Made by a program: the position numbers and the translations under genes
Part shown: in pieces, positions 1 through 64,000 of the stretch
Numbering within the stretch: the stretch's first letter is position 1
How the letters are laid out: each line of letters begins with the position of its first letter
Assembly: GCF_036227485.1 (NCBI RefSeq)
Contig: NZ_CP109479.1
Coordinates: 9,300,001 to 9,364,000 of the forward strand
Origin: Streptomyces sp. NBC_01451
GTDB taxonomy: Bacteria; Actinomycetota; Actinomycetes; Streptomycetales; Streptomycetaceae
Length of the DNA stretch: 64,000 nt
Direction of reading: 5' to 3'
The notes under the pieces: generated by a model
Told to the model about the DNA's origin: nothing
Databases searched by the model: none
What the model saw: the letters and a program-made list of their open reading frames with translations, nothing else

Positions 1-294
1 GGGTCACGCGTGGACCGTACGCTCATGGAAGCGAACCTGGCCACCGACGTACGGCACCATCGTCCCCAGCCGGCCACCCTGTCCGCGAAACCGGGAGAGA
101 ACGTCGTCAACGCGGCCTACCTCGTCCCGCGACAGCACGCGCGGAGCTTCCGGGACCGCGTGGAACTGCTCGCCGCCGGGACCGACGGTGTCCGGCTGGA
201 GATCACCGGACCCTGGGCCCCCTACTCCTTCGCCTCGCCCCCGCCGGAACAGACCGCAACGGCCGACCCCGCGATCCCGCGGACAACGCCGTGA
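1..294 (+). CDS. gvpL: Gas vesicle protein GvpL/GvpF family, C-terminal part (5' end outside window)
   Basis: Gas-vesicle accessory protein of the GvpL/GvpF family, thought to help nucleate or assemble the vesicle shell. The frame is open from base 1, so the N-terminal portion lies to the left. The visible C-terminus has the family's closing pattern: a hydrophobic strand reading NAAYLVPR, a basic helix with FRDRVELL, and the end strand GVRLEITGPWAPYSFA, followed by a short proline-rich tail. The stop codon overlaps the next start (GTGA at 291-294), which indicates translational coupling with gvpS. GvpL rather than GvpF is chosen because gvpS and gvpK follow directly, the order usual at the 3' end of Streptomyces gvp clusters; GvpF cannot be excluded from this fragment. 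Confidence 0.8.
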   Translation, partial: GSRVDRTLMEANLATDVRHHRPQPATLSAKPGENVVNAAYLVPRQHARSFRDRVELLAAGTDGVRLEITGPWAPYSFASPPPEQTATADPAIPRTTP

Positions 295-476
295 CGGCCG
301 GTGGCCCGCCCCACGCGGAAGTCGCCCTGGTCGATCTTCTCGACCGGCTCCTGGCCGGCGGTGTCGTCATCACGGGCGACCTCAGCCTCTGCATCGCCGA
401 CGTCGAACTGGTCCGCATCTCCCTGCGCGCCCTGCTCACCTCGGTCGAGGCAGCCACGGAAGGAGTCCTGACGTGA
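291..476 (+). CDS. gvpS: Gas vesicle protein GvpS (GvpA/GvpJ-like)
   Basis: Small 61-residue member of the GvpA/J/M/S family. The sequence shows the short GvpA-type core: an amphipathic helix with LVDLLDRLLAGGVVI, the turn GDLSLCIADVELV, and a second helix RISLRALLTSVE. GvpA is the shell subunit; GvpJ, GvpM and GvpS are minor paralogues believed to act in nucleation or at the caps. The GTG start at 291 overlaps the upstream stop, and its own stop overlaps the gvpK start (GTGA at 473-476), so the three genes are tightly coupled. Assignment as GvpS rather than GvpJ rests on gene order. Confidence 0.85.
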   Translation: MTAGGPPHAEVALVDLLDRLLAGGVVITGDLSLCIADVELVRISLRALLTSVEAATEGVLT

Positions 477-820
477 CGGCACAGGGTCGGCCCGGAGCCG
501 GAGCCGCGTCGGTACCGGACTCCGGACAGTCCCCGGCCCGGCGCCTCGACCTGGACAAGGACACGGTCGAACGGGACCTGGTCCGACTGGTGCTCACCGT
601 CGTGGAGTTGCTGCGCCAGCTCATGGAACGGCAGGCCATCCGCCGGGTCGAGAGGAACAACCTGACCGAGGAGCAGGAGGAACGCATCGGCATGACGCTC
701 ATGATCCTCGACGACCGCATGACCGAACTGCGCGAGCGCTACGACCTGAGCCCCGAAGACCTGAACCTGGACCTCGGTCCGCTCGGTCCCCTCCTGCCGC
801 GCCAGGAGGGGCGCCACTGA
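473..820 (+). CDS. gvpK: Gas vesicle protein GvpK
   Basis: GvpK, a 115-residue accessory gas-vesicle protein required for vesicle formation in well-studied systems. Recognisable features are the LDLDKDTVERDLVRLVLT segment, the long helix VVELLRQLMERQAIRRVE, and the acidic LTEEQEERIGMTLMILDDRM stretch, followed by the family-typical LSPEDLNLDLGPLGPLL end. The chosen GTG start at 473 overlaps the gvpS stop; a longer in-frame extension exists but would read through gvpS and has no family similarity. This is the last gene of the cluster. It converges on the BlaI-type gene, 15 bp away, with no obvious terminator between them. Confidence 0.92.
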   Translation: MTAQGRPGAGAASVPDSGQSPARRLDLDKDTVERDLVRLVLTVVELLRQLMERQAIRRVERNNLTEEQEERIGMTLMILDDRMTELRERYDLSPEDLNLDLGPLGPLLPRQEGRH

Positions 821-835
821 GGTCTCCCGACGGGC

Positions 836-1228
836 TCAGTGACCGGGGCCCTCGTGCAGCAGCTTCTCGAAGCGTTCGCGGAGGTCGGGGACGTTGCGGA
901 TCTCGTCGAGGAAGTGACCGACCGCGCTCACCCCGAAGTCCCGGATGACCTCGCGCACGGCCATCGCCGCCTCGTCCGTGACACAGGGGGCGTACGCGTA
1001 ACCCCGGCCCGCCTTGGTGCGGTTGGCCGCGCCCTTCTCGGCCAGGCGGCTCAGCACGGTCATGACGGTGGTGTAGGCCAGCGGGGTCTCACGGCCGGAG
1101 TTGAGCGCGCCGAGAACCTCCCGGACGGTCATCGGGTCGGGGGCCTGCCACAGAACCTCCATGATCTCGTTCTCCAGCGGGCCGAAGACGAGGCATTCCT
1201 GGGAGGCGCGGGATCGGTCGGCTGTCAC
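836..1228 (-). CDS. BlaI/MecI/CopY-family transcriptional repressor
   Basis: Winged-helix repressor of the BlaI/MecI/CopY family, 130 residues. The N-terminal wHTH shows FGPLENEIMEVLWQ, MTVREVLGALN and the recognition region LAYTTVMTVLSRLAEKG, ending in the GRGYAYAP wing. The C-terminal part should form the dimer interface. In beta-lactam systems the partner is a BlaR1 metallopeptidase that cleaves the repressor; no M56 peptidase lies next to it here, so its signal is unknown. It could repress itself or the divergent gene at 1541 across a 312-bp spacer. The ATG start gives the usual family length. Confidence 0.85.
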   Translation of the reverse strand: MTADRSRASQECLVFGPLENEIMEVLWQAPDPMTVREVLGALNSGRETPLAYTTVMTVLSRLAEKGAANRTKAGRGYAYAPCVTDEAAMAVREVIRDFGVSAVGHFLDEIRNVPDLRERFEKLLHEGPGH

Positions 1229-1540
1229 CCCTTCAATCTACGGTGCTCGGCACCCGAACGCCCAGTACCGCCAGGACCACCAGGACCGGACGGGGTTGTT
1301 CCGGGTCGTGCCGTGCCTTCGCGGGGAGCCGGTGTCACGGGAAACGGCCCGTCCCGTCGTCGCGCCGCTTCGCCTCGTATCCGCATGGGTGATAACGGGT
1401 GCGCGTTCTCTTTCAATACTCCTTCCTCTTCCTTTTCCCGCTCTGTCGATACGCCCGTCCGCTCCCCGGCCGATTCCTATGATGCGGTGAACGCCGATGC
1501 GGAGATTCGCTGTCGGGAATATTTGACGGGAGTAGCAACC
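1229..1540. promoter_or_regulatory. Divergent intergenic region upstream of the biosynthetic locus
   Basis: A 312-bp spacer between blaI (leftward) and the SCP2-like gene (rightward). It contains a pyrimidine-rich tract at about 1406-1445 and a TATGAT hexamer at 1478-1483, a plausible -10 placed about 60 bp before the SCP2 ATG. No matching -35 is visible. Upstream of it lie three loosely similar words, GTCGATA (1445), GTCCGCT (1457) and GGCCGAT (1468), spaced 12 and 11 bp. This is reminiscent of the roughly 11-bp spaced repeats bound by SARPs, but the match is weak. Confidence 0.35.
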
Positions 1541-1933
1541 ATGGCTGTTTTCGAGTCGACCGCGGTAGCGGAGCGGGTGTTCGGCAACCTCTTCGAGATC
1601 CTGTTGAAGGACGAACAGTTCACTTCGCAGCTGCGCGCGAGCAACCTGTCCATCCGGCTGACCCACACCAACCCGGACTGCGTTGTGCATGTGACCGCGG
1701 ACGCGCTGACGGTGGGGGCCGATGCTCCCGAAGACGCGACGATCAGGATCAAGATGTCGTGCGACACCGCGCACCAGCTCTGGCTCGGGAAGCTCATGAT
1801 GCCGACCGCCATCGCCACCGGGAAAGTGCGTATCCGCGGCAAGGTGGCCCGGGTGCTGGAACTCGTCCCCATCCTGCGGCCCGCCTTCGACCGCTATCCC
1901 GAACTGGCGGCGAAGGAAGGGCTTCCCGTCTGA
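1541..1933 (+). CDS. SCP2 sterol-binding domain-like protein
   Basis: Small 130-residue soluble protein resembling a stand-alone SCP2 (sterol carrier protein 2) lipid-binding domain. The visible signature is the C-terminal half: DATIRIKMSCDTAHQLWLGK followed by AIATGKVRIRGKVARVLELVPIL, the classic SCP2 strand-helix region that lines the lipid tunnel. The ATG at 1541 was chosen because the frame upstream has no family similarity. It is the first gene of the rightward set, 98 bp before the acyl-CoA dehydrogenase. By inference it could carry or present an acyl/lipid substrate to the enzymes downstream. No catalytic residues are evident. Confidence 0.75.
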   Translation: MAVFESTAVAERVFGNLFEILLKDEQFTSQLRASNLSIRLTHTNPDCVVHVTADALTVGADAPEDATIRIKMSCDTAHQLWLGKLMMPTAIATGKVRIRGKVARVLELVPILRPAFDRYPELAAKEGLPV

Positions 1934-2031
1934 GAAATCGGCGCCCTTCGGCGCACCGGCCGACCGTTGGGCGCGGTACTTCGGCACATCCCCAGGCATT
2001 CGGATCCGAGTTACGGAGTTTCGAGACAGAC

Positions 2032-3246
2032 ATGATGAACACCGACGACCTTGAGCTCAATTTCGACGTCCTTCCCGGCGAGGTGGAGAAACTCCGCCGT
2101 CAGGTACGGGAATTCGCCCGGGAGGTCGTGGCGCCCCGCGTGACGGACCTCGACACGGCGCCCGCCGACGACTTCGACTGGGACATGGTCGCCCAGGGGC
2201 ACGCCCTGGGCCTCACGCGTGTGGCCGTGCCCAAGGAGTACGGCGGCCTCGGCCTCGGCATGATCGGCTGCGCGGTCGCGCTGGAGGAGGTGGCGTCCGT
2301 CTGCGCCGGCACCGCTCTCATCTTCGGTGCCGCCATGCTCGGCCAGACCCCGGTGCTGCTCTCTGGCGACCCGCGGCTCCAGGCCCGCTTCCTGCCCATG
2401 TTCTCGGGCGACGCCCCGGTCCTGGCCTGCAACGCGGTCACCGAGGAGGAGGCGGGCTGCGACCTGATCATCCCGGCGAACGCGGTCCACGCCCGCGATG
2501 TGATGACCGCCCGCCGCGACGGCGACCACTACGTCCTGAACGGCAAGAAGAGGTTCATCACCAACGCCCAGGTCGCCGCGTTCGCCTCGGTGTTCGCCAA
2601 CATGGAGGGCGCGCCCGGCGCCACCGGCCTCACCTCGTTCATGGTGCCGCTCGACCTGCCCGGCGTGGTCCGCGGGCCGGTGGCCGACAAGATGGGTTAC
2701 CGGCTCTGCCTCGGCAGCGAACTGGAGTTCCACGACGTCCGCATCCCCGCCGAGAACATGATCGGCGACGAGGGTGACGGCATGGCCATCAACATCGCGC
2801 AGAGCAACATGGCCCGCGCCTCCGTCGCCGGGATCTCCGTCGGCGTGGCCCGGGGCGCCCTCGAACTGGCCCTGGAGTGGTGCGACACCCGTGTCCAGGG
2901 CGGACGCCCGCTGCGCGAGCACCAGTTCACCGCGGCCAAGCTCGCCGAGATGTCCGCGAAGGTCGACGCGGCACGACTGCTGTACATGAAGGCGGCCCAC
3001 AAGGTCGACAACGAACTGCCCGCCCCGCAGTACGAACCGGCGGCGGCGAAGCTCTTCGCGGACCGCGTCGCCATCGACGTCGCCGACATGGCCATGTCCC
3101 TCACGGGAGCCCGCGGCTACGTGAAGTCCTTCGGCATGGAGAAGCGGCTGCGCGACGCCTACGGCGCGCGCATCTACGAGGGCACGCCCGAGGTGCTCGC
3201 CCTCGCCATCACCGAGAGCCTCTACGCCGACGGAGAACCGATATGA
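2032..3246 (+). CDS. Acyl-CoA dehydrogenase family protein
   Basis: FAD-dependent acyl-CoA dehydrogenase-type enzyme, 404 residues, the usual length. It shows the N-terminal helical domain (LRRQVREFAREVVAPRV), the substrate/FAD loop region AVTEEEAGCD (a variant of the TEPxAGSD motif), the beta-domain stretch HYVLNGKKRFITNA, and the C-terminal YGARIYEGTPEVL block carrying the glutamate that usually acts as catalytic base. Expected chemistry is alpha,beta-desaturation of an acyl thioester (CoA or carrier-bound). ATG at 2032 or 2035 are both possible. The stop overlaps the next start (ATGA at 3243-3246), so it is co-translated with the acyltransferase candidate. The context suggests a biosynthetic rather than beta-oxidation role. 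Confidence 0.9.
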   Translation: MMNTDDLELNFDVLPGEVEKLRRQVREFAREVVAPRVTDLDTAPADDFDWDMVAQGHALGLTRVAVPKEYGGLGLGMIGCAVALEEVASVCAGTALIFGAAMLGQTPVLLSGDPRLQARFLPMFSGDAPVLACNAVTEEEAGCDLIIPANAVHARDVMTARRDGDHYVLNGKKRFITNAQVAAFASVFANMEGAPGATGLTSFMVPLDLPGVVRGPVADKMGYRLCLGSELEFHDVRIPAENMIGDEGDGMAINIAQSNMARASVAGISVGVARGALELALEWCDTRVQGGRPLREHQFTAAKLAEMSAKVDAARLLYMKAAHKVDNELPAPQYEPAAAKLFADRVAIDVADMAMSLTGARGYVKSFGMEKRLRDAYGARIYEGTPEVLALAITESLYADGEPI

Positions 3247-4190
3247 CCGGCACGGACAACGCGGTGGAAACCGCGGAACAGTTACCCGAGGGGGAGCGGG
3301 AGCGGTATGTCTCCGACATCATCCGGCTCCACTCCACCCTCGACTTCCGGTCGCTGCCCGACCACGTCCTCGGTGACCCGCTCTACTCCGTGTACGACCC
3401 GAGGGACGAGCTGATCACCCTCACGGTCGAGGACGACCAGCTCCCGCTGCGCTATCTCAACGGGATCATGGGGTTCAGGCTGGTCCAGTATCTGCGGCTG
3501 GGCTGGATGTCTCCCCAACTCGTCTACGAGCGGGCGGTCTTCCGGGAGACGGTCCGCCACCCGGAGGGCGTGCAGAACGTCCACACCGTCAGCCTGTGCA
3601 CCCGAACCGGCCGTATCCGCGGCTACATCAGCCTCGGCTGCTCCCAGGACCCCGTCTCCATGCCGCTCGACCATCCCGACCGAGGCCGGTTCTCCACCGA
3701 GGCGGCGCACGACATCGACCTGCTGGGCCGGTTCGCGGCCGACGGCGCGGGCACGCACCAGGCCTTCGAGATCAAGCGGTTCGTACGCGACCTCGAACTG
3801 CCGCCCGGCCCCAGTACCGAACGCGTCCCCTGGCATCTGCTGCTGGGCCTCGGCAGGGTCATCTCGGCCTCCGGGGAACGGATGCGCTTCATGCTGGGCG
3901 ACGCCAAGGAGAAGGTGGCGATACGGCACTTCCGGCTCACCGGCTTCGACCTCCAGATCGACCGGGGCACCTCGCCCCGGCTGCCGGAGACAGACCTCAT
4001 GGCCCCCATCTACGACCAGGACGTCATCGCCGTTCCCTTCGTGGCGCCGGTCCACGCCGACCTCGGCGACTACATGGACCTCATCGAGGACTACCTCGGC
4101 GGCGGCCCGGACGCGATGACGCTCATGGAACTGGTCGCCGCCATGAGCGCCCGCAGGTCGGGCGCGTACCGAATGAAGGAGGCGTCGTAG
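3243..4190 (+). CDS. Candidate GNAT-like N-acyltransferase (N-acyl amino acid synthase/autoinducer-synthase-like)
   Basis: Protein of 315 residues with no close family that I can name. It resembles GNAT-fold N-acyltransferases such as N-acyl amino acid synthases and LuxI-type enzymes. There is an N-terminal region with DPLYSVYDPRDELITL, a central motif AFEIKRFVRDLELP that fits the W/F-E-x-x-R-x-V-x-D strand of that superfamily, and a later helix GERMRFMLGDAKEKVAIRHF followed by LTGFDLQIDRG, which fits the acyl-donor and C-terminal elements. By inference it would join an acyl chain to an amine. It overlaps the dehydrogenase stop by 4 bp and is followed without gap by the E1-like gene. Codon 14 is TTA, a leucine codon rare in Streptomyces. 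The fold assignment is a motif impression, not a family match. Confidence 0.5.
   Translation: MTGTDNAVETAEQLPEGERERYVSDIIRLHSTLDFRSLPDHVLGDPLYSVYDPRDELITLTVEDDQLPLRYLNGIMGFRLVQYLRLGWMSPQLVYERAVFRETVRHPEGVQNVHTVSLCTRTGRIRGYISLGCSQDPVSMPLDHPDRGRFSTEAAHDIDLLGRFAADGAGTHQAFEIKRFVRDLELPPGPSTERVPWHLLLGLGRVISASGERMRFMLGDAKEKVAIRHFRLTGFDLQIDRGTSPRLPETDLMAPIYDQDVIAVPFVAPVHADLGDYMDLIEDYLGGGPDAMTLMELVAAMSARRSGAYRMKEAS
3282..3284 (+). promoter_or_regulatory. TTA leucine codon (possible bldA-dependent translation point)
   Basis: Codon 14 of the acyltransferase candidate is TTA, within the frame reading GAA CAG TTA CCC GAG. In Streptomyces TTA is read by the bldA tRNA, which becomes abundant late in development, so early TTA codons often delay expression of secondary-metabolism genes. 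I saw no other TTA while reading the surrounding operon genes, though I did not count exhaustively. Confidence 0.8.
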
Positions 4191-5090
4191 GTGAGCAGTG
4201 CTGCCGAGGCACAGGAGAAGGTCTTCTACGGGGAACTGACCACCCGTAACAAGGGCGTGGTCAGCACGGGAGAGCAGGCGGTCCTGCGGGGCGCGACCGT
4301 GCTCGTGGCCGGGTGCGGGTCCATCGGCGGGGCCGCCGTCGAGCCGCTCGCCCGGCTGGGGGTGCGCTCCTTCGTACTGGCCGACCCGGGCACGTACGAG
4401 GTGAACAACCTCAACCGGCAGAGCGCGGCGGCCACCGACGTCGACCGCAACAAGGCCACCGTGGCCGGTGAACGGGTGGCGGCCATCAATCCGCACGCCC
4501 ACGTCAGGGTCTTCCCGGAGGGGGTCACCGAGGAGACGGTGAAGGAGCTGGTCGGCGACTGCGACGTCATCGTGGACGGCGTGGACGTGACCACCATGGA
4601 CGGCTGGCGGGCCAAGCACCTGCTCCACCGCCTCGCCGTGGAGCGACGGCTGCCGCTGGTCACCGGGTGGGACATCGCCGGCGCCCAGTACGTGCGCTGC
4701 TACGACTACCGGTACATCAAGGAGCCGTTCGACGGTGCCATCGCCGAGGCGGATCTGGACCGGCTGACCTCCTGGCAGCTGCTGCTGCGGGCCGTGCCGC
4801 TGCGGTACGTGCCGGTGGAGATGCTCGTCGAGGTGAGGGCGAACCTGGGGCGGCCCGACTACAGCTTCCCCCAGGTCACCTATGTCGCCATGATGTTCGG
4901 CGCCCTCACCTCGCACATGGTGGTGAAGCTGCTCGCGGGGGAGACCGTGCGCCCGGAGGTGTACATCGACGTGCACCAGCAGGCCCGCTCGACGCGGCGC
5001 CGGATGGCCACCCGGCTGCACCGGGCCGCGGCACTCGCCGCCCTGGCGCCGGGACTGCTCAGGCTGGCCCGCGGCCGTAGGGAGAGCTGA
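4191..5090 (+). CDS. E1-like (ThiF/MoeB/HesA) adenylyltransferase
   Basis: ATP-dependent adenylating enzyme of the ThiF/MoeB/E1 superfamily, 299 residues. The nucleotide-binding Rossmann motif is VLVAGCGSIGG (residues ~35-45), followed by LADPGTYEVNNLNRQ with the conserved aspartate and arginine, then DRNKATVAGERVAAINP and CDVIVDGVD. These are the E1 catalytic elements that adenylate a C-terminal carboxylate. The paired CxxC zinc ligands of MoeB/ThiF are not visible, and no obvious E1 cysteine sits in the crossover region, so it probably adenylates a small molecule or peptide rather than running a full sulphur-relay or ubiquitin-like cascade. The tail is Arg/Leu-rich. GTG at 4191 follows the upstream stop directly, with AAGGAGG just before it. 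Confidence 0.85.
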   Translation: MSSAAEAQEKVFYGELTTRNKGVVSTGEQAVLRGATVLVAGCGSIGGAAVEPLARLGVRSFVLADPGTYEVNNLNRQSAAATDVDRNKATVAGERVAAINPHAHVRVFPEGVTEETVKELVGDCDVIVDGVDVTTMDGWRAKHLLHRLAVERRLPLVTGWDIAGAQYVRCYDYRYIKEPFDGAIAEADLDRLTSWQLLLRAVPLRYVPVEMLVEVRANLGRPDYSFPQVTYVAMMFGALTSHMVVKLLAGETVRPEVYIDVHQQARSTRRRMATRLHRAAALAALAPGLLRLARGRRES

Positions 5091-5094
5091 CGCG

Positions 5095-6507
5095 ATGTCC
5101 GACCTCCATGAGATGACGGCGCTCGAACAGGCCGCCGCCGTCGCCGGGGGCGAACTGTCCCCGGTCGAACTGGCCGACCACTACCTCGGCCGGATCGAGG
5201 AAGCGGACAAGGAACTGGGCGCGTACCTCACGGTCACCGCCGAACTCGCCCGGTCCCAGGCCGAGCGTGCCGAGCGGGAGGCGGTGACGGCACGCCGGGA
5301 CGGTACGCGGCTGGGAGCGCTGCACGGGGTGCCCGTGCCGATCAAGGACCTCGTCCAGGTCGAGGGGGTGCGGTGCACCTGGGGTTCGGCGGTCTTCGCC
5401 GACCACGTCAGCGACACCGACGACCATGTGGCCGCCCGGCTGCGGGAGGCCGGCACGGTCATGCTGGGCAAGACCAACACCGCCGAGTTCGGGCTGCCCT
5501 GCTACACCGAGAACAGGCTGGGGCCGCCGACCCGCCATCCGCTGAACCCCGGGCGGTCGCCCGGCGGTTCCAGCGGCGGCGCGGCGGCGGCCGTCGCGGC
5601 GGGCCTCGCCCCGCTCGCGCACGGCACCGACGCCGGCGGCTCGGTACGCATCCCGGCGTCCGTCTGCGGCCTGGTCGGACTGAAGCCGAGCCGGGGCCGT
5701 ATCAGCAACGGACCCTGGCGCCCCGACGTCACGGGACTGTCGGTGCACGGCGCACTGGCCCGTACGGTGGCCGACGCGGCGGCGCTCGTCGACGTGATGG
5801 CGGGACCGATGCCGGGCGATGTGTACACCGCGCCGGCGCACCCCGGGGGCGTGTCCCTGCTGGAGCACGCACGCCGGGATCCCCGTGTCGTGCGGGTCGC
5901 GGTGCTGAAGCAGCCCATGGTGCCCGGCGCGGTACTGCACCCCGACTGCGAGGAGGCCGTCGACAACACCGCCGCCGCCCTGTCCGCGCTGGGCCACGAG
6001 GTGGAGGAGCTGGAGATGCCCCCCGACGGGGGTGTCGTGGAGGCGTTCACCCGGGTCTGGTCGGTGGAGGCGGCGTCGTACGACGTGGAACCGGGCCGTG
6101 AGGGTGAGCTGATGCCGTTCACGGCCTGGCTCAGGGAGGTCGCCGCCGGGGTGTCCGCCCGGGAGTACCACACGGCGCTCGCCACCTTCCGGGGCCTGGG
6201 GCAGATGCTCACGGACCTGCTCTTCGCCACCTACGACGTGCTCCTCTCCCCGGCGCTGGCCGAACCGCCGGTGCGGATCGGGGAGTTGCGCGACGACGCC
6301 GATCCGGCGGCCGAGTTCGCCAGGATGACCGCGTTCATGCCGTACACCGGGGTCTACAACCTCACCGGCATGCCGTCGATCACCGTCCCGCTCAGCCGGA
6401 ACGCCGGGCGTCTGCCGATCGGTGTGATGCTGGGCGCGCGGTACGCGGACGAGGCACTGCTGGTGTCGCTGGCGGCTCAGCTGCAGCAGTCCGCGACGAC
6501 GTACTGA
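5095..6507 (+). CDS. Amidase signature family enzyme
   Basis: Amidase-signature hydrolase of 470 residues, normal length. The catalytic Ser-cisSer-Lys set is present: Lys84 in PVPIKDLV, the GGSSGG serines at 159-160, and nucleophile Ser183 in DAGGSVRIPAS. The glycine/alanine-rich core GGAAAAVAAGLAPLAHGTD matches the family. Expected activity is hydrolysis of a carboxamide, or amide transfer. There is no GatC/GatB partner and no signal peptide, so it is a stand-alone cytoplasmic amidase rather than GatA. It begins 4 bp after the E1-like gene with a GGGAGAG ribosome binding site, closing the five-gene rightward set. In this context it could trim or form the amide product of the two preceding enzymes; that is inference. 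Confidence 0.92.
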   Translation: MSDLHEMTALEQAAAVAGGELSPVELADHYLGRIEEADKELGAYLTVTAELARSQAERAEREAVTARRDGTRLGALHGVPVPIKDLVQVEGVRCTWGSAVFADHVSDTDDHVAARLREAGTVMLGKTNTAEFGLPCYTENRLGPPTRHPLNPGRSPGGSSGGAAAAVAAGLAPLAHGTDAGGSVRIPASVCGLVGLKPSRGRISNGPWRPDVTGLSVHGALARTVADAAALVDVMAGPMPGDVYTAPAHPGGVSLLEHARRDPRVVRVAVLKQPMVPGAVLHPDCEEAVDNTAAALSALGHEVEELEMPPDGGVVEAFTRVWSVEAASYDVEPGREGELMPFTAWLREVAAGVSAREYHTALATFRGLGQMLTDLLFATYDVLLSPALAEPPVRIGELRDDADPAAEFARMTAFMPYTGVYNLTGMPSITVPLSRNAGRLPIGVMLGARYADEALLVSLAAQLQQSATTY

Positions 6508-6670
6508 CACCCGGGGACTGTAAGGTTCCCTTCCTTTCGGTCATTGTCTGGCGTGTATTCGACCCTCTTTGCAATGGCAGCGTTCGCGCCCGGATTGGCA
6601 GGTCAAGTCGGAGTAAAATTCAGACGGAATGTAATCCCCAATTTGTCCGGTTCTCGATAGTTCTGTGGGA

Positions 6671-6693
6671 GGGGGTACCCCTCGCGTACCCCC
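6671..6693. promoter_or_regulatory. 8-bp inverted repeat upstream of the SARP-hydrolase gene
   Basis: A perfect inverted repeat, GGGGGTAC - 7 bp - GTACCCCC, lies 89 bp before the SARP start in an unusually AT-rich spacer (about 6520-6770). A TATAGT hexamer at 6729-6734 could be a -10, without a clear -35. The repeat may be an operator; it lacks a U-run, so it is a poor terminator for the amidase operon. Confidence 0.4.
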
Positions 6694-6781
6694 TGTATTC
6701 CCTACTCTTTCCGGGTTGTGCGGCTCGGTATAGTAATCCCGTCGCCTTGGGGAGAGGCGGCGATCCTGGGGAGGATGGGGG

Positions 6782-8716
6782 ATGCTGGTGGAGCTGAATG
6801 TTCTCGGGGCGCTCGAAATGCGTGTGGGTGGGAAATCCGTGGTTCCCTCCGCACCGAAACTTCGACAGATATTCACGCTGCTGGCCATTCGGGCGAACAC
6901 CGTTGTGACGGTCTCCGAGATCGTCGAGGAAGTCTGGACGGGTGTGCCCCCGAAGAGTCTGTCCACCACCCTGCAGACCTATATTCTGCAGCTGCGCAAG
7001 ATACTGAGGGAGGCGCGGTCGGAGGCCGTCGGCGCGGGGCGTGAATCCAACGGTGTCGAAGGTTTCATCGTGACCTACGACGGTGGATATCTTTTCAGCG
7101 CACCGCAGTCCATGCGGAAGGACTTCGAGGAATTCACCGGTTCTGTCGAGACCGGGCACCAGTACATGCGAAACGGAAAGAACGCGGAGGCGGCCGAACT
7201 GCTGGGCGAGGCACTCGCACTGTGGCGCGGCAACGTACTCGTCGACGTCCGGCGCGGATCGGTCCTGGACGCCTACGCGGTCAAGCTGGAGGAGGTGCGC
7301 CTCTCCGCGCAGATCCTGCGCCTGGACGCCTGCCTCGGACAGGGCGCCGATCTGCATCTCATCCCCGAACTGAACGCGCTGGCCGCCCTGCATCCCCTGA
7401 ACGAGACACTGCAGTACCAGCGGATGATCGCGCTGTACCGGGCAGGTCAGGTCGCCGAGGCGCTCAGCAGCTACCGGACCTTCTACTCCGAAGTGATGGA
7501 GCAGGTGGGGATAGAACCCTCCACGCACCTGAGGGACCTGCAGTCCGCCATCCTGAACTCCGCGCCGGCTCTGTCGGCCGTGGCCACCTCCGAGGAGATC
7601 CGCCGATGTGTCTCGGGCGACGACGCCGACGGCGGAGAGGGCGGGGAGGGGCACCCCGGCCAGCAGGGCGCGGAGCGAGGGTCCGGCGGGGACACGCGGC
7701 ACAGCCAGGGAGGTGAGTGGCCGTCCGTGGTGCGCATCTCCGCGGGTGGCCACCTCCGTCGTTCTCGTCCGCCGGTGCAGTGGAGGGCGAAGCCGAAGCC
7801 GACGGAGGCGTTCCTGCAGTCCGGGACGTCGTCATCGTGGGGCGTACGCCGGATCACCCTGGACGGCGCGGGCGTCCCCCTGTCCGCACTGATCAGCGAA
7901 CCCGTCGGTACACCCGCCCGGGCCGTCGTGGTCGCCGTCCACAACAGCGGTACGAACGCCGACTACTTCGACGGCCGGGCCCACCCCCAGCTGTCCCTCA
8001 TGACGCTGGGGGCCGCCCTCGGCTACACCGTCGTCGCCGTGGACCGCCCGGGCTACCGGCTCTCCGCCGCCCAACTGCCCCACGGGCTGGGCCTGATGGA
8101 CCAGGCCGCCGCGCTGCGCGCCGCCCTGGACGACCTGTCCTCCCGGTTCGCCACGGGATCCGGCTGCTTCCTGCTCGGGCACTCCTACGGCGGCAACGTG
8201 GCGTTGGCGACAGCCGCCGACCACACCCCACCCCTTCTGCTCGGTCTCGACATCTCCGGCTGCGGCCACGAATACGCCGTCGACCCGCACGAGGTGTCGG
8301 TCCTGCTCGACCGGGGCCGGTCCGCGAAGAACTGGGGCCCGCTGAACCTCTATCCGCCCGGCACGTTCCGGGGCGCACGTTCCCGGGCCGAGGACATGCC
8401 CGCCCGGGAACGCGCCGAACTCGCGAGCAGGCCCGGGCTGTTCCGCTCCGTCGCGCCGCGCGTACGGGTCCCCGTACGGCTGACGTTCGCCGAACACGAT
8501 GCGTGGTGGCGGCAGGACGCCGACACGCTGGCCGACCTGGCCGCACAGTTCGTCGCCGCCCCTCGCGTCACCGTCGACCGCCAGCCGGACGCCGGTCACA
8601 ACATCAGCCTCGGCTGGGCCGCCCGTTCGTACCACTTGCGCGCCCTGGCCTTTCTGGAGAGTTGCCTGGTTCCCCGTGAGACGACACACGCCGAACGTTC
8701 TGCGGCGGTGTCGTGA
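6782..8716 (+). CDS. SARP-family regulator fused to an alpha/beta hydrolase
   Basis: A 644-residue protein with two parts in one uninterrupted frame. Residues ~1-95 are an OmpR-like winged helix (NVLGALEMRVGGKSV, SAPKLRQIFTLLAIRANTVV) and ~105-258 a bacterial transcriptional activation domain (EALALWRGNVLVDV to VGIEPSTHLRDLQSAIL), together a SARP. After a Gly/Ser/Arg-rich linker (~270-345), residues ~355-635 form an alpha/beta hydrolase with nucleophile elbow GHSYGG (Ser468), Asp573 in AEHDAWW and His606 in DAGHNISLGW, a complete triad. SARPs activate secondary-metabolite operons, so the adjacent set at 1541-6507 is the likely target. SARPs usually carry NB-ARC or TPR extensions; a hydrolase is unusual and might sense or process a ligand. 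An internal GTG start near 7730 could also release the hydrolase alone. Confidence 0.88.
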   Translation: MLVELNVLGALEMRVGGKSVVPSAPKLRQIFTLLAIRANTVVTVSEIVEEVWTGVPPKSLSTTLQTYILQLRKILREARSEAVGAGRESNGVEGFIVTYDGGYLFSAPQSMRKDFEEFTGSVETGHQYMRNGKNAEAAELLGEALALWRGNVLVDVRRGSVLDAYAVKLEEVRLSAQILRLDACLGQGADLHLIPELNALAALHPLNETLQYQRMIALYRAGQVAEALSSYRTFYSEVMEQVGIEPSTHLRDLQSAILNSAPALSAVATSEEIRRCVSGDDADGGEGGEGHPGQQGAERGSGGDTRHSQGGEWPSVVRISAGGHLRRSRPPVQWRAKPKPTEAFLQSGTSSSWGVRRITLDGAGVPLSALISEPVGTPARAVVVAVHNSGTNADYFDGRAHPQLSLMTLGAALGYTVVAVDRPGYRLSAAQLPHGLGLMDQAAALRAALDDLSSRFATGSGCFLLGHSYGGNVALATAADHTPPLLLGLDISGCGHEYAVDPHEVSVLLDRGRSAKNWGPLNLYPPGTFRGARSRAEDMPARERAELASRPGLFRSVAPRVRVPVRLTFAEHDAWWRQDADTLADLAAQFVAAPRVTVDRQPDAGHNISLGWAARSYHLRALAFLESCLVPRETTHAERSAAVS

Positions 8717-8907
8717 CCGGAGAGGACAGGGGGAGGTGCTCAGGGCCGACGACGTGCCGGGGCGTGGAGCCGGCCCCCCTGCCAACCGGGGCCTGTGCCC
8801 GGCGCGCGGACGTCGGCGGCCACCCCGGGCACCGGCCAACTCGCACCGGAGTCCGCGCGCCCGCCGTTCACCTGGGGTTCCGCCGTTGACTCCCGGGCCG
8901 ACCCTCG

Positions 8908-9843
8908 TCAGGCCCGAGGCCGTTTCGTCTGCCGACGGGCCTGCCTCACCTCGCGGTCGACAGCCCAGGCGTCGGCGACCGGCCCGAGATGGCCGAGCTT
9001 GTCGGGGTTGATCACCGAGCGGATGGTCTGGATCTGCCCGTCGAGCACATCGAGGGCCAGGATGTGGAGCACCTTGCCGTCCCGGTCACGGACGACCGCT
9101 CCGGGCTGGCCGTTGACCTCGTGCGGGTCGAAGGTCACGTCGATCCGGGCCATCCAGGGAAAGACCGAGACGAGCAGCCGGGCCACGTTCTCGGCACCGA
9201 CGACGGCCCTGGCCAGCTGCGGGGCCTTGCCGCCACCGTCCCCGACCATCGACACGTCGGCGGCCAGCACATCCCGCAGGCCGGCCAGATCGCCCTCCCG
9301 GAGGGCGTTGAAGAACCGCGTCGCCAGTTCCTGCCGCTCCTGACGGTCCGCTGCGAACCGTGGCCGTCCGGCCCGCATGTGCCGCCGCGCCCGTACCAGC
9401 AGCTGCCGGCATGCCGGCTCCGACCGCCCCACCGCCGCGGCGACCTCGTCGAAGCCGAAGCCGAACACCTCCCGCAGCACGAACACCGACCGCTCCAGCG
9501 GACTGAGCCGCTCCAGGAGCAGCAGCGCCGCCATCGACACCGAGTCGGCCAGCTCCGCCGAGCGTGCCGGATCCTGGTAGGGATCGGTGAGCAGCGGCTC
9601 GGGGAACCACGGCCCGACGTACTCCTCCCGCCTCACCCGTGCGGAGCGCAGCACATCGATCGAGACACGCGTCACCGTGGCGGACAGGAAGGCCCTCGTC
9701 GAGGTGGGCCGGGTCGTCGAGCCGTCGAAGCGCAACCAGGTCTCCTGCACCGCGTCCTCGGCCTCACCCACGCTGCCCAGAATCCGGTAGGCGATCGAGA
9801 ACAGCAGCGCCCGCAGCTCCTCGAACTCCTCGACCTTGCTCAC
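8908..9843 (-). CDS. ECF41-type extracytoplasmic-function sigma factor (SigJ-like)
   Basis: RNA polymerase sigma factor of group ECF41, 311 residues. Sigma region 2 spans ~5-75 (LLFSIAYRILGSVGEAEDAVQETWLRF), and region 4 ~105-155 (LSPLERSVFVLREVFGFGFDEVAAAVGRSEPACRQLLVRARR). The SnoaL-like C-terminal extension carries the ECF41 hallmarks: WFPEP (79-83, variant of WLPEP), DGGGK (202-206) and NPDKL (279-283). In characterised ECF41 factors this extension modulates activity in place of a separate anti-sigma factor. The upstream gene on the same strand, 121 bp away, encodes the partner expected for this group, and the promoter before that gene matches the ECF41 consensus, so the two are probably co-transcribed and autoregulated. 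Confidence 0.95.
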   Translation of the reverse strand: MSKVEEFEELRALLFSIAYRILGSVGEAEDAVQETWLRFDGSTTRPTSTRAFLSATVTRVSIDVLRSARVRREEYVGPWFPEPLLTDPYQDPARSAELADSVSMAALLLLERLSPLERSVFVLREVFGFGFDEVAAAVGRSEPACRQLLVRARRHMRAGRPRFAADRQERQELATRFFNALREGDLAGLRDVLAADVSMVGDGGGKAPQLARAVVGAENVARLLVSVFPWMARIDVTFDPHEVNGQPGAVVRDRDGKVLHILALDVLDGQIQTIRSVINPDKLGHLGPVADAWAVDREVRQARRQTKRPRA

Positions 9844-9964
9844 GCCGACTCCCCCTCGCGGTTCTCCCGCGCGGCCGTAGTGGTTCGCGCGGGCATCTTC
9901 CGATGATCGTCCGGTCCGCCGGCGGCGCGGAACGCCGCCTCCGGGGCCGGTTGCCGATGGCTGT

Positions 9965-10438
9965 TCAGTGGAACTGTCCGACCTCGTAGTCGCCGGCCGG
10001 CTGCCGGGTGATGATGTTCAACCGGTTCGCCGTGTTCATGAAGGACACGAGGAACACCAGGGCGATGAGCTGCTCCTCGTCGTAGTGCGCGGCGGCACGG
10101 GCCCAGACCTCGTCGCTGACCCCGTCGGCCGCGTCCGCGACACGGGTTCCCTGCTCCGCCAGCTCCAGCGCGACGCGTTCGGCCTCGGTGAAGACCGTGG
10201 CCTCCCGCCACGCCGCCACCAGGTTCAGCCGCACCGGGGCCTCCCCGGCAGCGGCGGCGTCCTTGGTGTGCATGTCGATGCAGACCGCGCAGCCGTTGAT
10301 CTGGCTCACCCGCAGCGCCACCAACTCCTGCGTCGTGGCCGGCAGCGGGGACTCCTTGAGCGCCCTGCCCGCCGACATGAAGTGCTTGAGGGCCTTGCCG
10401 GCGTTCGGGTTGGTGAAGTAGTTGAGTCGCGCGTCCAT
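9965..10438 (-). CDS. Carboxymuconolactone decarboxylase/AhpD-like protein
   Basis: AhpD/carboxymuconolactone-decarboxylase-like protein, 157 residues. The redox centre is GCAVCIDMH, giving Cys50, Cys53 and His57, the CxxC-x3-H arrangement of peroxidase-type members. A later helix EEQLIALVFLVSFMNTANRLNI matches the family's C-terminal part. Such proteins are the standard genomic partner of ECF41 sigma factors (the 'COE' group: carboxymuconolactone decarboxylase, oxidoreductase or epimerase). It is the first gene of the leftward pair and carries an ECF41 promoter 48 bp upstream of its ATG. The physiological substrate is unknown; an antioxidant role is likely from the CxxC but not shown. Confidence 0.92.
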   Translation of the reverse strand: MDARLNYFTNPNAGKALKHFMSAGRALKESPLPATTQELVALRVSQINGCAVCIDMHTKDAAAAGEAPVRLNLVAAWREATVFTEAERVALELAEQGTRVADAADGVSDEVWARAAAHYDEEQLIALVFLVSFMNTANRLNIITRQPAGDYEVGQFH

Positions 10439-10485
10439 CGTGTACTCCTCCGTCGTGCGTCGTGGTCAGTGGCTACACCCCCTGA

Positions 10486-10512
10486 GACGAGGTAGCCCGA
10501 CGCCCTGTGACA
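10486..10512 (-). promoter_or_regulatory. ECF41-dependent promoter
   Basis: Reading the minus strand, TGTCACA (10512-10506) is followed after exactly 16 bp by CGTC (10489-10486). This is the -35/-10 pair established for ECF41 sigma factors. The predicted transcription start near 10479 leaves a leader of about 40 nt before the carboxymuconolactone-decarboxylase-like ATG at 10438. No second copy is visible in front of the sigma gene itself. Confidence 0.88.
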
Positions 10513-10736
10513 TGGACGTGTGTGACCCACGTCTCCCTACTGGCGGGTCGCCGAGGATGGAAGTCCAGCGGCGGCCCCGTACGCAGACGGTGAACCGGTG
10601 CCCGGTTCTGTCGCCCGGGCTTTGTGGATCGGGCCGTCGCCGACCTACCGGAAGGAGCCGAGGAAAGGGGCTGGATACATAGAGGGATCGTGACGGGGCA
10701 CCCGTGATTCTCCCGACCGAACAGAGGAGCCGACTC

Positions 10737-10979
10737 ATGATCATTGCCGCAGTCGTTGGAGTGTGTGTGGTCCTGGCCGTGCTGGCCTTCTTCGTCCCGC
10801 GCCTCTCCCGCCACCCCGAACGCGGCACGCAGCGCACGCTCGGCGCCGGCGCGCGGGCCGGCGGCAAGGCGCCCGGCATCCTGGGCCGGCTGTTCAGCAA
10901 GCCGTTCCACACGAGTTCCCGCGCCGTGGGCCGCAGTGGCTCGGCAGGCCGCCGCACCCGCCGCCGCATGCCCTTCTGA
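10737..10979 (+). CDS. Small conserved actinobacterial membrane protein (DUF6411-like)
   Basis: An 80-residue protein with one N-terminal membrane helix (MIIAAVVGVCVVLAVLAFFV) followed by a strongly basic, Gly/Arg-rich cytoplasmic tail containing GAGARAGGKAPGILGRLF and ending in RRTRRRMPF. The pattern matches a short conserved Streptomyces family that I believe is DUF6411; its function is unknown. The ATG at 10737 has an AGAGGAG site 7 bp upstream; an in-frame GTG at 10704 has no such site. It is transcribed away from the ECF41 operon and is followed by a stem-loop before ppk2. Confidence 0.75.
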   Translation: MIIAAVVGVCVVLAVLAFFVPRLSRHPERGTQRTLGAGARAGGKAPGILGRLFSKPFHTSSRAVGRSGSAGRRTRRRMPF

Positions 10980-11007
10980 CCCCACCGGGGCCATGCCGAT
11001 CGGCATG

Positions 11008-11060
11008 CTGTCCGGGGCAGGTGACGGCGCCATGCTCGGCACCGGAACCTGCCCGGACAG
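11008..11060 (+). terminator. Probable terminator after the small membrane protein
   Basis: A long stem-loop: the 15-nt arm beginning CTGTCCGGG at 11008-11022 pairs with the 14-nt arm at 11047-11060, with one bulged G. There is no U-run, as is common for Streptomyces terminators. It separates the small membrane protein from ppk2. Confidence 0.55.
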
Positions 11061-11114
11061 TTGAAGGGCACGCACATCAGTACGCGGTACACAGGATCAT
11101 GGGGGAGTGGTGTC

Positions 11115-12071
11115 ATGAACGGTGAACAGGACGACAGGCTGCTGGACGGTCTGACCGTGGACACCAGCCGACAAGAGCGACCGATCGTGCTGGACGGGAC
11201 AGGCCGCCCCCTCAAGACCTGGCGCGAGAACCACCCCTACGACCACAAGGTCGGCCGCGACGAGTACGAGCGGCTCAAGCGTGTGCTGCAGATCGAGCTG
11301 CTCAAACTCCAGCGGTGGGTCAAGGACACCGGCGCACGCGTGGTCGTCGTATGCGAAGGGCGCGACGCGGCGGGCAAGGGCGGCACCATCCAGCGCCTCA
11401 CCGAGCGGCTCAACCCCCGCGGCGCACGAGTGGTGGCCCTGGACAGGCCCACCGAGCAGGAGGCGGGTCAGTGGTACTTCCAGCGGTACGTCCAACACCT
11501 GCCGACAGCGGGAGAGATCGTCTTCTTCGACCGCTCCTGGTACAACCGGGCCGGTGTGGAGCGCGTGATGGGCTACTGCTCGAAGGACCAGCACGAGCTG
11601 TTCCTGGAACAGTGCCCGGCCTTCGAGCGGATGCTCGTCGACGACGGCATCCTGCTGGTCAAGTTCTGGTTCTCCGTGTCCCGCGCCGAGCAGCGCACCC
11701 GCTTCGCCATCCGGCAGGTCGACCCGGTGCGCCAGTGGAAACTGTCACCCACCGACCTGGCCTCGCTGGACCAGTGGGACGACTACACCGAGGCCAAGGT
11801 CGACATGTTCCGCGCCACTGACACCGAACGGGCCGCCTGGACCGTCGTCAAGAGCAACGACAAACGCCGCGCCCGGCTGGAGGCCATGCGCAGCCTGTTG
11901 TGGCGCATCGACTACACCAGCAAGGATCCCGAGGCCGTCGGTACCCCCGACCCGCTCGTCGTCGGCGCCGCCAACACCCTGCTGGAACCCGGTGAGGAGG
12001 GCACCACCCTTTCGCCCACCCCGTTGGCAGCCCGTACCAGCGGGCCCGGCAGCCACCCCGAGTCCCCCTGA
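11115..12071 (+). CDS. ppk2: Polyphosphate kinase 2 (PPK2)
   Basis: Polyphosphate:nucleotide phosphotransferase of the PPK2 family, 318 residues. It transfers phosphate between polyphosphate and a nucleoside di- or monophosphate. The P-loop is GRDAAGKGG (residues 82-90), the Walker-B region is VFFDRSWYNRAGVERVMGY (~137-155), and the lid/arginine region is FWFSVSRAEQRTRF, followed by WKLSPTDLASLDQWDDYTEA. These are the family's full set of motifs in one domain, as in class I PPK2 enzymes that usually phosphorylate NDPs. The start at 11115 (ATG) has GGGGGAG upstream; a TTG at 11061 lies inside the preceding stem-loop and is rejected. The C-terminal ~40 residues are low-complexity. Confidence 0.95.
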   Translation: MNGEQDDRLLDGLTVDTSRQERPIVLDGTGRPLKTWRENHPYDHKVGRDEYERLKRVLQIELLKLQRWVKDTGARVVVVCEGRDAAGKGGTIQRLTERLNPRGARVVALDRPTEQEAGQWYFQRYVQHLPTAGEIVFFDRSWYNRAGVERVMGYCSKDQHELFLEQCPAFERMLVDDGILLVKFWFSVSRAEQRTRFAIRQVDPVRQWKLSPTDLASLDQWDDYTEAKVDMFRATDTERAAWTVVKSNDKRRARLEAMRSLLWRIDYTSKDPEAVGTPDPLVVGAANTLLEPGEEGTTLSPTPLAARTSGPGSHPESP

Positions 12072-12219
12072 GGCGGGAACGACCGGGGGACCGTGGACGA
12101 ATGAAGAAAAAGCTGGTCGGCGTGGCACCGTTCTCACTTCTTACCCGTCTGTTCATATAGCCGAACTCACCGTGCTCAGTGAGCGCTTGGCTGAACATTG
12201 ACCCAGGGGGAAGGAAGAC

Positions 12220-13854
12220 ATGACCACTCCACGTCGCAAACCGAGACGCTTCGGACGCCTCACGGCCGTCGGAGCCGCACTGGCAGCGCTCATGGCCGCC
12301 GCGACAGGGACGGCGACCCAAGTGGCGGCTTCGTCGAAGACTCCTCAGAAGCCGCCCGTGCCGTCGCTCGCCTGGACCGACTGCCAGGGCGGCTTCGAGT
12401 GTGCGAACGCCGATGTCCCGCTCGACTACCGCAAGCCGCGCGGCAAGACCATCACCCTTGCGGTGGTCCGGAAGAAGGCCGCGGACCAGACGAAGCGCAA
12501 GGGCACTCTGTTCATGCAGCCGGGAGGGCCCGGCAACTCCGGTGTGGACTTCGTGCGGAACAACTACGCGGATCTGCCGGCCGCACTGCGCGACTCCTTC
12601 GACGTCTTCGGCTACGACGTCCGCGGCGTTGGCCGCAGTTCCGCACTGACCTGCTTCGACGACGCGAGGTACACGCGGGCCGTCACGGAGGCGAAGGGCG
12701 TGCCGGGCCCGGACGCCTTCGAGCCGGCGCTGCGCCAGGCCGCCGAATTCGACCAGGCCTGCGTGGACAACACGGGCGAGCTGTTGCCCTACATCGGCAC
12801 CGAATACGTCGCCCGGGACATCGACCTGCTGCGGGAGGCGCTCGGGGAGAAGCAACTCACCTACTACGGCCGGTCGTTCGGGTCGTACATCGGAACCGTC
12901 TACGCCGCCATGTTCCCGAAGCGGGTGCGCGCCCTGACCCTCGACGGCGCGTACGACCCGGTGCACTACGCCAACCGCCCGTACGCCTACGACCGGCCGC
13001 AGTACCTGGCACTGGACGGTGCGATGGGCCGCTTCCTCGACTGGTGCGCCGCCGATCAGGCCACCTGCGGGTTCGGCGACGGAGACCCGCGCGCGGCGTT
13101 CGGGAAGCTGAAGGCCGACCTGGACGCCAACCCCGTGACGACCGCGAACGGCGGCCAGGCCAACGGCTACACACTGGTCTACCGGCTGATGTTCAACATC
13201 AACGAGGGCAAGGTCATCTGGCCCGAGTTCGGCGCCGCACTGCGCAAGGCCCAACTGCGGGACAACACGTCCTTCCTGCTGCGTCCGCCGTCCCCGGCCA
13301 GCTTCGACTTCCTCGGCCCGAACGTGGCCGTCGAGTGCGTCGACCGGGACTACCCGCGCAGCCTGCGCCTGCTGAAGCGCAACGTCACCGCCTTCGCGAA
13401 GGAGGCTCCGCTGCTCGGCCCGGCGATGGCCTACGGCCCTCCCACGTACGACCACCAGCACGCCACCGCCTGCGTCCAGTGGCCCGGCGAGCGCGTCAGC
13501 CGCTACGACGGCTCCTACCGGGCGAAGGGCTCGGCGCCGATCCTGGTCCTCGGTACCACCGGTGACCCGGACACCCCGTACCAGGACGCCGTGGCGCTGT
13601 CCCGGCAGCTCGACAACGCCTCGCTGCTCACCTTCCGGGCCGAGGGGCACACGGCGTTCGGCCGCAGTGCCTGTGCGACGGACGCGGTCATCGGCTACCT
13701 GGTGGACCTCAAGGTCCCGGCCTCGGGCACGACCTGCGCCGACGAGACACAGCCGCCTTCCTCCACGCCGAAGACGGCCCCGCCCGGCACGACGCTCAGT
13801 GAACTCCGGAACGGCGTCGACGAGCGCGTCGAACGCATCGGCTCCGTGAGCTGA
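12220..13854 (+). CDS. Secreted alpha/beta hydrolase, tripeptidyl aminopeptidase-like (S33)
   Basis: Exported serine peptidase-type alpha/beta hydrolase, 544 residues. The N-terminus is a long signal peptide (RRKPRRFGR, then LTAVGAALAALMAAATG) with an Ala-x-Ala type exit. The catalytic nucleophile is Ser219 in YYGRSFGSYIGTVY; the aspartate is in the GTTGDPDTPYQDA loop and the histidine in RAEGHTAFGRS. An early FMQPGGPGNSGVDF gives the oxyanion region. This is the arrangement of Streptomyces tripeptidyl aminopeptidases and SlpD/SlpE-like proteases, which take N-terminal tripeptides from extracellular peptides. Paired cysteines near the C-terminus probably form a disulphide. It is monocistronic and closed by a strong terminator. 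Confidence 0.9.
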   Translation: MTTPRRKPRRFGRLTAVGAALAALMAAATGTATQVAASSKTPQKPPVPSLAWTDCQGGFECANADVPLDYRKPRGKTITLAVVRKKAADQTKRKGTLFMQPGGPGNSGVDFVRNNYADLPAALRDSFDVFGYDVRGVGRSSALTCFDDARYTRAVTEAKGVPGPDAFEPALRQAAEFDQACVDNTGELLPYIGTEYVARDIDLLREALGEKQLTYYGRSFGSYIGTVYAAMFPKRVRALTLDGAYDPVHYANRPYAYDRPQYLALDGAMGRFLDWCAADQATCGFGDGDPRAAFGKLKADLDANPVTTANGGQANGYTLVYRLMFNINEGKVIWPEFGAALRKAQLRDNTSFLLRPPSPASFDFLGPNVAVECVDRDYPRSLRLLKRNVTAFAKEAPLLGPAMAYGPPTYDHQHATACVQWPGERVSRYDGSYRAKGSAPILVLGTTGDPDTPYQDAVALSRQLDNASLLTFRAEGHTAFGRSACATDAVIGYLVDLKVPASGTTCADETQPPSSTPKTAPPGTTLSELRNGVDERVERIGSVS

Positions 13855-13874
13855 CCTTCCCTTCCCACCCCGAC

Positions 13875-13910
13875 CCCGAGGCGCCGGTCTTCCATGACCG
13901 GCGCCTCGGG
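13875..13910 (+). terminator. Strong intrinsic stem-loop terminator
   Basis: A perfect 15-bp stem, CCCGAGGCGCCGGTC at 13875-13889 pairing with 13896-13910, with a 6-nt loop, starting 20 bp after the peptidase stop. The symmetric arms mean that it can also end transcription from the leftward ArsR gene. Confidence 0.85.
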
Positions 13911-14026
13911 CTTTGCCGCCGACCGTGCTGTGCCAGGCCTGGGGAAGTTGGCCGACACCGGCGCCGGAGCGTCCGGCCCGCTGGCCGGCAGCGTCGGAGC
14001 CTGCCGTGGCAGGGCCCAGCGGGGGA

Positions 14027-14398
14027 TCAGGAGCGTTGGTCGGATCCGCCCGGAGTGAGAGCCGGAAAGGGATCCGCCTGCCGGAGTTCGGCGAGCAACT
14101 CGCCCTGGCCGGTGATCAGTTCGGTCAGGATCCGGCGGGCGGCGCGCAGAAGCTCGGCCACGTCGCCGCCGGCCAGGGCGTAGCTGACCGTGGAGCCCTC
14201 CCGGATGGACACCACGATCCCCGAGCGGCGCAGTACGGCCAGTTGCTGGGAGAGATTGGAGGGTTCGATCTCGATCTCGCTGAGCAGGTCGCGTACGGGG
14301 ACGGGGCCGTTCTGTAGGAGTTCCAGGACCCGGATGCGTACCGGGTGGCCGAGCATCCGGAAGAACTCGGCCTTGGCCTGGTAGAGGGGGACCTGCAT
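14027..14398 (-). CDS. ArsR-family transcriptional regulator
   Basis: Winged-helix regulator of about 123 residues. Motifs are YQAKAEFFRMLGHPVRIRVLELL (helix 1-2), VRDLLSEIEIEPSNLSQQLAVLRRSGIV (recognition helix) and VVSIREGSTVSYALAG (wing). The N-terminal CxC metal site typical of ArsR/SmtB is absent, so a metal ligand is doubtful; many Streptomyces ArsR-like proteins sense other cues. The ATG at 14398 gives the family start MQVPLYQAKAEFF; an upstream in-frame start (14467) would add 23 unrelated residues. No partner transporter or enzyme is adjacent. Confidence 0.88.
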   Translation of the reverse strand: MQVPLYQAKAEFFRMLGHPVRIRVLELLQNGPVPVRDLLSEIEIEPSNLSQQLAVLRRSGIVVSIREGSTVSYALAGGDVAELLRAARRILTELITGQGELLAELRQADPFPALTPGGSDQRS

Positions 14399-14530
14399 GG
14401 TGAATCGCTCGCTCCCTGCCGCGTTCGACGGGCTGCATCCGGGCTCGGTGGCCCTGTTACGTGCCACCGCAGGCGTTCGTTCTTGCGGACCGATCCTCGT
14501 GCATCCGGCCTCGCACGCCCATGGGATTGA

Positions 14531-14562
14531 GCTGATCCCTATGTGCGCTGATCCCCATGTGC
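14531..14562. repeat. Two-copy 16-bp tandem repeat
   Basis: GCTGATCCCTATGTGC at 14531-14546 is followed immediately by a second copy with one change (T to C). It lies 133 bp upstream of the ArsR start and downstream of the roadblock gene. It could be an operator pair or simply a small duplication. Confidence 0.6.
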
Positions 14563-14618
14563 CCAGTTGAAGAAATCTTCAAGTCATGGACGTGCGAGGC
14601 CATGAAGAACACGGTTTT

Positions 14619-14984
14619 CTAGACGTCCAGTTGCGCCTCGACGCTCTTGAGCTGATGGCGGGCCATCGCGAGGTTCGACTTCCTCTTGTCGAGCACGAGG
14701 TAGAGGAACAACCCGTTGCCGCCACGACCCTTGAGCGGCCGGAGGATGTGGTACTGGCTGCCGAGTGTGATCAGGATGTCCTCGATCTCGCCCTTGAGGC
14801 CGAGGTGTTCCATGGTGCGGGTCTTGGCCCGGATCACGTCAGTGTTGCCTGCCGCCGCAACCGTCAGGTCGAGGTCCTTGCTCCCCCCGAGAGTGCCCAG
14901 CGCCATACCGCTGGTGTAGTCGACCAGGGCAGTCCCTAACGAGCCCTCGATCGAGGCCATGATCTCCTTGAGGCAAATCTCCAC
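14619..14984 (-). CDS. Orphan roadblock/LC7-like protein
   Basis: Small roadblock/LC7-fold protein, about 121 residues, of the type found in Streptomyces. Conserved stretches are GTALVDYTSGMALGTLGG, DLDLTVAAAGNTDVIRAK, EIEDILITLGSQYHILRPL and the C-terminal LAMARHQLKSVEAQL. Related proteins (CvnB) work in conservons with a sensor kinase, a DUF742 protein and a small GTPase; none is present here. The start is uncertain. The GTG at 14984 lies 17 bp from the nearest good ribosome binding site (AGGAGGAG, 15003-15010), whereas that site is ideally placed for an ATC codon at 14991-14993 in the same frame; an ATG at 14960 is also possible. Confidence 0.85.
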   Translation of the reverse strand: MEICLKEIMASIEGSLGTALVDYTSGMALGTLGGSKDLDLTVAAAGNTDVIRAKTRTMEHLGLKGEIEDILITLGSQYHILRPLKGRGGNGLFLYLVLDKRKSNLAMARHQLKSVEAQLDV

Positions 14985-14993
14985 ATTGCTGAT

Positions 14994-15460
14994 ACCGGCA
15001 TCTCCTCCTGGTCACTGCGAGGCTCAGGTGTCGTGTGCCTCGTTGATGCCCGGACCATACGTAGAGTCGGCGGCCGGAAACCTTGTTGTTCCTGTACTGG
15101 CCGAGGGAGCTTCCGAAAAGTCGGATGATGCCATATCCGTGACCGCTCATGCCCTTCAAATGACTGGGGCCGCGTCTTCTTCCGCAGGAGGACTCGCGGG
15201 GGGACTGTGCGGAGACGCGCTGCGGGTGGTCGCGGCCAACGGCCCTCTGTGGCTCGCGGAGACGGCCGGCTCGATGTTTTCCGCCCGTAGTGACTCAAGC
15301 GGTTGCGTCAGGTCGGACCGGGCCAGGGTCATCGTTCACTGATCCGTTGAACTGTCCTTTCAGCAGGATGAGTTGAGGGGCGGCCTTTTCCACCATCGCC
15401 TGAGGCCTACGAAGGGGATACCGGGGCACACGGATCTCACCCTTCGAGAGGAACCGCTCC
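14994..15460. other. 467-bp non-coding stretch
   Basis: Apart from the roadblock ribosome binding site at its left end, I see no gene with codon bias or family resemblance in this stretch. It should carry the divergent promoters of the roadblock gene and the small membrane protein at 15461, but no confident -35/-10 pair was found. Confidence 0.5.
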
Positions 15461-15631
15461 ATGCTTGGTATAGCCGCGGCAGTACTGTTCTTCATATCGT
15501 TCCTGATCAACGCTGCCGAGATCTCGACGAACGATGTCTTCTCTTCCACGAACGTCATGCTTCTCGGCCTGATGCTCCTGGCCCTGCAGGTCGCGGGAGT
15601 CGGGAGCGGCTGGTCTGGGCGCAGGCGCTGA
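15461..15631 (+). CDS. Small two-helix membrane protein
   Basis: A 56-codon gene with ATG at 15461 preceded by a GAGAGGAA ribosome binding site 8 bp upstream, and stop at 15629-15631. The product starts with a hydrophobic segment (GIAAAVLFFISFLINAA), has a short polar turn EISTNDVFSSTN, a second hydrophobic segment (VMLLGLMLLALQVAGV) and a basic end GWSGRRR, so it is predicted to be a hairpin membrane protein with positive C-terminus. It looks like a short hypothetical protein conserved in Streptomyces; function unknown. A 15-bp perfect terminator follows at once, supporting a real monocistronic gene. Confidence 0.75.
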   Translation: MLGIAAAVLFFISFLINAAEISTNDVFSSTNVMLLGLMLLALQVAGVGSGWSGRRR

Positions 15632-15645
15632 CACAGGTAAGACCC

Positions 15646-15684
15646 GGGGTGGGGTGAGGCCATGACGACGCCTCACCCCACCCC
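15646..15684 (+). terminator. Intrinsic terminator after the small membrane protein
   Basis: A perfect 15-bp stem (GGGGTGGGGTGAGGC at 15646-15660 with its complement at 15670-15684) and a 9-nt loop, 14 bp after the stop codon at 15631. Confidence 0.85.
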
Positions 15685-15915
15685 TATGCCTTCACGTGTA
15701 TCTGCAGTGACATTTGACGATCCCTTCGACCGACCCCAGTCGCGTTGACCCGGAGACGCTCGGCGGGGATGGGCCTTGAGACCGGCACGCAGTAGTTGGG
15801 CGGTCTCCTCGGTGGTCGCACCGGTGCCCGGGGGCAGAGTCTTGGCCAGGGTGACGGTCTCGGTGGTCTTCTGCCGCGCGAAGGCGAGCCGACGGCCTGG
15901 GACGCGCATGTTGGC

Positions 15916-15964
15916 CCCGTAGCCCGTAGCCCGTAGCCCGTAGCCCGTAGCCCGTAGCCCGTAG
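15916..15964. repeat. Heptanucleotide tandem repeat (CCCGTAG)7
   Basis: Seven uninterrupted copies of CCCGTAG, followed by degenerate copies (CCCGTGA, CCCGCAA). The array sits 68 bp before the cobalamin riboswitch, where the btu promoter would be expected. It has no CRISPR-like spacers. Such short arrays are prone to slippage, so copy number probably varies between strains. The rest of 15685-16031 shows no gene. Confidence 0.9.
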
Positions 15965-16031
15965 CCCGTGACCCGCAACCGGTGAGCGATCGCGCTAACT
16001 GACGGTGCGGCGGGCTTGATAGCCTCAGCGG

Positions 16032-16180
16032 GCCAGTCGAGCCACATCCGAGGCCAGGGAATCCGGTGCGAATCCGGAACTGACGCGCAGCGGTGAGGGG
16101 GACGGGCGGGGCACAGAACGCCACTGGGAGACCGGGAAGGCGCCTCGTCCGGACGAACCCGAGTCCGAAGACCTGCTGGC
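16032..16180 (+). promoter_or_regulatory. Cobalamin (adenosylcobalamin) riboswitch
   Basis: The leader of the btu operon contains the cobalamin riboswitch core: GGGAATCCGGTGCGAATCCGG, then AACTGACGCGCAGCGGTGAG, then the B12-box element GCCACTGGGA with CGGGAAGGCG, and the closing GAGTCCGAAGACC. A P1 stem is formed by GCCAG (16032-16036) and CTGGC (16176-16180). Just downstream a 9-bp hairpin (CCTCCGCAC/GTGCGGAGG, 16182-16202) may belong to the expression platform. Binding of the B12 coenzyme would be expected to switch off the importer genes downstream. Confidence 0.95.
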
Positions 16181-16248
16181 ACCTCCGCACTCCGTGCGGA
16201 GGGACGTCCGTAGGCCAGGCTCCGCGTACGAGCCCCGACCCCTGAGGC

Positions 16249-17283
16249 ATGCCCGTGCTCCGTACCCCCGCGCTTCTGCTCACGTCCGCTCTGCTGCTCA
16301 CCGCCTGTGGCGGGTCGAGGAGCGGCACCGAGAGCCCCGGGAGGTCCGCCGACGCGGGCTACCCGGTGACCATCGACAACTGCGGCCACAAGATCACCCT
16401 GACGTCGGCCCCGAAGCGGGCCGTCTCCCTGAACCAGGGCACCACGGAGATCCTGCTCTCCCTCGGTCTCGCCGACCGCATGGCCGGGACGGCGACCTGG
16501 ACGGACCCGGTGATGAAGGGACTGGAGAAGGCCAACGCGTCCGTGCCCCGGCTCGCGGACAACGCGCCCTCCTTCGAGCGGGTCCTGGACGCCGAACCCG
16601 ACTTCGTCACCGCGTCGTTCGTCTCGACCCTCGGCAAGGGCGGCGTCGCCACCCGCGCGCAGTTCGAGAAGCTGGGCGTGCCCACGTACGTCTCGCCCTC
16701 CGACTGCTCGACGGGCAAGGACAACGACAGCGGTGGCGACGGATCGCGCGCCACACCGCTCACGCTCGACGCCGTGTACGGCGAAATACGCGACCTGGCA
16801 CGGGCGTTCGGCGTCGAGAAGCGCGGAGGGGCACTCGTCGCCGAGCTGGAGGAACGAGTGCGCAGGGCGACCGCCGGGCTGCACGCCTCCGACGTCTCCC
16901 TCATGTACTGGTTCGCCAACTCCCAGTCGCCGTACCTGGCCGGCTGCTGCGGCGCGCCGGGCGCCGTCACCCGTGCGGTCGGCGCCAGGAACGCCTTCGC
17001 CGACACCCACGACGAGTGGCCCCAGATCAGCTGGGAGACCGTCGCCGACCGTGACCCCGACGTCATCGTGATCGGCGACCTGACCCGCAAACAGCAGACC
17101 GCGGAGACCGCCGAGGCCAAGATCCGATTCCTGGAGACGAACCCCGCCACCCGCAACCTGACCGCCGTGAAGAAGAAGCGGTACGTCCTGCTCAGCGGGC
17201 AGGCGATGAACCCGTCCATCCGCACGGTCGAAGGGATCGAGCAGGTCGCCGCCGGACTGCGCGACTTCGGGCTCGCCAAGTGA
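16249..17283 (+). CDS. btuF: Cobalamin ABC transporter substrate-binding lipoprotein (BtuF-like)
   Basis: Extracytoplasmic substrate-binding lipoprotein of the BtuF/FepB (cluster A, helical backbone) class, 344 residues. A lipoprotein signal peptide ends in the lipobox LLTAC, making Cys the lipidated residue. The mature part begins VTIDNCGHKITL and has the family motif PKRAVSLNQGTTEILLSLGLADRM, then EPDFVTAS and the helix TLDAVYGEIRDLARAFGV. Assignment to cobalamin rather than iron-siderophore import rests on the riboswitch immediately upstream. It heads an operon whose next start overlaps its stop (GTGA at 17280-17283). Confidence 0.9.
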   Translation: MPVLRTPALLLTSALLLTACGGSRSGTESPGRSADAGYPVTIDNCGHKITLTSAPKRAVSLNQGTTEILLSLGLADRMAGTATWTDPVMKGLEKANASVPRLADNAPSFERVLDAEPDFVTASFVSTLGKGGVATRAQFEKLGVPTYVSPSDCSTGKDNDSGGDGSRATPLTLDAVYGEIRDLARAFGVEKRGGALVAELEERVRRATAGLHASDVSLMYWFANSQSPYLAGCCGAPGAVTRAVGARNAFADTHDEWPQISWETVADRDPDVIVIGDLTRKQQTAETAEAKIRFLETNPATRNLTAVKKKRYVLLSGQAMNPSIRTVEGIEQVAAGLRDFGLAK

Positions 17284-18293
17284 GCACCCGTCTCCTGCTG
17301 TTGACCGGCGGCGGGCTGGTCGCGCTGCTCGCGTCGGTCGCCGTCGCCGTGACGATCGGGCCCGCCGACATCTCCACGGGCGACGTGTGGGCGTCCGTCG
17401 CGGCCCATCTGGGCTTCGGCGAGAGCACGTTGGCGCCGCTGCGCGACGGCATCGTGTGGAACCTGCGCATGCCCCGGACCCTGCTCGCCGCCGTGTGCGG
17501 GGCCGGGCTCGCCGTGTGCGGGGCCGTCATGCAGTCGCTGCTGCGCAACCCGCTGGCCGATCCGTTCGTGCTCGGCGTCTCCTCGGGCGCGTCCACGGGA
17601 GCGGTCGCCGTCGTCGTGCTGGGGGTGGGCGGGGGAGTCGTGTCCATGTCGGCGGGTGCCTTCCTGGGCGCGCTGCTCTCCTTCGCGCTGGTGCTGCTGC
17701 TCAGCCACACCCTCGGCGACAGCGTCGACCGGGTCGTGCTGTCCGGGGTCGCGGCCATGCAGCTGTTCTCCGCGCTGACCTCGTTCATCGTGCTGACCTC
17801 CGCCGACGCCGAGACCACCCGGGGCGTGCTCTTCTGGCTGCTGGGCTCCCTCACGGGCGCCGACTGGAGCCAGGTGCTGCTCTGCACGGCCGTCCTGGCT
17901 GTCGTCCTCCTGGTCTGCCTCGGCCACGCCCGCACCCTGGACGCGTTCGCCTTCGGCGAGGAGGCCGCCGCCTCGCTCGGGGTCAGGGTCGCCCGCACCC
18001 GGCTGATCCTGCTGTGCGTGACCGCGCTGCTCACCGCGGCCCTGGTCAGCTGCGCCGGCGCCATCGGCTTCGTCGGCCTGGTCCTGCCCCACGTGACACG
18101 GTCGCTCACCGGTTCCGGGCACGCCCGTCTCCTGCCCGTCACGGCGCTGACCGGAGCGGTCTTCCTGGTGTGGGTGGACACCGTCGCCCGTACCGTCCTC
18201 GACCCCCAGGAGATCCCGGTGGGTGTGGTGACGTCTCTGATCGGCGTGCCGGCTTTCGTGGCCGTGCTCTACCGCGGACGGAGGAAGGGATGA
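17280..18293 (+). CDS. btuC: Cobalamin ABC transporter permease (BtuC/FecCD family)
   Basis: Membrane permease of the FecCD/BtuC family, 337 residues with about ten predicted membrane helices. Motifs include LRMPRTLLAAVCGAGLAVCGAVMQSLLRNPLADPFVLGVSSGA, split over the usual helix 2-3 region, and GAIGFVGLVLPHVTR near the C-terminus, which contacts the ATPase. It pairs with BtuF and BtuD to import corrinoid across the membrane. It overlaps both neighbours by 4 bp (GTGA and ATGA), so the three proteins are translationally coupled. Confidence 0.93.
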   Translation: MSTRLLLLTGGGLVALLASVAVAVTIGPADISTGDVWASVAAHLGFGESTLAPLRDGIVWNLRMPRTLLAAVCGAGLAVCGAVMQSLLRNPLADPFVLGVSSGASTGAVAVVVLGVGGGVVSMSAGAFLGALLSFALVLLLSHTLGDSVDRVVLSGVAAMQLFSALTSFIVLTSADAETTRGVLFWLLGSLTGADWSQVLLCTAVLAVVLLVCLGHARTLDAFAFGEEAAASLGVRVARTRLILLCVTALLTAALVSCAGAIGFVGLVLPHVTRSLTGSGHARLLPVTALTGAVFLVWVDTVARTVLDPQEIPVGVVTSLIGVPAFVAVLYRGRRKG

Positions 18294-19111
18294 CCGGCCT
18301 CCACGCCGACCGCGTCGTGCGGCGCATCGCCGACAAGGCGGTCGTCGACGGCATCACCCTCACTCTGGGACCCGGTGAGACCGTCGGCCTCCTCGGCCCC
18401 AACGGCTCAGGGAAGTCAACCCTGTTGAGGCTCCTCGCCGGGACCCTCGCACCCACTGCCGGGGTCGTCACCCTGGACGGGCGCCCACTCCCGGAGGCCG
18501 GCCGCCGGGCCACGGCCCGCCGTATCGCCACCGTCGAGCAGCACGCCCACACCCAGACCGAACTGACCGTCCGGGACGTCGTCGCTCTGGGCCGCATACC
18601 GCACCGCCGCGCCTGGACACCGGCCACCGCCGCAGACACCGGGGCCGTCGCCGAAGCCCTGGCACGCACCGGACTGGCCGAACTCGCCGGCCGGTCCTGG
18701 CACACCCTGTCCGGCGGCGAACGCCAACGCGCCCAGATCGCCCGCGCTCTCGCCCAGCAACCCCGGGAACTCCTCCTCGACGAACCCACCAACCACCTGG
18801 ACATTCAGCACCAGCTCGACCTGCTGGACCTCGTCGTGAGCCTGCCCGTCACCACGGTGGTCGCCCTGCACGACCTCAACCTCGCCGCGATGTACTGCGA
18901 CCGCCTGCTCGTCCTGCGTGACGGCCGCGCCGTCGCCGAAGGCACCCCGGCCGAGGTGCTCACCCCCGCACTCATCGAGCAGGTCTACGGCGTCCGCGCC
19001 GAAGTCACTTACGACCCCGGCCACCCCGTGATCCGTTTCCTGCGGCCGGCCACCCGTAACGGATCTCCCCGCGAGAGGAGTACGACGAATGACGTCTCGG
19101 CAGCGACCTGA
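18290..19111 (+). CDS. btuD: Cobalamin ABC transporter ATP-binding protein (BtuD/FecE family)
   Basis: ABC ATPase of the FecE/BtuD/HmuV class, 273 residues. Walker A is LLGPNGSGKSTLLRLLAG, the Q-loop region is ATVEQHAHTQTELTVRDVV, the signature is LSGGERQRAQIARALAQ, Walker B is LLLDEPTNHLD, and the H-loop is VVALHDLNLAAMYCDRLLVL. The ATG at 18290 overlaps the permease stop. The C-terminal ~35 residues extend beyond the usual domain and overlap the start of the ferredoxin-like gene by 23 bp. Confidence 0.93.
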   Translation: MTGLHADRVVRRIADKAVVDGITLTLGPGETVGLLGPNGSGKSTLLRLLAGTLAPTAGVVTLDGRPLPEAGRRATARRIATVEQHAHTQTELTVRDVVALGRIPHRRAWTPATAADTGAVAEALARTGLAELAGRSWHTLSGGERQRAQIARALAQQPRELLLDEPTNHLDIQHQLDLLDLVVSLPVTTVVALHDLNLAAMYCDRLLVLRDGRAVAEGTPAEVLTPALIEQVYGVRAEVTYDPGHPVIRFLRPATRNGSPRERSTTNDVSAAT

Positions 19112-19481
19112 GGAAGGCCGTACGGAGCGGATCCCTGCCCAAGCGGCGCCGTGCCGCATCGTGGTCTGCCGGGACTGCTGTTGCGGAAGCCCGAAAGTGA
19201 CCGGAGTCGATCATGCCCAGCAGACCGCGCGCCTGGCCGAGAACGCCCCCGTGCGCATCGCGGCCTGCCTCGATGTGTGCGACCAGGCCAACGTGATCGT
19301 CGTCCAGCCCTCCGCCGCCGCACGAGCCGCCGGAGCCCGCCCGGTCTGGCTCGGCCTCGTCAACGACCCCGACGCCACCGAGGACATCGTCGACTGGGTA
19401 CAGGCCGGCGGCCCCGGCATCGCGCCCCGTCCCGACATCCTCGACCTCTACGTCTTCACCCCGCCCCGAAAAGCGCGATGA
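19089..19481 (+). CDS. (2Fe-2S) ferredoxin-like thioredoxin-fold protein
   Basis: A 130-residue protein resembling the thioredoxin-like (2Fe-2S) ferredoxins. It has the N-terminal CRDCCCG cluster within IVVCRDCCCGSPK and a later AACLDVCDQANVIVVQPS, giving the four-cysteine pattern of that fold. It ends with an aromatic segment LDLYVFTPP. The ATG at 19089 has a GAGAGGAG site and lies inside the end of btuD, so it belongs to the same riboswitch-controlled operon. Similar proteins occur beside cobalamin genes in actinobacteria. By inference it may donate an electron for corrinoid reduction after import. Confidence 0.75.
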   Translation: MTSRQRPEEGRTERIPAQAAPCRIVVCRDCCCGSPKVTGVDHAQQTARLAENAPVRIAACLDVCDQANVIVVQPSAAARAAGARPVWLGLVNDPDATEDIVDWVQAGGPGIAPRPDILDLYVFTPPRKAR

Positions 19482-20097
19482 GCCACCACAACCGGCGGAC
19501 CAGTGCGCTCAGGCGTGCGCTCTGCCCAGGGAAGCACGGGACCAGGACGTACACCGCTCTCGGTACTCAGAGCGCAGGGCGCGGATTGCGGCCGCGCGGG
19601 GCCGAGGCCGGCCGCAGACCGGTGCCAGCCGGGTCGGACACCGTGACGGCGGCCATACGGCGCCCATGCGGCGGGGAGCGGGCGAGGGTCGCGCCGGCTC
19701 CGGGCGTGGCACGCACGCGAGGAGGAACCGCGTCTACCGGACCACCCGGTCGTCGGGACCGAGCCCGTGCCGGTAGGGCCGGAGTCGCAGATGGCGTAGG
19801 AGGGTTGGGGCGGCCGACCGGCGGCGCCACCGCCCACTCGGTGGACCGGCGCAGGGGGACCGCGACGATCTCCTCCCGGTGCGTGGGGTTGGGGGTACGG
19901 CTGGCGTCGGGTCGGCGGACACCGTCGCGAGCGCGAGTGGGCGGGCACTCCACGCGACTGCCCACGGACGCCGCCTGACGGGCGTCCGGGTGCTGCTCGT
20001 ATCGATCCGGCCACCGCTCTGACCAGGCAAAATCAATGACGCAGGTGATGTTGCGCAGACTCGGGGAAGAAGTTGCGGCAGCAGACAGGAGGTTGTC
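19482..20097. other. 616-bp region without a convincing gene
   Basis: No frame here shows domain similarity, and open frames on both strands look like chance products of high GC. A ribosome binding site (ACAGGAGG) at its right end belongs to the phosphatase gene at 20098. No terminator for the btu operon could be identified with confidence. Confidence 0.5.
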
Positions 20098-21291
20098 GTG
20101 AAGGGTGAAGATCTGGAACTGGGCGAGTTGCTGGCCGCTGCGGAAGCGGCCCCGCCCGGTGAGTCGGTCGACGTGGTGGCACACGACCTGCAGAAGCGGT
20201 TCGGTGCCGAGCGGGTGTCTTTCCTGTTCGTCGACCTGATCGGCCAGCGGCTGATTCGGCTCGCCGCGGCCGGCGACGAGGGTGCCGACGACACCGGGCC
20301 GATCGATCTGCAGGGCAGCGTCTACGACGGAGTGCTGCGGAGCCAACGCCAGCATGTGGAAACGGACGCCCAGGGCGGACTGAACGTCATCACGCCGGTC
20401 ACCAACCGCGGCGACTGCATCGGTGTTCTGGAACTGAGTCTCCAGTCGGCGGACGACACCGTGCTGAACCAGGTCCGTGACGCCGCACACGCGTTGGCCT
20501 ACATCATCGTCACCGACCGTCGCTTCACCGACCTGTACCACCTGGGCAGGCGCACCACCAAGCTCAGCCTGGCCGCGGAGATCCAGCACCAGCTCCTTCC
20601 CTCGGCCCCCTGCTGCGAGGCGGAACAGTTCACCCTGGCCGCCGGTCTGGTCCCGGCCGACGACATCGGTGGCGACACCTACGACTACACGCTCGACCGC
20701 GACACCCTGCACCTGTCGATCACCGATGCCATGGGCCACGACACGGACTCCGCCCTGTTGGCCACCTTGCTGGTCGGTGCGCTGCGGCGGTCCCGCCGCA
20801 GCGGCTGCGACGCCGTCGAGCAGGCCCGGCACGCCCACGAGGCCCTGCTGAGCCACAGCCGTGGCCTGGCCACCGGACAGTTGCTGTGCGTCGACCTCCG
20901 CACAGGCCTGTGCGGACTGGTCAACGCCGGTCATCCCCGGCCGCTGCGGCTGCGCGGCGGTGCCGTGGAAGAGCTGGAACTCGCCGTCAACCTGCCCTTC
21001 GGCGTGGTCGCCCCCAGCTCCTACCGCCTGCAGGAGCTGCAACTGTGTCCGGGAGACCGTCTCGTCCTGCTCACCGACGGAATGCAGGAGCGCGGTGCCG
21101 CGGCTGTCGACCTGGCCGCGGTCGTGCGTGACACGCGCGAGATGCACCCGCGCGAAGCCGTCCGGAGCCTGACCGCCGCGGTCCTCGACGCCTGCCACGG
21201 AAGCCTCAAGGACGACGCCACGGTCCTGATCCTGGACTGGCACGGCATCGCGGCAGACCGGTCGAAGTTGCCCGCTCCCGCCTCCCGGTGA
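20098..21291 (+). CDS. GAF-like/PP2C (SpoIIE-type) serine phosphatase
   Basis: Cytoplasmic SpoIIE-type PP2C phosphatase of 397 residues. The N-terminal part (~25-150) is GAF-like (RVSFLFVDLIGQRLIRLAA, LNVITPVTNRGDCIGVLEL). The PP2C domain (~165-385) has LAAEIQHQLLPSAPC, the metal-binding GGDTYDY and DAMGHD aspartates, LVNAGHPRPLRLRG, VLLTDGMQERG and the C-terminal KDDATVLIL. Such proteins dephosphorylate STAS-domain anti-sigma antagonists or regulate developmental sigma cascades. GTG at 20098 is well supported by ACAGGAGG 6 bp upstream. No STAS or kinase partner is adjacent; the nearest is at 27.5-28.5 kb. Confidence 0.92.
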   Translation: MKGEDLELGELLAAAEAAPPGESVDVVAHDLQKRFGAERVSFLFVDLIGQRLIRLAAAGDEGADDTGPIDLQGSVYDGVLRSQRQHVETDAQGGLNVITPVTNRGDCIGVLELSLQSADDTVLNQVRDAAHALAYIIVTDRRFTDLYHLGRRTTKLSLAAEIQHQLLPSAPCCEAEQFTLAAGLVPADDIGGDTYDYTLDRDTLHLSITDAMGHDTDSALLATLLVGALRRSRRSGCDAVEQARHAHEALLSHSRGLATGQLLCVDLRTGLCGLVNAGHPRPLRLRGGAVEELELAVNLPFGVVAPSSYRLQELQLCPGDRLVLLTDGMQERGAAAVDLAAVVRDTREMHPREAVRSLTAAVLDACHGSLKDDATVLILDWHGIAADRSKLPAPASR

Positions 21292-21541
21292 GGTGAGGGC
21301 GTCCCGGCGGGCGAGCGAACCATGAGCGCTGGTGCGTCAGGGCGGCGCGCAGCCGATGGTCAACCTGCATCCGCAACCCCGCCGAGCAGCTTCCTGCCAC
21401 AGCCGTGTAACAGTGAACGCACAGGTACAACTCTCACCTCACCTCGCCGGTCGAACCTGATGTGTCGCACATCTGCGCCTCGGTGGAACCGGTGCCGCCC
21501 GGCGCGACTCCTCTCGTCCCGACCGAACTCGGAGTTGAACC

Positions 21542-22354
21542 GTGCCCAGGAAGACCCTGCCGAAGCGGCTCGCCACCACCGCCGCGCTCCTGCTCACCGT
21601 GGGCGCCCTGTCCGTACCCGCCGCCTCGGCGAGACCTTCGGACGCCGCGCCCGTCCGCGCCTACGTGCTGACAGTGACGACCAACCCGACCAGCACCGAC
21701 TACAACCACCGCCACGTCGACGTCACCGGCACCGTCACCAAGGCCGACGGCACCCCGGTGCCCAATATCCCCGTGACCGTCCAGGAGGTCGTCCGCTTCA
21801 CCACCTGGAACCCGTGGGGCGACCCGATCGACCCCGCGTACTACGATCCGCGGGACCTGGGCAAGCCGGTCACCGACGCCAAGGGGAAGTTCACCATCCC
21901 CGACGTCGACATCGACCACGTGAGCGGCAGCAGCCTGCTCAACGTCCAGCGCAAGGTGCAGATCACTGCCTCCTACGACGAGGACGGCAACCCCAACACC
22001 CCGCAGGACGGCTACTACACGGCCACCAGCGTGGTCACCAAGGCCAGGACCAGCTCGTTCAGCTACACGGTCAACAAGAAGAAGGTGAAGAAGGGCACCA
22101 TCCTCACCGTTCAGGGCAAGGTCACTCTCCCCAAGGGCGTCCAGCGCGAGGGCACCGAGGTCTTCCTTCAGACCTACTGGGAGAACGAGTACCGCGTGCA
22201 GACGACCGCCGAGGAAGACGGCTTCTTCGTGATGTCGGTGCGTGTCCGTGGCTACGACGACACGTTCATGCTGCGCACTGCTCCGACGGACCTCTACGTG
22301 GCGGGCGCGTCCAAGCGGCTCCCCATCACCAACACCTCGCTTCCCCGCAAGTAG
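21542..22354 (+). CDS. Secreted protein with Ig-like/carboxypeptidase-regulatory-like domains
   Basis: Exported protein of 270 residues. The signal peptide is MPRKTLPKRLATTAALLLTV followed by GALSVPAASA, with an AxA cleavage site. The mature part looks like two beta-sandwich repeats: the first begins VTTNPTSTDYNHRHVDVTGTV and has PVPNIPVTVQEVV with TDAKGKFTIPDV; the second begins FSYTVNKKKVKKGTILTVQGKV and contains a similar strand series. No catalytic motif was recognised, so a structural or binding role outside the cell is likely. GTG start at 21542. It is followed by a stem-loop terminator. Confidence 0.75.
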   Translation: MPRKTLPKRLATTAALLLTVGALSVPAASARPSDAAPVRAYVLTVTTNPTSTDYNHRHVDVTGTVTKADGTPVPNIPVTVQEVVRFTTWNPWGDPIDPAYYDPRDLGKPVTDAKGKFTIPDVDIDHVSGSSLLNVQRKVQITASYDEDGNPNTPQDGYYTATSVVTKARTSSFSYTVNKKKVKKGTILTVQGKVTLPKGVQREGTEVFLQTYWENEYRVQTTAEEDGFFVMSVRVRGYDDTFMLRTAPTDLYVAGASKRLPITNTSLPRK

Positions 22355-22380
22355 CCCTCCGGTCGCTTGCCCCGGCGAAC

Positions 22381-22410
22381 GGGTCACCCTCGCACCCGCG
22401 AAGGTGACCC
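22381..22410 (+). terminator. Stem-loop terminator after the secreted beta-sandwich protein
   Basis: GGGTCACC (22381-22388) pairs with GGTGACCC (22403-22410), continued inside by TCGC/GCGA after one mismatch, giving a 12-bp stem with a tiny loop, 26 bp past the stop codon. The remaining ~250 bp up to 22656 show no gene. Confidence 0.7.
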
Positions 22411-22656
22411 AGCAGCGCTTGTACGGGGTCCGGCGCCGCAGATCGGAATGGCCGGTACCGCCCTCCAGGGAGGGAGACACCACAGGGCATCCGTCTCCCC
22501 GCAGTCGCGAGGACGCTCACGGCAGGACAGGGTGGTGACCGATGCACCGGGCGAGGCGGTCGACGATTTCGAAGCAGGTGCCGTCGCGGCGATGAGTCCG
22601 GCGGGGTCCACAGGTCTACCTCCCGACCGCGACAACCAACTCATCGGGAGTACGTG

Positions 22657-23301
22657 ATGGGCCTCATCCACATCGAGCTGTTCGCAACCCTCGACCTCGT
22701 CGGGCAGGCGCCCGGCGGTCCCGAGGAGGACCCGACGGGGTTTCCGTTCGGCGGCTGGCAGGCACCCCTGCTGGACGAGGTATCCGGGGCGCAGGTCGCT
22801 GCCGCGTACGAGGGCACGGACGCCCTTCTGCTCGGCAGGCGGACGTATGACATCTTCGCCGCCTACTGGCCGCACCAGAAGGGCGGCGAGGACAACGAGA
22901 TCGCCACGCTCTTCAACAGCGTCCCGAAGTACGTCGCCTCCCGCGGCAGGGCCGACCTCACGTGGGCCGGGTCCACGCAGCTCGGCCCCGATCTGGTCGG
23001 CGCGGTGCGCGAGATCCGCGACCGGCACGAGCACATCAAGGTCGTCGGGAGCCTGGACCTGGTGCAGACCCTCCTGCGGGAGAAGCTCTTCGACCGTCTC
23101 GACCTCTGGGTGCATCCGATCGTGCTCGGCGTCGGGAAGAAGGTGTTCGACGGTGGCGCCGTGCCCACGAACATCACCCTCCTGGAACCGCCGGCCGCCG
23201 GGCCGAAGGGCATCGTGTACCTGCGCTACGGGCTCGCCGACGGCACGCCCGGGACGGGGGACATGAGCGCACCCGATCGCGGTGTCGGGCGCGAGGACTG
23301 A
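22657..23301 (+). CDS. Dihydrofolate reductase-like (RibD C-terminal domain) protein
   Basis: Reductase-like protein of 214 residues with the RibD C-terminal/DHFR fold. Features are the initial strand LIHIELFATLDLVG, GTDALLLGRRTYDIFAAYWP with the NADPH-binding GRxTY element, and HIKVVGSLDLVQTLLREKLFDRLDLWVHPIVLG, a typical family block. Members of this group are mostly uncharacterised pyridine-nucleotide-dependent reductases, distinct from housekeeping folate DHFR. ATG at 22657 has GGGAG 6 bp upstream. A second, more distant member lies at 60378. Confidence 0.88.
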   Translation: MGLIHIELFATLDLVGQAPGGPEEDPTGFPFGGWQAPLLDEVSGAQVAAAYEGTDALLLGRRTYDIFAAYWPHQKGGEDNEIATLFNSVPKYVASRGRADLTWAGSTQLGPDLVGAVREIRDRHEHIKVVGSLDLVQTLLREKLFDRLDLWVHPIVLGVGKKVFDGGAVPTNITLLEPPAAGPKGIVYLRYGLADGTPGTGDMSAPDRGVGRED

Positions 23302-23547
23302 AGCCGCCCCGCGCGCCGCTTGCGGGGTGTCCCCGCTCAGCGGGATCTCGTCGAGGCCAGGGAGTCACGCCGAGCCGGGCCGGTGCGTGTGGGAAGCCGG
23401 AGACGGCGGTGCTGTGGATGCTCGCCGGAGGCGGTGAGGAGGAACACGGCCTTCTCCGAAGTCCGGGACTCGTCCGAGCCGGACCCGTCCGATCCCTACC
23501 CCAGCAGGGTGAGGCGCGGGTCGGCGCCGGTCCGCATACTCGGTTCC

Positions 23548-24447
23548 ATGAACAAGCAGGGGCACCTCGCCGACTTCCTCCAGGCACGCCGTAGCCAACT
23601 GCGTCCCCAGGACGTCGGGTTGGAGACCTACGGTGAACGGCGGCGGGTGCCCGGGCTGCGGCGGGAGGAGCTCGCGATGCTCGCGGGCATCAGCGCGCCC
23701 TACTACACCCGCCTGGAGCAGGGCCAGTCACGCAACGCCTCGCGCGAGGTGCTCGACGCCGTGGCGAGCGCCCTGCGACTGGACGAGTCCGAGCGCGCCC
23801 ATCTGCACACTCTGGCCCGTGCACCAAGGAGGTCCAGGACTGTCGGCCGACCACCCGCCGAACGCGTCACCCCGGCAACGAGCGCCTTGCTGGCCGCCAT
23901 CGAGGGCACACCCGCTGTCGTTGTCGGCCGTCGCAGCGATGTCCTGGCCTGGAACCGGCCGGGCCACGGGCTGTTCGCCGGTCATCTCCACCCGGACAGT
24001 CCCGACGAACCGGGCCGCCGGCCGAACATGGCCAGGCTGGTGTTTCTCGACGCGCACACCCGCGACCTCTACACGGACTGGCCCGCCAAGGCCCGGGCCG
24101 TGGTGGGCAGTCTGCGCCTGACGGCCGGCCGCTTCCCGGACGATCCACTGCTTGCCGGACTGATCGGGGAACTGACCATGCGCAGCCCGGAGTTCGCCGC
24201 GATGTGGGCCGATCACCGGATCCTGGCCTGCGATGTCGCCGACTACGAAATGCGCCACCCGCTGGTCGGGACACTCGTGGTCACTCAGCAGACACTGCAG
24301 AGCCCGCAAGGATCCGGACCGTCCCTGGTGGTGGCTACGGCCGCCCCCGGCTCCCCGTCCGCGACAGCTCTGACCCTGCTCGCCCACACCACCGCCCCGA
24401 AGGAACCGAGCCGGCCGCGCCCCGGCGCCGGGACCCGCACCCCCTGA
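23548..24447 (+). CDS. XRE-family regulator with MmyB-like ligand-binding domain
   Basis: Helix-turn-helix regulator of 299 residues. Residues ~5-80 form the XRE domain: LADFLQARRSQLRPQDVG, VPGLRREELAMLAGISAPYYTRLEQG and SREVLDAVASALRLDESE. The C-terminal PAS-like MmyB domain (~115-270) shows TPAVVVGRRSDVLAWNRPG, ARLVFLDAHTRDLYTDW and MRHPLVGTLVVTQQTL. MmyB-type proteins are thought to bind a fatty-acid-like ligand and often control a neighbouring enzyme gene; here the next gene, 136 bp downstream on the same strand, is a secreted SMP-30-like protein. ATG at 23548 gives the canonical start; the earlier in-frame stretch has no similarity. Confidence 0.92.
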   Translation: MNKQGHLADFLQARRSQLRPQDVGLETYGERRRVPGLRREELAMLAGISAPYYTRLEQGQSRNASREVLDAVASALRLDESERAHLHTLARAPRRSRTVGRPPAERVTPATSALLAAIEGTPAVVVGRRSDVLAWNRPGHGLFAGHLHPDSPDEPGRRPNMARLVFLDAHTRDLYTDWPAKARAVVGSLRLTAGRFPDDPLLAGLIGELTMRSPEFAAMWADHRILACDVADYEMRHPLVGTLVVTQQTLQSPQGSGPSLVVATAAPGSPSATALTLLAHTTAPKEPSRPRPGAGTRTP

Positions 24448-24583
24448 GCCGAACCCTTCATCACCCGGGGCGCCCGCACCGTACGTAACCACCGGAGCGT
24501 CCTACCGCCGGGCCGCCCCTGTCGCCGGAACACCCGGCCGGGGAAACCGCGGCTGCCGCCTGCCCGAAAACAACGAAGGAACC

Positions 24584-25555
24584 ATGTCCAAGCGAAGCAT
24601 CGAACTGATCATGTCCGCAGTCGTGGTGGCCGCGGCCACCCTCACAGCGGCTGCGCCCGCCAACGCGACTTCCGCCGGAGCACCGCTGACGGACGTACGG
24701 GTCGCCACCCACTTCGACCTGTCCGCCGGACAGATGCCGGAGAACATCACCCTGCTGTCCGACGGCACGGCCGCCGTCACCTTCGCCGCCAGCCGCCAGG
24801 TCGCCCAGGTCACTCCCCGAGGCGCCGTCCGGGTCCTGGCGACGCTGCCCGCACCCGCCGACGGCGGAGTCGGCACACCGGTCCTAGGCTTCCCCCTGGT
24901 CACCGGCATCGTCCACACCTCGGACGGCACGGTGTACGTGCTGTACGCGACCGGCACGGCCGACCTGACGGGGCTGTGGAGGCTGCGCTCCGGACAGGCG
25001 CCGCAGCGCATCGCCGCACTGCCCGCCACCGGTCTGCCCAACGGGCTGGCACTGGACGAGCACAGCGAACAGCTCTACATCACCGACTCGGTACTCGGCA
25101 CGGTATGGACCGTCCCCGTCACCGGCGGCACACCCCGCGCATGGTCCACCGCCCCCGAACTCGCCTCGGCGGGCTTCCTCGGAGCCAACGGCGCCAAAGT
25201 GCACCGCGGGGCGCTGTGGGTGACCAACCTGGACCAGGGCACCGTCCTGCGCATACCGCTCCGCCCCGGAAACCGCGCGGGAACACCGCAGGTCAAGGCA
25301 TCGGGCCTGGCCGGAATCGACGACTTCGCCTTCACCGGCCGCGGAGACGAGATCCTCGCCACCCTCAATGCCCCCAACACCGTCGTACGCATCCGGCCCG
25401 ACGGCACGGTCACGACCGTTCTGAACGCCACCGACGGACTTCAGAACCCCACCTCCGTGGCGCTGCGCGGCAACGACGTGTACGTACTCAGCGCCGCCTA
25501 CACCACGGCCACCGACCCCAATCTCCTGCGTGCACGCCTGCGTGGCCACCGGTAG
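24584..25555 (+). CDS. Secreted SMP-30/gluconolactonase-like beta-propeller protein
   Basis: Exported beta-propeller protein, 323 residues. Signal peptide MSKRSIELIMSAVVVAAAT followed by LTAAAPANA. The mature part consists of repeated strands in the SMP-30/NHL style: PENITLLSDGTAAVTF, VTGIVHTSDGTVYVLYATG, LPNGLALDEHSEQLYITDS, GTVWTVPVTGG, NGAKVHRGALWVTNLDQGT and IDDFAFTGRGDEILATLN. This supports a six-bladed propeller; whether it is a lactonase is uncertain because the metal ligands cannot be assigned from the sequence alone. ATG at 24584 has GAAGGAA upstream. It may be controlled by the MmyB-type regulator before it. Confidence 0.82.
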   Translation: MSKRSIELIMSAVVVAAATLTAAAPANATSAGAPLTDVRVATHFDLSAGQMPENITLLSDGTAAVTFAASRQVAQVTPRGAVRVLATLPAPADGGVGTPVLGFPLVTGIVHTSDGTVYVLYATGTADLTGLWRLRSGQAPQRIAALPATGLPNGLALDEHSEQLYITDSVLGTVWTVPVTGGTPRAWSTAPELASAGFLGANGAKVHRGALWVTNLDQGTVLRIPLRPGNRAGTPQVKASGLAGIDDFAFTGRGDEILATLNAPNTVVRIRPDGTVTTVLNATDGLQNPTSVALRGNDVYVLSAAYTTATDPNLLRARLRGHR

Positions 25556-25600
25556 GACCCACCCGCGGCGTACGGTCCCCAGGCTGACGATGCCGCAGCA

Positions 25601-25645
25601 CGAAAGCCCCGGCACCGCTCCCTCACGGTGGTACCGGGGCCTTCG
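25601..25645. terminator. Bidirectional terminator between convergent genes
   Basis: A 16-nt arm (25601-25616, CGAAAGCCCCGGCACC) pairs with 25630-25645 with two mismatches. It lies between the convergent stops at 25555 and 25657 and can serve both. Confidence 0.75.
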
Positions 25646-25656
25646 TCATCGTGCGG

Positions 25657-26154
25657 TCAGCAGTTGCGGATGGACCAGACGGGAGTCCAGTTGTAGGTGT
25701 GGTTGGTGGAGTCCGGGGTGAACGACTTCAGGACGTTGCCGCTCTGGCCGTAGAAGTACGAGGTCACGCCACCGGTCTGGGCGTCGTAGTAGGTGCCGGT
25801 GCCGTCCCAGCCGGACAGGGAGTACCTGTTGCAGGAGTAGAAGAAGAAGACCTTGTAGTCGGACGTGGTCGCGTCCCAGACGACGGCACAGAGGTTGCCG
25901 CTGGCGCAGGTGTAGGAGGCACCCGGCTGAATGTGCGACGTACGGACGGCCGGAGAGGACGTGGGCGTGCTGACGGCGGCGGACCTGGCGGGCACCGCCG
26001 AAGCGCCGGAAGGCGCCGACGGCAGGATCACCACCCGCCCGCCGGGGCCGTCGCCCACGGACACGGCGGCTTGGGCCGGAGCCGCGGCGAACACGGCCGC
26101 CAGCAGGCAGACCAGGGCGCCGATCGTGGCGAGCACGGAGCGGTTGCTGGGCAT
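25657..26154 (-). CDS. Small secreted cysteine-containing protein, peptidase-inhibitor I36-like
   Basis: Exported protein of 165 residues. Signal peptide MPSNRSVLATIGALVCLLAA followed by VFAAAPAQA. After a low-complexity Ser/Ala/Pro linker, the C-terminal ~90 residues carry CASGNLCAVVWD, KVFFFYSCNRYSLSGW, GVTSYFYGQSGNVLKSF and a final SIRNC, giving four cysteines and many aromatic residues. This resembles the beta/gamma-crystallin-like domains of Streptomyces secreted proteins, including family I36 metalloproteinase inhibitors, but I cannot prove inhibition. ATG at 26154 with a GAGAGGAA site; the earlier in-frame start lacks one. Confidence 0.7.
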   Translation of the reverse strand: MPSNRSVLATIGALVCLLAAVFAAAPAQAAVSVGDGPGGRVVILPSAPSGASAVPARSAAVSTPTSSPAVRTSHIQPGASYTCASGNLCAVVWDATTSDYKVFFFYSCNRYSLSGWDGTGTYYDAQTGGVTSYFYGQSGNVLKSFTPDSTNHTYNWTPVWSIRNC

Positions 26155-26286
26155 GGTGTGGTTCCTCTCAGGATGCGGCACACGGGTGGGCCTCGGGGGC
26201 CTGGTGCGGCCCCGCGAGACCAGGCTGTCGGCCGCCGCCACACTGTCACCACACCTTGAAGGCGTGCCTTAAACGAGAGGCGCGTG

Positions 26287-27303
26287 TCAGCGGTCGGTGG
26301 TCGGGCGGGATGCCGGGACACCTGCGAGCAGGGCCAGGCCGGTGGGCGTGATCGTGTGCACCACGTACTTGTTCCGGCGCATGCTCAGCAGCAGACCCGC
26401 CCGGCGCAGTACCGCGGTGTGCTGACTGGCCGCCGCCGCGGAGATCCCGAACCGCCGCGCGAGTTCACCCGTCGTACGGCCGGTCACGACGTCCTCCAGG
26501 ATCGCCGCCCTGGTCCGCCCGAGCAGGGCGGCCAGTTCGGCACCCTGTCCGCAGGCACCGCGGGCCCCCGCCCAGTCGGGGGTGTGCTGGATCGGATGGA
26601 CCAGGACCGGGGTCAGGTCGGCGTGCAGTTCGGCGAGCATGACGGGCCGTTGGTGGCAGAAGAAGGACGGCTGGAGCAGCAGTCCACGCCCGCCGAGCCG
26701 CACGTCGCGGTCGACCGGGTAGGCGGCCTCCAGCACGGGAGGCCGCCAGCGCAGCAGGGGAGCGAAGCTCGTGAGAAGCCCGTCCGCGCCGCCGTCGAGA
26801 ACCGCCCGGCTGCGTACGGCCACATCGGCGTTCACCTGCGCCCGGATGTGCGGCCAGTGCGGGGCGAGTGCCCGCCGGTGGTACGTGTGCAGCGCGGTGC
26901 CGAGGTGACGCAGGGCGTTCGCGTCGCCGTCGGCCAGGGCGCGGGTCACGGCAGGCAATGGGTGCGATCGCTCGGTGGAGGAGGCCAGGCTGGCCAGATC
27001 CTCACGCAGGACCGCCCGGGGCGTGCTCAGGACCGTGTCGATCGCGCTGTCCAGGTCGGGGGAGCCACTCAGGGCGGGGGTGAAGAAGTCGGGTGCGTAA
27101 CCACGTGACGGCATCAGCCCGGCCAGGAGCACGTCGGCCGGGCCCCGCCCCGGCCGGACGAGGCGTCGCCACTCCCCGTACGCGAGGGCACTCTCGTCGG
27201 TGGCCAGAACCTGGACGCTGTTGGTGAGTTCCCACAGCGGGTCGGGGGCGGCGGCGACGCGGACGCGTGCGAGGTCTTCGGGCGTGAAGTGCACCCGCAG
27301 CAT
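26287..27303 (-). CDS. ArsR-like winged-helix regulator with N-terminal DUF5937-type domain
   Basis: Transcriptional regulator of 338 residues. The N-terminal ~245 residues begin MLRVHFTPEDLARVRVA and include DPLWELTNSVQVL, which match a conserved actinobacterial ligand-type domain seen ahead of ArsR helix-turn-helix segments (I believe DUF5937). The C-terminal ~75 residues are an ArsR winged helix: LAALLGRTRAAILEDVV, TTGELARRFGISAAAASQHTAVLRRAGLL and MRRNKYVVHTITPTG. The target is unknown; such proteins often control a nearby exporter, which is absent here. The start at 27303 (ATG) is chosen because MLRVHF is the conserved beginning. Confidence 0.85.
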   Translation of the reverse strand: MLRVHFTPEDLARVRVAAAPDPLWELTNSVQVLATDESALAYGEWRRLVRPGRGPADVLLAGLMPSRGYAPDFFTPALSGSPDLDSAIDTVLSTPRAVLREDLASLASSTERSHPLPAVTRALADGDANALRHLGTALHTYHRRALAPHWPHIRAQVNADVAVRSRAVLDGGADGLLTSFAPLLRWRPPVLEAAYPVDRDVRLGGRGLLLQPSFFCHQRPVMLAELHADLTPVLVHPIQHTPDWAGARGACGQGAELAALLGRTRAAILEDVVTGRTTGELARRFGISAAAASQHTAVLRRAGLLLSMRRNKYVVHTITPTGLALLAGVPASRPTTDR

Positions 27304-27508
27304 GGGAAGTCTCCGATGGTGGTCGGTCATCGGGTGGGGCGGCCGTGCCCCACGACAGTGACGCAGCCCCACGGGTCCGGGCAAGGGGGCATTCGGTCAC
27401 CCCGGGCCCACGGGCGCCACCTGTCCCACGCCGGCCCCGGCGGTCTGGACGCTGCGGTGCAGGGCCGCTCGTGTCGGGCGGAGGCTCCGACCAGCCCGAG
27501 TGGCACGG

Positions 27509-27877
27509 TCAGGTTCGCAGGGCCTGCTCAAGTGTGGGGTGGCACGGAACAAACGCGTCGACGCCGACCAGGGTCAGGACACGCAGGACGGATTCCTGGG
27601 CGCCGGCGATCCGCAGCCACCCCCGCGCATCACTCATCTGCTGGTAGGCGGCGACGAAGACGTTGATGCCACTGGAGTCCATGAAGGTCACAGCGCTGAG
27701 GTCCACCACGATCCGCCGCGGCGCCACCGTGCCTCCCTCGGACAGCAGGGCCTCGCTGAGGACGTCCTTGACGTCGTGGTCGATCTCGCCGCGCACGGTC
27801 ACGACACGGATGCCGTCGACCACTTCGCACTCGACGGAGAGCCGACCGGGTTGGTGGGGCTTCTGGTTGTCAGCCAC
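27509..27877 (-). CDS. STAS-domain anti-sigma factor antagonist
   Basis: Single-domain STAS protein of 122 residues, of the SpoIIAA/RsbV type. Diagnostic stretch: VVDLSAVTFMDSSGINVFVAA, where the serine after Asp is the residue phosphorylated by a cognate anti-sigma kinase. The N-terminal strands GIRVVTVRGEIDHDV and the later RGWLRIAGAQ and VLRVLTLVGVDAFVP complete the fold. The start is GTG at 27877, with GAGGAG 3 bp before it. It is divergent from the RsbW-like kinase at 28048, so they probably form one partner-switching pair. Confidence 0.92.
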   Translation of the reverse strand: MADNQKPHQPGRLSVECEVVDGIRVVTVRGEIDHDVKDVLSEALLSEGGTVAPRRIVVDLSAVTFMDSSGINVFVAAYQQMSDARGWLRIAGAQESVLRVLTLVGVDAFVPCHPTLEQALRT

Positions 27878-28047
27878 CGTCTCCTCAACTGCGCTTGGGC
27901 CGGCCCGTGCAGGGTGTACGCGAACGATTCTGCCCCACTGTGACGTTCGGATGCACACTGGTGGGCGGCGCCGAACGAAACCCCCGGTGGCATGCACGAT
28001 GCCGTCGCGGGTACTGGCGTTCGTGAAGGGGGGAGTGAGGGCGACAC

Positions 28048-28527
28048 GTGGGATCCCAAGCCGACGGTGACGGCTGTACCGGGCCGAAGAATGATCAGCT
28101 GATGCGCGCCGGCTACGCCCTGGACGGAAGCGGCGGCTGCATCGCCGACGCCCGTCACCACGCCATCGCCTTCCTCGACCGGGCCCACGCCGTCCATCAC
28201 CTGCCGGTATCCGATCGCGTGAAGGACCTCACCCGGCTGGTGGTCAGCGAACTGGTCACCAACGCGCTCAAGTACGCTCCCGGCCCCGTACTGATGGAAC
28301 TGCGCATCGACGCCCACGCCGTGGACGTCGTCGTGTGGGACAGCGAACCCACCGTGCCCGCGGCCCGGGGTGCCGATCCCGGCAGGATCGGCCAGCACGG
28401 ACTGGAGATCGTCGAAGCCGTCACCGTGGACCTCTACACCGAGCGGCAACCGGTCGGCAAACGCATCACCGCCCGTATCGCCCTGTCCGACAACCCGGTT
28501 CGTCGGACCGGCCATGACGACGCATGA
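28048..28527 (+). CDS. RsbW-like ATP-binding anti-sigma/serine kinase
   Basis: Histidine-kinase-like ATPase domain protein of 159 residues. It has the N-box in LTRLVVSELVTNALKYAPG, the G1 region in VDVVVWDSEPTVP and the G2 region in RIGQHGLEIVEAV, followed by VGKRITARI. These small HATPase_c proteins bind a sigma factor and phosphorylate STAS antagonists. GTG start at 28048 follows a G-rich ribosome binding site. It faces the STAS gene at 27509 across a 170-bp spacer, which suggests shared regulation. The sigma factor it would hold is not nearby. Confidence 0.88.
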   Translation: MGSQADGDGCTGPKNDQLMRAGYALDGSGGCIADARHHAIAFLDRAHAVHHLPVSDRVKDLTRLVVSELVTNALKYAPGPVLMELRIDAHAVDVVVWDSEPTVPAARGADPGRIGQHGLEIVEAVTVDLYTERQPVGKRITARIALSDNPVRRTGHDDA

Positions 28528-28563
28528 CATCTCACAGAGTCCGCCGGGCCTGGCAGAGGGCGC

Positions 28564-28715
28564 GTATCGGGGTACCTGCCTCGCCGGCTCTACCGGATCC
28601 TCCAGCAGCAGGGCGCGACGGTGGCCGCGTGGATCCGGCGACCCCGCGCACTTCAGCCGCGCCTTCCGCGCCGCCTACGGAATGTCCCTCAGCGAGTGCC
28701 GGGAAAGCTCTCGAA
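28564..28715 (+). pseudogene. Remnant of an AraC-family regulator (C-terminal HTH, internally deleted)
   Basis: Two pieces of an AraC/XylS DNA-binding domain abut here in different frames. The first reads RRLYRILQQQGATVAAWIR, the first HTH helix region and its linker. The second, shifted by one frame, reads GDPAHFSRAFRAAYGMSLSE, the second HTH. The ~40 residues normally between them (including RRLxRCRxDL) are missing, so a deletion joined the two. Nothing resembling the N-terminal sensor domain is present. The remnant starts 37 bp after the RsbW-like gene. Confidence 0.7.
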
Positions 28716-29017
28716 CGGCGACCCTCATCCGACCGGTGGTCACGGCCGTCGTCACCGCGGCCGGCCAGGCTTTCGGTTCGAGACGGCGTCGACCAGCAGG
28801 CGCACTGGGCCACTTCTGCGCGCGTGACGGCGTCTGCACGGGCTGAGCGCCGTAGGCGGCGGGTGCCACCAAACGGCGCTCAGCATTCTCGGTACTCCGC
28901 CGATGACGGAGTCGGCGCTATCCGGCCCGACCTTCGTCACCGAGACGGAGGCGAGCGCGCAGAACCGGTGTCCGGTCCGGCTGACGACAGCGGGTGGACT
29001 CCGTGCGGCTCTTGCCG

Positions 29018-29458
29018 TCAGTCGGAAGCGGCTATCCGGAGGATCGGCCATGTCTGAGGGCCCATGACCCCGTCGACAGGGAGATCCATGTCCTGCTGGA
29101 AGTCCGCGACCGCGGACTTGGTGATCGATCCGTAGACGCCGTCGGCCGTGAGGCCGTAGCCGACGTCCTTGAGGAGGCACTGGGCCTCGACCGTCTGTGT
29201 GCTGAAGGCGTTGTACGTCGGGACGTACGTGACGGTTGTGGAGTAGCCGTACTCGGCGTACTTCGCGACGGTCACGCCGTAGTAGGCGTTGTACTGGTTG
29301 TAGAGGTAGTACTGGCCGCCGCAACTGTAGGTGGCGGCCTGGGCCACCGGTGCGACACCGGTGAGCGTGACGGCGAGCGCGGCGGTCAGCCCGGCCAACG
29401 CCAGGCCTCGGCCCACTCGTCCGGAAGGTGTTGTGCCGGAAGTGGATCTGGGACGCAT
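29018..29458 (-). CDS. Secreted peptidoglycan-binding domain protein
   Basis: Exported protein of 146 residues. The signal peptide (RVGRGLALAGLTAALAVTLT) ends at an APVAQA site. A tyrosine-rich segment follows (CGGQYYLYNQYNAYYGVTVA), then a PG_binding_1 domain: VEAQCLLKDVGYGLTADGVYG, SAVADFQQDMDLPVDGVMGPQTW. The domain binds the cell wall and normally sits beside a hydrolase domain; here it is alone. The start at 29458 (ATG) is chosen because upstream residues are not signal-like. Confidence 0.85.
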   Translation of the reverse strand: MRPRSTSGTTPSGRVGRGLALAGLTAALAVTLTGVAPVAQAATYSCGGQYYLYNQYNAYYGVTVAKYAEYGYSTTVTYVPTYNAFSTQTVEAQCLLKDVGYGLTADGVYGSITKSAVADFQQDMDLPVDGVMGPQTWPILRIAASD

Positions 29459-29590
29459 TGTTACCCCGTTTCCTGTCGGTGAGAACGGCGCGGAGCGGCC
29501 GGGGCCGGTCACATCACACCGGCCCCGCCTCCCCCTCGGGTACAAGCCTGGGGGTGCCGGGGCCGACCGTCCTTTGCACGGGGCGCCAGG

Positions 29591-30200
29591 ATGTTGGCGA
29601 CGCGTGCCATCACCACCGTCCTGAACCAGGACCCCGCCGTCGCGCCTTCAGCAACAATCCCGCCTTGTGGGCACAACTGGGCGGCTTGTTCGCCGTCGCA
29701 ACCCCCGCACGCGCGCGCGAGGCGACACGCGAACTACCCACCGTTGACGACGACGGGGCCACCCTCGACCTCGCCGCCCGTCTCGCGCCCGCCGCCTGCT
29801 CCAGCGACCTCCTCCTGCGCGAACTGCCCCGCGCCGCCGACCCGGACCACTTCTGTGAACTCCTCCTCGCATCCGCTTTCACCCGTGAGGGGCGCACCGA
29901 ACCGCGGCTGCGGAACTGCATGAGTTTCCCCTGCTGGAGCGGCTCACCGCCCTGACCACGTTGGACCTGCGGCACAGCGGCCTGACCGACATCAGCGGGA
30001 TCGGCGCCTTCCCGGATCTGGAACGGCTCAGCCTCTTGGGCTGCGACCGGGTGGGGGACCGGACGCTCCTGCTGGACGTACTCCGGCTGCGAGAACCGGA
30101 ACTGGCTCAGACATACGGATACGAGCAGCCGTTCACCCCCGTGCTCCAGCGGCTGCCGGCCGCCGGAGTGACCCGGGTCCCCGGGCACGTGCGCTGGTGA
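29591..30200 (+). pseudogene. Frameshifted leucine-rich-repeat protein
   Basis: Three adjoining frames give one continuous-looking protein. It starts at ATG 29591 (MLATRAITTVLNQDPAVA), shifts near 29640 to AFSNNPALWAQLGGLFAVAT and on to CELLLASAFTREGRTEPRL, then shifts again near 29915 to LHEFPLLERLTALTTLDLR. The last part is leucine-rich-repeat-like: LDLRHSGLTDISGIGAFPDLERLSLLGCDRVGD. Two frameshifts make a functional product unlikely, unless one is a sequencing error. The function of the parent is unknown. A stem-loop follows at 30234. Confidence 0.6.
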
Positions 30201-30233
30201 CACCCGGGGCACCGAGCCCGTTCGTCTGCCCCC

Positions 30234-30259
30234 GCAGGTGCCTCGGGTGCGGCACCTGC
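30234..30259 (+). terminator. Stem-loop after the LRR pseudogene
   Basis: GCAGGTGCC at 30234-30242 pairs perfectly with GGCACCTGC at 30251-30259 around an 8-nt loop, 34 bp beyond the pseudogene stop. Confidence 0.6.
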
Positions 30260-30360
30260 GGCACGCGTGGATCCCCGCGCTCGACCGTAGCTGACGTAGA
30301 CTCGCCAGCCCCGCGACCACGAACGAACCGAGGGCCTGGCGTCCTACCCAGACCGCACGC

Positions 30361-30849
30361 TCAGAAGGACCGATAGGTCCGGTCGGGATCGGCGGACGCT
30401 GCCTCTGCGAACTCCGCGAAGTCCATGTTGGCGATCGACAGATTCGCGTGCACGTCGTGGACGCCTGCGGGAACGGTCCGGAATTCGCGAGGTTGCGGAG
30501 AGTCGATGATCGCCTGGTAGTACTTCGGGTCCAGGTCTTCGTCTTCCTCCTCGGCGATGTCGAGGGCCAACAACGCATGATGGACCGACTGCATCGTCAC
30601 CCGGTCCGCGAGAAACACCACGCTCAGGTTCTCGTCCCGCCGCGCCGCGTTGAGGACCTCATCGGGCCCGAGATCGGCCCAGGCCGGATCGTCGATGAGG
30701 TGCACGGAGGCTTCGAACTCACCGTCGTCTCCCCATGGTTGTGCCAGTTCCGCCGCCACCGCCTGCCACGCGGCTTCGTCGCCGTAGTCGGTCCTGACGA
30801 CCAGAGCGTCGAATTCACCCCGCCCGACAATTTCAGGCATCGCCTTCAT
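30361..30849 (-). CDS. DUF6924-like conserved protein
   Basis: Cytoplasmic protein of 162 residues resembling a conserved actinobacterial family that I believe is DUF6924. Characteristic parts are FDALVVRTDYGDEAAWQAV, HLIDDPAWADLGPDEVL, NLSVVFLADRVTMQ and the C-terminal FRTVPAGVHDVHANLSIANM with DFAEFAEAA and an FxSF-like end. Function is unknown, with no catalytic motif recognised. The start may be ATG 30849 or ATG 30840. No partner gene is evident; flanking regions contain decayed sequence. Confidence 0.75.
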   Translation of the reverse strand: MKAMPEIVGRGEFDALVVRTDYGDEAAWQAVAAELAQPWGDDGEFEASVHLIDDPAWADLGPDEVLNAARRDENLSVVFLADRVTMQSVHHALLALDIAEEEDEDLDPKYYQAIIDSPQPREFRTVPAGVHDVHANLSIANMDFAEFAEAASADPDRTYRSF

Positions 30850-31356
30850 ACATCCCCTTCCACAGTGCCCGGCTCGGGTCAGACTGTCTCATGAGGCACT
30901 GACAGTTGATCGCGGGCCGGGGCCTCTCGACAGGGTCCGTGGCGATCGCCCTCGTACAAGGAGCAGGCGCACAACGAGGCCGTCGGCACCGAGAACAAGG
31001 AACTGCCCAGCCACGGCCATGCACTGATGATCGACATCGGCGCAGCGCGCGGCGGGCCCGGCGCCGCCGTCAGCCCTGAAAACCGGGCAAATTCTGGTGG
31101 GTGTCGGCTTGTTGGCCCCGGCGCACCCCGCGCAGCGCGTCGGCCGAAGAGCCCGGCTTTCCGGCGATCTCGCACCGGTCTCAGTGAAAGCCCGCCCCCC
31201 GGGGCCGTTGCACCCGTGCGGCGCGTAGTCGATGCGGGCCGCGCGCAGTGCTTCGGGGGACGAGGGCGGTCCTCAGCACCCGGTCAAAGGCGGTCAGTAG
31301 GCAGGCCGGTCGCTGGAAGCCATCGACCGGGTGGGAGCGACCGCAACTGAGCTGGG
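30850..31356. other. 507-bp region with possible gene debris
   Basis: No intact gene is visible. On the plus strand around 30955-31060 the translation reads KEQAHNEAVGTENKELPSHG followed by HALMIDIGAARGG, which faintly resembles the start of a conserved Streptomyces protein family, but it ends quickly with no family continuation. I treat it as possible debris. The right part (31100-31356) shows nothing. Confidence 0.3.
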
Positions 31357-31818
31357 TCAGTCCAAGCAGAACTCGTTGCCCTCCGGGTCGGTCATCACGA
31401 CGAAGCCGGCGCTCATCGGGGGAGCGGGCTCGTGGCGACGTACCCGCGTCGCTCCCAGCGCGACGAGCCGCTCGCATTCGGCCTCCAGTGCCGCCATCCG
31501 CTCCTCTCCCTCCAGTCCAGGAGCCGCACGGACGTCGAGATGGACGCGGTTCTTGGCGACCTTGTCCTCCGGCACCTGCTGGAAGAACAGCCGTGGGCCG
31601 TGTCCGTCCGGGTCCTCGATGGCCGATCTAGTGTTGCGCTGCTCCTCCGGTACGCCGATCCGCGCGAGGAAGTCGTCCCAAGCGGCCAGCGGGTCGGCGT
31701 TCTCGGGCAGATCGACCCCGGGCGGGCCGGGGTGGACGTAGCCCAGTACGTCGCGCCAGAAGGACGACAATGCCCGCGGGTCGTGGGCGTCGAAGGTGAC
31801 CTGGATGTGACGGCTCAT
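31357..31818 (-). CDS. VOC-family (glyoxalase-like) protein
   Basis: Vicinal-oxygen-chelate fold protein of 153 residues. It begins IQVTFDAHDPRALSSFWRDVLGY, the first VOC module, includes AIEDPDGHGPRLFFQQVPE and KNRVHLDVRA with a metal-type histidine, and ends AGFVVMTDPEGNEFCLD, the conserved closing strand. It belongs to the glyoxalase/bleomycin-resistance-like group of broad, mostly unknown function. Its ATG overlaps the stop of the upstream DinB remnant (ATGA), so it was originally translated with that gene. Confidence 0.9.
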   Translation of the reverse strand: MSRHIQVTFDAHDPRALSSFWRDVLGYVHPGPPGVDLPENADPLAAWDDFLARIGVPEEQRNTRSAIEDPDGHGPRLFFQQVPEDKVAKNRVHLDVRAAPGLEGEERMAALEAECERLVALGATRVRRHEPAPPMSAGFVVMTDPEGNEFCLD

Positions 31819-32171
31819 CGGGTTGCTCCGTTCGTAGCGGGTTTCGCGTGCGGGGAGAGGGCGCGCAGCAGGCAGACCCCCGACCGGTGGTCCATCGGCT
31901 CGCGGTGGATGTGCAGTACGAGATCTGCCATGACTATCTCGGGGAAGGGCTCCTTCGGTCTGTCCAGGACCCGGAGCCCGGCGTAGCCGAGACAGCGCAC
32001 CCCGGCCGGACGTCGAGCTGATGAGTGGCCGCAGCTCCAGGCGTCCGGCACCGGCGACCAGCAGTACTCGTCGGCGGTCTGACCTTCCAGTCGGGTTCGG
32101 AGCCGGTGGTTCCCGCGGGAATACCACTGCTCTCGCAGCCTCCGGTTCAGACGGAGTTCGCTTGCGTCCAT
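31815..32171 (-). pseudogene. Internally deleted DinB-family protein
   Basis: An open frame of 118 residues with a DinB-like start (LRLNRRLREQW, LRTRLEGQTADEYCWSPVPD, AWS) and a DinB-like end (MADLVLHIHREPMDHRSGVCLLRAL), but the ~70-80 residues that normally lie between, including most of the four-helix bundle, are gone and replaced by an unrelated Arg-rich stretch. The frame remains open, so a short protein may still be made, but it cannot form the DinB fold. It overlaps the VOC gene start and is divergent from the YafY remnant; DinB, VOC and YafY genes are often neighbours. Confidence 0.6.
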
Positions 32172-32233
32172 GAAAGCAGCCTGACACCCATGGCGGACAG
32201 GATCGGTCCGCCGTCTTTGGCAGGGTGGGTGAC

Positions 32234-32660
32234 ATGGCGTTGGCGAAGAGTGATGAGCGGGGCACGACCGAGCGGGCGCCCACCCTGCTCGGGCTGCTGC
32301 AGCAGCGCCAGGTCCGGACGGGCCCCGAACTCGCCGACCGGCTCGGGGTCAGTCCGCGCACGGTACGGCGTGATGCCGAACAACTGCGGACCTCGGCTGT
32401 CCGGTGCATGCCGGCCAAGGTGTCGGCGGTGGCTGCCGACTCGGTCCGGGGCAGAACCCTCCGCCTCTGTTGCTCGACGACCAGGAGGCGATCGCCACCA
32501 CCGTCTCCCTGCTCTCCGGCGCGGGAGACGCCGTCGCGGTCACGGCCGGGCTGCTCCCGCTGAGGTCGACGGCGGCCACGCGCGCGCCGCGGGCCGTGAG
32601 TCCGAGTACCACTTCCCGCCCGGTCCTGCTGCCGCCTCCCGGTGTGGCGAAACCTTCTCC
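32234..32660 (+). pseudogene. Frameshifted, truncated YafY/WYL-family regulator
   Basis: The N-terminal DeoR/HTH_11-type domain is clear: APTLLGLLQQRQVRTGPELA, DRLGVSPRTVRRDAEQLR. The continuation is in another frame from about 32400: GVGGGCRLGPGQNPPPLLLD, DQEAIATTVSLLSG, which matches the stretch after the wing in YafY-type proteins. After roughly 32560 the similarity stops, so the WYL domain is missing altogether. One frameshift and a truncation make this a pseudogene. It was probably the divergent regulator of the DinB-VOC pair. Confidence 0.65.
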
Positions 32661-32712
32661 GCGATCCGCAGGCCGGTCCGCCTTCAGTGTCGGTCGTGGA
32701 GGCGGATCGGTC

Positions 32713-33633
32713 TCACAGTGCGGCCTTGAGGGCTCGTGCCTGTCGGCGCCAGAAGTCCTGGGAGACCTCGGTCTTGGCGAACACCCCGTCGAAGCCGTGG
32801 AAGGCGCCGGGGACGGTGTGGAGTTCGCAGTGGACGCCGCTGTCGTTCAGTCGGCGCGCGTATGTGACGTCTTCGTCGTGAAAGAGGTCGAGGGTGCCGA
32901 CGCCGATCCAGGCCGGTGGCAGGCCGGTGAGGTCCTCGCGGCGGGCCGCGGCGGCGTACGGGGAGACGTCGGGGCCCGCGACGGTGTCGCCGAGGTAGGA
33001 CGACCAGCCGTACCGGTTGCTCTTGGGCGTCCAGACGCGCACCTTGAGTCTGTCCAGGTCGGTTCTCGTCGTCGTGCGGTCGTCCAGCATGGGGTAGACC
33101 AGCAGCTGGAACACCGGGCGGATCTCGGCCCGGTCGTGGGCGAGCAGCGCGAGGGCCGCGGCGATGCCGCCGCCGGCGCTGGCACCGCCGATGGCGATGC
33201 GGTCGACGTCGATGTGCAGGTCGCCCGCGCGCTCGGCCAGGCCGCGCAGCCCGGCGTAGGCGTCCTCGACCGCGGCGGGCGCGGGATGGTCAGGGCCCAG
33301 TCGGTAGCGGACCGCGGCGACGGTGATGCCGAGCTCGCGGACGAAGGCGATGTTCGTCCTGTCGTCCTGCTCGGGCGCGCCGAAGATCAGCCCGCCTCCG
33401 TGGATCCAGAGCAGCGCCGGAGCCGCTGTCTTCAGGCCGGTCGGCTGGAAGACACGCAGCGAGACCGACGGTGCGCCCTTCGGCCCGGGCACGACGATCT
33501 CCTGGACCGTGACGTCCGGCCCTGGATCGGTCGAGCGCATCCGCACGTTCCGCAGGATGCGCGAGGACAGACGTCCGAAGGACACGTTGGGGATGAAGCG
33601 ACCTCGTCTGAGGTCGGGGTGGAAGGCACTCAT
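32713..33633 (-). CDS. HSL-family alpha/beta hydrolase (esterase)
   Basis: Carboxylesterase of the hormone-sensitive-lipase-like family, 306 residues. The oxyanion-hole motif HGGG is at 79-82, the nucleophile elbow IGGASAGGG places Ser152, the aspartate is Asp249 in GTLDLFHDED, and the histidine is His279 in PGAFHGFD. The set is complete and spaced as usual. No signal peptide, so it is cytoplasmic. A TetR-family gene lies 104 bp upstream in the same orientation and may regulate it. Substrate is unknown, probably short-chain esters. Confidence 0.92.
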   Translation of the reverse strand: MSAFHPDLRRGRFIPNVSFGRLSSRILRNVRMRSTDPGPDVTVQEIVVPGPKGAPSVSLRVFQPTGLKTAAPALLWIHGGGLIFGAPEQDDRTNIAFVRELGITVAAVRYRLGPDHPAPAAVEDAYAGLRGLAERAGDLHIDVDRIAIGGASAGGGIAAALALLAHDRAEIRPVFQLLVYPMLDDRTTTRTDLDRLKVRVWTPKSNRYGWSSYLGDTVAGPDVSPYAAAARREDLTGLPPAWIGVGTLDLFHDEDVTYARRLNDSGVHCELHTVPGAFHGFDGVFAKTEVSQDFWRRQARALKAAL

Positions 33634-33737
33634 CGGGTCCTCGTTCCTTCCCCTCGTCGAGGGTGATCGTGGGTGGTCGCGGATATACGGGATCGACCAG
33701 CCAACAGGCGGGTGGCCGGTGTCGAGGGTGGTGACGG

Positions 33738-34355
33738 CTACCAGGCCGGTGCGACGGCGCCGATGGGCAGGCCGGCGCGCACCTGGGTGAGGCTCTCGCG
33801 GATCAGATCGGGCAGCGCGACATCGCCGTCACCGGTTGCCCATGTCTCGACGGCCGTCCGCAGCGCGGTGGACACCACAGCTGCCATCAGACGCGGAGCC
33901 ATGTCGTGGTCCGCGTCGGTGCCGGTGCGCTCGGCGACGAATTCCGTGAGCTGCAGATGGACGTGCTCGAAGGTGACGAGGTGTTGCGCGCGCATCGCCG
34001 GGGCGTCCTCGACCGCGCGCATCAAGGCCACGATGTCGTCGCGCCGGCCGATGAACGCTGTCACGAAGGACGGGAGCACCTGCGTCAGGGAATCCCACAA
34101 CGGCTCTCCCGCAGGCCTTGCCCGCAGGGCGGCGACGACGGAAGCACCACACGACACCAGTCCGTCGAGGATCGCCTCCTCGCGGCCGGCGAAGTAGTTG
34201 CGAAACGTTCGAGGCGAGACATCCGCCGCCTCGGCGATCGCGTCCGGGGTCGCCGCATCCAGACCCCGCTCGACCATCAAGGACCACGCCGCATGGCTCA
34301 GAGCGGCACGTGTCGCCAGTTTCTTGCGTTCCCGCAGGCCCATCCTGAGCGTCAT
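33738..34355 (-). CDS. TetR-family transcriptional regulator
   Basis: TetR-type repressor of about 205 residues. The N-terminal HTH is GLRERKKLATRAALSHAAWS, then ATPDAIAEAADVSPRTFRNYF with the typical FAGREEAILDGL after it. The C-terminal ligand domain is not specific. Several starts are possible (ATG 34367, 34355, 34343); none has a strong ribosome binding site, and 34355 was taken because the domain begins a few residues later. Upstream, TGGCAAG occurs twice about 17 bp apart (34386-34410), a possible operator. The esterase downstream is its likely partner. Confidence 0.88.
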   Translation of the reverse strand: MTLRMGLRERKKLATRAALSHAAWSLMVERGLDAATPDAIAEAADVSPRTFRNYFAGREEAILDGLVSCGASVVAALRARPAGEPLWDSLTQVLPSFVTAFIGRRDDIVALMRAVEDAPAMRAQHLVTFEHVHLQLTEFVAERTGTDADHDMAPRLMAAVVSTALRTAVETWATGDGDVALPDLIRESLTQVRAGLPIGAVAPAW

Positions 34356-34668
34356 GCCGGCAACCATCCAAGGTGTTTTCCGCTTTGGCAAGGTTTCCAT
34401 CCTGGCAAGATTCTGCGAGAGGGCTGCCTCGCCCCGCCCCGGCCTCTGTGCGACGGGTTCTGCCGCACAGCCGCGTGCTGCGGTGCGGGGAAGCCGGCGA
34501 CCGGAGGCGGCGGCGCGAGGCATGTCGCCTTGCTGCCCGCCGGACGGTATGTCGAACAGCTGCCCTCGACTCCGGCGGCCGATGAGCCGCTCCGGAGCCG
34601 GTGAAAGGGTCCGGCGTATTTCGGAACTGTCACGGGTCTTGTCACCGGTGCGAGCGTCGTGTCAGTGT

Positions 34669-34696
34669 CCGGCCATGGTTACGTAACCATGGCCGG
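34669..34696. promoter_or_regulatory. 28-bp perfect palindrome, candidate LacI-family operator
   Basis: The half-site CCGGCCATGGTTAC is followed directly by its exact reverse complement, giving 28 bp of perfect symmetry centred on CG between 34682 and 34683. It lies 105 bp before the GH5 glycosidase start. LacI-type operators are palindromes with a central CG, and a LacI-family gene follows the glycosidase, so this is a good candidate for its binding site. Confidence 0.65.
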
Positions 34697-34800
34697 TTTA
34701 CACGGGTCCGGGCTTGTCTTCGGACCCTGGTTCATCACTGCTTCGGATCAGGTGACGAACCCGCACTCCGCCCTACGCGATTCCCGTCACTGGAGACGAC

Positions 34801-36285
34801 ATGACCAAGACCCCGACGAGGTCTAGAAGACTGGCCAGTGTGCTCATGGCCGGCTTCGGCGCGACACTCATCTTCCTGACCGCCCCGGCCCCCGCCCTCG
34901 CCCTGTCGCCCGTCGAGGCGTCAGCCGCCTCGCACGCGTCGGCGAAGCCCGCGTCGAAGGGCGCCACCAGTGACTTCCGTGGGGTGAACTGGGCGGACCC
35001 GAGGGACAACTACGCCAGTGACGCCGTGGTGCCGAGCGGGCTGTCGGTGACCGACGACTACCGCACCGTGTACCGCACCACGGGGCACATGGTGCGCGGC
35101 TTCAAGAAGAACCTGGGCGCCAACACGCTGCGCCTGCCGATCAACCCGGCGACCGTGGGCACCACTTGGTGGAAGTCGTACCGCGCGACGATCGACGCGG
35201 CCACGGCCTACGGCGACAAGGTCATCGTCAGTTACTGGGAGGCCAACACCAGCAAGGACGGCCTGGTCGACGACACGGCCGCCTGGAAAAAGATGTGGAA
35301 CACCGTGGTGCGGGAGTACAAGCACAACCCGCGGGTCTACTTCGAGCCGATGAACGAGCCGCACGGCTACACCCTGGACCAGTGGGTGGGCGTCACCAGC
35401 GGCTGGCTGGCCCAGCACAAGGACGTCCCGCGCGGCCGTGTCGTGATCAGCGGTACCGGCTACAACGACAACGTCACCGGTGTCGGCGCGGCGCGTGAGC
35501 TGCGGGGAACCCTGCTGTCGCTGCACTTCTACGGGTTCTGGGCCAGCCACACCCAGCAGGCGGACTGGGTCGCCGACCTCGAAGCCCGGATCGGGAAGTA
35601 CGCCGGCCGGACCATCATCGACGAGGCCGGCTCCCCGATGACCACCGGTCTGAACTACGGCGCGTGGGACGGCAACATCTACACGTCGTATCTCGCGGCC
35701 GTCACCAACACCGCCCGCAGCAAGGGCATGGGCCTGGTGTACTGGCCGGGGCTGAGGTTCGGCGACGCCTACTCGATCGAGTCGCTGGACTCCGACGGCA
35801 ACCTGGTGGACAACAACGCAAGCGGAGTCGCGCAGCTGCGCTGGGGCTACGGCTTCGGCAAGACCCCGCCCGTCAACGACCTGCCGCCCGCCCCGCCCGG
35901 CGAGGTCCTGCGCGGAGTGGGCTCCGGCCGCTGCGTCGACGTGCCCGGCTTCAGCACGACCAACGGCACCCAGCTCGACCTCTGGGACTGCAACGACGGC
36001 GGCAACCAGTCCTGGAACTGGGACGCGGACAAGCAGCTCACCGTCTACGGCAACAAGTGCATGACGGTGGGGGGCACCGGAGCCACAGCGGGTGACCCCG
36101 TGGTGATCACCGACTGCACCGGCGCCGCGGCGCAGCAGTGGAACCTCAACGCGGACCTCAGCGTGACCAGCGTCGCGAACCCGGCGCTCTGCCTGGACGC
36201 AGCCGGAGCGGGTACCGGCAACGGCACGTCGGTCGATGTCTGGTACTGCAACGGAAGCAGCAACCAGCAGTGGGCCAGGAGCTGA
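34801..36285 (+). CDS. Secreted GH5-type glycoside hydrolase with C-terminal ricin-B (CBM13-like) domain
   Basis: Exported beta-glycanase of 494 residues. The signal peptide (LASVLMAGFGATLIFLTAPA) ends near ALA. The catalytic module (~55-350) is a GH5-like (beta/alpha)8 barrel: NTLRLPINPAT, the acid/base Glu186 in FEPMNEPHG, SLHFYGFWASH, and the nucleophile Glu275 in IIDEAGSP. After a proline linker, residues ~365-494 form a ricin B-type lectin domain with repeated CVDVPG, LDLWDCND and QQWNLN/QQWARS (QxW) motifs. It probably acts on plant or fungal polysaccharide; the exact substrate cannot be told. The adjacent LacI gene and upstream palindrome suggest sugar-responsive control. A 23-bp stem terminator follows. 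Confidence 0.9.
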   Translation: MTKTPTRSRRLASVLMAGFGATLIFLTAPAPALALSPVEASAASHASAKPASKGATSDFRGVNWADPRDNYASDAVVPSGLSVTDDYRTVYRTTGHMVRGFKKNLGANTLRLPINPATVGTTWWKSYRATIDAATAYGDKVIVSYWEANTSKDGLVDDTAAWKKMWNTVVREYKHNPRVYFEPMNEPHGYTLDQWVGVTSGWLAQHKDVPRGRVVISGTGYNDNVTGVGAARELRGTLLSLHFYGFWASHTQQADWVADLEARIGKYAGRTIIDEAGSPMTTGLNYGAWDGNIYTSYLAAVTNTARSKGMGLVYWPGLRFGDAYSIESLDSDGNLVDNNASGVAQLRWGYGFGKTPPVNDLPPAPPGEVLRGVGSGRCVDVPGFSTTNGTQLDLWDCNDGGNQSWNWDADKQLTVYGNKCMTVGGTGATAGDPVVITDCTGAAAQQWNLNADLSVTSVANPALCLDAAGAGTGNGTSVDVWYCNGSSNQQWARS

Positions 36286-36315
36286 TGCCCGCACCTGTTC
36301 CCCGCGACCACTGAT

Positions 36316-36365
36316 CCAAGCCGTACGGGCCCGCCGAGTACCCTCGGCGGGCCCGTACGGCTTGG
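36316..36365. terminator. Strong bidirectional terminator
   Basis: A perfect 23-bp stem (36316-36338 with 36343-36365) and 4-nt loop, lying between the convergent GH5 and LacI genes. The left arm starts CCAAGCCGTACGGGCC. Confidence 0.93.
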
Positions 36366-36388
36366 CGCCGCCGCGTTTCGCCTGCCGG

Positions 36389-37423
36389 TCAGGGCGGTGG
36401 CGCTCCGGTGCTCGCTCGGACCACCAGCCGGGTCGGGACCAAGGTCTTGTCGATCGTGTCGGGCCCGGTACGGCCGATCTTGCTCAGCAGCTTCTGAAAG
36501 CTGAGCCGGCCGACCGCGGCGAAGTCCTGTCGGACGGTGGTCAGCGGTGGCCAGAAGGCATGGGTCTCCTCCATGTCGTCGAAGCCCACCACGCTGACGT
36601 CGTCGGGAATCCGCCGGCCGAGCTCGTGCAGGGCACGCAGGACACCGAGCGCCATATGGTCGTTCGCGGCGAAGATCGCCGTGACCTCCGGTCTTCGGCC
36701 GAGCGCCAGCCCGTGCTGGTATCCGGATCGGGTGGTCCAGTCGCCGTACAGCACCGGGGGCGGGACGATGCCGGCCTGCTTCAGGGTGTGCCGCCAGGAC
36801 TCGACCCGATGGGCTGCGGAGTACGAGGTCGGGGGGCCGGCGATGTGCCACACCTGCCGGTGGCCGAGGTCCAGCAGGTGCTCCGTCGCCTGACGGGCGC
36901 CCTGTGCCTGATCGGTGTCCACCACGGTGTACCCGGGGCCGGTGTCGGAGTCGACAACCACCATCGGGACCCCTGGCGGGAGGCTGAACTCCGCGTTGTC
37001 CAGGAGATGGGCCTCGAAGACGAGGATCACTCCGTCGACGTTCGCCTCGCTGAGCCGGTCGTAGGCGCCGGAGACTCTCCCCATGGTCGGGTCCGGCACG
37101 GGGATGAGGGTGACGGCGTACTTGGCGCGTGCGGCCTCCCCGGTGATGGCGTCGAGGGTACGCGTGTTTCCGAACGTCCTGAGCGTGAAGGTGATGACAC
37201 CGATCGTGTTGAACCGCCCGCTCTTGAGCGCGCGTGCGGCTCCGTTCGGCCGGTAGCCCAGTGCCTGCATCGACTCGACGACCCGCTGCCTGGTCGCCGG
37301 GTCGACGTTGGTGTGACCGTTGGACACGCGCGAAACCGTCTGCGGCGCGACACCGGCGTGCCGGGCGACATCCGCCATCGACGGCCGGGGCCGTCCGGGC
37401 ATGTGCTTGTCCCCAGTCGCCAT
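36389..37423 (-). CDS. LacI-family transcriptional regulator
   Basis: LacI/GalR-type repressor of 344 residues. The N-terminal HTH and hinge are MADVARHAGVAPQTVSRVSN and VVESMQALGYRPNGAARALK. The periplasmic-binding-protein-like core shows IGVITFTLRTFGNTRTLDAI, ANVDGVILVFEAHL, TAIFAANDHMALGVLRAL and DDVSVVGFDDMEE, all as expected. It converges on the GH5 glycosidase and is the likely regulator of that gene through the palindrome at 34669. The ligand is probably a sugar released by the enzyme. Confidence 0.93.
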   Translation of the reverse strand: MATGDKHMPGRPRPSMADVARHAGVAPQTVSRVSNGHTNVDPATRQRVVESMQALGYRPNGAARALKSGRFNTIGVITFTLRTFGNTRTLDAITGEAARAKYAVTLIPVPDPTMGRVSGAYDRLSEANVDGVILVFEAHLLDNAEFSLPPGVPMVVVDSDTGPGYTVVDTDQAQGARQATEHLLDLGHRQVWHIAGPPTSYSAAHRVESWRHTLKQAGIVPPPVLYGDWTTRSGYQHGLALGRRPEVTAIFAANDHMALGVLRALHELGRRIPDDVSVVGFDDMEETHAFWPPLTTVRQDFAAVGRLSFQKLLSKIGRTGPDTIDKTLVPTRLVVRASTGAPPP

Positions 37424-37529
37424 GATCCCTTGTTTCCCCTATTTCTCGGGCCCTGACAACAGCCTAGGCCCACTCCCCGGGCGTCCGCGGTGCGAGCGGC
37501 CTTGGCGGTAGTGCTCACGGCGGACGCCG

Positions 37530-37755
37530 GTGGAAGGCATGGTCGCGGCCCGCTGTGCCGGGATGGTCCTCGAATCCCGGGGCACGCCCCTGAAGGACGT
37601 GTACGACGCCCGTACGGTGATCGAGGCTCCGTGCGCCGGCCTGCCGGCCGAGCGTCGCACCGACGAGGGGCCTGGAGTGGCCGCACGCCGCCGTGGCGGA
37701 GGACTGCCTGTTGCGGAGCAGGTCCATGACCACCGTCCTGGACCTGCTCGGCTGA
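37530..37755 (+). pseudogene. Remnant of a GntR/FadR (FCD) regulator
   Basis: Reads CAGMVLESRGTPLKDVYDAR followed by TVIEAPCAGLPAERRTDEG, the start of an FCD ligand-binding domain as in FadR-type regulators; compare the intact protein at 40729, which has YAGLILEYRGATHGDIHRAA at the same place. Further on, in another frame, RSMTTVLDLLG* resembles the end of such proteins. The DNA-binding domain and most of the FCD domain are missing. Confidence 0.6.
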
Positions 37756-37780
37756 ACCGGCCCCGGCCCGCGGTTGCCTG

Positions 37781-40219
37781 TCAGGAGCCGAGGGTGCGGG
37801 CGTAAAGCATGCGGCTGACCGTGTCCGAGCGTTCCAGAAGCGTGGCGCGGACGACGGGAGCGGCCTCCTCGGACGCCTTCTGGGCCCTGTCGACGTACGT
37901 GTGGTCGATGGCGTGCGGAGGAAAGAGGTGACTGGTGAAGGTCATCGCGGGGATCAGTCCACCCCGGTGGAGCCGGGCGATGGAGTCCAGGTATTCCTGT
38001 GCGTAGGGTGCCAGCAGGCTGTCCTGGCCGGGACGCCAGAAGGCCGTTGCCACATGGCGGACCAGGCTGACGGGGACGGCCCGGTCCACGGCCAGTCGCT
38101 GCCAGACCTCCGCTTTCGCCGCGGGGTCGGGCAGGGCTGCCCGTACGGTCAGGGCGCGGACCCAGGCGTCCGGATCCGGGTCGAGTTCGAGCAGGCGGGC
38201 GGTATCGGACGAGACGTCCCCGCCCAGTTCCGCCTCGCGCACCAGCGCACGCCAGCGCAGATCCACGTCGTCGCCCGACTGTTCGCGGAGCCAGGCCAGG
38301 TCGTCCGCGTCCACCGCGGTACGGGCCAGACCGCGCAGGGCGACCTGACGGCGGCCCGGGTCCGCGGCGAGACATCGGCAGGCCGTCGCCACCGCGGCCG
38401 TCAGACCGGCGCGTTCGGCGGGCGGCGCCCACAGTTCGGCGATGTTCGCGGCGAGGTTCAGATACGGCTCGATGACGGCGTCGGACGTCTCGGCGGCCAG
38501 GACCGAGGTCATGCACCGCCCGGCTTCGGCCGCCGTGGCCTCGCCGGTCGTGAGCATGTCCCACACGGTGGCCGCGGCCACGCCCCGCGAGATGGCCGTG
38601 GGGAGTTCGGCGGCCGCACGCAGCAGCGCGTCCCTGGTCGTGGGGTCGGGCCGGGTCGTGGCGAAGGTCAGGTCGTCGTCATTGACCAGCAGAACGTCCG
38701 CCGTCGGCGGGAGGCCGACGACCGGGGTGCGGGCCTGCGTCACCTCGACCCGCACCAGGGCGCCGCGTTGCAGCGCCTCGCCGTTCCTGTCGTACGCCCC
38801 CACCGCCAGCACCTGCGGACGCGGCGTGCCGACCGCCACCAGGGTGACCGACTCGCCGTCACGCTCCAGCAGGAAGCGGTCGGTGCCCGCCGTCTCCAGC
38901 CAGGCCGTCCGCCAGGTGTCCAGGTCGCGCCCACTTGCCTCGGAGAGAGCGACGATCAGGTCCTGGAGCGTGGTGTTGCCCCATGCGTGGCGGGCGAAGT
39001 AGGCGGCCATGCCGACCCTGAAACGCTCCTCGCCGACGTACGTCATCAGCTGCTGGAGAACCGAGGCACCCTTGGGATAGGTGATGTTGTCGAAGATCGA
39101 CGCGGCCTGGGCGACATCGTGGATGGGCTGGTGGATCGGGTGGGACACGGGGCCCTGGTCGGCCAGGTACGCCGTGAGCTTGTCGCCCACCAGATGACCC
39201 GCCCAGGCGTCGGTGTACCGGGTGGCGCGCTCGGCCGCCCAGTGGCAGGCGAACTCCGCGAACGCCTCGTTGAGCCAGAGGTCGTCCCACCAGCGCATGG
39301 TGACGATGTTGCCGAACCACATGTGCGCCATCTCGTGCAGCAGCACCTTGGCGAACAGCTCGCGCTCGGCGGGCGTCGGCACGGCCCGCCGAAGGAACGC
39401 GTCCGACCAGGTCACGCAGCCGTAGTTCTCCATCGCCCCGCCGAACTCGGGCATGAACACCTGGTCGTACCGGCGCTGCGGGAACGGCATCGCGAAGACC
39501 TCGCCGTAGAAGGCGAGGCCCTGACGGGTGAGGGTGAAGATCTCGTCGGCGTCGCGGTCGAGGACCTCGGCCAGCGAACGGCGGGCGTACAGGCCGAGGT
39601 CGTGCCCGTCGGTCTCGCGGCGGATCTCGTGGAAGGGGCCCGCGTTGACGACGGTGTTGTACACGGACAGGGGCGGGGTGTCCGGGAAGGTCCAGCGGCG
39701 GGCCGAGTCCAGCTCCTCGGTGCGCGCGTCGCCGGAGTTGCTGGTGACGGTCCAGGGGGTCGGGGCCGTGACGGTGAAGGCGTGCGGGGCCTTCAGGTCG
39801 GGCTGGTCGAAGCACGCCCACACGAAGCGGGCCTCGTCCGGTTCGAAACTCATCCACACGTAGACCTCGCCGTCCGCGGGGTCGACCGCCTTGTGCACGC
39901 CCTCGCCCGTGCTCGTGTCGGCCTGGACGCACTCCACACGCAACACGTTGTGCCCGGCCAGGCCGGGAAGGGGGATACGGCCGCCGTCACCGGTGGGGGT
40001 GAGTGCGACACCGTTCAGCGTGGCGCTCAGCACCTGTGCCGCGCAGTCCACGAAGGTCTCCGCGCCCGGCTCACGACAGGTGAACGTCACGGTGGACACG
40101 CACCGGACCTCCGGCCCTTCGGGCAGGCCGGTGAGGTCGATGTCCACGTCGTACCGCTCGACCGCCAGCAGCCCGGCCCGGCGCTCGGCTTCGGAACGGG
40201 TCAGGCTTCGGATCCCCAT
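37781..40219 (-). CDS. pepN: Aminopeptidase N (M1 family zinc metallopeptidase)
   Basis: Zinc aminopeptidase of the M1 family, 812 residues, cytoplasmic. The exopeptidase signature is GGAMENYG, and the zinc site is HEMAH (His295, Glu296, His299) with the third ligand Glu318 in LNEAFAEF, the exact HExxH-x18-E spacing. A short N-terminal beta domain (YDVDIDLTGLPEGPEVRC) and a long C-terminal ERAP1-like helical domain complete the normal architecture. It removes N-terminal residues from peptides and is a housekeeping peptidase in actinobacteria. ATG at 40219 has GGAGG at good distance; an upstream in-frame start at 40240 lacks one. Confidence 0.95.
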   Translation of the reverse strand: MGIRSLTRSEAERRAGLLAVERYDVDIDLTGLPEGPEVRCVSTVTFTCREPGAETFVDCAAQVLSATLNGVALTPTGDGGRIPLPGLAGHNVLRVECVQADTSTGEGVHKAVDPADGEVYVWMSFEPDEARFVWACFDQPDLKAPHAFTVTAPTPWTVTSNSGDARTEELDSARRWTFPDTPPLSVYNTVVNAGPFHEIRRETDGHDLGLYARRSLAEVLDRDADEIFTLTRQGLAFYGEVFAMPFPQRRYDQVFMPEFGGAMENYGCVTWSDAFLRRAVPTPAERELFAKVLLHEMAHMWFGNIVTMRWWDDLWLNEAFAEFACHWAAERATRYTDAWAGHLVGDKLTAYLADQGPVSHPIHQPIHDVAQAASIFDNITYPKGASVLQQLMTYVGEERFRVGMAAYFARHAWGNTTLQDLIVALSEASGRDLDTWRTAWLETAGTDRFLLERDGESVTLVAVGTPRPQVLAVGAYDRNGEALQRGALVRVEVTQARTPVVGLPPTADVLLVNDDDLTFATTRPDPTTRDALLRAAAELPTAISRGVAAATVWDMLTTGEATAAEAGRCMTSVLAAETSDAVIEPYLNLAANIAELWAPPAERAGLTAAVATACRCLAADPGRRQVALRGLARTAVDADDLAWLREQSGDDVDLRWRALVREAELGGDVSSDTARLLELDPDPDAWVRALTVRAALPDPAAKAEVWQRLAVDRAVPVSLVRHVATAFWRPGQDSLLAPYAQEYLDSIARLHRGGLIPAMTFTSHLFPPHAIDHTYVDRAQKASEEAAPVVRATLLERSDTVSRMLYARTLGS

Positions 40220-40283
40220 GTGTCCTCCCTCGGCAGCCAACGGGCGTCAGCGTACGACGGAGATCGCCGATGAACGCAGCCAA

Positions 40284-40567
40284 TTACCAAGGCCGTTGAG
40301 GCGACATGCGGCTGAACGGGGGTTCAGGTGTCGCGCTGCTGCCGCAGGATCGGCTCCCACACCTCAGCGGTGCCCCAGACCGCTTCAGATACAGGTGGGC
40401 AGGGTGCTCCCAGGTGAAGTCGATACCGCCGTGGACCTGGATGTCCTGCTCGGCCGCCCGCACAGGCGTCGAGCGGTACGCCACGGCTCCACCTCCAGCA
40501 GGACATCGGCCAGGAGGTGCTTCACGGCCTGGCACGAGCCGATGGGCCGCCCGAACTGGTCCCGCAC
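40284..40567 (-). pseudogene. Acyl-CoA dehydrogenase remnant
   Basis: Two fragments in different frames give the late part of an acyl-CoA dehydrogenase. The first reads RDQFGRPIGSCQAVKHLLAD then VLLEVE (about 40567-40489), and the second reads AAEQDIQVHGGIDFTWEHPA then HLYLKR (about 40480-40385). These are the conserved substrate-helix and C-terminal motifs of the family. The rest of the gene is missing, and the region after the second fragment is not coding-like. Confidence 0.75.
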
Positions 40568-40620
40568 TCCTCGTACATGCGCTGGTCGCAGTCGAAGATG
40601 CGTTTGCGCTGTTCGGCCAT
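40564..40620 (-). pseudogene. N-terminal fragment resembling an amidohydrolase
   Basis: Begins with ATG at 40620 and reads MAEQRKRIFDCDQRMYEEC before running into the dehydrogenase remnant. FDCD(Q/N)(H)MYE is the start of a family of actinobacterial metal-dependent amidohydrolases (the normal His is Arg here). The junction with dehydrogenase sequence suggests a deletion that joined two neighbouring genes. Confidence 0.45.
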
Positions 40621-40728
40621 GGCCGTGGCCTGCGGACCTCACGGGGCTGCTATTCAGTAGGCCTTCTGGAATTATCCAACTGTTTTCAGGAGGCGAGGGG
40701 TTGGCCCGGAATGATGGAGGACCGCGGG

Positions 40729-41532
40729 TCAGTCGGTGAGTTCGAGGACCGTCTTGGGCCCGCCGGCGTTGACGACGTCGTCGGCGCTGGAGATGTGCCG
40801 CTGCCAGAGCCTCTCGGCCTCGTCCGCTTTCCCGGCCTCGATCAGGCCGACCAGTCGCACGTGCGCGCGATGTCCCTTGAGCGCCTGGGCCTTCTGCGCC
40901 TTGGCATCGGTGGCGCCCACGGCGTACGCGGCGTTCGCCCGGCCGATGATGTTGCGGAGCATGCTGCACAGCAGGATCAGGGTCTGGTTGCCGGTGAGCT
41001 CGATCAGGAGGGCGTGGAAGGCGTCCTGCGCGTCGACCAGGCCGAGCGGATCGTCCAGGGTGGCCTTCTCGGCCGCCACGGCGTCACGCAGCCGGGTGAT
41101 GTCCTCCGAGGTGTGCCTGATGGCGAGCTGCCGGGCACAGGGCGGCTCGATGAGGGCGGCGGCGCGGTGGATGTCCCCGTGTGTGGCGCCGCGGTATTCG
41201 AGGATCAGGCCGGCGTAGCGGGCGGCCACGTCCGAGTCCGGTGCGCTCACCCGGGCGCCGCCGTGGGCGCCGCGGCGCACCGTGATCAGGGACTCCGACT
41301 CCAGCACGCGGAACGCCTCGCGCAGGGTCGGCCGCGAGATGCCGAACTGCTCCATCAGGCCCGACTCCGGCGGCAGCGCGTCGCCGGGGTTGATCTCGCC
41401 CCGGACGATCTGGCGGCGCAGATGCGTGGCGACCAGTTCGGCGGTCTTCGGTACCCGCACCTGGCGTCCGACGCGGCGGGGGGACGGGACGGGCGTGGTC
41501 GCCGCTTCTGCTGCACGGGCTGCCTCGGCCAC
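40729..41532 (-). CDS. GntR-family (FadR/FCD) transcriptional regulator
   Basis: Intact FadR-type regulator of 267 residues. A GntR winged helix at ~25-95 (LVATHLRRQIVRGEINPGDA, LPPESGLMEQFGISRPTLRE, AFRVLESESLITV) is followed by an all-helical FCD effector domain (IHRAAALIEPPCARQLAI, DAQDAFHALLIELTGNQTLI, LLCSML, KAQALKGHRAHVRLVGLIEA). FadR-type members often respond to acyl-CoA or other organic acids and control catabolic genes. Here both sides hold remnants of dehydrogenase, hydratase, amidohydrolase and DUF2889 genes, so the regulator appears to have outlived its operon. Confidence 0.92.
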   Translation of the reverse strand: MAEAARAAEAATTPVPSPRRVGRQVRVPKTAELVATHLRRQIVRGEINPGDALPPESGLMEQFGISRPTLREAFRVLESESLITVRRGAHGGARVSAPDSDVAARYAGLILEYRGATHGDIHRAAALIEPPCARQLAIRHTSEDITRLRDAVAAEKATLDDPLGLVDAQDAFHALLIELTGNQTLILLCSMLRNIIGRANAAYAVGATDAKAQKAQALKGHRAHVRLVGLIEAGKADEAERLWQRHISSADDVVNAGGPKTVLELTD

Positions 41533-41721
41533 GGCGGAACTCCTTCTCCGAGATATAGCTAAATGAATCGTCTTAGTGTAGGGAGATTACCAGGTGAGGG
41601 GTTGGTTGATCTCTGCTTCGCGGCTGCTGGTCCGGTGCCCGGGTCGCCCTTTGGTGTATGGATGATTCATCTGGCCATAAGACTTGCCTGCAAGGTCAAC
41701 GGGCCCGTTGGAGCGACCTAG

Positions 41722-41911
41722 ATGAACGAGAATCCGGCCCCGGTGATCCTCACCGAGCTCACCGACGACCGAGTCATACTGATCACCCTGAACCGGCCGG
41801 AGCGGCACAACTGGCCACGTCGAAGCGCGCCCACGACTACCGCGAAGGCGTACTGACTTCATCGGGCGCCGGCAGCCGGAGTTCGCGGGGCTGGGCGAGA
41901 ACGTGCCGGAA
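41722..41911 (+). pseudogene. Enoyl-CoA hydratase remnant
   Basis: Starts ATG at 41722 with NPAPVILTELTDDRVILITL then NRPERHNW, the unmistakable N-terminus of an enoyl-CoA hydratase/isomerase (crotonase). It then jumps to KRAHDYREGVL and, in another frame, FIGRRQPEFAGLGEN, which matches the C-terminal end of the same family. The whole catalytic middle is missing. Confidence 0.75.
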
Positions 41912-41924
41912 TCGGCGGATGCCC

Positions 41925-42290
41925 CGTCATCACCCGCGCCGAACTCCCGCTGCACCGCCGTACCGTCGCCGTCACCGCCTACGCCGAGGAAGGCGCCGAG
42001 GAGCTCTCGGTCGAGGCGGAGCTGCGCGACGAGCGACCCTGGGCCAAGCAGTCGGAAGCAGGTGTCCAACGGATGGTGCGCGTGGTGCGCGTCCGCCTTC
42101 GCGGACATGCGAAGCTTTCCGGACGCCGAGAGCCCGCCCTTCACAGCGGCCCCTCGCGGGCGAGCCCGGGGGAGTGTCCCTGGTAGGCGTGCGGCAGGCG
42201 TACTCACGACGGCATACGAGTCGTTCGGGGGACGGCCAGGGCCCTGGTGGCGCGCGCGATCGCTGGCGGCGGCGCTGACGGACGGCGGTG
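41925..42290 (+). pseudogene. Degenerate DUF2889-like gene
   Basis: Pieces in several frames: LPLHRRTVAVTAYAEEGAEE with LSVEAELRDERPWA, then ADMRSFPDAESPPF, then GVSLVGVRQAYSRR and TTAYESFGG. The order and wording resemble DUF2889 proteins (…HRRTV, A.A.MRSFPHAECP, GLVG.SVARGYTRR, LFGG), which often lie beside hydratase and dehydrogenase genes. Multiple frameshifts exclude a functional product. The family call is from memory and less certain than the hydratase beside it. Confidence 0.45.
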
Positions 42291-42500
42291 CTGGTCGGCG
42301 GTGACGGTATGCGGGGCGGGACGCCTGGCCGCCAGCTCAGTTGGTCGGCCGTCGGTCAGGGAGCTGCGGATGTCGGCAGCCAGGGGCCTCGTCCAGGTCG
42401 CACAGGGGCGCGCCGGTGGTGAGGTCTTCGTCGTGGTCGCCCAGCAGTGCGCGGCAGACCGGGGGACCCCGGAAGTCTCCGCCGCCCGGGAGCGTGAGTC

Positions 42501-43265
42501 TCACACTTCGACCACCTCGACTCCCGCCTCGCGCAGTCGATCGCAGGTCTTCTCCTCCCCGGGGGCGTTGGTCACCACGATGTCGAGCTCCTCCGGACCG
42601 CACACCCGGGCCATTCCGGTGCCGGGGAACTTGCCCGCGTCCGCGACCAGTACCACCTGGGCGCTGGCCGCGATCATCGCCCGCTTGACGGGCACCTCGA
42701 CGGCGGTGGTGTCCAGCACCTGACCGTCGGGGCGAATTCCGCTGGTGCCGAGGAACAGTCGGTCGGCGTGGACCTGCCGCAGGTTGTCCTCGGTGAGGAA
42801 TCCGACCAGCGAACGGTAGTCGCGCCGCACCACGCCGCCCAGCAGGATCAACTGGACGTCCTTGTCGTCCTGAAGCTCCTCGTATACGGCCAGGTTGCTG
42901 GTGATCACGGTCAGGGATCGGCCGTGCAGGTGGCGGGCCACGCGATGAGCGGTGGTGCCAATGTCGAGCAGCACGGACTCGCCGTCCCTGACGAGGTTTG
43001 CGCACCAGGCGGCCAGCGCGTCCTTCGCCTCGACCCGTTCGCCTGCCACGTCGGCGAACGGATCGTCCTCGCCCACGACGGGGGCGGCGCCTCCGTAGAC
43101 CCTCTTGAGCAGTCCCTCGTCCTCAAGTTGCGCCAGGTCGCGCCTGATGGTGGCCTCACTCGCCCCGACCTTCTCGGCCAGGGCGACCACCGACGTGGGC
43201 CCGTCCGTGCGCAGGACGCGCAGGATCAGCTGATGTCTTCGGTCAGGGAGCATGCGGCAGACCAT
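42501..43265 (-). CDS. DeoR-family transcriptional regulator
   Basis: DeoR/GlpR-type sugar regulator of 254 residues. The HTH is DRRHQLILRVLRTDGPTSVV, ALAEKVGASEATIRRDLAQL, EDEGLLKRVYGGA, and the C-terminal sensor domain shows VLLDIGTTAHRVARHL, LTVITSNLAVYEEL, LILLGGVVRRDYRSLVG, ADRLFLGTSGI and KRAMIAAS. Such proteins bind phosphorylated sugars and usually repress. ATG at 43265 has GGAGAG upstream; ATG at 43253 is an alternative. It is divergent from the sugar-type importer at 43614, which is its likely target. Confidence 0.92.
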   Translation of the reverse strand: MVCRMLPDRRHQLILRVLRTDGPTSVVALAEKVGASEATIRRDLAQLEDEGLLKRVYGGAAPVVGEDDPFADVAGERVEAKDALAAWCANLVRDGESVLLDIGTTAHRVARHLHGRSLTVITSNLAVYEELQDDKDVQLILLGGVVRRDYRSLVGFLTEDNLRQVHADRLFLGTSGIRPDGQVLDTTAVEVPVKRAMIAASAQVVLVADAGKFPGTGMARVCGPEELDIVVTNAPGEEKTCDRLREAGVEVVEV

Positions 43266-43613
43266 ACTCGCGAACTCTCCAAACTCAAGCAAAGTCGAGC
43301 ATGAATGTCTCGATACTCGCTTGACCCTTGTCAAACTCGCGCACCGGGTGCACTCTCTTGCGTAATTCAGAGCCCAGGTCCGGACCCCACTCCGGTCGAC
43401 CGAGGCGGACGAGCGGCGTACTCCGCCGTCGCGGACGCGTCGGCACCGTCTGAGAGGACCGGGTCGCACAACCCCGGGTGGCTGACGGGTTCCCACCTAC
43501 GCCGATGCTCTTCAGCCACCCGGCCTCCTGCCGCGCCCCTCCGCGGCCCACGCCTCACAGGTCCTGTCGGACATGCCGGACACGCCGAACCCACTCAAAT
43601 CCAGGAGAAGAAC
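43266..43613. promoter_or_regulatory. Divergent promoter region between DeoR regulator and sugar importer
   Basis: A 348-bp spacer. Next to the DeoR start lie candidate operators: TCGAG - 9 bp - CTCGA (about 43292-43310) and TTGAC - CCTT - GTCAA (43321-43334). ACTCGC occurs three times (43266, 43314, 43335). A further short palindrome, GCACCGGGTGC, is at 43341-43351. The right half carries no visible gene. Confidence 0.45.
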
Positions 43614-44891
43614 GTGGACCTTTCCCGCAGACGATTCCTCCAGGCCGCCGCACTGACGGCCGCCGCTGCCGGTGCCACCGCGGCGTGCGGCGGCGGTTCC
43701 GGATCGAGCGGCAGCAAGGACAGCAAGAACCTGGCCCTCTGGTACTGGTCGGGCGGCCTGAGCGACAAGGTCGTCGCGGATGCCAAGACGCACTTCTCCG
43801 ACATCAGCCTCAAGACCTCAGTGGTCGGCGGAGACTTCAAGACCAAGCTGCTCACCGGCCTGAGGGCCGCCCAGTCCGCCCCGGACATCACCGGCGTCAA
43901 GGGCGAGGACATCGCGTCCTTCCTGCCGAACGCCGACCGATTCATCGACCTGCGGACCGTCGGCGCCGACAAGCTGGTTCCGCAGTACCTGTCGTGGAAG
44001 CTGAAGCAGGCCACCACGCAGGACGGCAAGCTCATCGGCTTCCCGATCGACATCGGCCCGTGTGCCACCTTCTACCGCGAGGACCTCTTCGCGAAGGCGG
44101 GGCTGCCCACCGACCCGGCCAAGGTCTCCGCCGAACTGTCCACCTGGGACGACTACTTCAAGGCCGGCGTCGAACTCCACAAGGCGATCCCGAAGACGTA
44201 CCTGATCAACAACATCGGCTCGGTGTTCTCGATGATGGTCGGCCAGGGAACCCGGCGGTTCATCGACGAGGACAACAAGTTCATCGGCGACCAGGACCAC
44301 ATCCGCACCGCCTGGACCACCGCCGTGAAGCCCTACACCCTCGGTATCGACGCCAAGATCAACGACAACACCTGGAACGCGGCGATCAGCAACGGCGCCC
44401 TGGGCACCGAGATAGGAGCCGCCTGGCACGCGCTGGACATCAGCAACGCGGCCCCGGGCACCAAGGGCAACTGGCGGGTGGCGAGCCTGCCGGGAGGGCC
44501 GTCCAACCTCGGCGGGTCCTTCCTGGCGATTCCCGCGACCAGCGGGAACCCCGAAGAGGCCTTCAAGATCATCAGCTGGATCCTCAGCCCGGAGAACCAG
44601 GCCCGCGGCTTCACCGACGCGGCCCTGTTCCCGACCGCCCCTGCCGCCTACAAGCTGCCTGCGCTGACCGGAGGCGACGCCTTCTTCGGCGGCCAGAAGA
44701 CCATCGAGATCTTCGGCCCGGCGGCCGAGAAGATCCCCACGGCCTACGAGGCGCCGGCCGACGCGGCGGTCTCCGCCCCCTTCTTCAGCGAGCTGACCAG
44801 CATCGAGGCCAAGGGCAAGGACCCCGTCGAGGCCTGGAAGGACGCGGTGAGCCAGGCCAAGCAGATCGCCGAGCGTCAGGGAGTGAAGTGA
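43614..44891 (+). CDS. ABC transporter sugar-binding lipoprotein
   Basis: Extracytoplasmic solute-binding protein, family 1 (CUT1 type), 425 residues. The signal peptide begins with a twin-arginine motif, LSRRRFLQAAAL, and ends in a lipobox-like ATAAC, so it may be Tat-exported and lipidated. Typical features are the substrate-domain stretch AQSAPDITGVKGEDIASFLP, IGFPIDIGPCATFYREDLFA, KAGLPTDPAKV and the SWILSPENQARGFTDAALFP region. The substrate is probably a sugar or oligosaccharide. GTG at 43614 has AGGAG 7 bp before it. The gene heads a three-gene operon without an ATPase. Confidence 0.92.
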   Translation: MDLSRRRFLQAAALTAAAAGATAACGGGSGSSGSKDSKNLALWYWSGGLSDKVVADAKTHFSDISLKTSVVGGDFKTKLLTGLRAAQSAPDITGVKGEDIASFLPNADRFIDLRTVGADKLVPQYLSWKLKQATTQDGKLIGFPIDIGPCATFYREDLFAKAGLPTDPAKVSAELSTWDDYFKAGVELHKAIPKTYLINNIGSVFSMMVGQGTRRFIDEDNKFIGDQDHIRTAWTTAVKPYTLGIDAKINDNTWNAAISNGALGTEIGAAWHALDISNAAPGTKGNWRVASLPGGPSNLGGSFLAIPATSGNPEEAFKIISWILSPENQARGFTDAALFPTAPAAYKLPALTGGDAFFGGQKTIEIFGPAAEKIPTAYEAPADAAVSAPFFSELTSIEAKGKDPVEAWKDAVSQAKQIAERQGVK

Positions 44892-44892
44892 C

Positions 44893-45951
44893 ATGTCGTC
44901 AACCCCGGTAGCCGGCCCGGCGCCCACCGGACCGACCTCCGGATCCGACACCGGCCTCGCCGGCCGACCGGCTCCGGACCGCCCGCGCGGCGGTCCGGGC
45001 CGGCCCGGCCGAAGGATCCGCCCGGTGTCGGCCGGGACCCGGCCCGGGCCGCGGCGACGGGTCGCCAGGCACTGGCCGCAGTACCTGGCCATCTCGCCGT
45101 ACTACCTGATCTTCTCGGTCTTCATGCTCTTCCCGGTGCTCTACACCGTGTACCTGGCGTTCCAGAAGTGGGACGGCATAGGGGACATGCACTTCGTCGG
45201 GTTCCAGCAGTTCCGCTTCCTGTGGGACGACCCGATCTTCTGGCTGTCCGTGCGCAACACCCTGGTCATCTGGGTGCTGTCCACCGTGCCCATGCTCTGC
45301 CTCGCGCTGGTCCTCGCGGTGCTGGTGAACTCCACGAAGCGCTTCACGGCCTTCTACCGGGTCGCCCTGTTCATCCCCAGCATCACGTCGCTGGTGGCCA
45401 TCGCGATCTTCTTCGGCGCGATCTTCAGCAACAACTTCGGCCTGATCAACGCCATCCTGAGGTCGCTGCACGTGTCGGCCGTGCCCTGGATGAGCAACGA
45501 GTGGACGATCAAGCTGGTCATCGCGGCGCTGATGACCTGGCAGTGGACCGGTTACAACGCGATCATCTATCTGGCCGGCCTCCAGGCGATCCCCTCGGAG
45601 GTCTACGAGGCCGCCCGGATGGACGGCGCGGGCCCGGCCCGGATCTTCTTCTCCATCACGATCCCGCTGCTGCGGCCCATCATCCTGTTCACCGTGGTGG
45701 TGTCCACCGTCACCGGTCTGCAGAGCTTCACCGAACCCCAGGTGCTGTTCGGCAGCGAGGCGGCCACCAACCCCAACTCCGGTGGCCCGGGCCAGGCCGG
45801 TCTGACCACCTTGCTGTACTTCTACCACCAGGCCTTCGACAACAACGACTTCGGCTACGGCGCCGCCATCGTCTGGGCCTTCTTCCTGCTGATCCTGCTC
45901 ATCGTCCTCGTCAACTGGCGTCTGGTGCAGCGTAAGGAGCGACGGCCGTGA
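44893..45951 (+). CDS. ABC transporter permease (MalF-like)
   Basis: Integral membrane permease of the sugar CUT1 type, 352 residues, with six predicted helices after an unusually long, Pro/Gly/Arg-rich N-terminal region of ~60 residues. The cytoplasmic EAA loop is EVYEAARMDGAGPARIFFSI followed by TIPLLRP, which docks to the ATPase. It starts 1 bp after the binding-protein stop and ends overlapping the second permease (GTGA). It would form a heterodimer with the next gene product. Confidence 0.93.
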   Translation: MSSTPVAGPAPTGPTSGSDTGLAGRPAPDRPRGGPGRPGRRIRPVSAGTRPGPRRRVARHWPQYLAISPYYLIFSVFMLFPVLYTVYLAFQKWDGIGDMHFVGFQQFRFLWDDPIFWLSVRNTLVIWVLSTVPMLCLALVLAVLVNSTKRFTAFYRVALFIPSITSLVAIAIFFGAIFSNNFGLINAILRSLHVSAVPWMSNEWTIKLVIAALMTWQWTGYNAIIYLAGLQAIPSEVYEAARMDGAGPARIFFSITIPLLRPIILFTVVVSTVTGLQSFTEPQVLFGSEAATNPNSGGPGQAGLTTLLYFYHQAFDNNDFGYGAAIVWAFFLLILLIVLVNWRLVQRKERRP

Positions 45952-46781
45952 ACGGCATGAACCGCAAGCGCGTCCGTGGACTGAGCGTCCATGTGGTCCT
46001 GATGCTCGGTGTGGTCATCTCGGTGTTCCCGTTCTACTGGATCGTCGTCATGGCGACGAACACCTCGCAGGACATCTACAGCTACCCGCCGAAGCTGTGG
46101 TTCGGCGGCAACCTGCTGACCAACATCCAGCACCTGTTCGACAGGATGGATTTCTTCGGGTCGCTGTTCAACACGGTGATCGTCGCGGTCTGTACGACGG
46201 CGCTGGTGCTGTTCTTCGACTCGCTGGCCGCGTTCGCCTTCGCCAAGTACGACTTCCCCGGCAAGAAGTTCTTCTTCGGTGTGCTGCTGTCGATGTACCT
46301 CCTGCCGACCCAGCTGGCGATCATCCCGCAGTACGAGATCATGGTGCAGCTGGGCTGGCTGGGCACCCTCAAGGCGCTCGTCGTGCCGGCCGCCGCCAAC
46401 GCCTTCGGCATCTTCTGGATGCGCCAGTACACCACCACCAGCGTCCCCGACGAATTGCTCGACGCCGCCCGCATCGAGGGCGCCGGGTTCTTCCGCCTGT
46501 ACTGGCACGTGGTGCTGCCGTGCGTCCGCCCGGCCCTGGCGTTCCTCGGCATCTACACCTTCATCGCCGCCTGGAACGACTACATCCTGCCGTTGGTGAT
46601 GCTGGTCAACCCGGACAGGCTCACCCTCCAGGTGGCGCTGGCCCAGTTGTACGCCGGCCACTCCACCGACTACAGCATGGTGATGGCCGGAGTGCTGCTG
46701 TCGGTCATCCCGCTGGTGCTGGTGTTCACCTTCTTCGCCCGCGGTTTCATCGCCGACGCCACCAAGGGGGCCCTGCGCTGA
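45948..46781 (+). CDS. ABC transporter permease (MalG-like)
   Basis: Second permease of the importer, 277 residues, six helices. The N-terminal segment VVLMLGVVISVFPFYWIVVM is typical, and the EAA loop is ELLDAARIEGAGFFRLYWHV then VLPCVRPAL. GTG at 45948 overlaps the MalF-like stop. No ABC ATPase is encoded here; in Streptomyces many CUT1 importers share the housekeeping ATPase MsiK, which is the likely energiser. Confidence 0.93.
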   Translation: MNGMNRKRVRGLSVHVVLMLGVVISVFPFYWIVVMATNTSQDIYSYPPKLWFGGNLLTNIQHLFDRMDFFGSLFNTVIVAVCTTALVLFFDSLAAFAFAKYDFPGKKFFFGVLLSMYLLPTQLAIIPQYEIMVQLGWLGTLKALVVPAAANAFGIFWMRQYTTTSVPDELLDAARIEGAGFFRLYWHVVLPCVRPALAFLGIYTFIAAWNDYILPLVMLVNPDRLTLQVALAQLYAGHSTDYSMVMAGVLLSVIPLVLVFTFFARGFIADATKGALR

Positions 46782-47498
46782 CGGCGGCCGGCGAGCCCGG
46801 CGGCCGGTGATCAGGCTCGCGGCCCGCGCGGCAGCCCCAGCACCCTCTCCGCGTGCATGTTCCGCCGCACCTGCGAGTGCACGCGCTGCCGGCCCGCCCC
46901 TGTTCCGGTCTGACGGGCCCCACGGCGCGGCGGATCCGGTCCACATGCGCGCCCCGCGTCCTCGACCGGCCCGCGCCGTCCTGTGGCAGCGCGCCTCTGG
47001 ACGTCTTCGGAGGCAGGCACGTCCGCCACCGCTCAACAGGTGGCGGCCACCGCGCGCTGAACTCGATACGGCGCACGATGACCGGACCCGTCGGGCTACA
47101 GCAGAGTGAGTATCCGGTGCGACCGGTTCCGTGTGCCGTTCGGTGCCGCGGAGGCTCGCCCGGGCCGGACGACGGCGCATTCCCGGCGGGCCCGGGCCGG
47201 TAGGAGCGGCACCTGTCCGGGGGCTGTCCGACGGGACGCGAGTGAGCTGTGCCAAACCCCCTCGCGTGCCCCGTGTTCGTCCATGTATTCCGCTCGGGAC
47301 GGGTCTTTTCGGGGCGGCCGAGATCCCCGTGCCAGGCTTTGGTTGTCCGACGGAACTGAGTTAATCTTCACCGGATTTTCTCATCCGGCCGTTCATTGAA
47401 CGGTGGTTTCGCGGTCGGTGAGAGGGCCTTTCACAGGCCCGGGCGCGGGTTCCGAGTCCTCGGCGTGAGGGCTCTTGGGGAGCGGAACGAGGGTGCGC
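46782..47498. other. 717-bp region without intact gene
   Basis: No intact gene is visible. On the minus strand near 46811-46880 the translation reads QRVHSQVRRNMHAERVLGLP followed by RG, which faintly resembles the closing residues of an acyl-CoA dehydrogenase (…RNIxAERxLGLPR); it is short and could be chance. The right end contains the promoter and leader of the hybrid kinase, but no confident -35/-10 was seen. Confidence 0.4.
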
Positions 47499-50400
47499 AT
47501 GAGCAGCAAGATGATCGAGGCCGTCGACCGGGCCCCGGGCGAGCAGGAACTGCGTCAGCTCCTGGCCGGACTGACGGCGGTACGGGACGGTGACTTCGGC
47601 ACCCGGCTGCCGTCCGACGGGGAAGGCCTCCTCGGCGACATCGCCACGGTTTTCAACGGCATGGTGGACCAGCTGTCCGTGTTCACCTCTGAAGTGACGC
47701 GGGTGGCACGCGAGGTGGGCACCGAGGGCACGCTCGGCGGCCAGGCCGAGGTGCCGGGAGTGTCGGGCACCTGGGCCGATCTCACCGACTCGGTCAACGC
47801 CATGGCGGGCAATCTGACCACTCAGGTGCGCGACATCGCGCAGGTGGCCACCGCGGTCGCCAGGGGCGACCTGTCGCAGAAGATCGACGTTCCCGCGCGT
47901 GGCGAGATCCTGCAGCTGAAGGAGACCGTCAACACGATGGTCGACCAGCTCTCCGCGTTCGCCGACGAGGTCACCCGCGTGGCCCGCGAGGTCGGCAGCG
48001 AAGGCCGGCTCGGCGGCCAGGCCCAGGTGCCCGGCGTCGGCGGTGTCTGGCGCGATCTGACCGACTCGGTCAACTTCATGGCGGGCAACCTCACTTCCCA
48101 GGTCCGCAATGTCGCCCAGGTGACCACGGCGGTCGCTCAGGGGGATCTCTCGCAGAAGATCACTGTGGATGCGCGTGGTGAGATTCTGGAGTTGAAGAAC
48201 ACCATCAACACGATGGTGGATCAGTTGTCCGGTTTCGCGGACGAGGTCACCCGTGTCGCGCGCGAGGTCGGCACCGAGGGACGGCTCGGCGGCCAGGCCG
48301 ACGTCAAGGGTGTGAAGGGCACCTGGCGCGACCTCACGGACTCCGTGAACTTCATGGGTGGCAATCTCACCGCGCAGGTCCGCAATGTCGCCCAGGTGGC
48401 CACGGCGGTCGCTCAGGGGGATCTCTCGCAGAAGATCACTGTGGATGCGCGTGGTGAGATTCTGGAGTTGAAGAACACCATCAACACGATGGTGGATCAG
48501 TTGTCCGGTTTCGCGGACGAGGTCACGCGCGTCGCGCGCGAGGTCGGCACCGAGGGCAATCTCGGTGGACAGGCCATCGTCCGCGGCGCGTCGGGGACCT
48601 GGAAGGACCTGACGGACAACGTCAACGTGATGGCGTCGAACCTGACCGGCCAGGTCCGCTCGATCGCCCAGGTCGCCACGGCCGTTGCGCGCGGCGACCT
48701 GTCGCAGAAGATCACGGTCGAGGCCAAGGGCGAGGTCGCGGCCCTGGCGGACGTCATCAACACGATGGTCGACACGCTCTCCGCGTTCGCCGCCGAGGTC
48801 ACCCGTGTCGCCCGCGAGGTCGGTACCGAGGGACGCCTCGGCGGCCAGGCTCACGTGCCGAACGTCGCGGGCACGTGGAAGGACCTCACCGACAACGTCA
48901 ACTCGATGGCCAACAACCTCACCGGCCAGGTCCGCAACATCGCCCTGGTGACGACGGCCGTGGCCAACGGCGACCTGTCGAAGAAGATCGACGTCGACGC
49001 CCGTGGCGAGATCCTTGAGCTGAAGACCACCATCAACACGATGGTCGACCAGCTGTCGTCGTTCGCCGCCGAGGTCACCCGTGTCGCCCGCGAGGTCGGC
49101 AGCGAAGGCAGGCTCGGCGGCCAGGCGGAGGTCGAGGGTGTCGAGGGCACCTGGAAGCGGCTGACGGAGAACGTCAACGAGCTGGCCGGGAACCTCACCC
49201 GACAGGTCCGGGCGATCGCCGAAGTGACCAGTGCCGTCGCCGAGGGCGACCTGACCCGCTCGATCACCGTGGAGGCGTCGGGCGAGGTCGCCGACCTGAA
49301 GGACAACATCAACTCCATGGTGGAGTCCCTGCGGGAGACCACGCGGGCCAACCAGGAGCAGGACTGGCTGAAGACCAACCTCGCCCGGATCTCCGGCCTG
49401 ATGCAGGGCCACCGCGACCTGCCCGTCGTCGCCGAGCTCATCATGGACGAGCTCGCGCCGCTGGTCTCCGCGCAGTACGGCGCCTTCTACCTCGCCGAGG
49501 ACACCGCACGTGGACCCGAGCTGCGGCTGGTGGGCTCGTACGGCTATCCCGACGACACCGACCGTCCCGAGCGCATCCCCGTCGGGCGCTCGCTGGTGGG
49601 GCAGGCCGCGCGCAACCGCCGCCCCATCAGCGTGGAGGAGCTGCCACCGGGCTACGTCACGATCTCCTCGGGTCTCGGGCAGGCCGTGCCGAGCGCCCTC
49701 GTGGTGCTGCCCATCGTGGTCGAGGACCAGGTCCTCGGTGTCATCGAGCTGGGCTCCGTCACCGCCTTCACCCAGATCCACCAGGATTTCCTCGCCCAGC
49801 TGATGCCGACCATCGGTGTCAACCTCAACACCATCGTGGCCAACGCCCGTACCGACGAACTGCTGGGGGAGTCCCAGCGACTCACCGGTCAACTCCAGGC
49901 ACGGTCGGAGGAGTTGCAGGTGCAGCAGGACGAACTCCAGCGCTCCAATGCCGAACTGGAGGAGAAGGCATCCCTGCTGGCCTCGCAGAACAGCGACATC
50001 GAGGCCAAGAACCTGGAGATCGAGCAGGCGCGGCAGGAGCTTGAGACGCGCGCGCAGCAACTGGCCCTGGCGTCGAAGTACAAGTCGGAGTTCCTGGCGA
50101 ACATGAGCCACGAACTGCGTACCCCGCTCAACAGCCTGCTGATCCTGGCCCAGTTGCTGGCGCAGAACCCCTCGCGCAACCTCACGCCCAAGCAGGTCGA
50201 GTACGCGGGCATCATCCATTCGGCGGGTTCGGACCTGCTGCAGCTGATCAACGACATCCTCGACCTGTCCAAGGTCGAGGCGGGCAAGATGGACGTTTCT
50301 CCCGAGCGTGTACCTCTGCGCAAGCTGCTGGAGTACGTCGAGGCGACGTTCCGGCCGATGACGACGCAGAAGAGTCTGGACTTCACGGTGGCCACCGCCC

Positions 50401-51767
50401 CGGGCACACCCGCGGACCTGCTCACCGACGACTCCCGGCTGCGCCAGATCCTGCGCAACCTCCTGTCGAACGCGGTGAAGTTCACCGAAGAGGGCGGCGT
50501 CGCCCTGCGTATCGAACCCGCCGGGGACCGGGAGGTGCCCACGGGCGTTCTCCGCGGTGGTCCCGTCGTGGCCTTCCGGGTGAAGGACACCGGTATCGGC
50601 ATCCCCCAGCAGCAGCTGGAGACGATCTTCGGGGCCTTCCAGCAGGCGGACGGCACCACCAGCCGCAAGTACGGCGGCACCGGTCTCGGCCTGTCGATCA
50701 CCCGGGAGATCGCCCATCTGCTGGGCGGCGCCGTCACGGTGGACAGCACGCCCGGTCAGGGCAGTACCTTCACCCTCTACCTCCCCGTGGCACGAGCCGA
50801 CTTCGAGGAGGTGCTCGACGGCGGCGGCCAGCCGACGGAGCACCCGCGGGCCACCGGCCGGGAGCTCCCGCCTACGTCCCGCCCGGACGCGGCTCCCCCC
50901 GCCGCACCCGAACAGCGCCGACGCCGTCTGCTCGTCGTGGAGGACCGTCCGCGCGGACTGCTGACCCTCGTCGCCGAACGGGCGGTCGCGGACCTCGCGC
51001 CCGACGACGACCAGCTCGGGGCGATCGACATCATCACGGCGATCGGGGCGCAGGAGGCGGCGAGCATACTGGCCGCCGAGCCCTGCCACTGCGTGGTCCT
51101 GGAACTGGGCATGCCCGACGACGAGGGCGCGCGTCTGCTGGAGGCCATGGAGGGTGACTCGGCGCTGGCCAGCGTGCCCATTCTGGTGCACACCGGTCAT
51201 CGTGTGGACCTGGCGCACGAGCAGACGTTGCGTTCCCGTGCGGACGGCCGCCCGCTGGACTTTCTCTCCAGCCTGGACGAGCTGCGCGAACGGATCACCC
51301 TGCACCTGTCCGCAGAGGAGCCGGGGGACGTGCTGTCCCTGGTCCGCGGCGAGGAGTCCCAGCGCCCGGCCGCACAGGTCGTCGACGGCGCGTTCCTCGG
51401 CCGTACGGTGCTCGTGGTCGACGACGACGCGCGCAACCTCTTCGCGCTGAGCGGCATGCTGGAGCTCCACGGTTTCCACGTTCTGCACGCCGACAACGGC
51501 CGCAAGGGCATCGAGATGCTGCTCGCCCATCCGGACATCTCGGTGGTCCTGATGGATGTGATGATGCCGGAGATGGACGGTTACAGCGCCACCGCGGAGA
51601 TCCGGTCGATGCCCCAGTACGCCGATCTGCCCATCATCGCCGTCACCGCGAAGGCCATGCCCGGCGACCAGGAGAAGAGCCTCGCGTCGGGCGCGAACGA
51701 CTACGTCACCAAGCCGGTCGACACCAACGACCTCATCGGCCGCGTCCGACGCTGGCTGTCCGTATGA
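47499..51767 (+). CDS. Multi-HAMP hybrid sensor histidine kinase/response regulator
   Basis: Large cytoplasmic hybrid kinase, 1422 residues, without membrane segments. Residues ~65-616 are six tandem 92-residue HAMP-like units (each starting [10 protein letters not shown]). A GAF domain follows (~625-780: [26 protein letters not shown]), then a coiled coil (~785-860), HisKA with the phospho-His871 in [17 protein letters not shown], and HATPase (~965-1095: [35 protein letters not shown]). Two receiver domains end the protein: the first (~1141-1270) is degenerate, with Glu1202 at the phosphorylation position; the second (~1303-1420) is intact, with Asp1353 in [11 protein letters not shown]. It probably signals by relay to its own receiver and on to the phosphatase gene that follows. 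Confidence 0.94.
47691..49346 (+). repeat. Six 276-bp in-frame repeats encoding HAMP-like units
   Basis: Units begin at 47691, 47967, 48243, 48519, 48795 and 49071, exactly 276 bp apart. Each encodes [10 protein letters not shown](T/S)EG.LGGQ, (L)T(D/E).VN, and a GDL(S/T) block. Most units have diverged at synonymous positions, but 48124-48250 and 48400-48526 are identical for 127 bp, indicating recent gene conversion or duplication. Confidence 0.93.
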
Positions 51768-51843
51768 CGGGGAGCCACACCGCCGTGCGTACCAGCAGAC
51801 CGCGTGGTGTCCCCGGACACCCGAGCCGAGGAACAGGTCAACC

Positions 51844-54414
51844 GTGAGCAACGCCCAGCCGCCGGCCGAGCCGCAGGACACCGGGGCTTCGACGAGCGAG
51901 CCGCCCGCCGGGGATCCGACGGCGGACATCGATCCGCTCGGCGACAACCCACCGCACTTGATGCGCGCCGCCAGCGGCGACGGGCAGGCCACGACCGGTA
52001 CGAAGGACGAAGCCGGAGAAGACGGGGAAGCCAGGGAAACCGGGGAGGACGGGGAAGGCCCGGAGGGGCTGTCTTCGCCCGTCGGCAGGCTCGCGGCGAC
52101 AGTGGAACGTCTGCGCCGTGAGGTGCAGACGGCCCAGGCTGAAGCGGACGGACGTGCCCTGATCGAGTTGGCCAAGGGCATCCTCGTCGAGCGGCTCGGG
52201 TGCGGGCCGTCACAGGCGGCACGGCAACTCGCGGAGCTGACCGAGCAGGCAGGCGTCACACCGCTCGAATTCGCCGTCGAGGTCATCAACCAGGCCGCGC
52301 GTGACCGGCTCTCCGACGTGACGACCACCTTCCTCGAGACGACGACGGACCACAGCGACGCCACCGGCCGACCGAAGGAGGGCTCGTTCGCCGTACGGCT
52401 GCGGACCGCCGAGAGCGGCGCCCTGGCCGCCCACGACAGCCAGGCCGTGGCCGACTCCCTGCTGGAACACGCCCTGACGCCGCTCGGCGCGGAAGCCGTG
52501 GCCATCTGGGCGCTGGGCGCCGACGGCTCCCTCACCCTGGCGGGCAGCGCCGGCTTCCCGGCCACGGAGGCAGCACGCTGGCGGTACGTGCCGCCCGGCG
52601 TCGTGACGGTGGCCCGTCGCGGACTCGGTGAGCGGACCGGCCAGTGGATCGGCTCCCTGTCGGAGACCGGCCTGCCCTCCATCGGCCGGTCCCACCACCC
52701 CGACGGCGGCCGGGTCGCCCTGCCCGCGGGCACCGGTGGCCGGATCCACGGAGTGCTGGAAATCGTCTGGCCCACACCGCTGGGACCCCAGCCCCCGCAG
52801 ATCGTCCGCCAGGTCGAGGCCCTCGCGGAGCTGTGCGCGCACACGCTGGAGACCTGCGCCCCGCACCACACCGACAACGATCCGCGCCCCGGGGTCCTGC
52901 CGGACGTGGCCGAACTGATGGACCTGGCCGACGGCCTCCACGACCCCGCGCTGGTGCTCGTTCCGCACCTGGACGACACCGGGGAACTGGTCGACTTCCG
53001 CATCCACCACGTCAACGCCTGCTTCCTCGACCCGGCCGGCAGACCGCGAGGCGCCGTCAACGGAGCCCTGCTCCTGGAGACGTATCCGATGGCCGCGGGC
53101 GAGAGCGAACTGTTCGAGCAGATCGAGCGGGTGTATGCCACGGGCGAGCCGTTCCGTGCCCGCCGCGTGCGGCTCACAGCTCTGCTGGACGACGTCCCGC
53201 TGGCCACGGTCGCCGACATCAGCGTCAGCCGGCACGGTGGCAGCGTCCTCCTCGTCTGGCGCACCGAGGACGAGACCGCACGGCTGGCGAGCCTGTTGCA
53301 GCACGCCCAGCGCCTCGGCCGCATCGGCGGTTTCGAGGAGAACCTCCTCACCGGCGAGATCACCTGGAACGGCCAGCTCTTCAGCCTCTACGGCAAGCCC
53401 TCCGTCAGCGGCCCGGTCCCGCTGGAGGAGCTGCCCGCCCACGCCCACCCCGACGACGCCGTCGCCATCGGCAGGTTCCTGCGCACCCTGCTGCACCACC
53501 GTCGCCCCGCGTCCGCGGCCTTCCGGCTCCAGCGGCCCGACGGCGTGACCCGGCACATCCGTGTCGTGGCCGAGCCGGTCCTCGACTCCGACGGCCGGCT
53601 TTTCGTCGTCCGGGGCGCCTACCAGGACATCTCCGCGCACCACTGGACGGAGGTCGCCCTCGCCGCGACCCGCGACCAACTCGCCCACTCCGAGCAGCAG
53701 TCGAGCGAACGCAACCGGCTCACCCTCCAGCTCCAGCACGCGATCATGCCCCCCTCGCAGGCCCCGTTGGAGGCCCCCGGACTGCGCGTGGCCGTTCGCT
53801 ATCGGCCCGCGGAGACCCAGCACCTGGTGGGCGGCGACTGGTACGACGCGGTCGTGCTGCCGTCCGGGCTGGTGCTGCTGTGTGTGGGAGACGTCGCCGG
53901 ACACGGCATAGAGGCGGCCACCAGCATGGTCGTTCTGCGCAACGCGCTGCGCGGACTCGCCGTTACGGGCGCCGGACCGGGCCAGTTGCTGTCCTGGCTC
54001 AACATGGTCACGCACCATCTGACCGGCGTCGTCACCGCCACGGCGGTCTGCGGTCTGTACGACCCCGACCGCCACACCCTGCGCTGGGCCAGGGCGGGCC
54101 ACCTGCCGCCCGTCCTGGTGCGCGGCAACGAAGCGACACCGCTGCCCTTGGTCGCAGGCCTGCTGCTCGGCGCGCTGCCCGAGGCGACGTACGAGGAACA
54201 CGAGGTCCAACTGGCCGTCGACGACACCTTGCTGATGTACACGGACGGCCTGATCGAACGCCGTGACCGGTCCGTCGAGGAATCGCTGGCCCAGCTGCTG
54301 CTGGCCGCGCGCACGGTACCGCCCACCCTCGACCAGCAGTTGGACCGCCTGCTCACCTACAGCAAGTCCGACACGGACGACGACACCTGCATCGTGGGTG
54401 TCCAGGTCATCTAG
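51844..54414 (+). CDS. ANTAR-PAS-PP2C (SpoIIE-type) signalling phosphatase
   Basis: Cytoplasmic phosphatase of 856 residues. The N-terminal ~75 are acidic and disordered. An ANTAR-like three-helix segment follows (~100-155: RALIELAKGILVERLGCGPS, QAARQLAELTEQAG, FAVEVINQA), then a GAF-like region (~190-345), a PAS-like pair (~355-620: FRIHHVNACFLDP, RIGGFEENLLTGEITWNGQLF, RHIRVVAEPV) and a SpoIIE/PP2C domain (~640-856) with QLQHAIMPPSQAP, the metal site GGDWYDAV and GDVAGHG, RWARAGHLPPVL, LMYTDGLIERR and DDDTCIVGVQ. ANTAR domains usually bind RNA terminators; here one is coupled to a protein phosphatase. It starts 76 bp after the hybrid kinase and is followed by an anti-sigma-like kinase. Confidence 0.92.
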   Translation: MSNAQPPAEPQDTGASTSEPPAGDPTADIDPLGDNPPHLMRAASGDGQATTGTKDEAGEDGEARETGEDGEGPEGLSSPVGRLAATVERLRREVQTAQAEADGRALIELAKGILVERLGCGPSQAARQLAELTEQAGVTPLEFAVEVINQAARDRLSDVTTTFLETTTDHSDATGRPKEGSFAVRLRTAESGALAAHDSQAVADSLLEHALTPLGAEAVAIWALGADGSLTLAGSAGFPATEAARWRYVPPGVVTVARRGLGERTGQWIGSLSETGLPSIGRSHHPDGGRVALPAGTGGRIHGVLEIVWPTPLGPQPPQIVRQVEALAELCAHTLETCAPHHTDNDPRPGVLPDVAELMDLADGLHDPALVLVPHLDDTGELVDFRIHHVNACFLDPAGRPRGAVNGALLLETYPMAAGESELFEQIERVYATGEPFRARRVRLTALLDDVPLATVADISVSRHGGSVLLVWRTEDETARLASLLQHAQRLGRIGGFEENLLTGEITWNGQLFSLYGKPSVSGPVPLEELPAHAHPDDAVAIGRFLRTLLHHRRPASAAFRLQRPDGVTRHIRVVAEPVLDSDGRLFVVRGAYQDISAHHWTEVALAATRDQLAHSEQQSSERNRLTLQLQHAIMPPSQAPLEAPGLRVAVRYRPAETQHLVGGDWYDAVVLPSGLVLLCVGDVAGHGIEAATSMVVLRNALRGLAVTGAGPGQLLSWLNMVTHHLTGVVTATAVCGLYDPDRHTLRWARAGHLPPVLVRGNEATPLPLVAGLLLGALPEATYEEHEVQLAVDDTLLMYTDGLIERRDRSVEESLAQLLLAARTVPPTLDQQLDRLLTYSKSDTDDDTCIVGVQVI

Positions 54415-54570
54415 GAGCGATCGCGCAGGCGGACTCGCGCGCAGGCACGTCGATCGGCGGCCTCCAGCCGGCCCTGACGGGCAAGGAACCGGTCTCCGGC
54501 ACGTCTGCGACCGCGGCTGGTGGGCACACGATGTGTACGAGGCGGGTTCGGACGACACGAAGGGGAAGCC

Positions 54571-54987
54571 GTGGCGGTCAAGGCGATGGGCTGGGCGCAC
54601 CCGTTTCCCGTGTCGGGAGGCGTGCGCGCCGGACGGCGGTGGACGCGAAGGCAGTTGGAGTCCCTCCCCTGGACCGCCGCCGAGCCCGAGACGGTGGACG
54701 CTGTCGTCCTGACAGTGTCCGAACTGCTCACCAACGCACATGTCCACGCGCACAGCGACGCGCAGCTGATCCTCACCTGGGACGGCTACTGCCTCCATGT
54801 GAGTGTCCATGACGACGACCCGACGCTGCCGCGCCGACGTACGCCGCAGGCGGGCGAGACCTCCGGTCGAGGAGTGGAGATCGTGCGGATGCTCGCTGAC
54901 GAGATGCAGGTGAAGTGTCAGCGGCACGGCAAGACAGTGTGGGCGTGCTTCCGCCCGGCGGGCACCCACCGGCCGGGCGTCGGCTGA
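54571..54987 (+). CDS. RsbW-like ATP-binding anti-sigma/serine kinase
   Basis: Stand-alone HATPase_c protein of 138 residues. It has the N-box in TVDAVVLTVSELLTNAHVHA, CLHVSVHDDDPTLP (G1 region) and SGRGVEIVRMLADEM (G2 region), then GKTVWACF. The initial WAHPFPVSGGVRAGRRW is shared by a Streptomyces subgroup. GTG at 54571 has AAGGGGA upstream. Located directly behind the ANTAR/PP2C phosphatase, it is probably its kinase counterpart in a partner switch; the STAS antagonist is not nearby. Confidence 0.88.
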   Translation: MAVKAMGWAHPFPVSGGVRAGRRWTRRQLESLPWTAAEPETVDAVVLTVSELLTNAHVHAHSDAQLILTWDGYCLHVSVHDDDPTLPRRRTPQAGETSGRGVEIVRMLADEMQVKCQRHGKTVWACFRPAGTHRPGVG

Positions 54988-55059
54988 GCGGTGACCCATG
55001 TTCGTGAAGTCACCTTCTGGATGTAGCGCGCCGGTCCACTCACTGATCGTTCCTTGCGC

Positions 55060-56574
55060 CTACGGGCGGTCCGCGCCGTCCCCACCGGCCGTGGGAGGCG
55101 GCGTCGTGCTGTGCGGGACGCGGCGGGCACGGGTGATGCCCCATCCCACCAGCGCCGCGGCCAGGACCGTGAGGGAGAGGCCGGCCCAGGTGACCGCCTC
55201 GCGGAACTCCGCGGTCTGGTGGGTGCTCCAGTTCGATGTGGCGACATCGCCGGTGAAGAGCGCCGCGAGGACGGTCCCGCTGACGGCGATGCCGACCCCG
55301 GTGGTCACTTCGCTCGCTGTGTCCACCAGCGCAGCTCCGATGGTGGTGCGATCGGCCGGGAGGCCGCGCATCACGTTGGTCCCGGCGACGACACCAACGA
55401 CGCGCATTCCGGCGGCGACGAGCACGAGCGCGAGGGCGATCCACACGTACCCGAAGCGGCCCAGCAGCCCGTAGACGGCGAGCCCGCACACGACGGCACC
55501 GGCGCTGAGCCAGGCGGCCTTGTCGAGACCGACGCGCTTCACCAGCGGACCGATGAGAGCGCCGCCGCCGATGAGCACGACGACCTGGGGCAGCATTCCC
55601 ACAGCCGCCCGGGCGGGTGTCCAGCCCCGGTCGAGTTGGAGCTGCAGCGTCACGAGATAGCCGAGGCCGGCGGTCGCGAGGCCTGCGGCGGCCTTGAACG
55701 CCAGACCGCTCGACACGAGTGGGCGAGCTACGAGTTCGAGGTCGAGCAGCGGATAGCGGGCCGTACGCTCGCGTACGACGAACAGCACCGCCGTCACGAT
55801 GGCCGTGACCGTGGCCAGCCACGGGAGAGGTGACGCGGCGCCAGCGTCGACGAACAGTGTCGGTGCGACCAGCGCGAGCACGATCGTGACCGTGCCGAGC
55901 AGCGCACCCGCGCCGTCGAGCGGGTCGCGGTGCAGGTCGTCCGCCTCGTCAGCGGGGATGCCGCGTCGAATGCCGAGGAAGGCGAAGGCGGCGATCGGCA
56001 CGTTCACCAGCAGCAGCACCTGCCACGGCGCGAACGCGAGCACGAAACCACCTGCCGTCGGCCCGAACCCGAGTCCGACCAGACCCACGGTAGAGATCAA
56101 CGTCGTCGCACGGACGCGGAGGGCGTCTTCGTCGAACAGGCGGAACGCCAAGGCGAGGGAGCCCGGCGTCGTCATCGCGGCCGCGACGCCCATCGCCGCG
56201 CGGATCACAATGAGTTGCTCCGCCGTGGTGACGAACGCGGTTGCCAGACTCGCCGCCCCCAGCAGCACCAGCCCGATCAGCATGACCTTGCGTCGGCCGA
56301 CCCGGTCGGCCAGCGCGCCGAGGGCCAGCATCAGCCCGCCGAACACGACGGCGTACACGCCGGTGACCCACTGCAGCACAGCCGTCGATGCCGACAGCTC
56401 GCGGCCGATCGTCGGCAGCGCGACGTTGAGGATCGAGTTGTCGAGCATTTCGAACAGAAACACCGCTGACAGTCCTGCCAGGGCTACCCCCGCTTCGCGG
56501 AGGGAGTGCGGCGAGCCGGAGGTTTCGGTCGGGGCGCCGACATTCCCGACAGCTCCATTACGGCGGACATTCAC
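55060..56574 (-). CDS. MFS drug exporter, DHA2 (EmrB/QacA) type
   Basis: Membrane transporter of 504 residues with about fourteen predicted helices, of the DHA2 drug:H+ antiporter family. Motif C-like and family stretches: LFEMLDNSILNVALPTIGRE near helix 1, GALADRVGRRKVMLIGLVLL (motif A), and FGPTAGGFVLAFAPWQVLLL, VNVPIA (motif C and the following loop). It probably exports a hydrophobic cation or antibiotic. The GTG at 56574 has GAAGGAG 6 bp upstream. No regulator is next to it. Confidence 0.93.
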   Translation of the reverse strand: MNVRRNGAVGNVGAPTETSGSPHSLREAGVALAGLSAVFLFEMLDNSILNVALPTIGRELSASTAVLQWVTGVYAVVFGGLMLALGALADRVGRRKVMLIGLVLLGAASLATAFVTTAEQLIVIRAAMGVAAAMTTPGSLALAFRLFDEDALRVRATTLISTVGLVGLGFGPTAGGFVLAFAPWQVLLLVNVPIAAFAFLGIRRGIPADEADDLHRDPLDGAGALLGTVTIVLALVAPTLFVDAGAASPLPWLATVTAIVTAVLFVVRERTARYPLLDLELVARPLVSSGLAFKAAAGLATAGLGYLVTLQLQLDRGWTPARAAVGMLPQVVVLIGGGALIGPLVKRVGLDKAAWLSAGAVVCGLAVYGLLGRFGYVWIALALVLVAAGMRVVGVVAGTNVMRGLPADRTTIGAALVDTASEVTTGVGIAVSGTVLAALFTGDVATSNWSTHQTAEFREAVTWAGLSLTVLAAALVGWGITRARRVPHSTTPPPTAGGDGADRP

Positions 56575-56803
56575 TGCGCACTCCTTCGACGTGAAGAAGT
56601 GGCGGATCGTCCGATGCCGCGTGTGCGCGTGTGGCCCCTGCTCCGTCAACCGGCGTCGATGTCCAGCAGTGAACACACGTTTTTACTTCGAGTGCTCCGA
56701 CGATACACCCGGCCTGGACGGCACGGCACGGTGCGTCGCTGCGCTGTGCTCCCGCAGAGTCCTGCTCGACGCCCGACCCCGACCACCCGGAGGCGCGGCA
56801 CAA

Positions 56804-56846
56804 CGAAGGGCCCCCGCACGGACGTTACGTGCGGGAGCCCTTCGTG
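56804..56846 (-). terminator. Terminator behind the NCS1 permease gene
   Basis: An 18-bp stem with one mismatch (56804-56821 pairing with 56829-56846) and a 7-nt loop, starting 22 bp after the permease stop on the minus strand. Confidence 0.85.
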
Positions 56847-56867
56847 TTCGCCTGGGTGCAGGGGGCG

Positions 56868-58538
56868 TCAGGAAGCGGGTGCCGCCGACAGCACGTGATC
56901 GGCGGCCTTGTCGGTGCTCAGGCAGAGGGAGCAGACGACGGCGTCGTGTGTCCGGCAGGCGGCCACGTCGGGGCGCTCGAACTCCTGTCGGCACACATGG
57001 CACTCGTACGTCACGGCGCTGGGGTTCCCGTCCCCGTCCAGGAGCGGCTCGTTGATGCCGTCGTCGGTGCGGCGAAGGTAGTACTTGCCCTTGGTGACGA
57101 TCGCCATGAGCGGGGTGAGGACGAACGCGATGACGGCCGCAGCGACGGGGGAGTACGGCTGGAGGGTGTCGCCCAGGGCGTGGAAGTACATGGCGATGGA
57201 CAGCCCGGACGCGGCGACGAAGGCCACCACGCCCACCGGGTTGACCGCGTAGAGCATGCCCCGGCGGAACTCGGGCTGGAGCGGCGACAGTTTCAGCAGG
57301 TACTTGTTGATGCCGATGTCGGTGGCGACGGTCACGACCCAGGCGATGGCGCAGTTCGAGTAGAAGCCGAGGATGTCGTTGAGGAAGCTGAACATGTCGG
57401 CTTCCATCAGGGTGAGTGCGAAGCCCAGGTTGACCAGGACGAAGATCATGCGGCCGGGGTAGTGCTTGGTGACGCGGGTGAAGGAGTTGGTCCACGCCAG
57501 TGAGCCGGAGTAGGCGTTGGTGACGTTGATCTTGATCTGGCTGATGACGACGAGGGCCACGGCCAGTGGGAGCACGAGCCAGGACGGCATCATCGCGTCG
57601 AAGGCGCCCTTGAACTGCTGGATCGGCTCGGGGGCGGCGTCGGCACCGACCTTGGCGAGGATGTAGACGGCGAGAAAGACACCGATGGCCTGCTTGAGCG
57701 CGCCGAGTACCACCCATCCGGGGCCGGCCATGACCACGGCCGTCCACCACGTGCGCTTGTTCGCCTCGGTCTTGGGCGGCATGAAGCGCAGGTAGTCGAT
57801 CTGCTCACCGATCTGCGCGATCAGCGAAAGACACACCCCCGCGCCCAGCAGCACGGACGCGGTGTTGATCCCGCCCTCGCCGTCGGTGCCGGCGTAGGAC
57901 AGGAACCGGTCGATGGTCCCGGGGTCGGTGGTGATGAGGTAGACGAGCGGGGCGATCATCAGTACCAGCCACACCGGGGTGGTCCACACCTGGAGCTTGC
58001 TGAGTGCCTTCATGCCGTAGATGACCAGGGGGATGACCATCAGGGTGGAGAGGGCGTAGCCCAGCCAGAGCGGCAGTCCGAGGCCCAGTTTCAGGCCCTG
58101 GGCCATGATGGAGCCTTCGAGGGCGAAGAAGATGAAGGTGAAGCTGGCGAAGATGACGCTGGTGAGGACCGAGCCGTAGTAGCCGAAGCCGGAGCCGCGG
58201 GTGATCAGGTCCAGGTCGATGTTGTAGCGGGCACCGTAGTAGGCGAGCGGGAAACCGGTGAGGAAGATGACCACCGCCGCGACGGCGATCGCCACGAGCG
58301 CGTTGCCGGTGCCGTGGGCCAGACCGATGCCGGCGCCGATGGAGAAGTCGGCCATGTAGGCGATGCCGCCGAGTGCGGTCGTCGCCACCACCATCGGTGT
58401 CCAGCGGCGGTAGCTGCGGGGCGCGAAACGGAGGGTGTAGTCCTCCAGCGTCTCCTTGGCAGCCTGGTCGGGACTCGGCGCCGCCCTCTGCTCCGGTCCC
58501 GGCTCGGTTGCTTCTGCCAGTCGTGGTTCGGTGCTCAT
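56868..58538 (-). CDS. NCS1 purine-cytosine permease family transporter with cysteine-rich tail
   Basis: Nucleobase:cation symporter-1 family permease of 556 residues, about twelve helices. Typical parts are LEDYTLRFAPRSYRRWTPMV, MADFSIGAGIGLAHG, DLDLITRGSGFGYYGSVLTS and INVTNAYSGSLAWTNSFTRV. NCS1 members import cytosine, purines, allantoin, hydantoin or thiamine-related compounds; the substrate here is unknown. After the last helix is an unusual ~55-residue cytoplasmic tail with CHVCRQEF, AACRTHD and VVCSLCLS, a likely zinc-binding cluster. ATG at 58538 has AAGGAGG upstream. A faint PucR-type remnant lies upstream. Confidence 0.92.
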   Translation of the reverse strand: MSTEPRLAEATEPGPEQRAAPSPDQAAKETLEDYTLRFAPRSYRRWTPMVVATTALGGIAYMADFSIGAGIGLAHGTGNALVAIAVAAVVIFLTGFPLAYYGARYNIDLDLITRGSGFGYYGSVLTSVIFASFTFIFFALEGSIMAQGLKLGLGLPLWLGYALSTLMVIPLVIYGMKALSKLQVWTTPVWLVLMIAPLVYLITTDPGTIDRFLSYAGTDGEGGINTASVLLGAGVCLSLIAQIGEQIDYLRFMPPKTEANKRTWWTAVVMAGPGWVVLGALKQAIGVFLAVYILAKVGADAAPEPIQQFKGAFDAMMPSWLVLPLAVALVVISQIKINVTNAYSGSLAWTNSFTRVTKHYPGRMIFVLVNLGFALTLMEADMFSFLNDILGFYSNCAIAWVVTVATDIGINKYLLKLSPLQPEFRRGMLYAVNPVGVVAFVAASGLSIAMYFHALGDTLQPYSPVAAAVIAFVLTPLMAIVTKGKYYLRRTDDGINEPLLDGDGNPSAVTYECHVCRQEFERPDVAACRTHDAVVCSLCLSTDKAADHVLSAAPAS

Positions 58539-59331
58539 ACCGCGCCTCCTTGCTGCGGGTCGGGGACTGCTGTGGGGTTGCCTCACGTCGGAGGTGGAGG
58601 CGCGGAGCGCGAAGCGGAGGCGGGACCGCCGTGCGGAGCCTGTGGGGCGGGCGATCCGCTCGCTTCGGGTCGCCTCAGAAAGGTCTCAGGCGAGATCGCG
58701 TGGACCCGCGCGCCGTGCGGGCCTTGCGGTGGATCCGGCGGGCGGCCGGGCACGTCGAGACTCTCGTGTCCATGACAGGGGACGTTAGGAGTCGGTCGTT
58801 ACCCCGCCATACTTCCTGGATGTAGGAAATGTTTCTGAAGGCTCTCGGAGAACGGCCGTCGGCCCCTGCGGGCCAGGTGAGGGGCAGTCCACAAGTCCTG
58901 CGCCCAAGGTGTCGCAGGTGACGGGGGCGCTGTCGACCGGCTGAAGGTGTTGTCTCCGATGCCGAGGCGGGCCGCCGCCCCTGTGGCCCTGCTCTTCGAC
59001 CACCTCACCGACGAAACGCTGTTACGCCGCGCAGCGGACGGTGGCACGGCAAACAGCTAGGTCAACAGTGCCTGAGCCCGCAGCAGGGGGCCGCGGGCAA
59101 GGTCCACCGCAAGCCCTTGCCCGCGTCGAGCCACGCCCTGTCCCGGCTGGGCGGTGAGCGTGGCGCAGTCTTCGGCGGCGCGCCGGCAGGCCGTCTGCCG
59201 CACGAGGAAAACCGCTTGTCCCAGCCGGTACGTCTCGGCCGTCGCTCGCCGAGGCCACGCATCAAGACCCCGGCCCGGGGCACTCGGGGCTGTGGGCGCA
59301 CATCGAGAGCCCACAGCATGGGGAGGACATC
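58539..59331. other. 793-bp region with a possible PucR/CdaR-type HTH remnant
   Basis: No intact gene. On the minus strand at about 59010-58925 the translation gives ATGAAARLGIGDNTFSRS, which resembles the helix-turn-helix at the end of PucR/CdaR-type purine-catabolism regulators (…AAARLGIHRNTLxYRL). Such regulators often neighbour NCS1 permeases. The match is short and the surrounding sequence is not coding-like. The right end holds the GGGGAGG ribosome binding site of the next gene. Confidence 0.35.
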
Positions 59332-60165
59332 GTGACGTCGTCCAATACGCGGGGGCGCGGCCAGGCCGTGAAGTCCGCGGCGCGTTCCACTGAGCGCGAG
59401 ACGCTGACCGCCGCAGGCCGGGCGGGTTTCGTCGCGCGTGGCATCGTGTACGTACTGATCGGGCTGCTCTCCATCCGGATCGCTGTCGGGAGCGGCGGCG
59501 GCCAGGCGGACCGGCAGGGCGCGCTGCACGAGATCGCGACGCAGCCCTTCGGGAAAACGATGCTGTGGGCCCTGGTGGTGGGCTTCGCGGCCATGGCGCT
59601 CTGGCGGGCATCCCGAGCCGTGCTCACCCGGGGACCCCGGCGGAAGGCGGGTGCGCGACTCCTCGACGGTGGCCGGGCGGTCTTCTACGCCTCCGTCTGC
59701 TGGGCCACGGCGGTGTACGCGGCCGGCGGCGGCCAGGGCTCCAGCAGCAACGAGCAGTCGCAGGACTGGACGGCATCGGCGCTGGAACTGTCGTACGGCC
59801 AGGTGCTGGTGGGGGCCGCGGGCTGTCTCCTGATCGGCGTCGGCGTGGTGCTCGCCGTCCGGGCGGCCATGCGTAGCTTCCTGCGCCAGATGGACACCGC
59901 CTCCATGAGCGGTCGTACGAAGCAGGTCGTCACCGCTCTGGGTGTGGGTGGAGGCGTGGCGCGTGGCGTGGTGTTCGCCGCGGCTGGTGTCTTCGTCCTG
60001 GTCGCAGCAGTGCGCTTCGACCCCGACGAGGCCAAGGGCATGGACGCGACGCTCCGGAGTTTCGCGCAGACACCGGCGGGACCGTGGCTCCTCGTCGGCG
60101 TCGCGGTCGGGCTGATCCTCTTCGGCGTCTTCTCCTTCGCCTCGGCCCGCTGGCGCCGGCTGTGA
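59332..60165 (+). CDS. DUF1206 integral membrane protein
   Basis: Membrane protein of 277 residues with six predicted helices arranged as three pairs, as in DUF1206. Each repeat begins with a G-(R/V)-(A/V)-x-R-G-x-V-(Y/F) motif: AGRAGFVARGIVYVLIGLLS, LLDGGRAVFYASVCWA and GGGVARGVVFAAAGVFVLVA. Function is unknown. GTG at 59332 has GGGGAGG 5-6 bp upstream. Monocistronic. Confidence 0.92.
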   Translation: MTSSNTRGRGQAVKSAARSTERETLTAAGRAGFVARGIVYVLIGLLSIRIAVGSGGGQADRQGALHEIATQPFGKTMLWALVVGFAAMALWRASRAVLTRGPRRKAGARLLDGGRAVFYASVCWATAVYAAGGGQGSSSNEQSQDWTASALELSYGQVLVGAAGCLLIGVGVVLAVRAAMRSFLRQMDTASMSGRTKQVVTALGVGGGVARGVVFAAAGVFVLVAAVRFDPDEAKGMDATLRSFAQTPAGPWLLVGVAVGLILFGVFSFASARWRRL

Positions 60166-60377
60166 AGGGGGCTGAGGCGGCGGTGGCGGTGCGGGAGGAA
60201 CTCGCGCAGCTGCTCGGGGGCGCCGGAGGCCTCGGGCCGACCAGGGGCCAGTCCGAGCAGGCGCTGTACGCCGACACCCCCGTACCGCCCTCGTCCTCAG
60301 CAGCCACCGGAAGTGGTCTTCACTGAGAAGACGTTGCTGACCGGCCCCTTCCTCCCGACGCTCGGCGGACGAGTCGG

Positions 60378-60941
60378 CTAACGCGCCACGCGGTAGCGGA
60401 GGTAGACGAATTTCGAGCTGAAGGTACGGGTCTCCACGAGTTCGAGATCCGCCCGGCGCTCGTTTCGGGGAAAGAACGGAATGCCGCCGCCGACGAGTAC
60501 CGGGTGGACCACGACCCGGTACTCGTCGATCAGACCCGACGCGGACGCCTCGGCGGCGAGAGTCGCGCCGCCGATCGCGATGTCGCCTTCCCCCGGCTCG
60601 GCCCGCAACCGCTCGATCTCCTCTGCCAGGCTGCCGGAGGCCAGGCGGGCGGTGCCCTGCACCGATGACAGCGTGTGGGAGAACACCACCTTCGGGAGCG
60701 GATTCCAGAGCGCGACCCATTCACGCTCGGAGTCGTCGAGCGGGGAATTCTGCTCGGCGGTCTCCCAATACAGCATCGTCTCGTACAGCCGTCGCCCCAA
60801 GAGGTGGACGCCGACCTCTCGAATCTCGTCGATCCAGAAGCGAAATACCTCCTCGTCGGGCGCCGTCCAGTTGAAGTCGCCATCCGGCCCGACGATGTAG
60901 CCGTCAAGTGAGATGCCCATCGAATAGGTCACGCTGCGCAT
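60378..60941 (-). CDS. Dihydrofolate reductase-like (RibD C-terminal domain) protein
   Basis: A 187-residue reductase-like protein of the RibD C-terminal/DHFR fold. It begins VTYSMGISLDGYIVGPDGDF, the family hallmark, has HLLGRRLYETMLYWE and GEGDIAIGGATLAAEASASG followed by EYRVVVHPVLVGGGIPFFP. Probably an NADPH-dependent oxidoreductase of unknown substrate. It shares only the fold with the protein at 22657 (little sequence identity is visible). Confidence 0.92.
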   Translation of the reverse strand: MRSVTYSMGISLDGYIVGPDGDFNWTAPDEEVFRFWIDEIREVGVHLLGRRLYETMLYWETAEQNSPLDDSEREWVALWNPLPKVVFSHTLSSVQGTARLASGSLAEEIERLRAEPGEGDIAIGGATLAAEASASGLIDEYRVVVHPVLVGGGIPFFPRNERRADLELVETRTFSSKFVYLRYRVAR

Positions 60942-61103
60942 GCGAAATCCTCCTCGGTATCGGGTTCGACAGTACGACTGCCGGACCTCGCAGGACTCAT
61001 CGCGGTTCGAGAAACTTTCTGGGCCGGGTCACCTCACGAGAGCATTTCGTCCAGGAAATCTCAGTGACCGCGTGGACCGCGTGCTCACAATAGCGGCGGC
61101 GCA

Positions 61104-62234
61104 TCAATTCTCTGAGTCATTGGCTGTCGGCGTGGGGGCTGTCGCAGGCAGTTCAACAGTGATACGGATCCCGCCGGTTGAGCGCGGGGTGAGGGTGAGT
61201 GTTCCGTCGTGCGCGTGGGTGATGGTTTTGACGATTGCCAGGCCGAGTCCGACACCGGCGTGGTCGGCGTGTATGCGCTCGGTACCGCGCTGGAATGGTT
61301 CGGTGAAAGTCGAGGCCAACTCTGGAGTGAGCTTCTCGCCGGTGTTCTCGACAGTGAGCACCACAGTCCTGGCGCGGACTCTGCTGTTGACCCACACAGT
61401 GCCCTGTCCGGGCAGGTTGTGGACGATCGCGTTGTGCACGAGATTCGTGGTCAGTTGCAGCAGGAGCGCCTGCGATCCGATCGTGGGGGTGATGTCGCCG
61501 GAGATCTCGATGGTGACGCCCTGCTTTTCCGCGAGGGGGAGGAGCGATTCGGTGGCCTCCTCCACGAACAGGGACAGGTCGACAGGTTCTCGGTGGAAGG
61601 ACTTCTGGTTGGCGTGGCTGAGCAGGAGCAGTGCCTCGGTGAGGTTGATCGCTCGGGTGTTGACGGCGTGGAGACGATCGATGACCTCGCCGGTGTCGTA
61701 CTTCGGATCGGTGCGGGCCACGTCGAGAAGCGCCTTCGAGATCGCCAGCGGGGTGCGCAACTCGTGCGAGGCGTTGGCTGCGAATCTCTGCTGTCCGGCG
61801 ACGTGTGCTTCGAGCCGTGCGAGCATCGCGTCGAAGGCGTCGGCGAGTTCACGGAACTCGTCCTTGCGGCCTGGCAGCCGGATCCGGTGGGAGAGTGTTC
61901 CGTTCGTGGCGAGGCGCGTGGCACCCGTGATGCGGGTCAACGGGGCGAGCATCCGGCCGGCGAGAATCCAGCCCCCCACGAGGCCGAGCACCAGCAGGAA
62001 TGCCAGCACCGCGGCGGCTCTCGGTGCGAAAACGCGCAGGAGATTGGACCGGATGGGGAAAACACCACCGGCCAGGGAGTCCGTGGAGCCGGGGACGATG
62101 AGCGCGCGGTCGGGGACGTAACGCAAGAGGAACACCCACACCGCCGCGAGCAGCAGGATGCCGGCGACCATGAGGAACGCGGCGTAGCTGAGGGTGAGTT
62201 TGAGGCGAACGCTCAGCCCAGGTGCCCTATCCAC
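61104..62234 (-). CDS. Two-component sensor histidine kinase
   Basis: Membrane histidine kinase of 376 residues. Helix 1 is LTLSYAAFLMVAGILLLAAV and helix 2 VLAFLLVLGLVGGWILAGRM, with a short extracytoplasmic loop (~40-70) between. A HAMP domain follows, then HisKA with [20 protein letters not shown], and HATPase with TNLVHNAIVHNLPGQGTV, LTVENTG and AGVGLGLAIVKTI. The GTG at 62234 is chosen because it overlaps the stop of the response regulator by 8 bp and has AGGAGG upstream; a start at 62288 would lie inside that gene. Confidence 0.93.
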   Translation of the reverse strand: MDRAPGLSVRLKLTLSYAAFLMVAGILLLAAVWVFLLRYVPDRALIVPGSTDSLAGGVFPIRSNLLRVFAPRAAAVLAFLLVLGLVGGWILAGRMLAPLTRITGATRLATNGTLSHRIRLPGRKDEFRELADAFDAMLARLEAHVAGQQRFAANASHELRTPLAISKALLDVARTDPKYDTGEVIDRLHAVNTRAINLTEALLLLSHANQKSFHREPVDLSLFVEEATESLLPLAEKQGVTIEISGDITPTIGSQALLLQLTTNLVHNAIVHNLPGQGTVWVNSRVRARTVVLTVENTGEKLTPELASTFTEPFQRGTERIHADHAGVGLGLAIVKTITHAHDGTLTLTPRSTGGIRITVELPATAPTPTANDSEN

Positions 62235-62922
62235 GCTCGCCGCCCTCCTGTCCGGCCGCCGGTCGCGTGTCGATGCGGTAGCCGACACCCGGCACGGTGG
62301 CGATGATCCAGGGTTCGCCGAGCCGCTTGCGCAGTGCCGAGACTGTGATGCGCACGGCGTTGGTGAAGGGGTCGGCGTTCTCGTCCCATGCGCGTTCCAG
62401 GAGTTCTTCGGCGCTCACGACACCGCCTTCGGTGGCGACCAGGACTTCGAGTACGGCGAACTGCTTCCTGGTGAGCGCCACGTAGCGACCGTCCCGGTAG
62501 ATCTCTCTGCGGAACGGGTCCAGCCGAAGTCCCGCGATCTCCCGTACGGGCGGTCTGTTGTGGGCACGTCGGCGGTCGAGCGCTCTGAGCCTGAGCGCGA
62601 GTTCCCGTAGCTCGAAGGGTTTCGTGAGGTAGTCGTCGGCGCCGAGCCCGAACCCCGAGGCTTTGTCGTCGAGACGGTCGGCCGCGGTGAGCATGAGGAT
62701 CGGCATGCCGCTGCCCGAGGCGACGATGCGTTCGGCGATCTCGTCACCGGACGGTCCAGGTATGTCCCGGTCGAGGACGGCGATGTCGTAGGCGTTGACG
62801 CTCAGCAGTTCCAGAGCCATGTCGCCGTCACCCGCGATGTCGGCCGCGATCGCCTCCAGGCGTAGGCCATCGCGGATGGCCTCTGCCAGATAGGGCTCGT
62901 CCTCCACGATCAACACACGCAT
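62227..62922 (-). CDS. OmpR/PhoB-family response regulator
   Basis: Response regulator of 231 residues. The receiver domain has MRVLIVEDEPYLAEAIRDGL with the acidic pair, the phospho-acceptor in AYDIAVLDRDIPGPSGDEI, MLTAADR and DYLTKPFELREL. The C-terminal winged helix is EIYRDGRYVALTRKQFAVLE, VSAEELLERAWDENADPFTN and RKRLGEPWIIATVPGVGYRI. It is the first gene of the leftward pair and is translationally coupled with the kinase. The target is unknown. Confidence 0.94.
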   Translation of the reverse strand: MRVLIVEDEPYLAEAIRDGLRLEAIAADIAGDGDMALELLSVNAYDIAVLDRDIPGPSGDEIAERIVASGSGMPILMLTAADRLDDKASGFGLGADDYLTKPFELRELALRLRALDRRRAHNRPPVREIAGLRLDPFRREIYRDGRYVALTRKQFAVLEVLVATEGGVVSAEELLERAWDENADPFTNAVRITVSALRKRLGEPWIIATVPGVGYRIDTRPAAGQEGGERG

Positions 62923-63554
62923 GCCGTCGATGCTACGAGCCGACGCATATCGTCGGCGTATCGAAAACCACATACGACCTGGCAACACCGTACTTCCTTG
63001 ACTGAGGGCATGGCCCAAGCCCAATCCTCGGTACGGACAACAACCCGACGGATTCACCGGCCCCTTGCCCGCGGCCCGGTGGTCGTCAGCACAGCGATCA
63101 CCGGGGCCTCCGGTTACCGGTCACAGAACTCCTCGGCCGCACCACCCTCGAAGCCCTCGTCCCCCTTACCGAATGCTCATCGCGGTGAGCACCCTGGCGT
63201 GCCCGGTCTGCCTGGCGAGGCGGCCAATGCCCCAGCCGACGGCGTGACTTGCTCCGACGGCCGGATTCCGGTCGTGGCCCATCGCGATCGAGATCCGATC
63301 AGGGCCCTCCACCAGGCATCAACTGATGTCGCGGAGGGCGGAGCCGAGTTCCACTACTTCGATGTGACGACGTGGCCGACTGAGCAAGGCGCCGAGCACG
63401 GTGCCCCGTACAGGCCGTGCCAGATCTGGAGAAACCAACCCTGGCACCACGAACTGCACGCCCATGAGACCGATCGCGGTTGTCCGCGCGTGCATGCCGA
63501 CCCCACCCAGGACCCGAGGACGCGGCAGTGACCGGCAGTGAGGGAGCACGGACG
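62923..63554. other. 632-bp divergent intergenic region
   Basis: It separates the two-component pair from the EEP-family gene. No convincing gene is visible. A 58-codon minus-strand frame (63495-63319; MHARTTAIGLMGVQFVVPGL, then VSPDLARP) is mildly protein-like but I do not recognise it and its codon use is weaker than that of the neighbours. Promoters for both flanking transcripts should lie here. Confidence 0.4.
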
Positions 63555-64000
63555 ATGGCGCAGGTGGACACGGCGGAGCCCGGGCAGGGCGTCGTCGACG
63601 CCCACCGGGGCGGCGGCCCAGATGCCCGGCGTGCGGGCTTTCGCCGGGCGGTCCTCATCGCCTTCCGCCCGGAGCCCTGGAAACGTGGCCTGGTGCTCGC
63701 GGCGATGGCGCTGCTGCTGGGCCTGCTCATGCTGCTGCACGCGAAGATCCCGAACCGGATCGGGAACCTCGGCAGCCTTGCTGAGACCCTCCTGCCGTGG
63801 TTCGGCCTGCTCATCCCGGTTCTGCTGGCCGGGGCACTGTGGCGGCGATCCGCCTCCGCGACGGTCGCGCTGCTGCTGCCGGCCTTGGTGTGGTTCAACC
63901 TCTTCGGCGGGCTGCTCAGCGACAAGTCCCACCCGGGCAGCGACCTCACCGTGGCCAGCCACAACGTCGGCGCCGAAAACCCCGACCCGGTCGGCACCGC
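63555..64000 (+). CDS. Membrane-anchored endonuclease/exonuclease/phosphatase-family protein (3' end outside window)
   Basis: The first 148 residues of a protein that runs past the window edge. After a soluble N-terminus come three hydrophobic segments (GLVLAAMALLLGLLMLLHA, LLPWFGLLIPVLLAGALW, TVALLLPALVWFNLFGGLL), then DLTVASHNVGAENPDP, the opening strand of the EEP (exonuclease-endonuclease-phosphatase) domain with its conserved HN/QN. Family members in Streptomyces have exactly this layout, with the EEP domain outside the membrane. Catalytic residues lie beyond the window, so activity is not verifiable. ATG at 63555 chosen; weak ribosome binding site. Confidence 0.7.
   Translation, partial: MAQVDTAEPGQGVVDAHRGGGPDARRAGFRRAVLIAFRPEPWKRGLVLAAMALLLGLLMLLHAKIPNRIGNLGSLAETLLPWFGLLIPVLLAGALWRRSASATVALLLPALVWFNLFGGLLSDKSHPGSDLTVASHNVGAENPDPVGT

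Follow-up and report, generated by a model that had tools for sequence, protein, structure and literature searches.

A Streptomyces locus likely to build an N-acyl amino acid derivative, with a core in common with the lipothrenin cluster

We analysed a 64-kb stretch of DNA (the window) and found a compact gene set that, judging from sequence comparison and a predicted structure, is likely to build an N-acyl amino acid derivative and to be a sister of the lipothrenin pathway. All six open reading frames of the original prediction were recovered at their coordinates on the forward strand: an SCP2-like lipid carrier (1541..1933; PF02036, 5e-07), which takes the position of litI, an ACAD-family flavoenzyme homologous to LitJ (2032..3246; PF00441/02770/02771), a GNAT-like acyltransferase homologous to LitL (3243..4190), a ThiF/E1-like adenylating enzyme homologous to LitM (4191..5090; PF00899, 6e-32), an amidase-signature enzyme (5095..6507; PF01425, 2e-102), and an in-frame SARP-alpha/beta-hydrolase fusion (6782..8716; BTAD 4e-34, Abhydrolase_6 1e-09). 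The gene of a BlaI/penicillinase-repressor-like regulator (836..1228, reverse strand; PF03965) is divergent from the operon. The genes are packed as tightly as predicted: those of the ACAD and the acyltransferase overlap by 4 bp, the acyltransferase and E1 genes are separated by 0 bp, and the amidase gene follows after 4 bp, while the SCP2/ACAD gap is 98 bp. Just 3' of the amidase stop lies a terminator-like hairpin with a T-rich tail (6513..6530, forward strand), recognised by consensus match only; three such sites were found in 10 kb against 2.4 expected in shuffled sequence, where they are no rarer. Together with the 274-bp gap between the amidase and SARP genes, this hairpin suggests separate transcription of the SARP gene. 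A plasmid origin was rejected: 72,556 plasmid records gave no match at E 1e-5.

The lit cluster of Streptomyces aureus LU18118 (PMC10616846) encodes SCP2 (LitI), ACAD (LitJ), acyltransferase (LitL) and ThiF/E1 (LitM) proteins in the same order as the window, and both have a SARP-type regulator and an MFS transporter close by. Two lit-type loci (L030 and L031) match the published cluster from litD through litS; the identity of the window proteins to theirs is 63% for the ACAD, 46-47% for the E1, 30-31% for the acyltransferase and 25-26% for SCP2. The lit cluster further carries an AurF-type N-oxygenase, DUF4873, a dienelactone hydrolase, a fatty-acyl-AMP ligase, an ACP, KASIII and a GMC oxidoreductase (PMC10616846, Table 5), whereas the window has the amidase and the BlaI-like regulator instead. 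Among the nine genes scanned with Pfam, between 836 and 10438, there is no AurF match, the amidase standing beside the E1 where lit has the diiron N-oxygenase LitN, and neither a fatty-acyl-AMP ligase nor an ACP (LitD, LitF) was detected. The original prediction knew of no named cluster with this set; lit does have SCP2, ACAD, acyltransferase and E1 in order, but the amidase and the SARP-hydrolase fall outside that core. A close match to a characterised cluster, which the prediction had held to count against it, is thus half present, for the lit core only. The amidase, as a finishing enzyme that differs from those of lit, suggests that the product has probably not yet been described, and no paper was recognised as describing the locus among the open-licence papers searched. 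Both the homology to the lipothrenin core and the acyltransferase fold lend good support to the predicted pathway to a lipid-amide (N-acyl amino acid).

Counting the window, 16 of 17 Streptomyces loci have the order ACAD-acyltransferase-E1; the grouping is therefore more than chance, and the co-conservation on which the earlier claim had been staked is borne out. An SCP2 homologue adjoins the ACAD in 16 of the 17 (by protein clustering, with a Pfam test in the window and L031), and L032 has a 106-aa open reading frame without a Pfam match at the SCP2 position. The divergences of the ACAD, the acyltransferase and the E1 run in parallel across the loci, where at least four finishing sets occur: an amidase, a ketosynthase with a reductase-hydrolase, a TauD-type oxygenase and an AurF-type oxygenase. 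To look beyond Streptomyces, 396 genomes from the phylum were searched with profiles, scoring five candidates per genome at most, so that distant members may escape. The acyltransferase was matched in its own genome only, and the E1 (E 1e-30) in its own genome plus two partial matches of uncertain kind. The ACAD, SCP2 and amidase families are frequent in catabolism, and the genes might be a chance cluster for fatty-acid or amide catabolism with no metabolite pathway. We regard this as very improbable, because the locus shares its core with the lit cluster, from which products have been isolated (PMC10616846), and because the locus is sparse (14 of 392 Streptomyces genomes, its own counted) and exporter and regulator genes accompany the core.

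The acyltransferase has no Pfam or NCBIfam match at E 0.01, the Autoind_synth (LuxI-type) family of Pfam included, and its profile has no sequence relative in the PDB at E 1. Its predicted model nevertheless adopts the AHL-synthase fold, which it has in common with FeeM and AHL synthases such as BjaI, at 9-17% identity to the solved structures in structure alignments. By itself, the resemblance to FeeM says little, its Z score being less than 1 away from those of two ordinary GNATs (11.8, 11.7); in the first Foldseek list, AHL synthases stood among other GNATs, with low TM scores. These points, together with the low identities to the solved structures and to the LitL homologues of L030 and L031 (30-31%), count against the pathway proposed here. 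By homology and fold, this N-acyl amino acid synthase-like enzyme would move an acyl group from CoA or a carrier thioester onto the amine of an amino acid, and the SCP2 protein may carry the greasy intermediate. Deletion of litL abolished the lipothrenin products, and the role given to the acyltransferase in that paper is a vague hypothesis (PMC10616846).

In the window, this AHL-synthase-fold acyltransferase adjoins a ThiF-family enzyme. The acyl-oxazolone pathways oxzAB, tyzACB and trzAS likewise place an N-acyl amino acid synthase beside a ThiF-family enzyme, with an AHL-synthase-like fold reported for TyzA, while TyzB and TrzS are reported to turn N-acyl amino acids into oxazolones (PMC10404671, PMC12856293). 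The E1 motifs GCGSxGG and NLNRQ and residues D83, K88, D129 and D132, which include adenylation residues, are invariant in all 17 loci. We infer that the E1 is probably an oxazolone cyclase/epimerase: by homology, and as reported for TyzB and TrzS, it would adenylate the N-acyl amino acid at its carboxylate, on which the amide oxygen would then close to give the oxazolone (azlactone), which could then be epimerised, hydrolysed or handed on. TcdA, the tRNA t6A dehydratase, is also E1-like and activates a carboxylate and cyclises; it differs from the window E1 in its tRNA substrate, and the sequence match spans only residues 32-161 of 299. Azlactones readily lose the alpha proton. In our reinterpretation, such a loss followed by hydrolysis would account for the need for LitM in converting L-Thr to D-allo-Thr, and an azlactone made by the E1 would thereby give a simple chemical cause for a puzzling switch. 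The lipothrenin paper reports that litM deletion leaves the L-threonine form alone; its authors read the E1 as a dehydratase that changes the configuration and propose a dehydration mechanism, and in the available part an oxazolone goes unmentioned (PMC10616846). The lipothrenin and acyl-oxazolone studies thus cast one kind of enzyme pair in two ways, the E1 being a cyclase in the latter, and the present locus links both. For the stieleriacine, kyonggic acid and thalassotalic acid pathways, the ThiF role has been called enigmatic, since no oxazolone was seen. As an anchor, the acyltransferase-E1 pair can serve to find clusters whose acyltransferase escapes all Pfam models.

An E1 tree, which has long branches, gives no firm placement: the E1s of these loci and the Rv1355c-family domains group apart, one MoeZ-like sequence on a very long branch sits inside the E1 group, and the locus E1s did not fall with the oxazolone cyclases. 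A sulfur-transfer role was rejected: the window protein lacks CxxC, and the nine scanned genes encode no carrier protein or desulfurase. The paulomycin cluster, which combines a ThiF protein with an ACAD, was set aside as following another logic, its MoeZ-like ThiF protein lying beside a cysteine desulfurase with a proposed role in sulfur supply (PMC4425429).

The oxz, tyz and trz pathways include a flavin oxidase of the nitroreductase superfamily, as a neighbour or a fusion partner, whereas the window has the ACAD, SCP2 and amidase. Searching by tblastn (E 0.01) with five nitroreductase-type domains, which detect one another as a control, found no such oxidase in the 64-kb window or in 17 fetched sequences, which comprise the 16 related loci and the window's own upstream 8 kb; the loci carry an ACAD in its place. 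The ACAD would introduce a double bond, be it at C2-C3 of the acyl chain or in the amino-acid portion. Its Glu383, which we take to be the canonical catalytic position, is kept in 16 of 16 aligned sequences, the PDB entries closest to it are acyl-CoA dehydrogenases for short and medium chains, and SCP2 adjoins it. These features are consistent with the formation of a 2-enoyl thioester before N-acylation, giving an alpha,beta-unsaturated fatty amide, with the E1 merely epimerising or activating; we place this somewhat short of an even chance, as the available text reports fatty chains left unmodified on litJ deletion and mentions no chain unsaturation (PMC10616846). The same text describes the effects of that deletion as minor, so the ACAD may be auxiliary, and does not describe lipothrenin A as desaturated. 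Both points also weigh against a second, rather unlikely reading, in which the ACAD replaces the nitroreductase-type oxidase and desaturates the Calpha-Cbeta bond, in the N-acyl amino acid or in its oxazolone, yielding a dehydroamino-acid oxazolone or a ring-opened amide. It would fit the acyltransferase and E1, which are as in tyz/trz/oxz, and the missing oxidase, although tblastn could overlook a remote one; it would also fit the ACAD being the best conserved core protein inside the close group (86-97% identity) and retaining its Glu. The amino-acid-carrier dehydrogenases RedW and PigA belong to the same family, but their models score 184 and 170 bits, far under the cut-offs; the acryloyl-CoA reductase model outscores both with 246 bits, which is likewise under its own cut-off. 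Moreover, known ACADs work on thioesters, and the operon has no carrier protein.

The amidase retains the Lys84-Ser159-Ser183 motifs, presumably the catalytic triad of amidase-signature enzymes. It occurs in 5 of the 17 loci, which are the window's subgroup; its gene starts 4 bp after that of the E1 in four of them, and 72 bp after it in L006. The flanking sequence fetched for the remaining 12 loci contains no homologue; hence it lies outside the conserved core. The S. humi (L021) and S. aurantiacus (L020) loci, from soil strains not known to cause disease, have the same operon as the window. The enzyme may open, trim or amidate the activated intermediate. Its intact motifs and position are also consistent with the amidase transferring the E1-activated N-acyl amino acid onto another amine, which would yield an extended, lipopeptide-like amide with no NRPS involved. 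This appears quite unlikely, since the closest solved structures are 6-aminohexanoate cyclic dimer hydrolase and GatA subunits, and no precedent was found. It is similarly improbable, in our estimate, that the E1 makes an azlactone, the ACAD acts on that non-thioester intermediate and the amidase couples or opens it, so that amides would be diversified in a template-free way that needs neither NRPS nor ribosome nor carrier protein.

Regulation may fall to the BlaI-like repressor, joined in two species by the SARP-hydrolase. The BlaI-like regulator has a counterpart of 97% identity in S. turgidiscabies, encoded right beside an MFS exporter gene; it probably controls the exporter, and the product would leave through the adjoining MFS pump. 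Its gene is present in four of the five amidase-group loci, L006 having a different gene upstream of SCP2. A four-locus alignment upstream of SCP2/BlaI, inspected by eye for a shared operator, gave conserved stretches and no clear palindrome. The SARP-hydrolase has the SARP layout of a winged helix and BTAD (Pfam), and forms a single open frame both in the window and in S. turgidiscabies, whose 614-aa fusion has a GTG start codon, placed two codons further in than the ATG of the window. Among the matches listed from 295 Streptomyces genomes (at most four candidates per genome), only its own spans both halves; being found in two species only, it is outside the conserved core. The hydrolase domain has no PDB sequence relative at E 0.01, and its model (mean pLDDT 53) was left unused. 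A search for SARP sites upstream of SCP2 gave 6-of-7 heptamer repeats only, and upstream of the SARP gene GTACCCC occurs twice, 11 bp apart (6675, 6686).

The window carries a real, conserved lipo-amino-acid locus, related as a sister to the lipothrenin core and equipped with a finishing enzyme of its own. The original prediction described six genes in this part of the 10.27-Mb Streptomyces chromosome, and an ORF check together with a domain search confirmed the limits and domains of all of them. All six lie on the plus strand: an SCP2-like gene (1541–1933), an acyl-CoA dehydrogenase (ACAD) gene (2032–3246), a GNAT-like acyltransferase gene (3243–4190), an E1/ThiF gene (4191–5090), an amidase gene (5095–6507) and a SARP-hydrolase gene (6782–8716). 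The SCP2 gene ends 98 bp before the ACAD gene, which shares 4 bp with the acyltransferase gene; E1 starts directly where the acyltransferase gene ends, and 4 bp separate E1 from the amidase. A terminator-like hairpin, which is a consensus match only and no rarer in shuffled sequence, lies 3′ of the amidase gene, and the SARP-hydrolase gene follows 274 bp downstream of the amidase.

The acyltransferase gene was found at 15 places in 14 of 392 Streptomyces genomes, our own included, and at four loci among named genomes; two of these four lie on contigs that match two of the 15 in length (86,935 and 20,322 bases) and were treated as duplicates, giving a set of 17 loci including the window. The ACAD, acyltransferase and E1 genes keep identical order and direction in 16 of the 17, and protein clustering places an SCP2 homologue next to the ACAD in 16 of the 17, with L032 carrying at that place an ORF without a Pfam match. 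In L030, the ACAD and acyltransferase genes are separated by 391 bp holding a 60-aa ORF on the opposite strand. The pairwise identities of the four core proteins correlate over 16 loci (Spearman 0.85–0.93), a level that no permutation out of 2000 reached for any of the six protein pairs, and the main groups of the acyltransferase, E1 and ACAD trees agree. Because host kinship is uncorrected in these statistics, the correlation indicates joint inheritance, not function. The 17th locus, L033, is an outlying variant of the core with all four families in one run; they are co-directional but interrupted by an amine oxidase, an MMPL transporter, a SnoaL-like protein and a hydrolase, and its acyltransferase scored 80.7 bits against the acyltransferase profile, although it is not among the profile's sequences.

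One related locus, L031, corresponds to the published lipothrenin cluster from litD through litS. Compared with the lengths in Table 5 of PMC10616846, the proteins at L031 measure 572 versus 573 aa (AMP-ligase), 325 versus 326 (ribonucleotide-reductase-like), 87 versus 88 (ACP), 227 versus 228 (GDSL), 538 versus 539 (GMC), 123 versus 124 (SCP2), 420 versus 421 (ACAD), 300 versus 297 (E1), 310 versus 311 (AurF), 109 versus 110 (DUF4873), 255 versus 256 (dienelactone hydrolase), 205 versus 205 (TetR), 519 versus 526 (SARP) and 180 versus 181 (sigma factor). The acyltransferase of L031 was called with an early start at 402 aa, and the L030 copy has 310 aa versus 311 in lit. A counterpart of litK (85 aa) is absent from the gene calls at L031; the litA and litB positions fall beyond the fetched stretch, which cuts an MFS gene at the litC position. 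According to PMC10616846, deletion of litL abolishes all lipothrenins, deletion of litM leaves L-lipothrenin B alone, deletion of litN abolishes N-hydroxylation, and deletion of litJ has minor effects only; LitL is termed a "hypothetical protein" there, and its part in amide formation a vague hypothesis. Since the litJ phenotype is weak, the ACAD may be auxiliary. The window locus falls outside the lit cluster proper, as a Pfam scan of nine genes at 836–10438 showed neither an AurF-type oxygenase beside the E1 nor a fatty-acyl-AMP ligase or an ACP.

The nucleotide-binding and adenylation residues of the E1 are unchanged in all 17 loci, and proteins of solved structure that are related to it in sequence include ThiF, TcdA and MoeB. 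In acyl-oxazolone pathways, as described in PMC10404671 and PMC12856293, a ThiF-family partner cyclises an N-acyl amino acid using ATP; oxidation comes after cyclisation for TrzS, while either order is possible for TyzACB. LitM, if acting like these enzymes, would form an azlactone, which could account for the switch from L to D-allo as well as for the dehydrobutyrine by-product. A tree with long branches gave no clear grouping of these E1s with the oxazolone cyclases: the E1s and the Rv1355c-family domains fell into separate groups, and a MoeZ-like sequence sat among the E1s on a very long branch. The accessible part of the lipothrenin paper (PMC10616846) does not mention oxazolone, and stieleriacine-type pathways, in the portion available of PMC12479983, contain ThiF partners with no recorded oxazolone product. 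In contrast to the oxazolone pathways, no nitroreductase-type oxidase was detected: five such domains, which matched one another, gave no tblastn match to the 64-kb window, to any of the 16 related loci or to the 8 kb upstream in our genome. The operon encodes an ACAD that retains the canonical catalytic Glu (16/16), and its substrate could be either the acyl-CoA or the amino-acid part. With no such oxidase found, the window locus is not counted among the oxazolone pathways, but its function probably resembles the first two steps of these and of the lit pathway alike.

The genes around the core vary. The amidase is present in all five loci of the window's subgroup (window, L003, L020, L021 and L006), truncated at a contig end in L006; clustering detected no homologue in the flanking DNA retrieved for the remaining 12 loci, a search that an unrelated amidase could escape. 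In six loci (L022–L027), the E1 is followed by an MFS exporter, a LuxR-type response regulator, an OmpR-type regulator, a beta-ketoacyl synthase and a reductase-hydrolase fusion, as identified by Pfam on L023 and by clustering for the other five. A TauD-type oxygenase occurs in L028 and L032 (Pfam on L028), an AurF-type oxygenase in L030 and L031 (Pfam on L031), and a TetR-type gene at L029. The core is therefore constant while its neighbours change, a pattern also seen in natural-product families. One genome, G123, holds two core versions, of amidase type (L021) and ketosynthase type (L022).

The SARP-hydrolase gene forms a single open frame in the window and in S. turgidiscabies (L003), and a LuxR-type gene takes its place in S. 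humi (L021). Its SARP half shares 62% identity with a free-standing SARP adjoining a polyketide-cyclase gene, and its hydrolase half 60–70% with free-standing hydrolases at six other loci, some of whose neighbours suggest aromatic polyketide clusters. Among the matches listed from 295 Streptomyces genomes, with up to four candidates scored per genome, only its own match spanned both halves. The protein appears to be a local fusion that was either recruited to this place beside the operon or remained there as a remnant; a sensor evolved from a hydrolase is one possible role. Upstream of the gene lies a perfect 7-bp repeat, GTACCCC, with 11-bp spacing (6675–6692); such spacing is typical for SARP sites.

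A BlaI-like regulator gene (836–1228, minus strand) is transcribed divergently from the SCP2 gene. Its neighbour in S. turgidiscabies, about 31 bp away, is an MFS exporter gene; in our genome the two are separated by a gas-vesicle set spanning about 4.6 kb (GvpA-type, GvpF/L and GvpK; window 1–832 and upstream, chromosome 9,296,245–9,300,832), so that the pump homologue (95% identity over 432 aa) lies just beyond the window. Judged from the two arrangements, the gas-vesicle DNA may have been inserted here or lost in S. turgidiscabies. Additionally, the chromosome encodes elsewhere (L054:1212–3008, about 5,670,711–5,672,507) a GNAT-ThiF fusion of 598 aa, with a KASIII-type synthase gene behind it; the fusion is a second gene with acyltransferase and E1 logic in the same genome.
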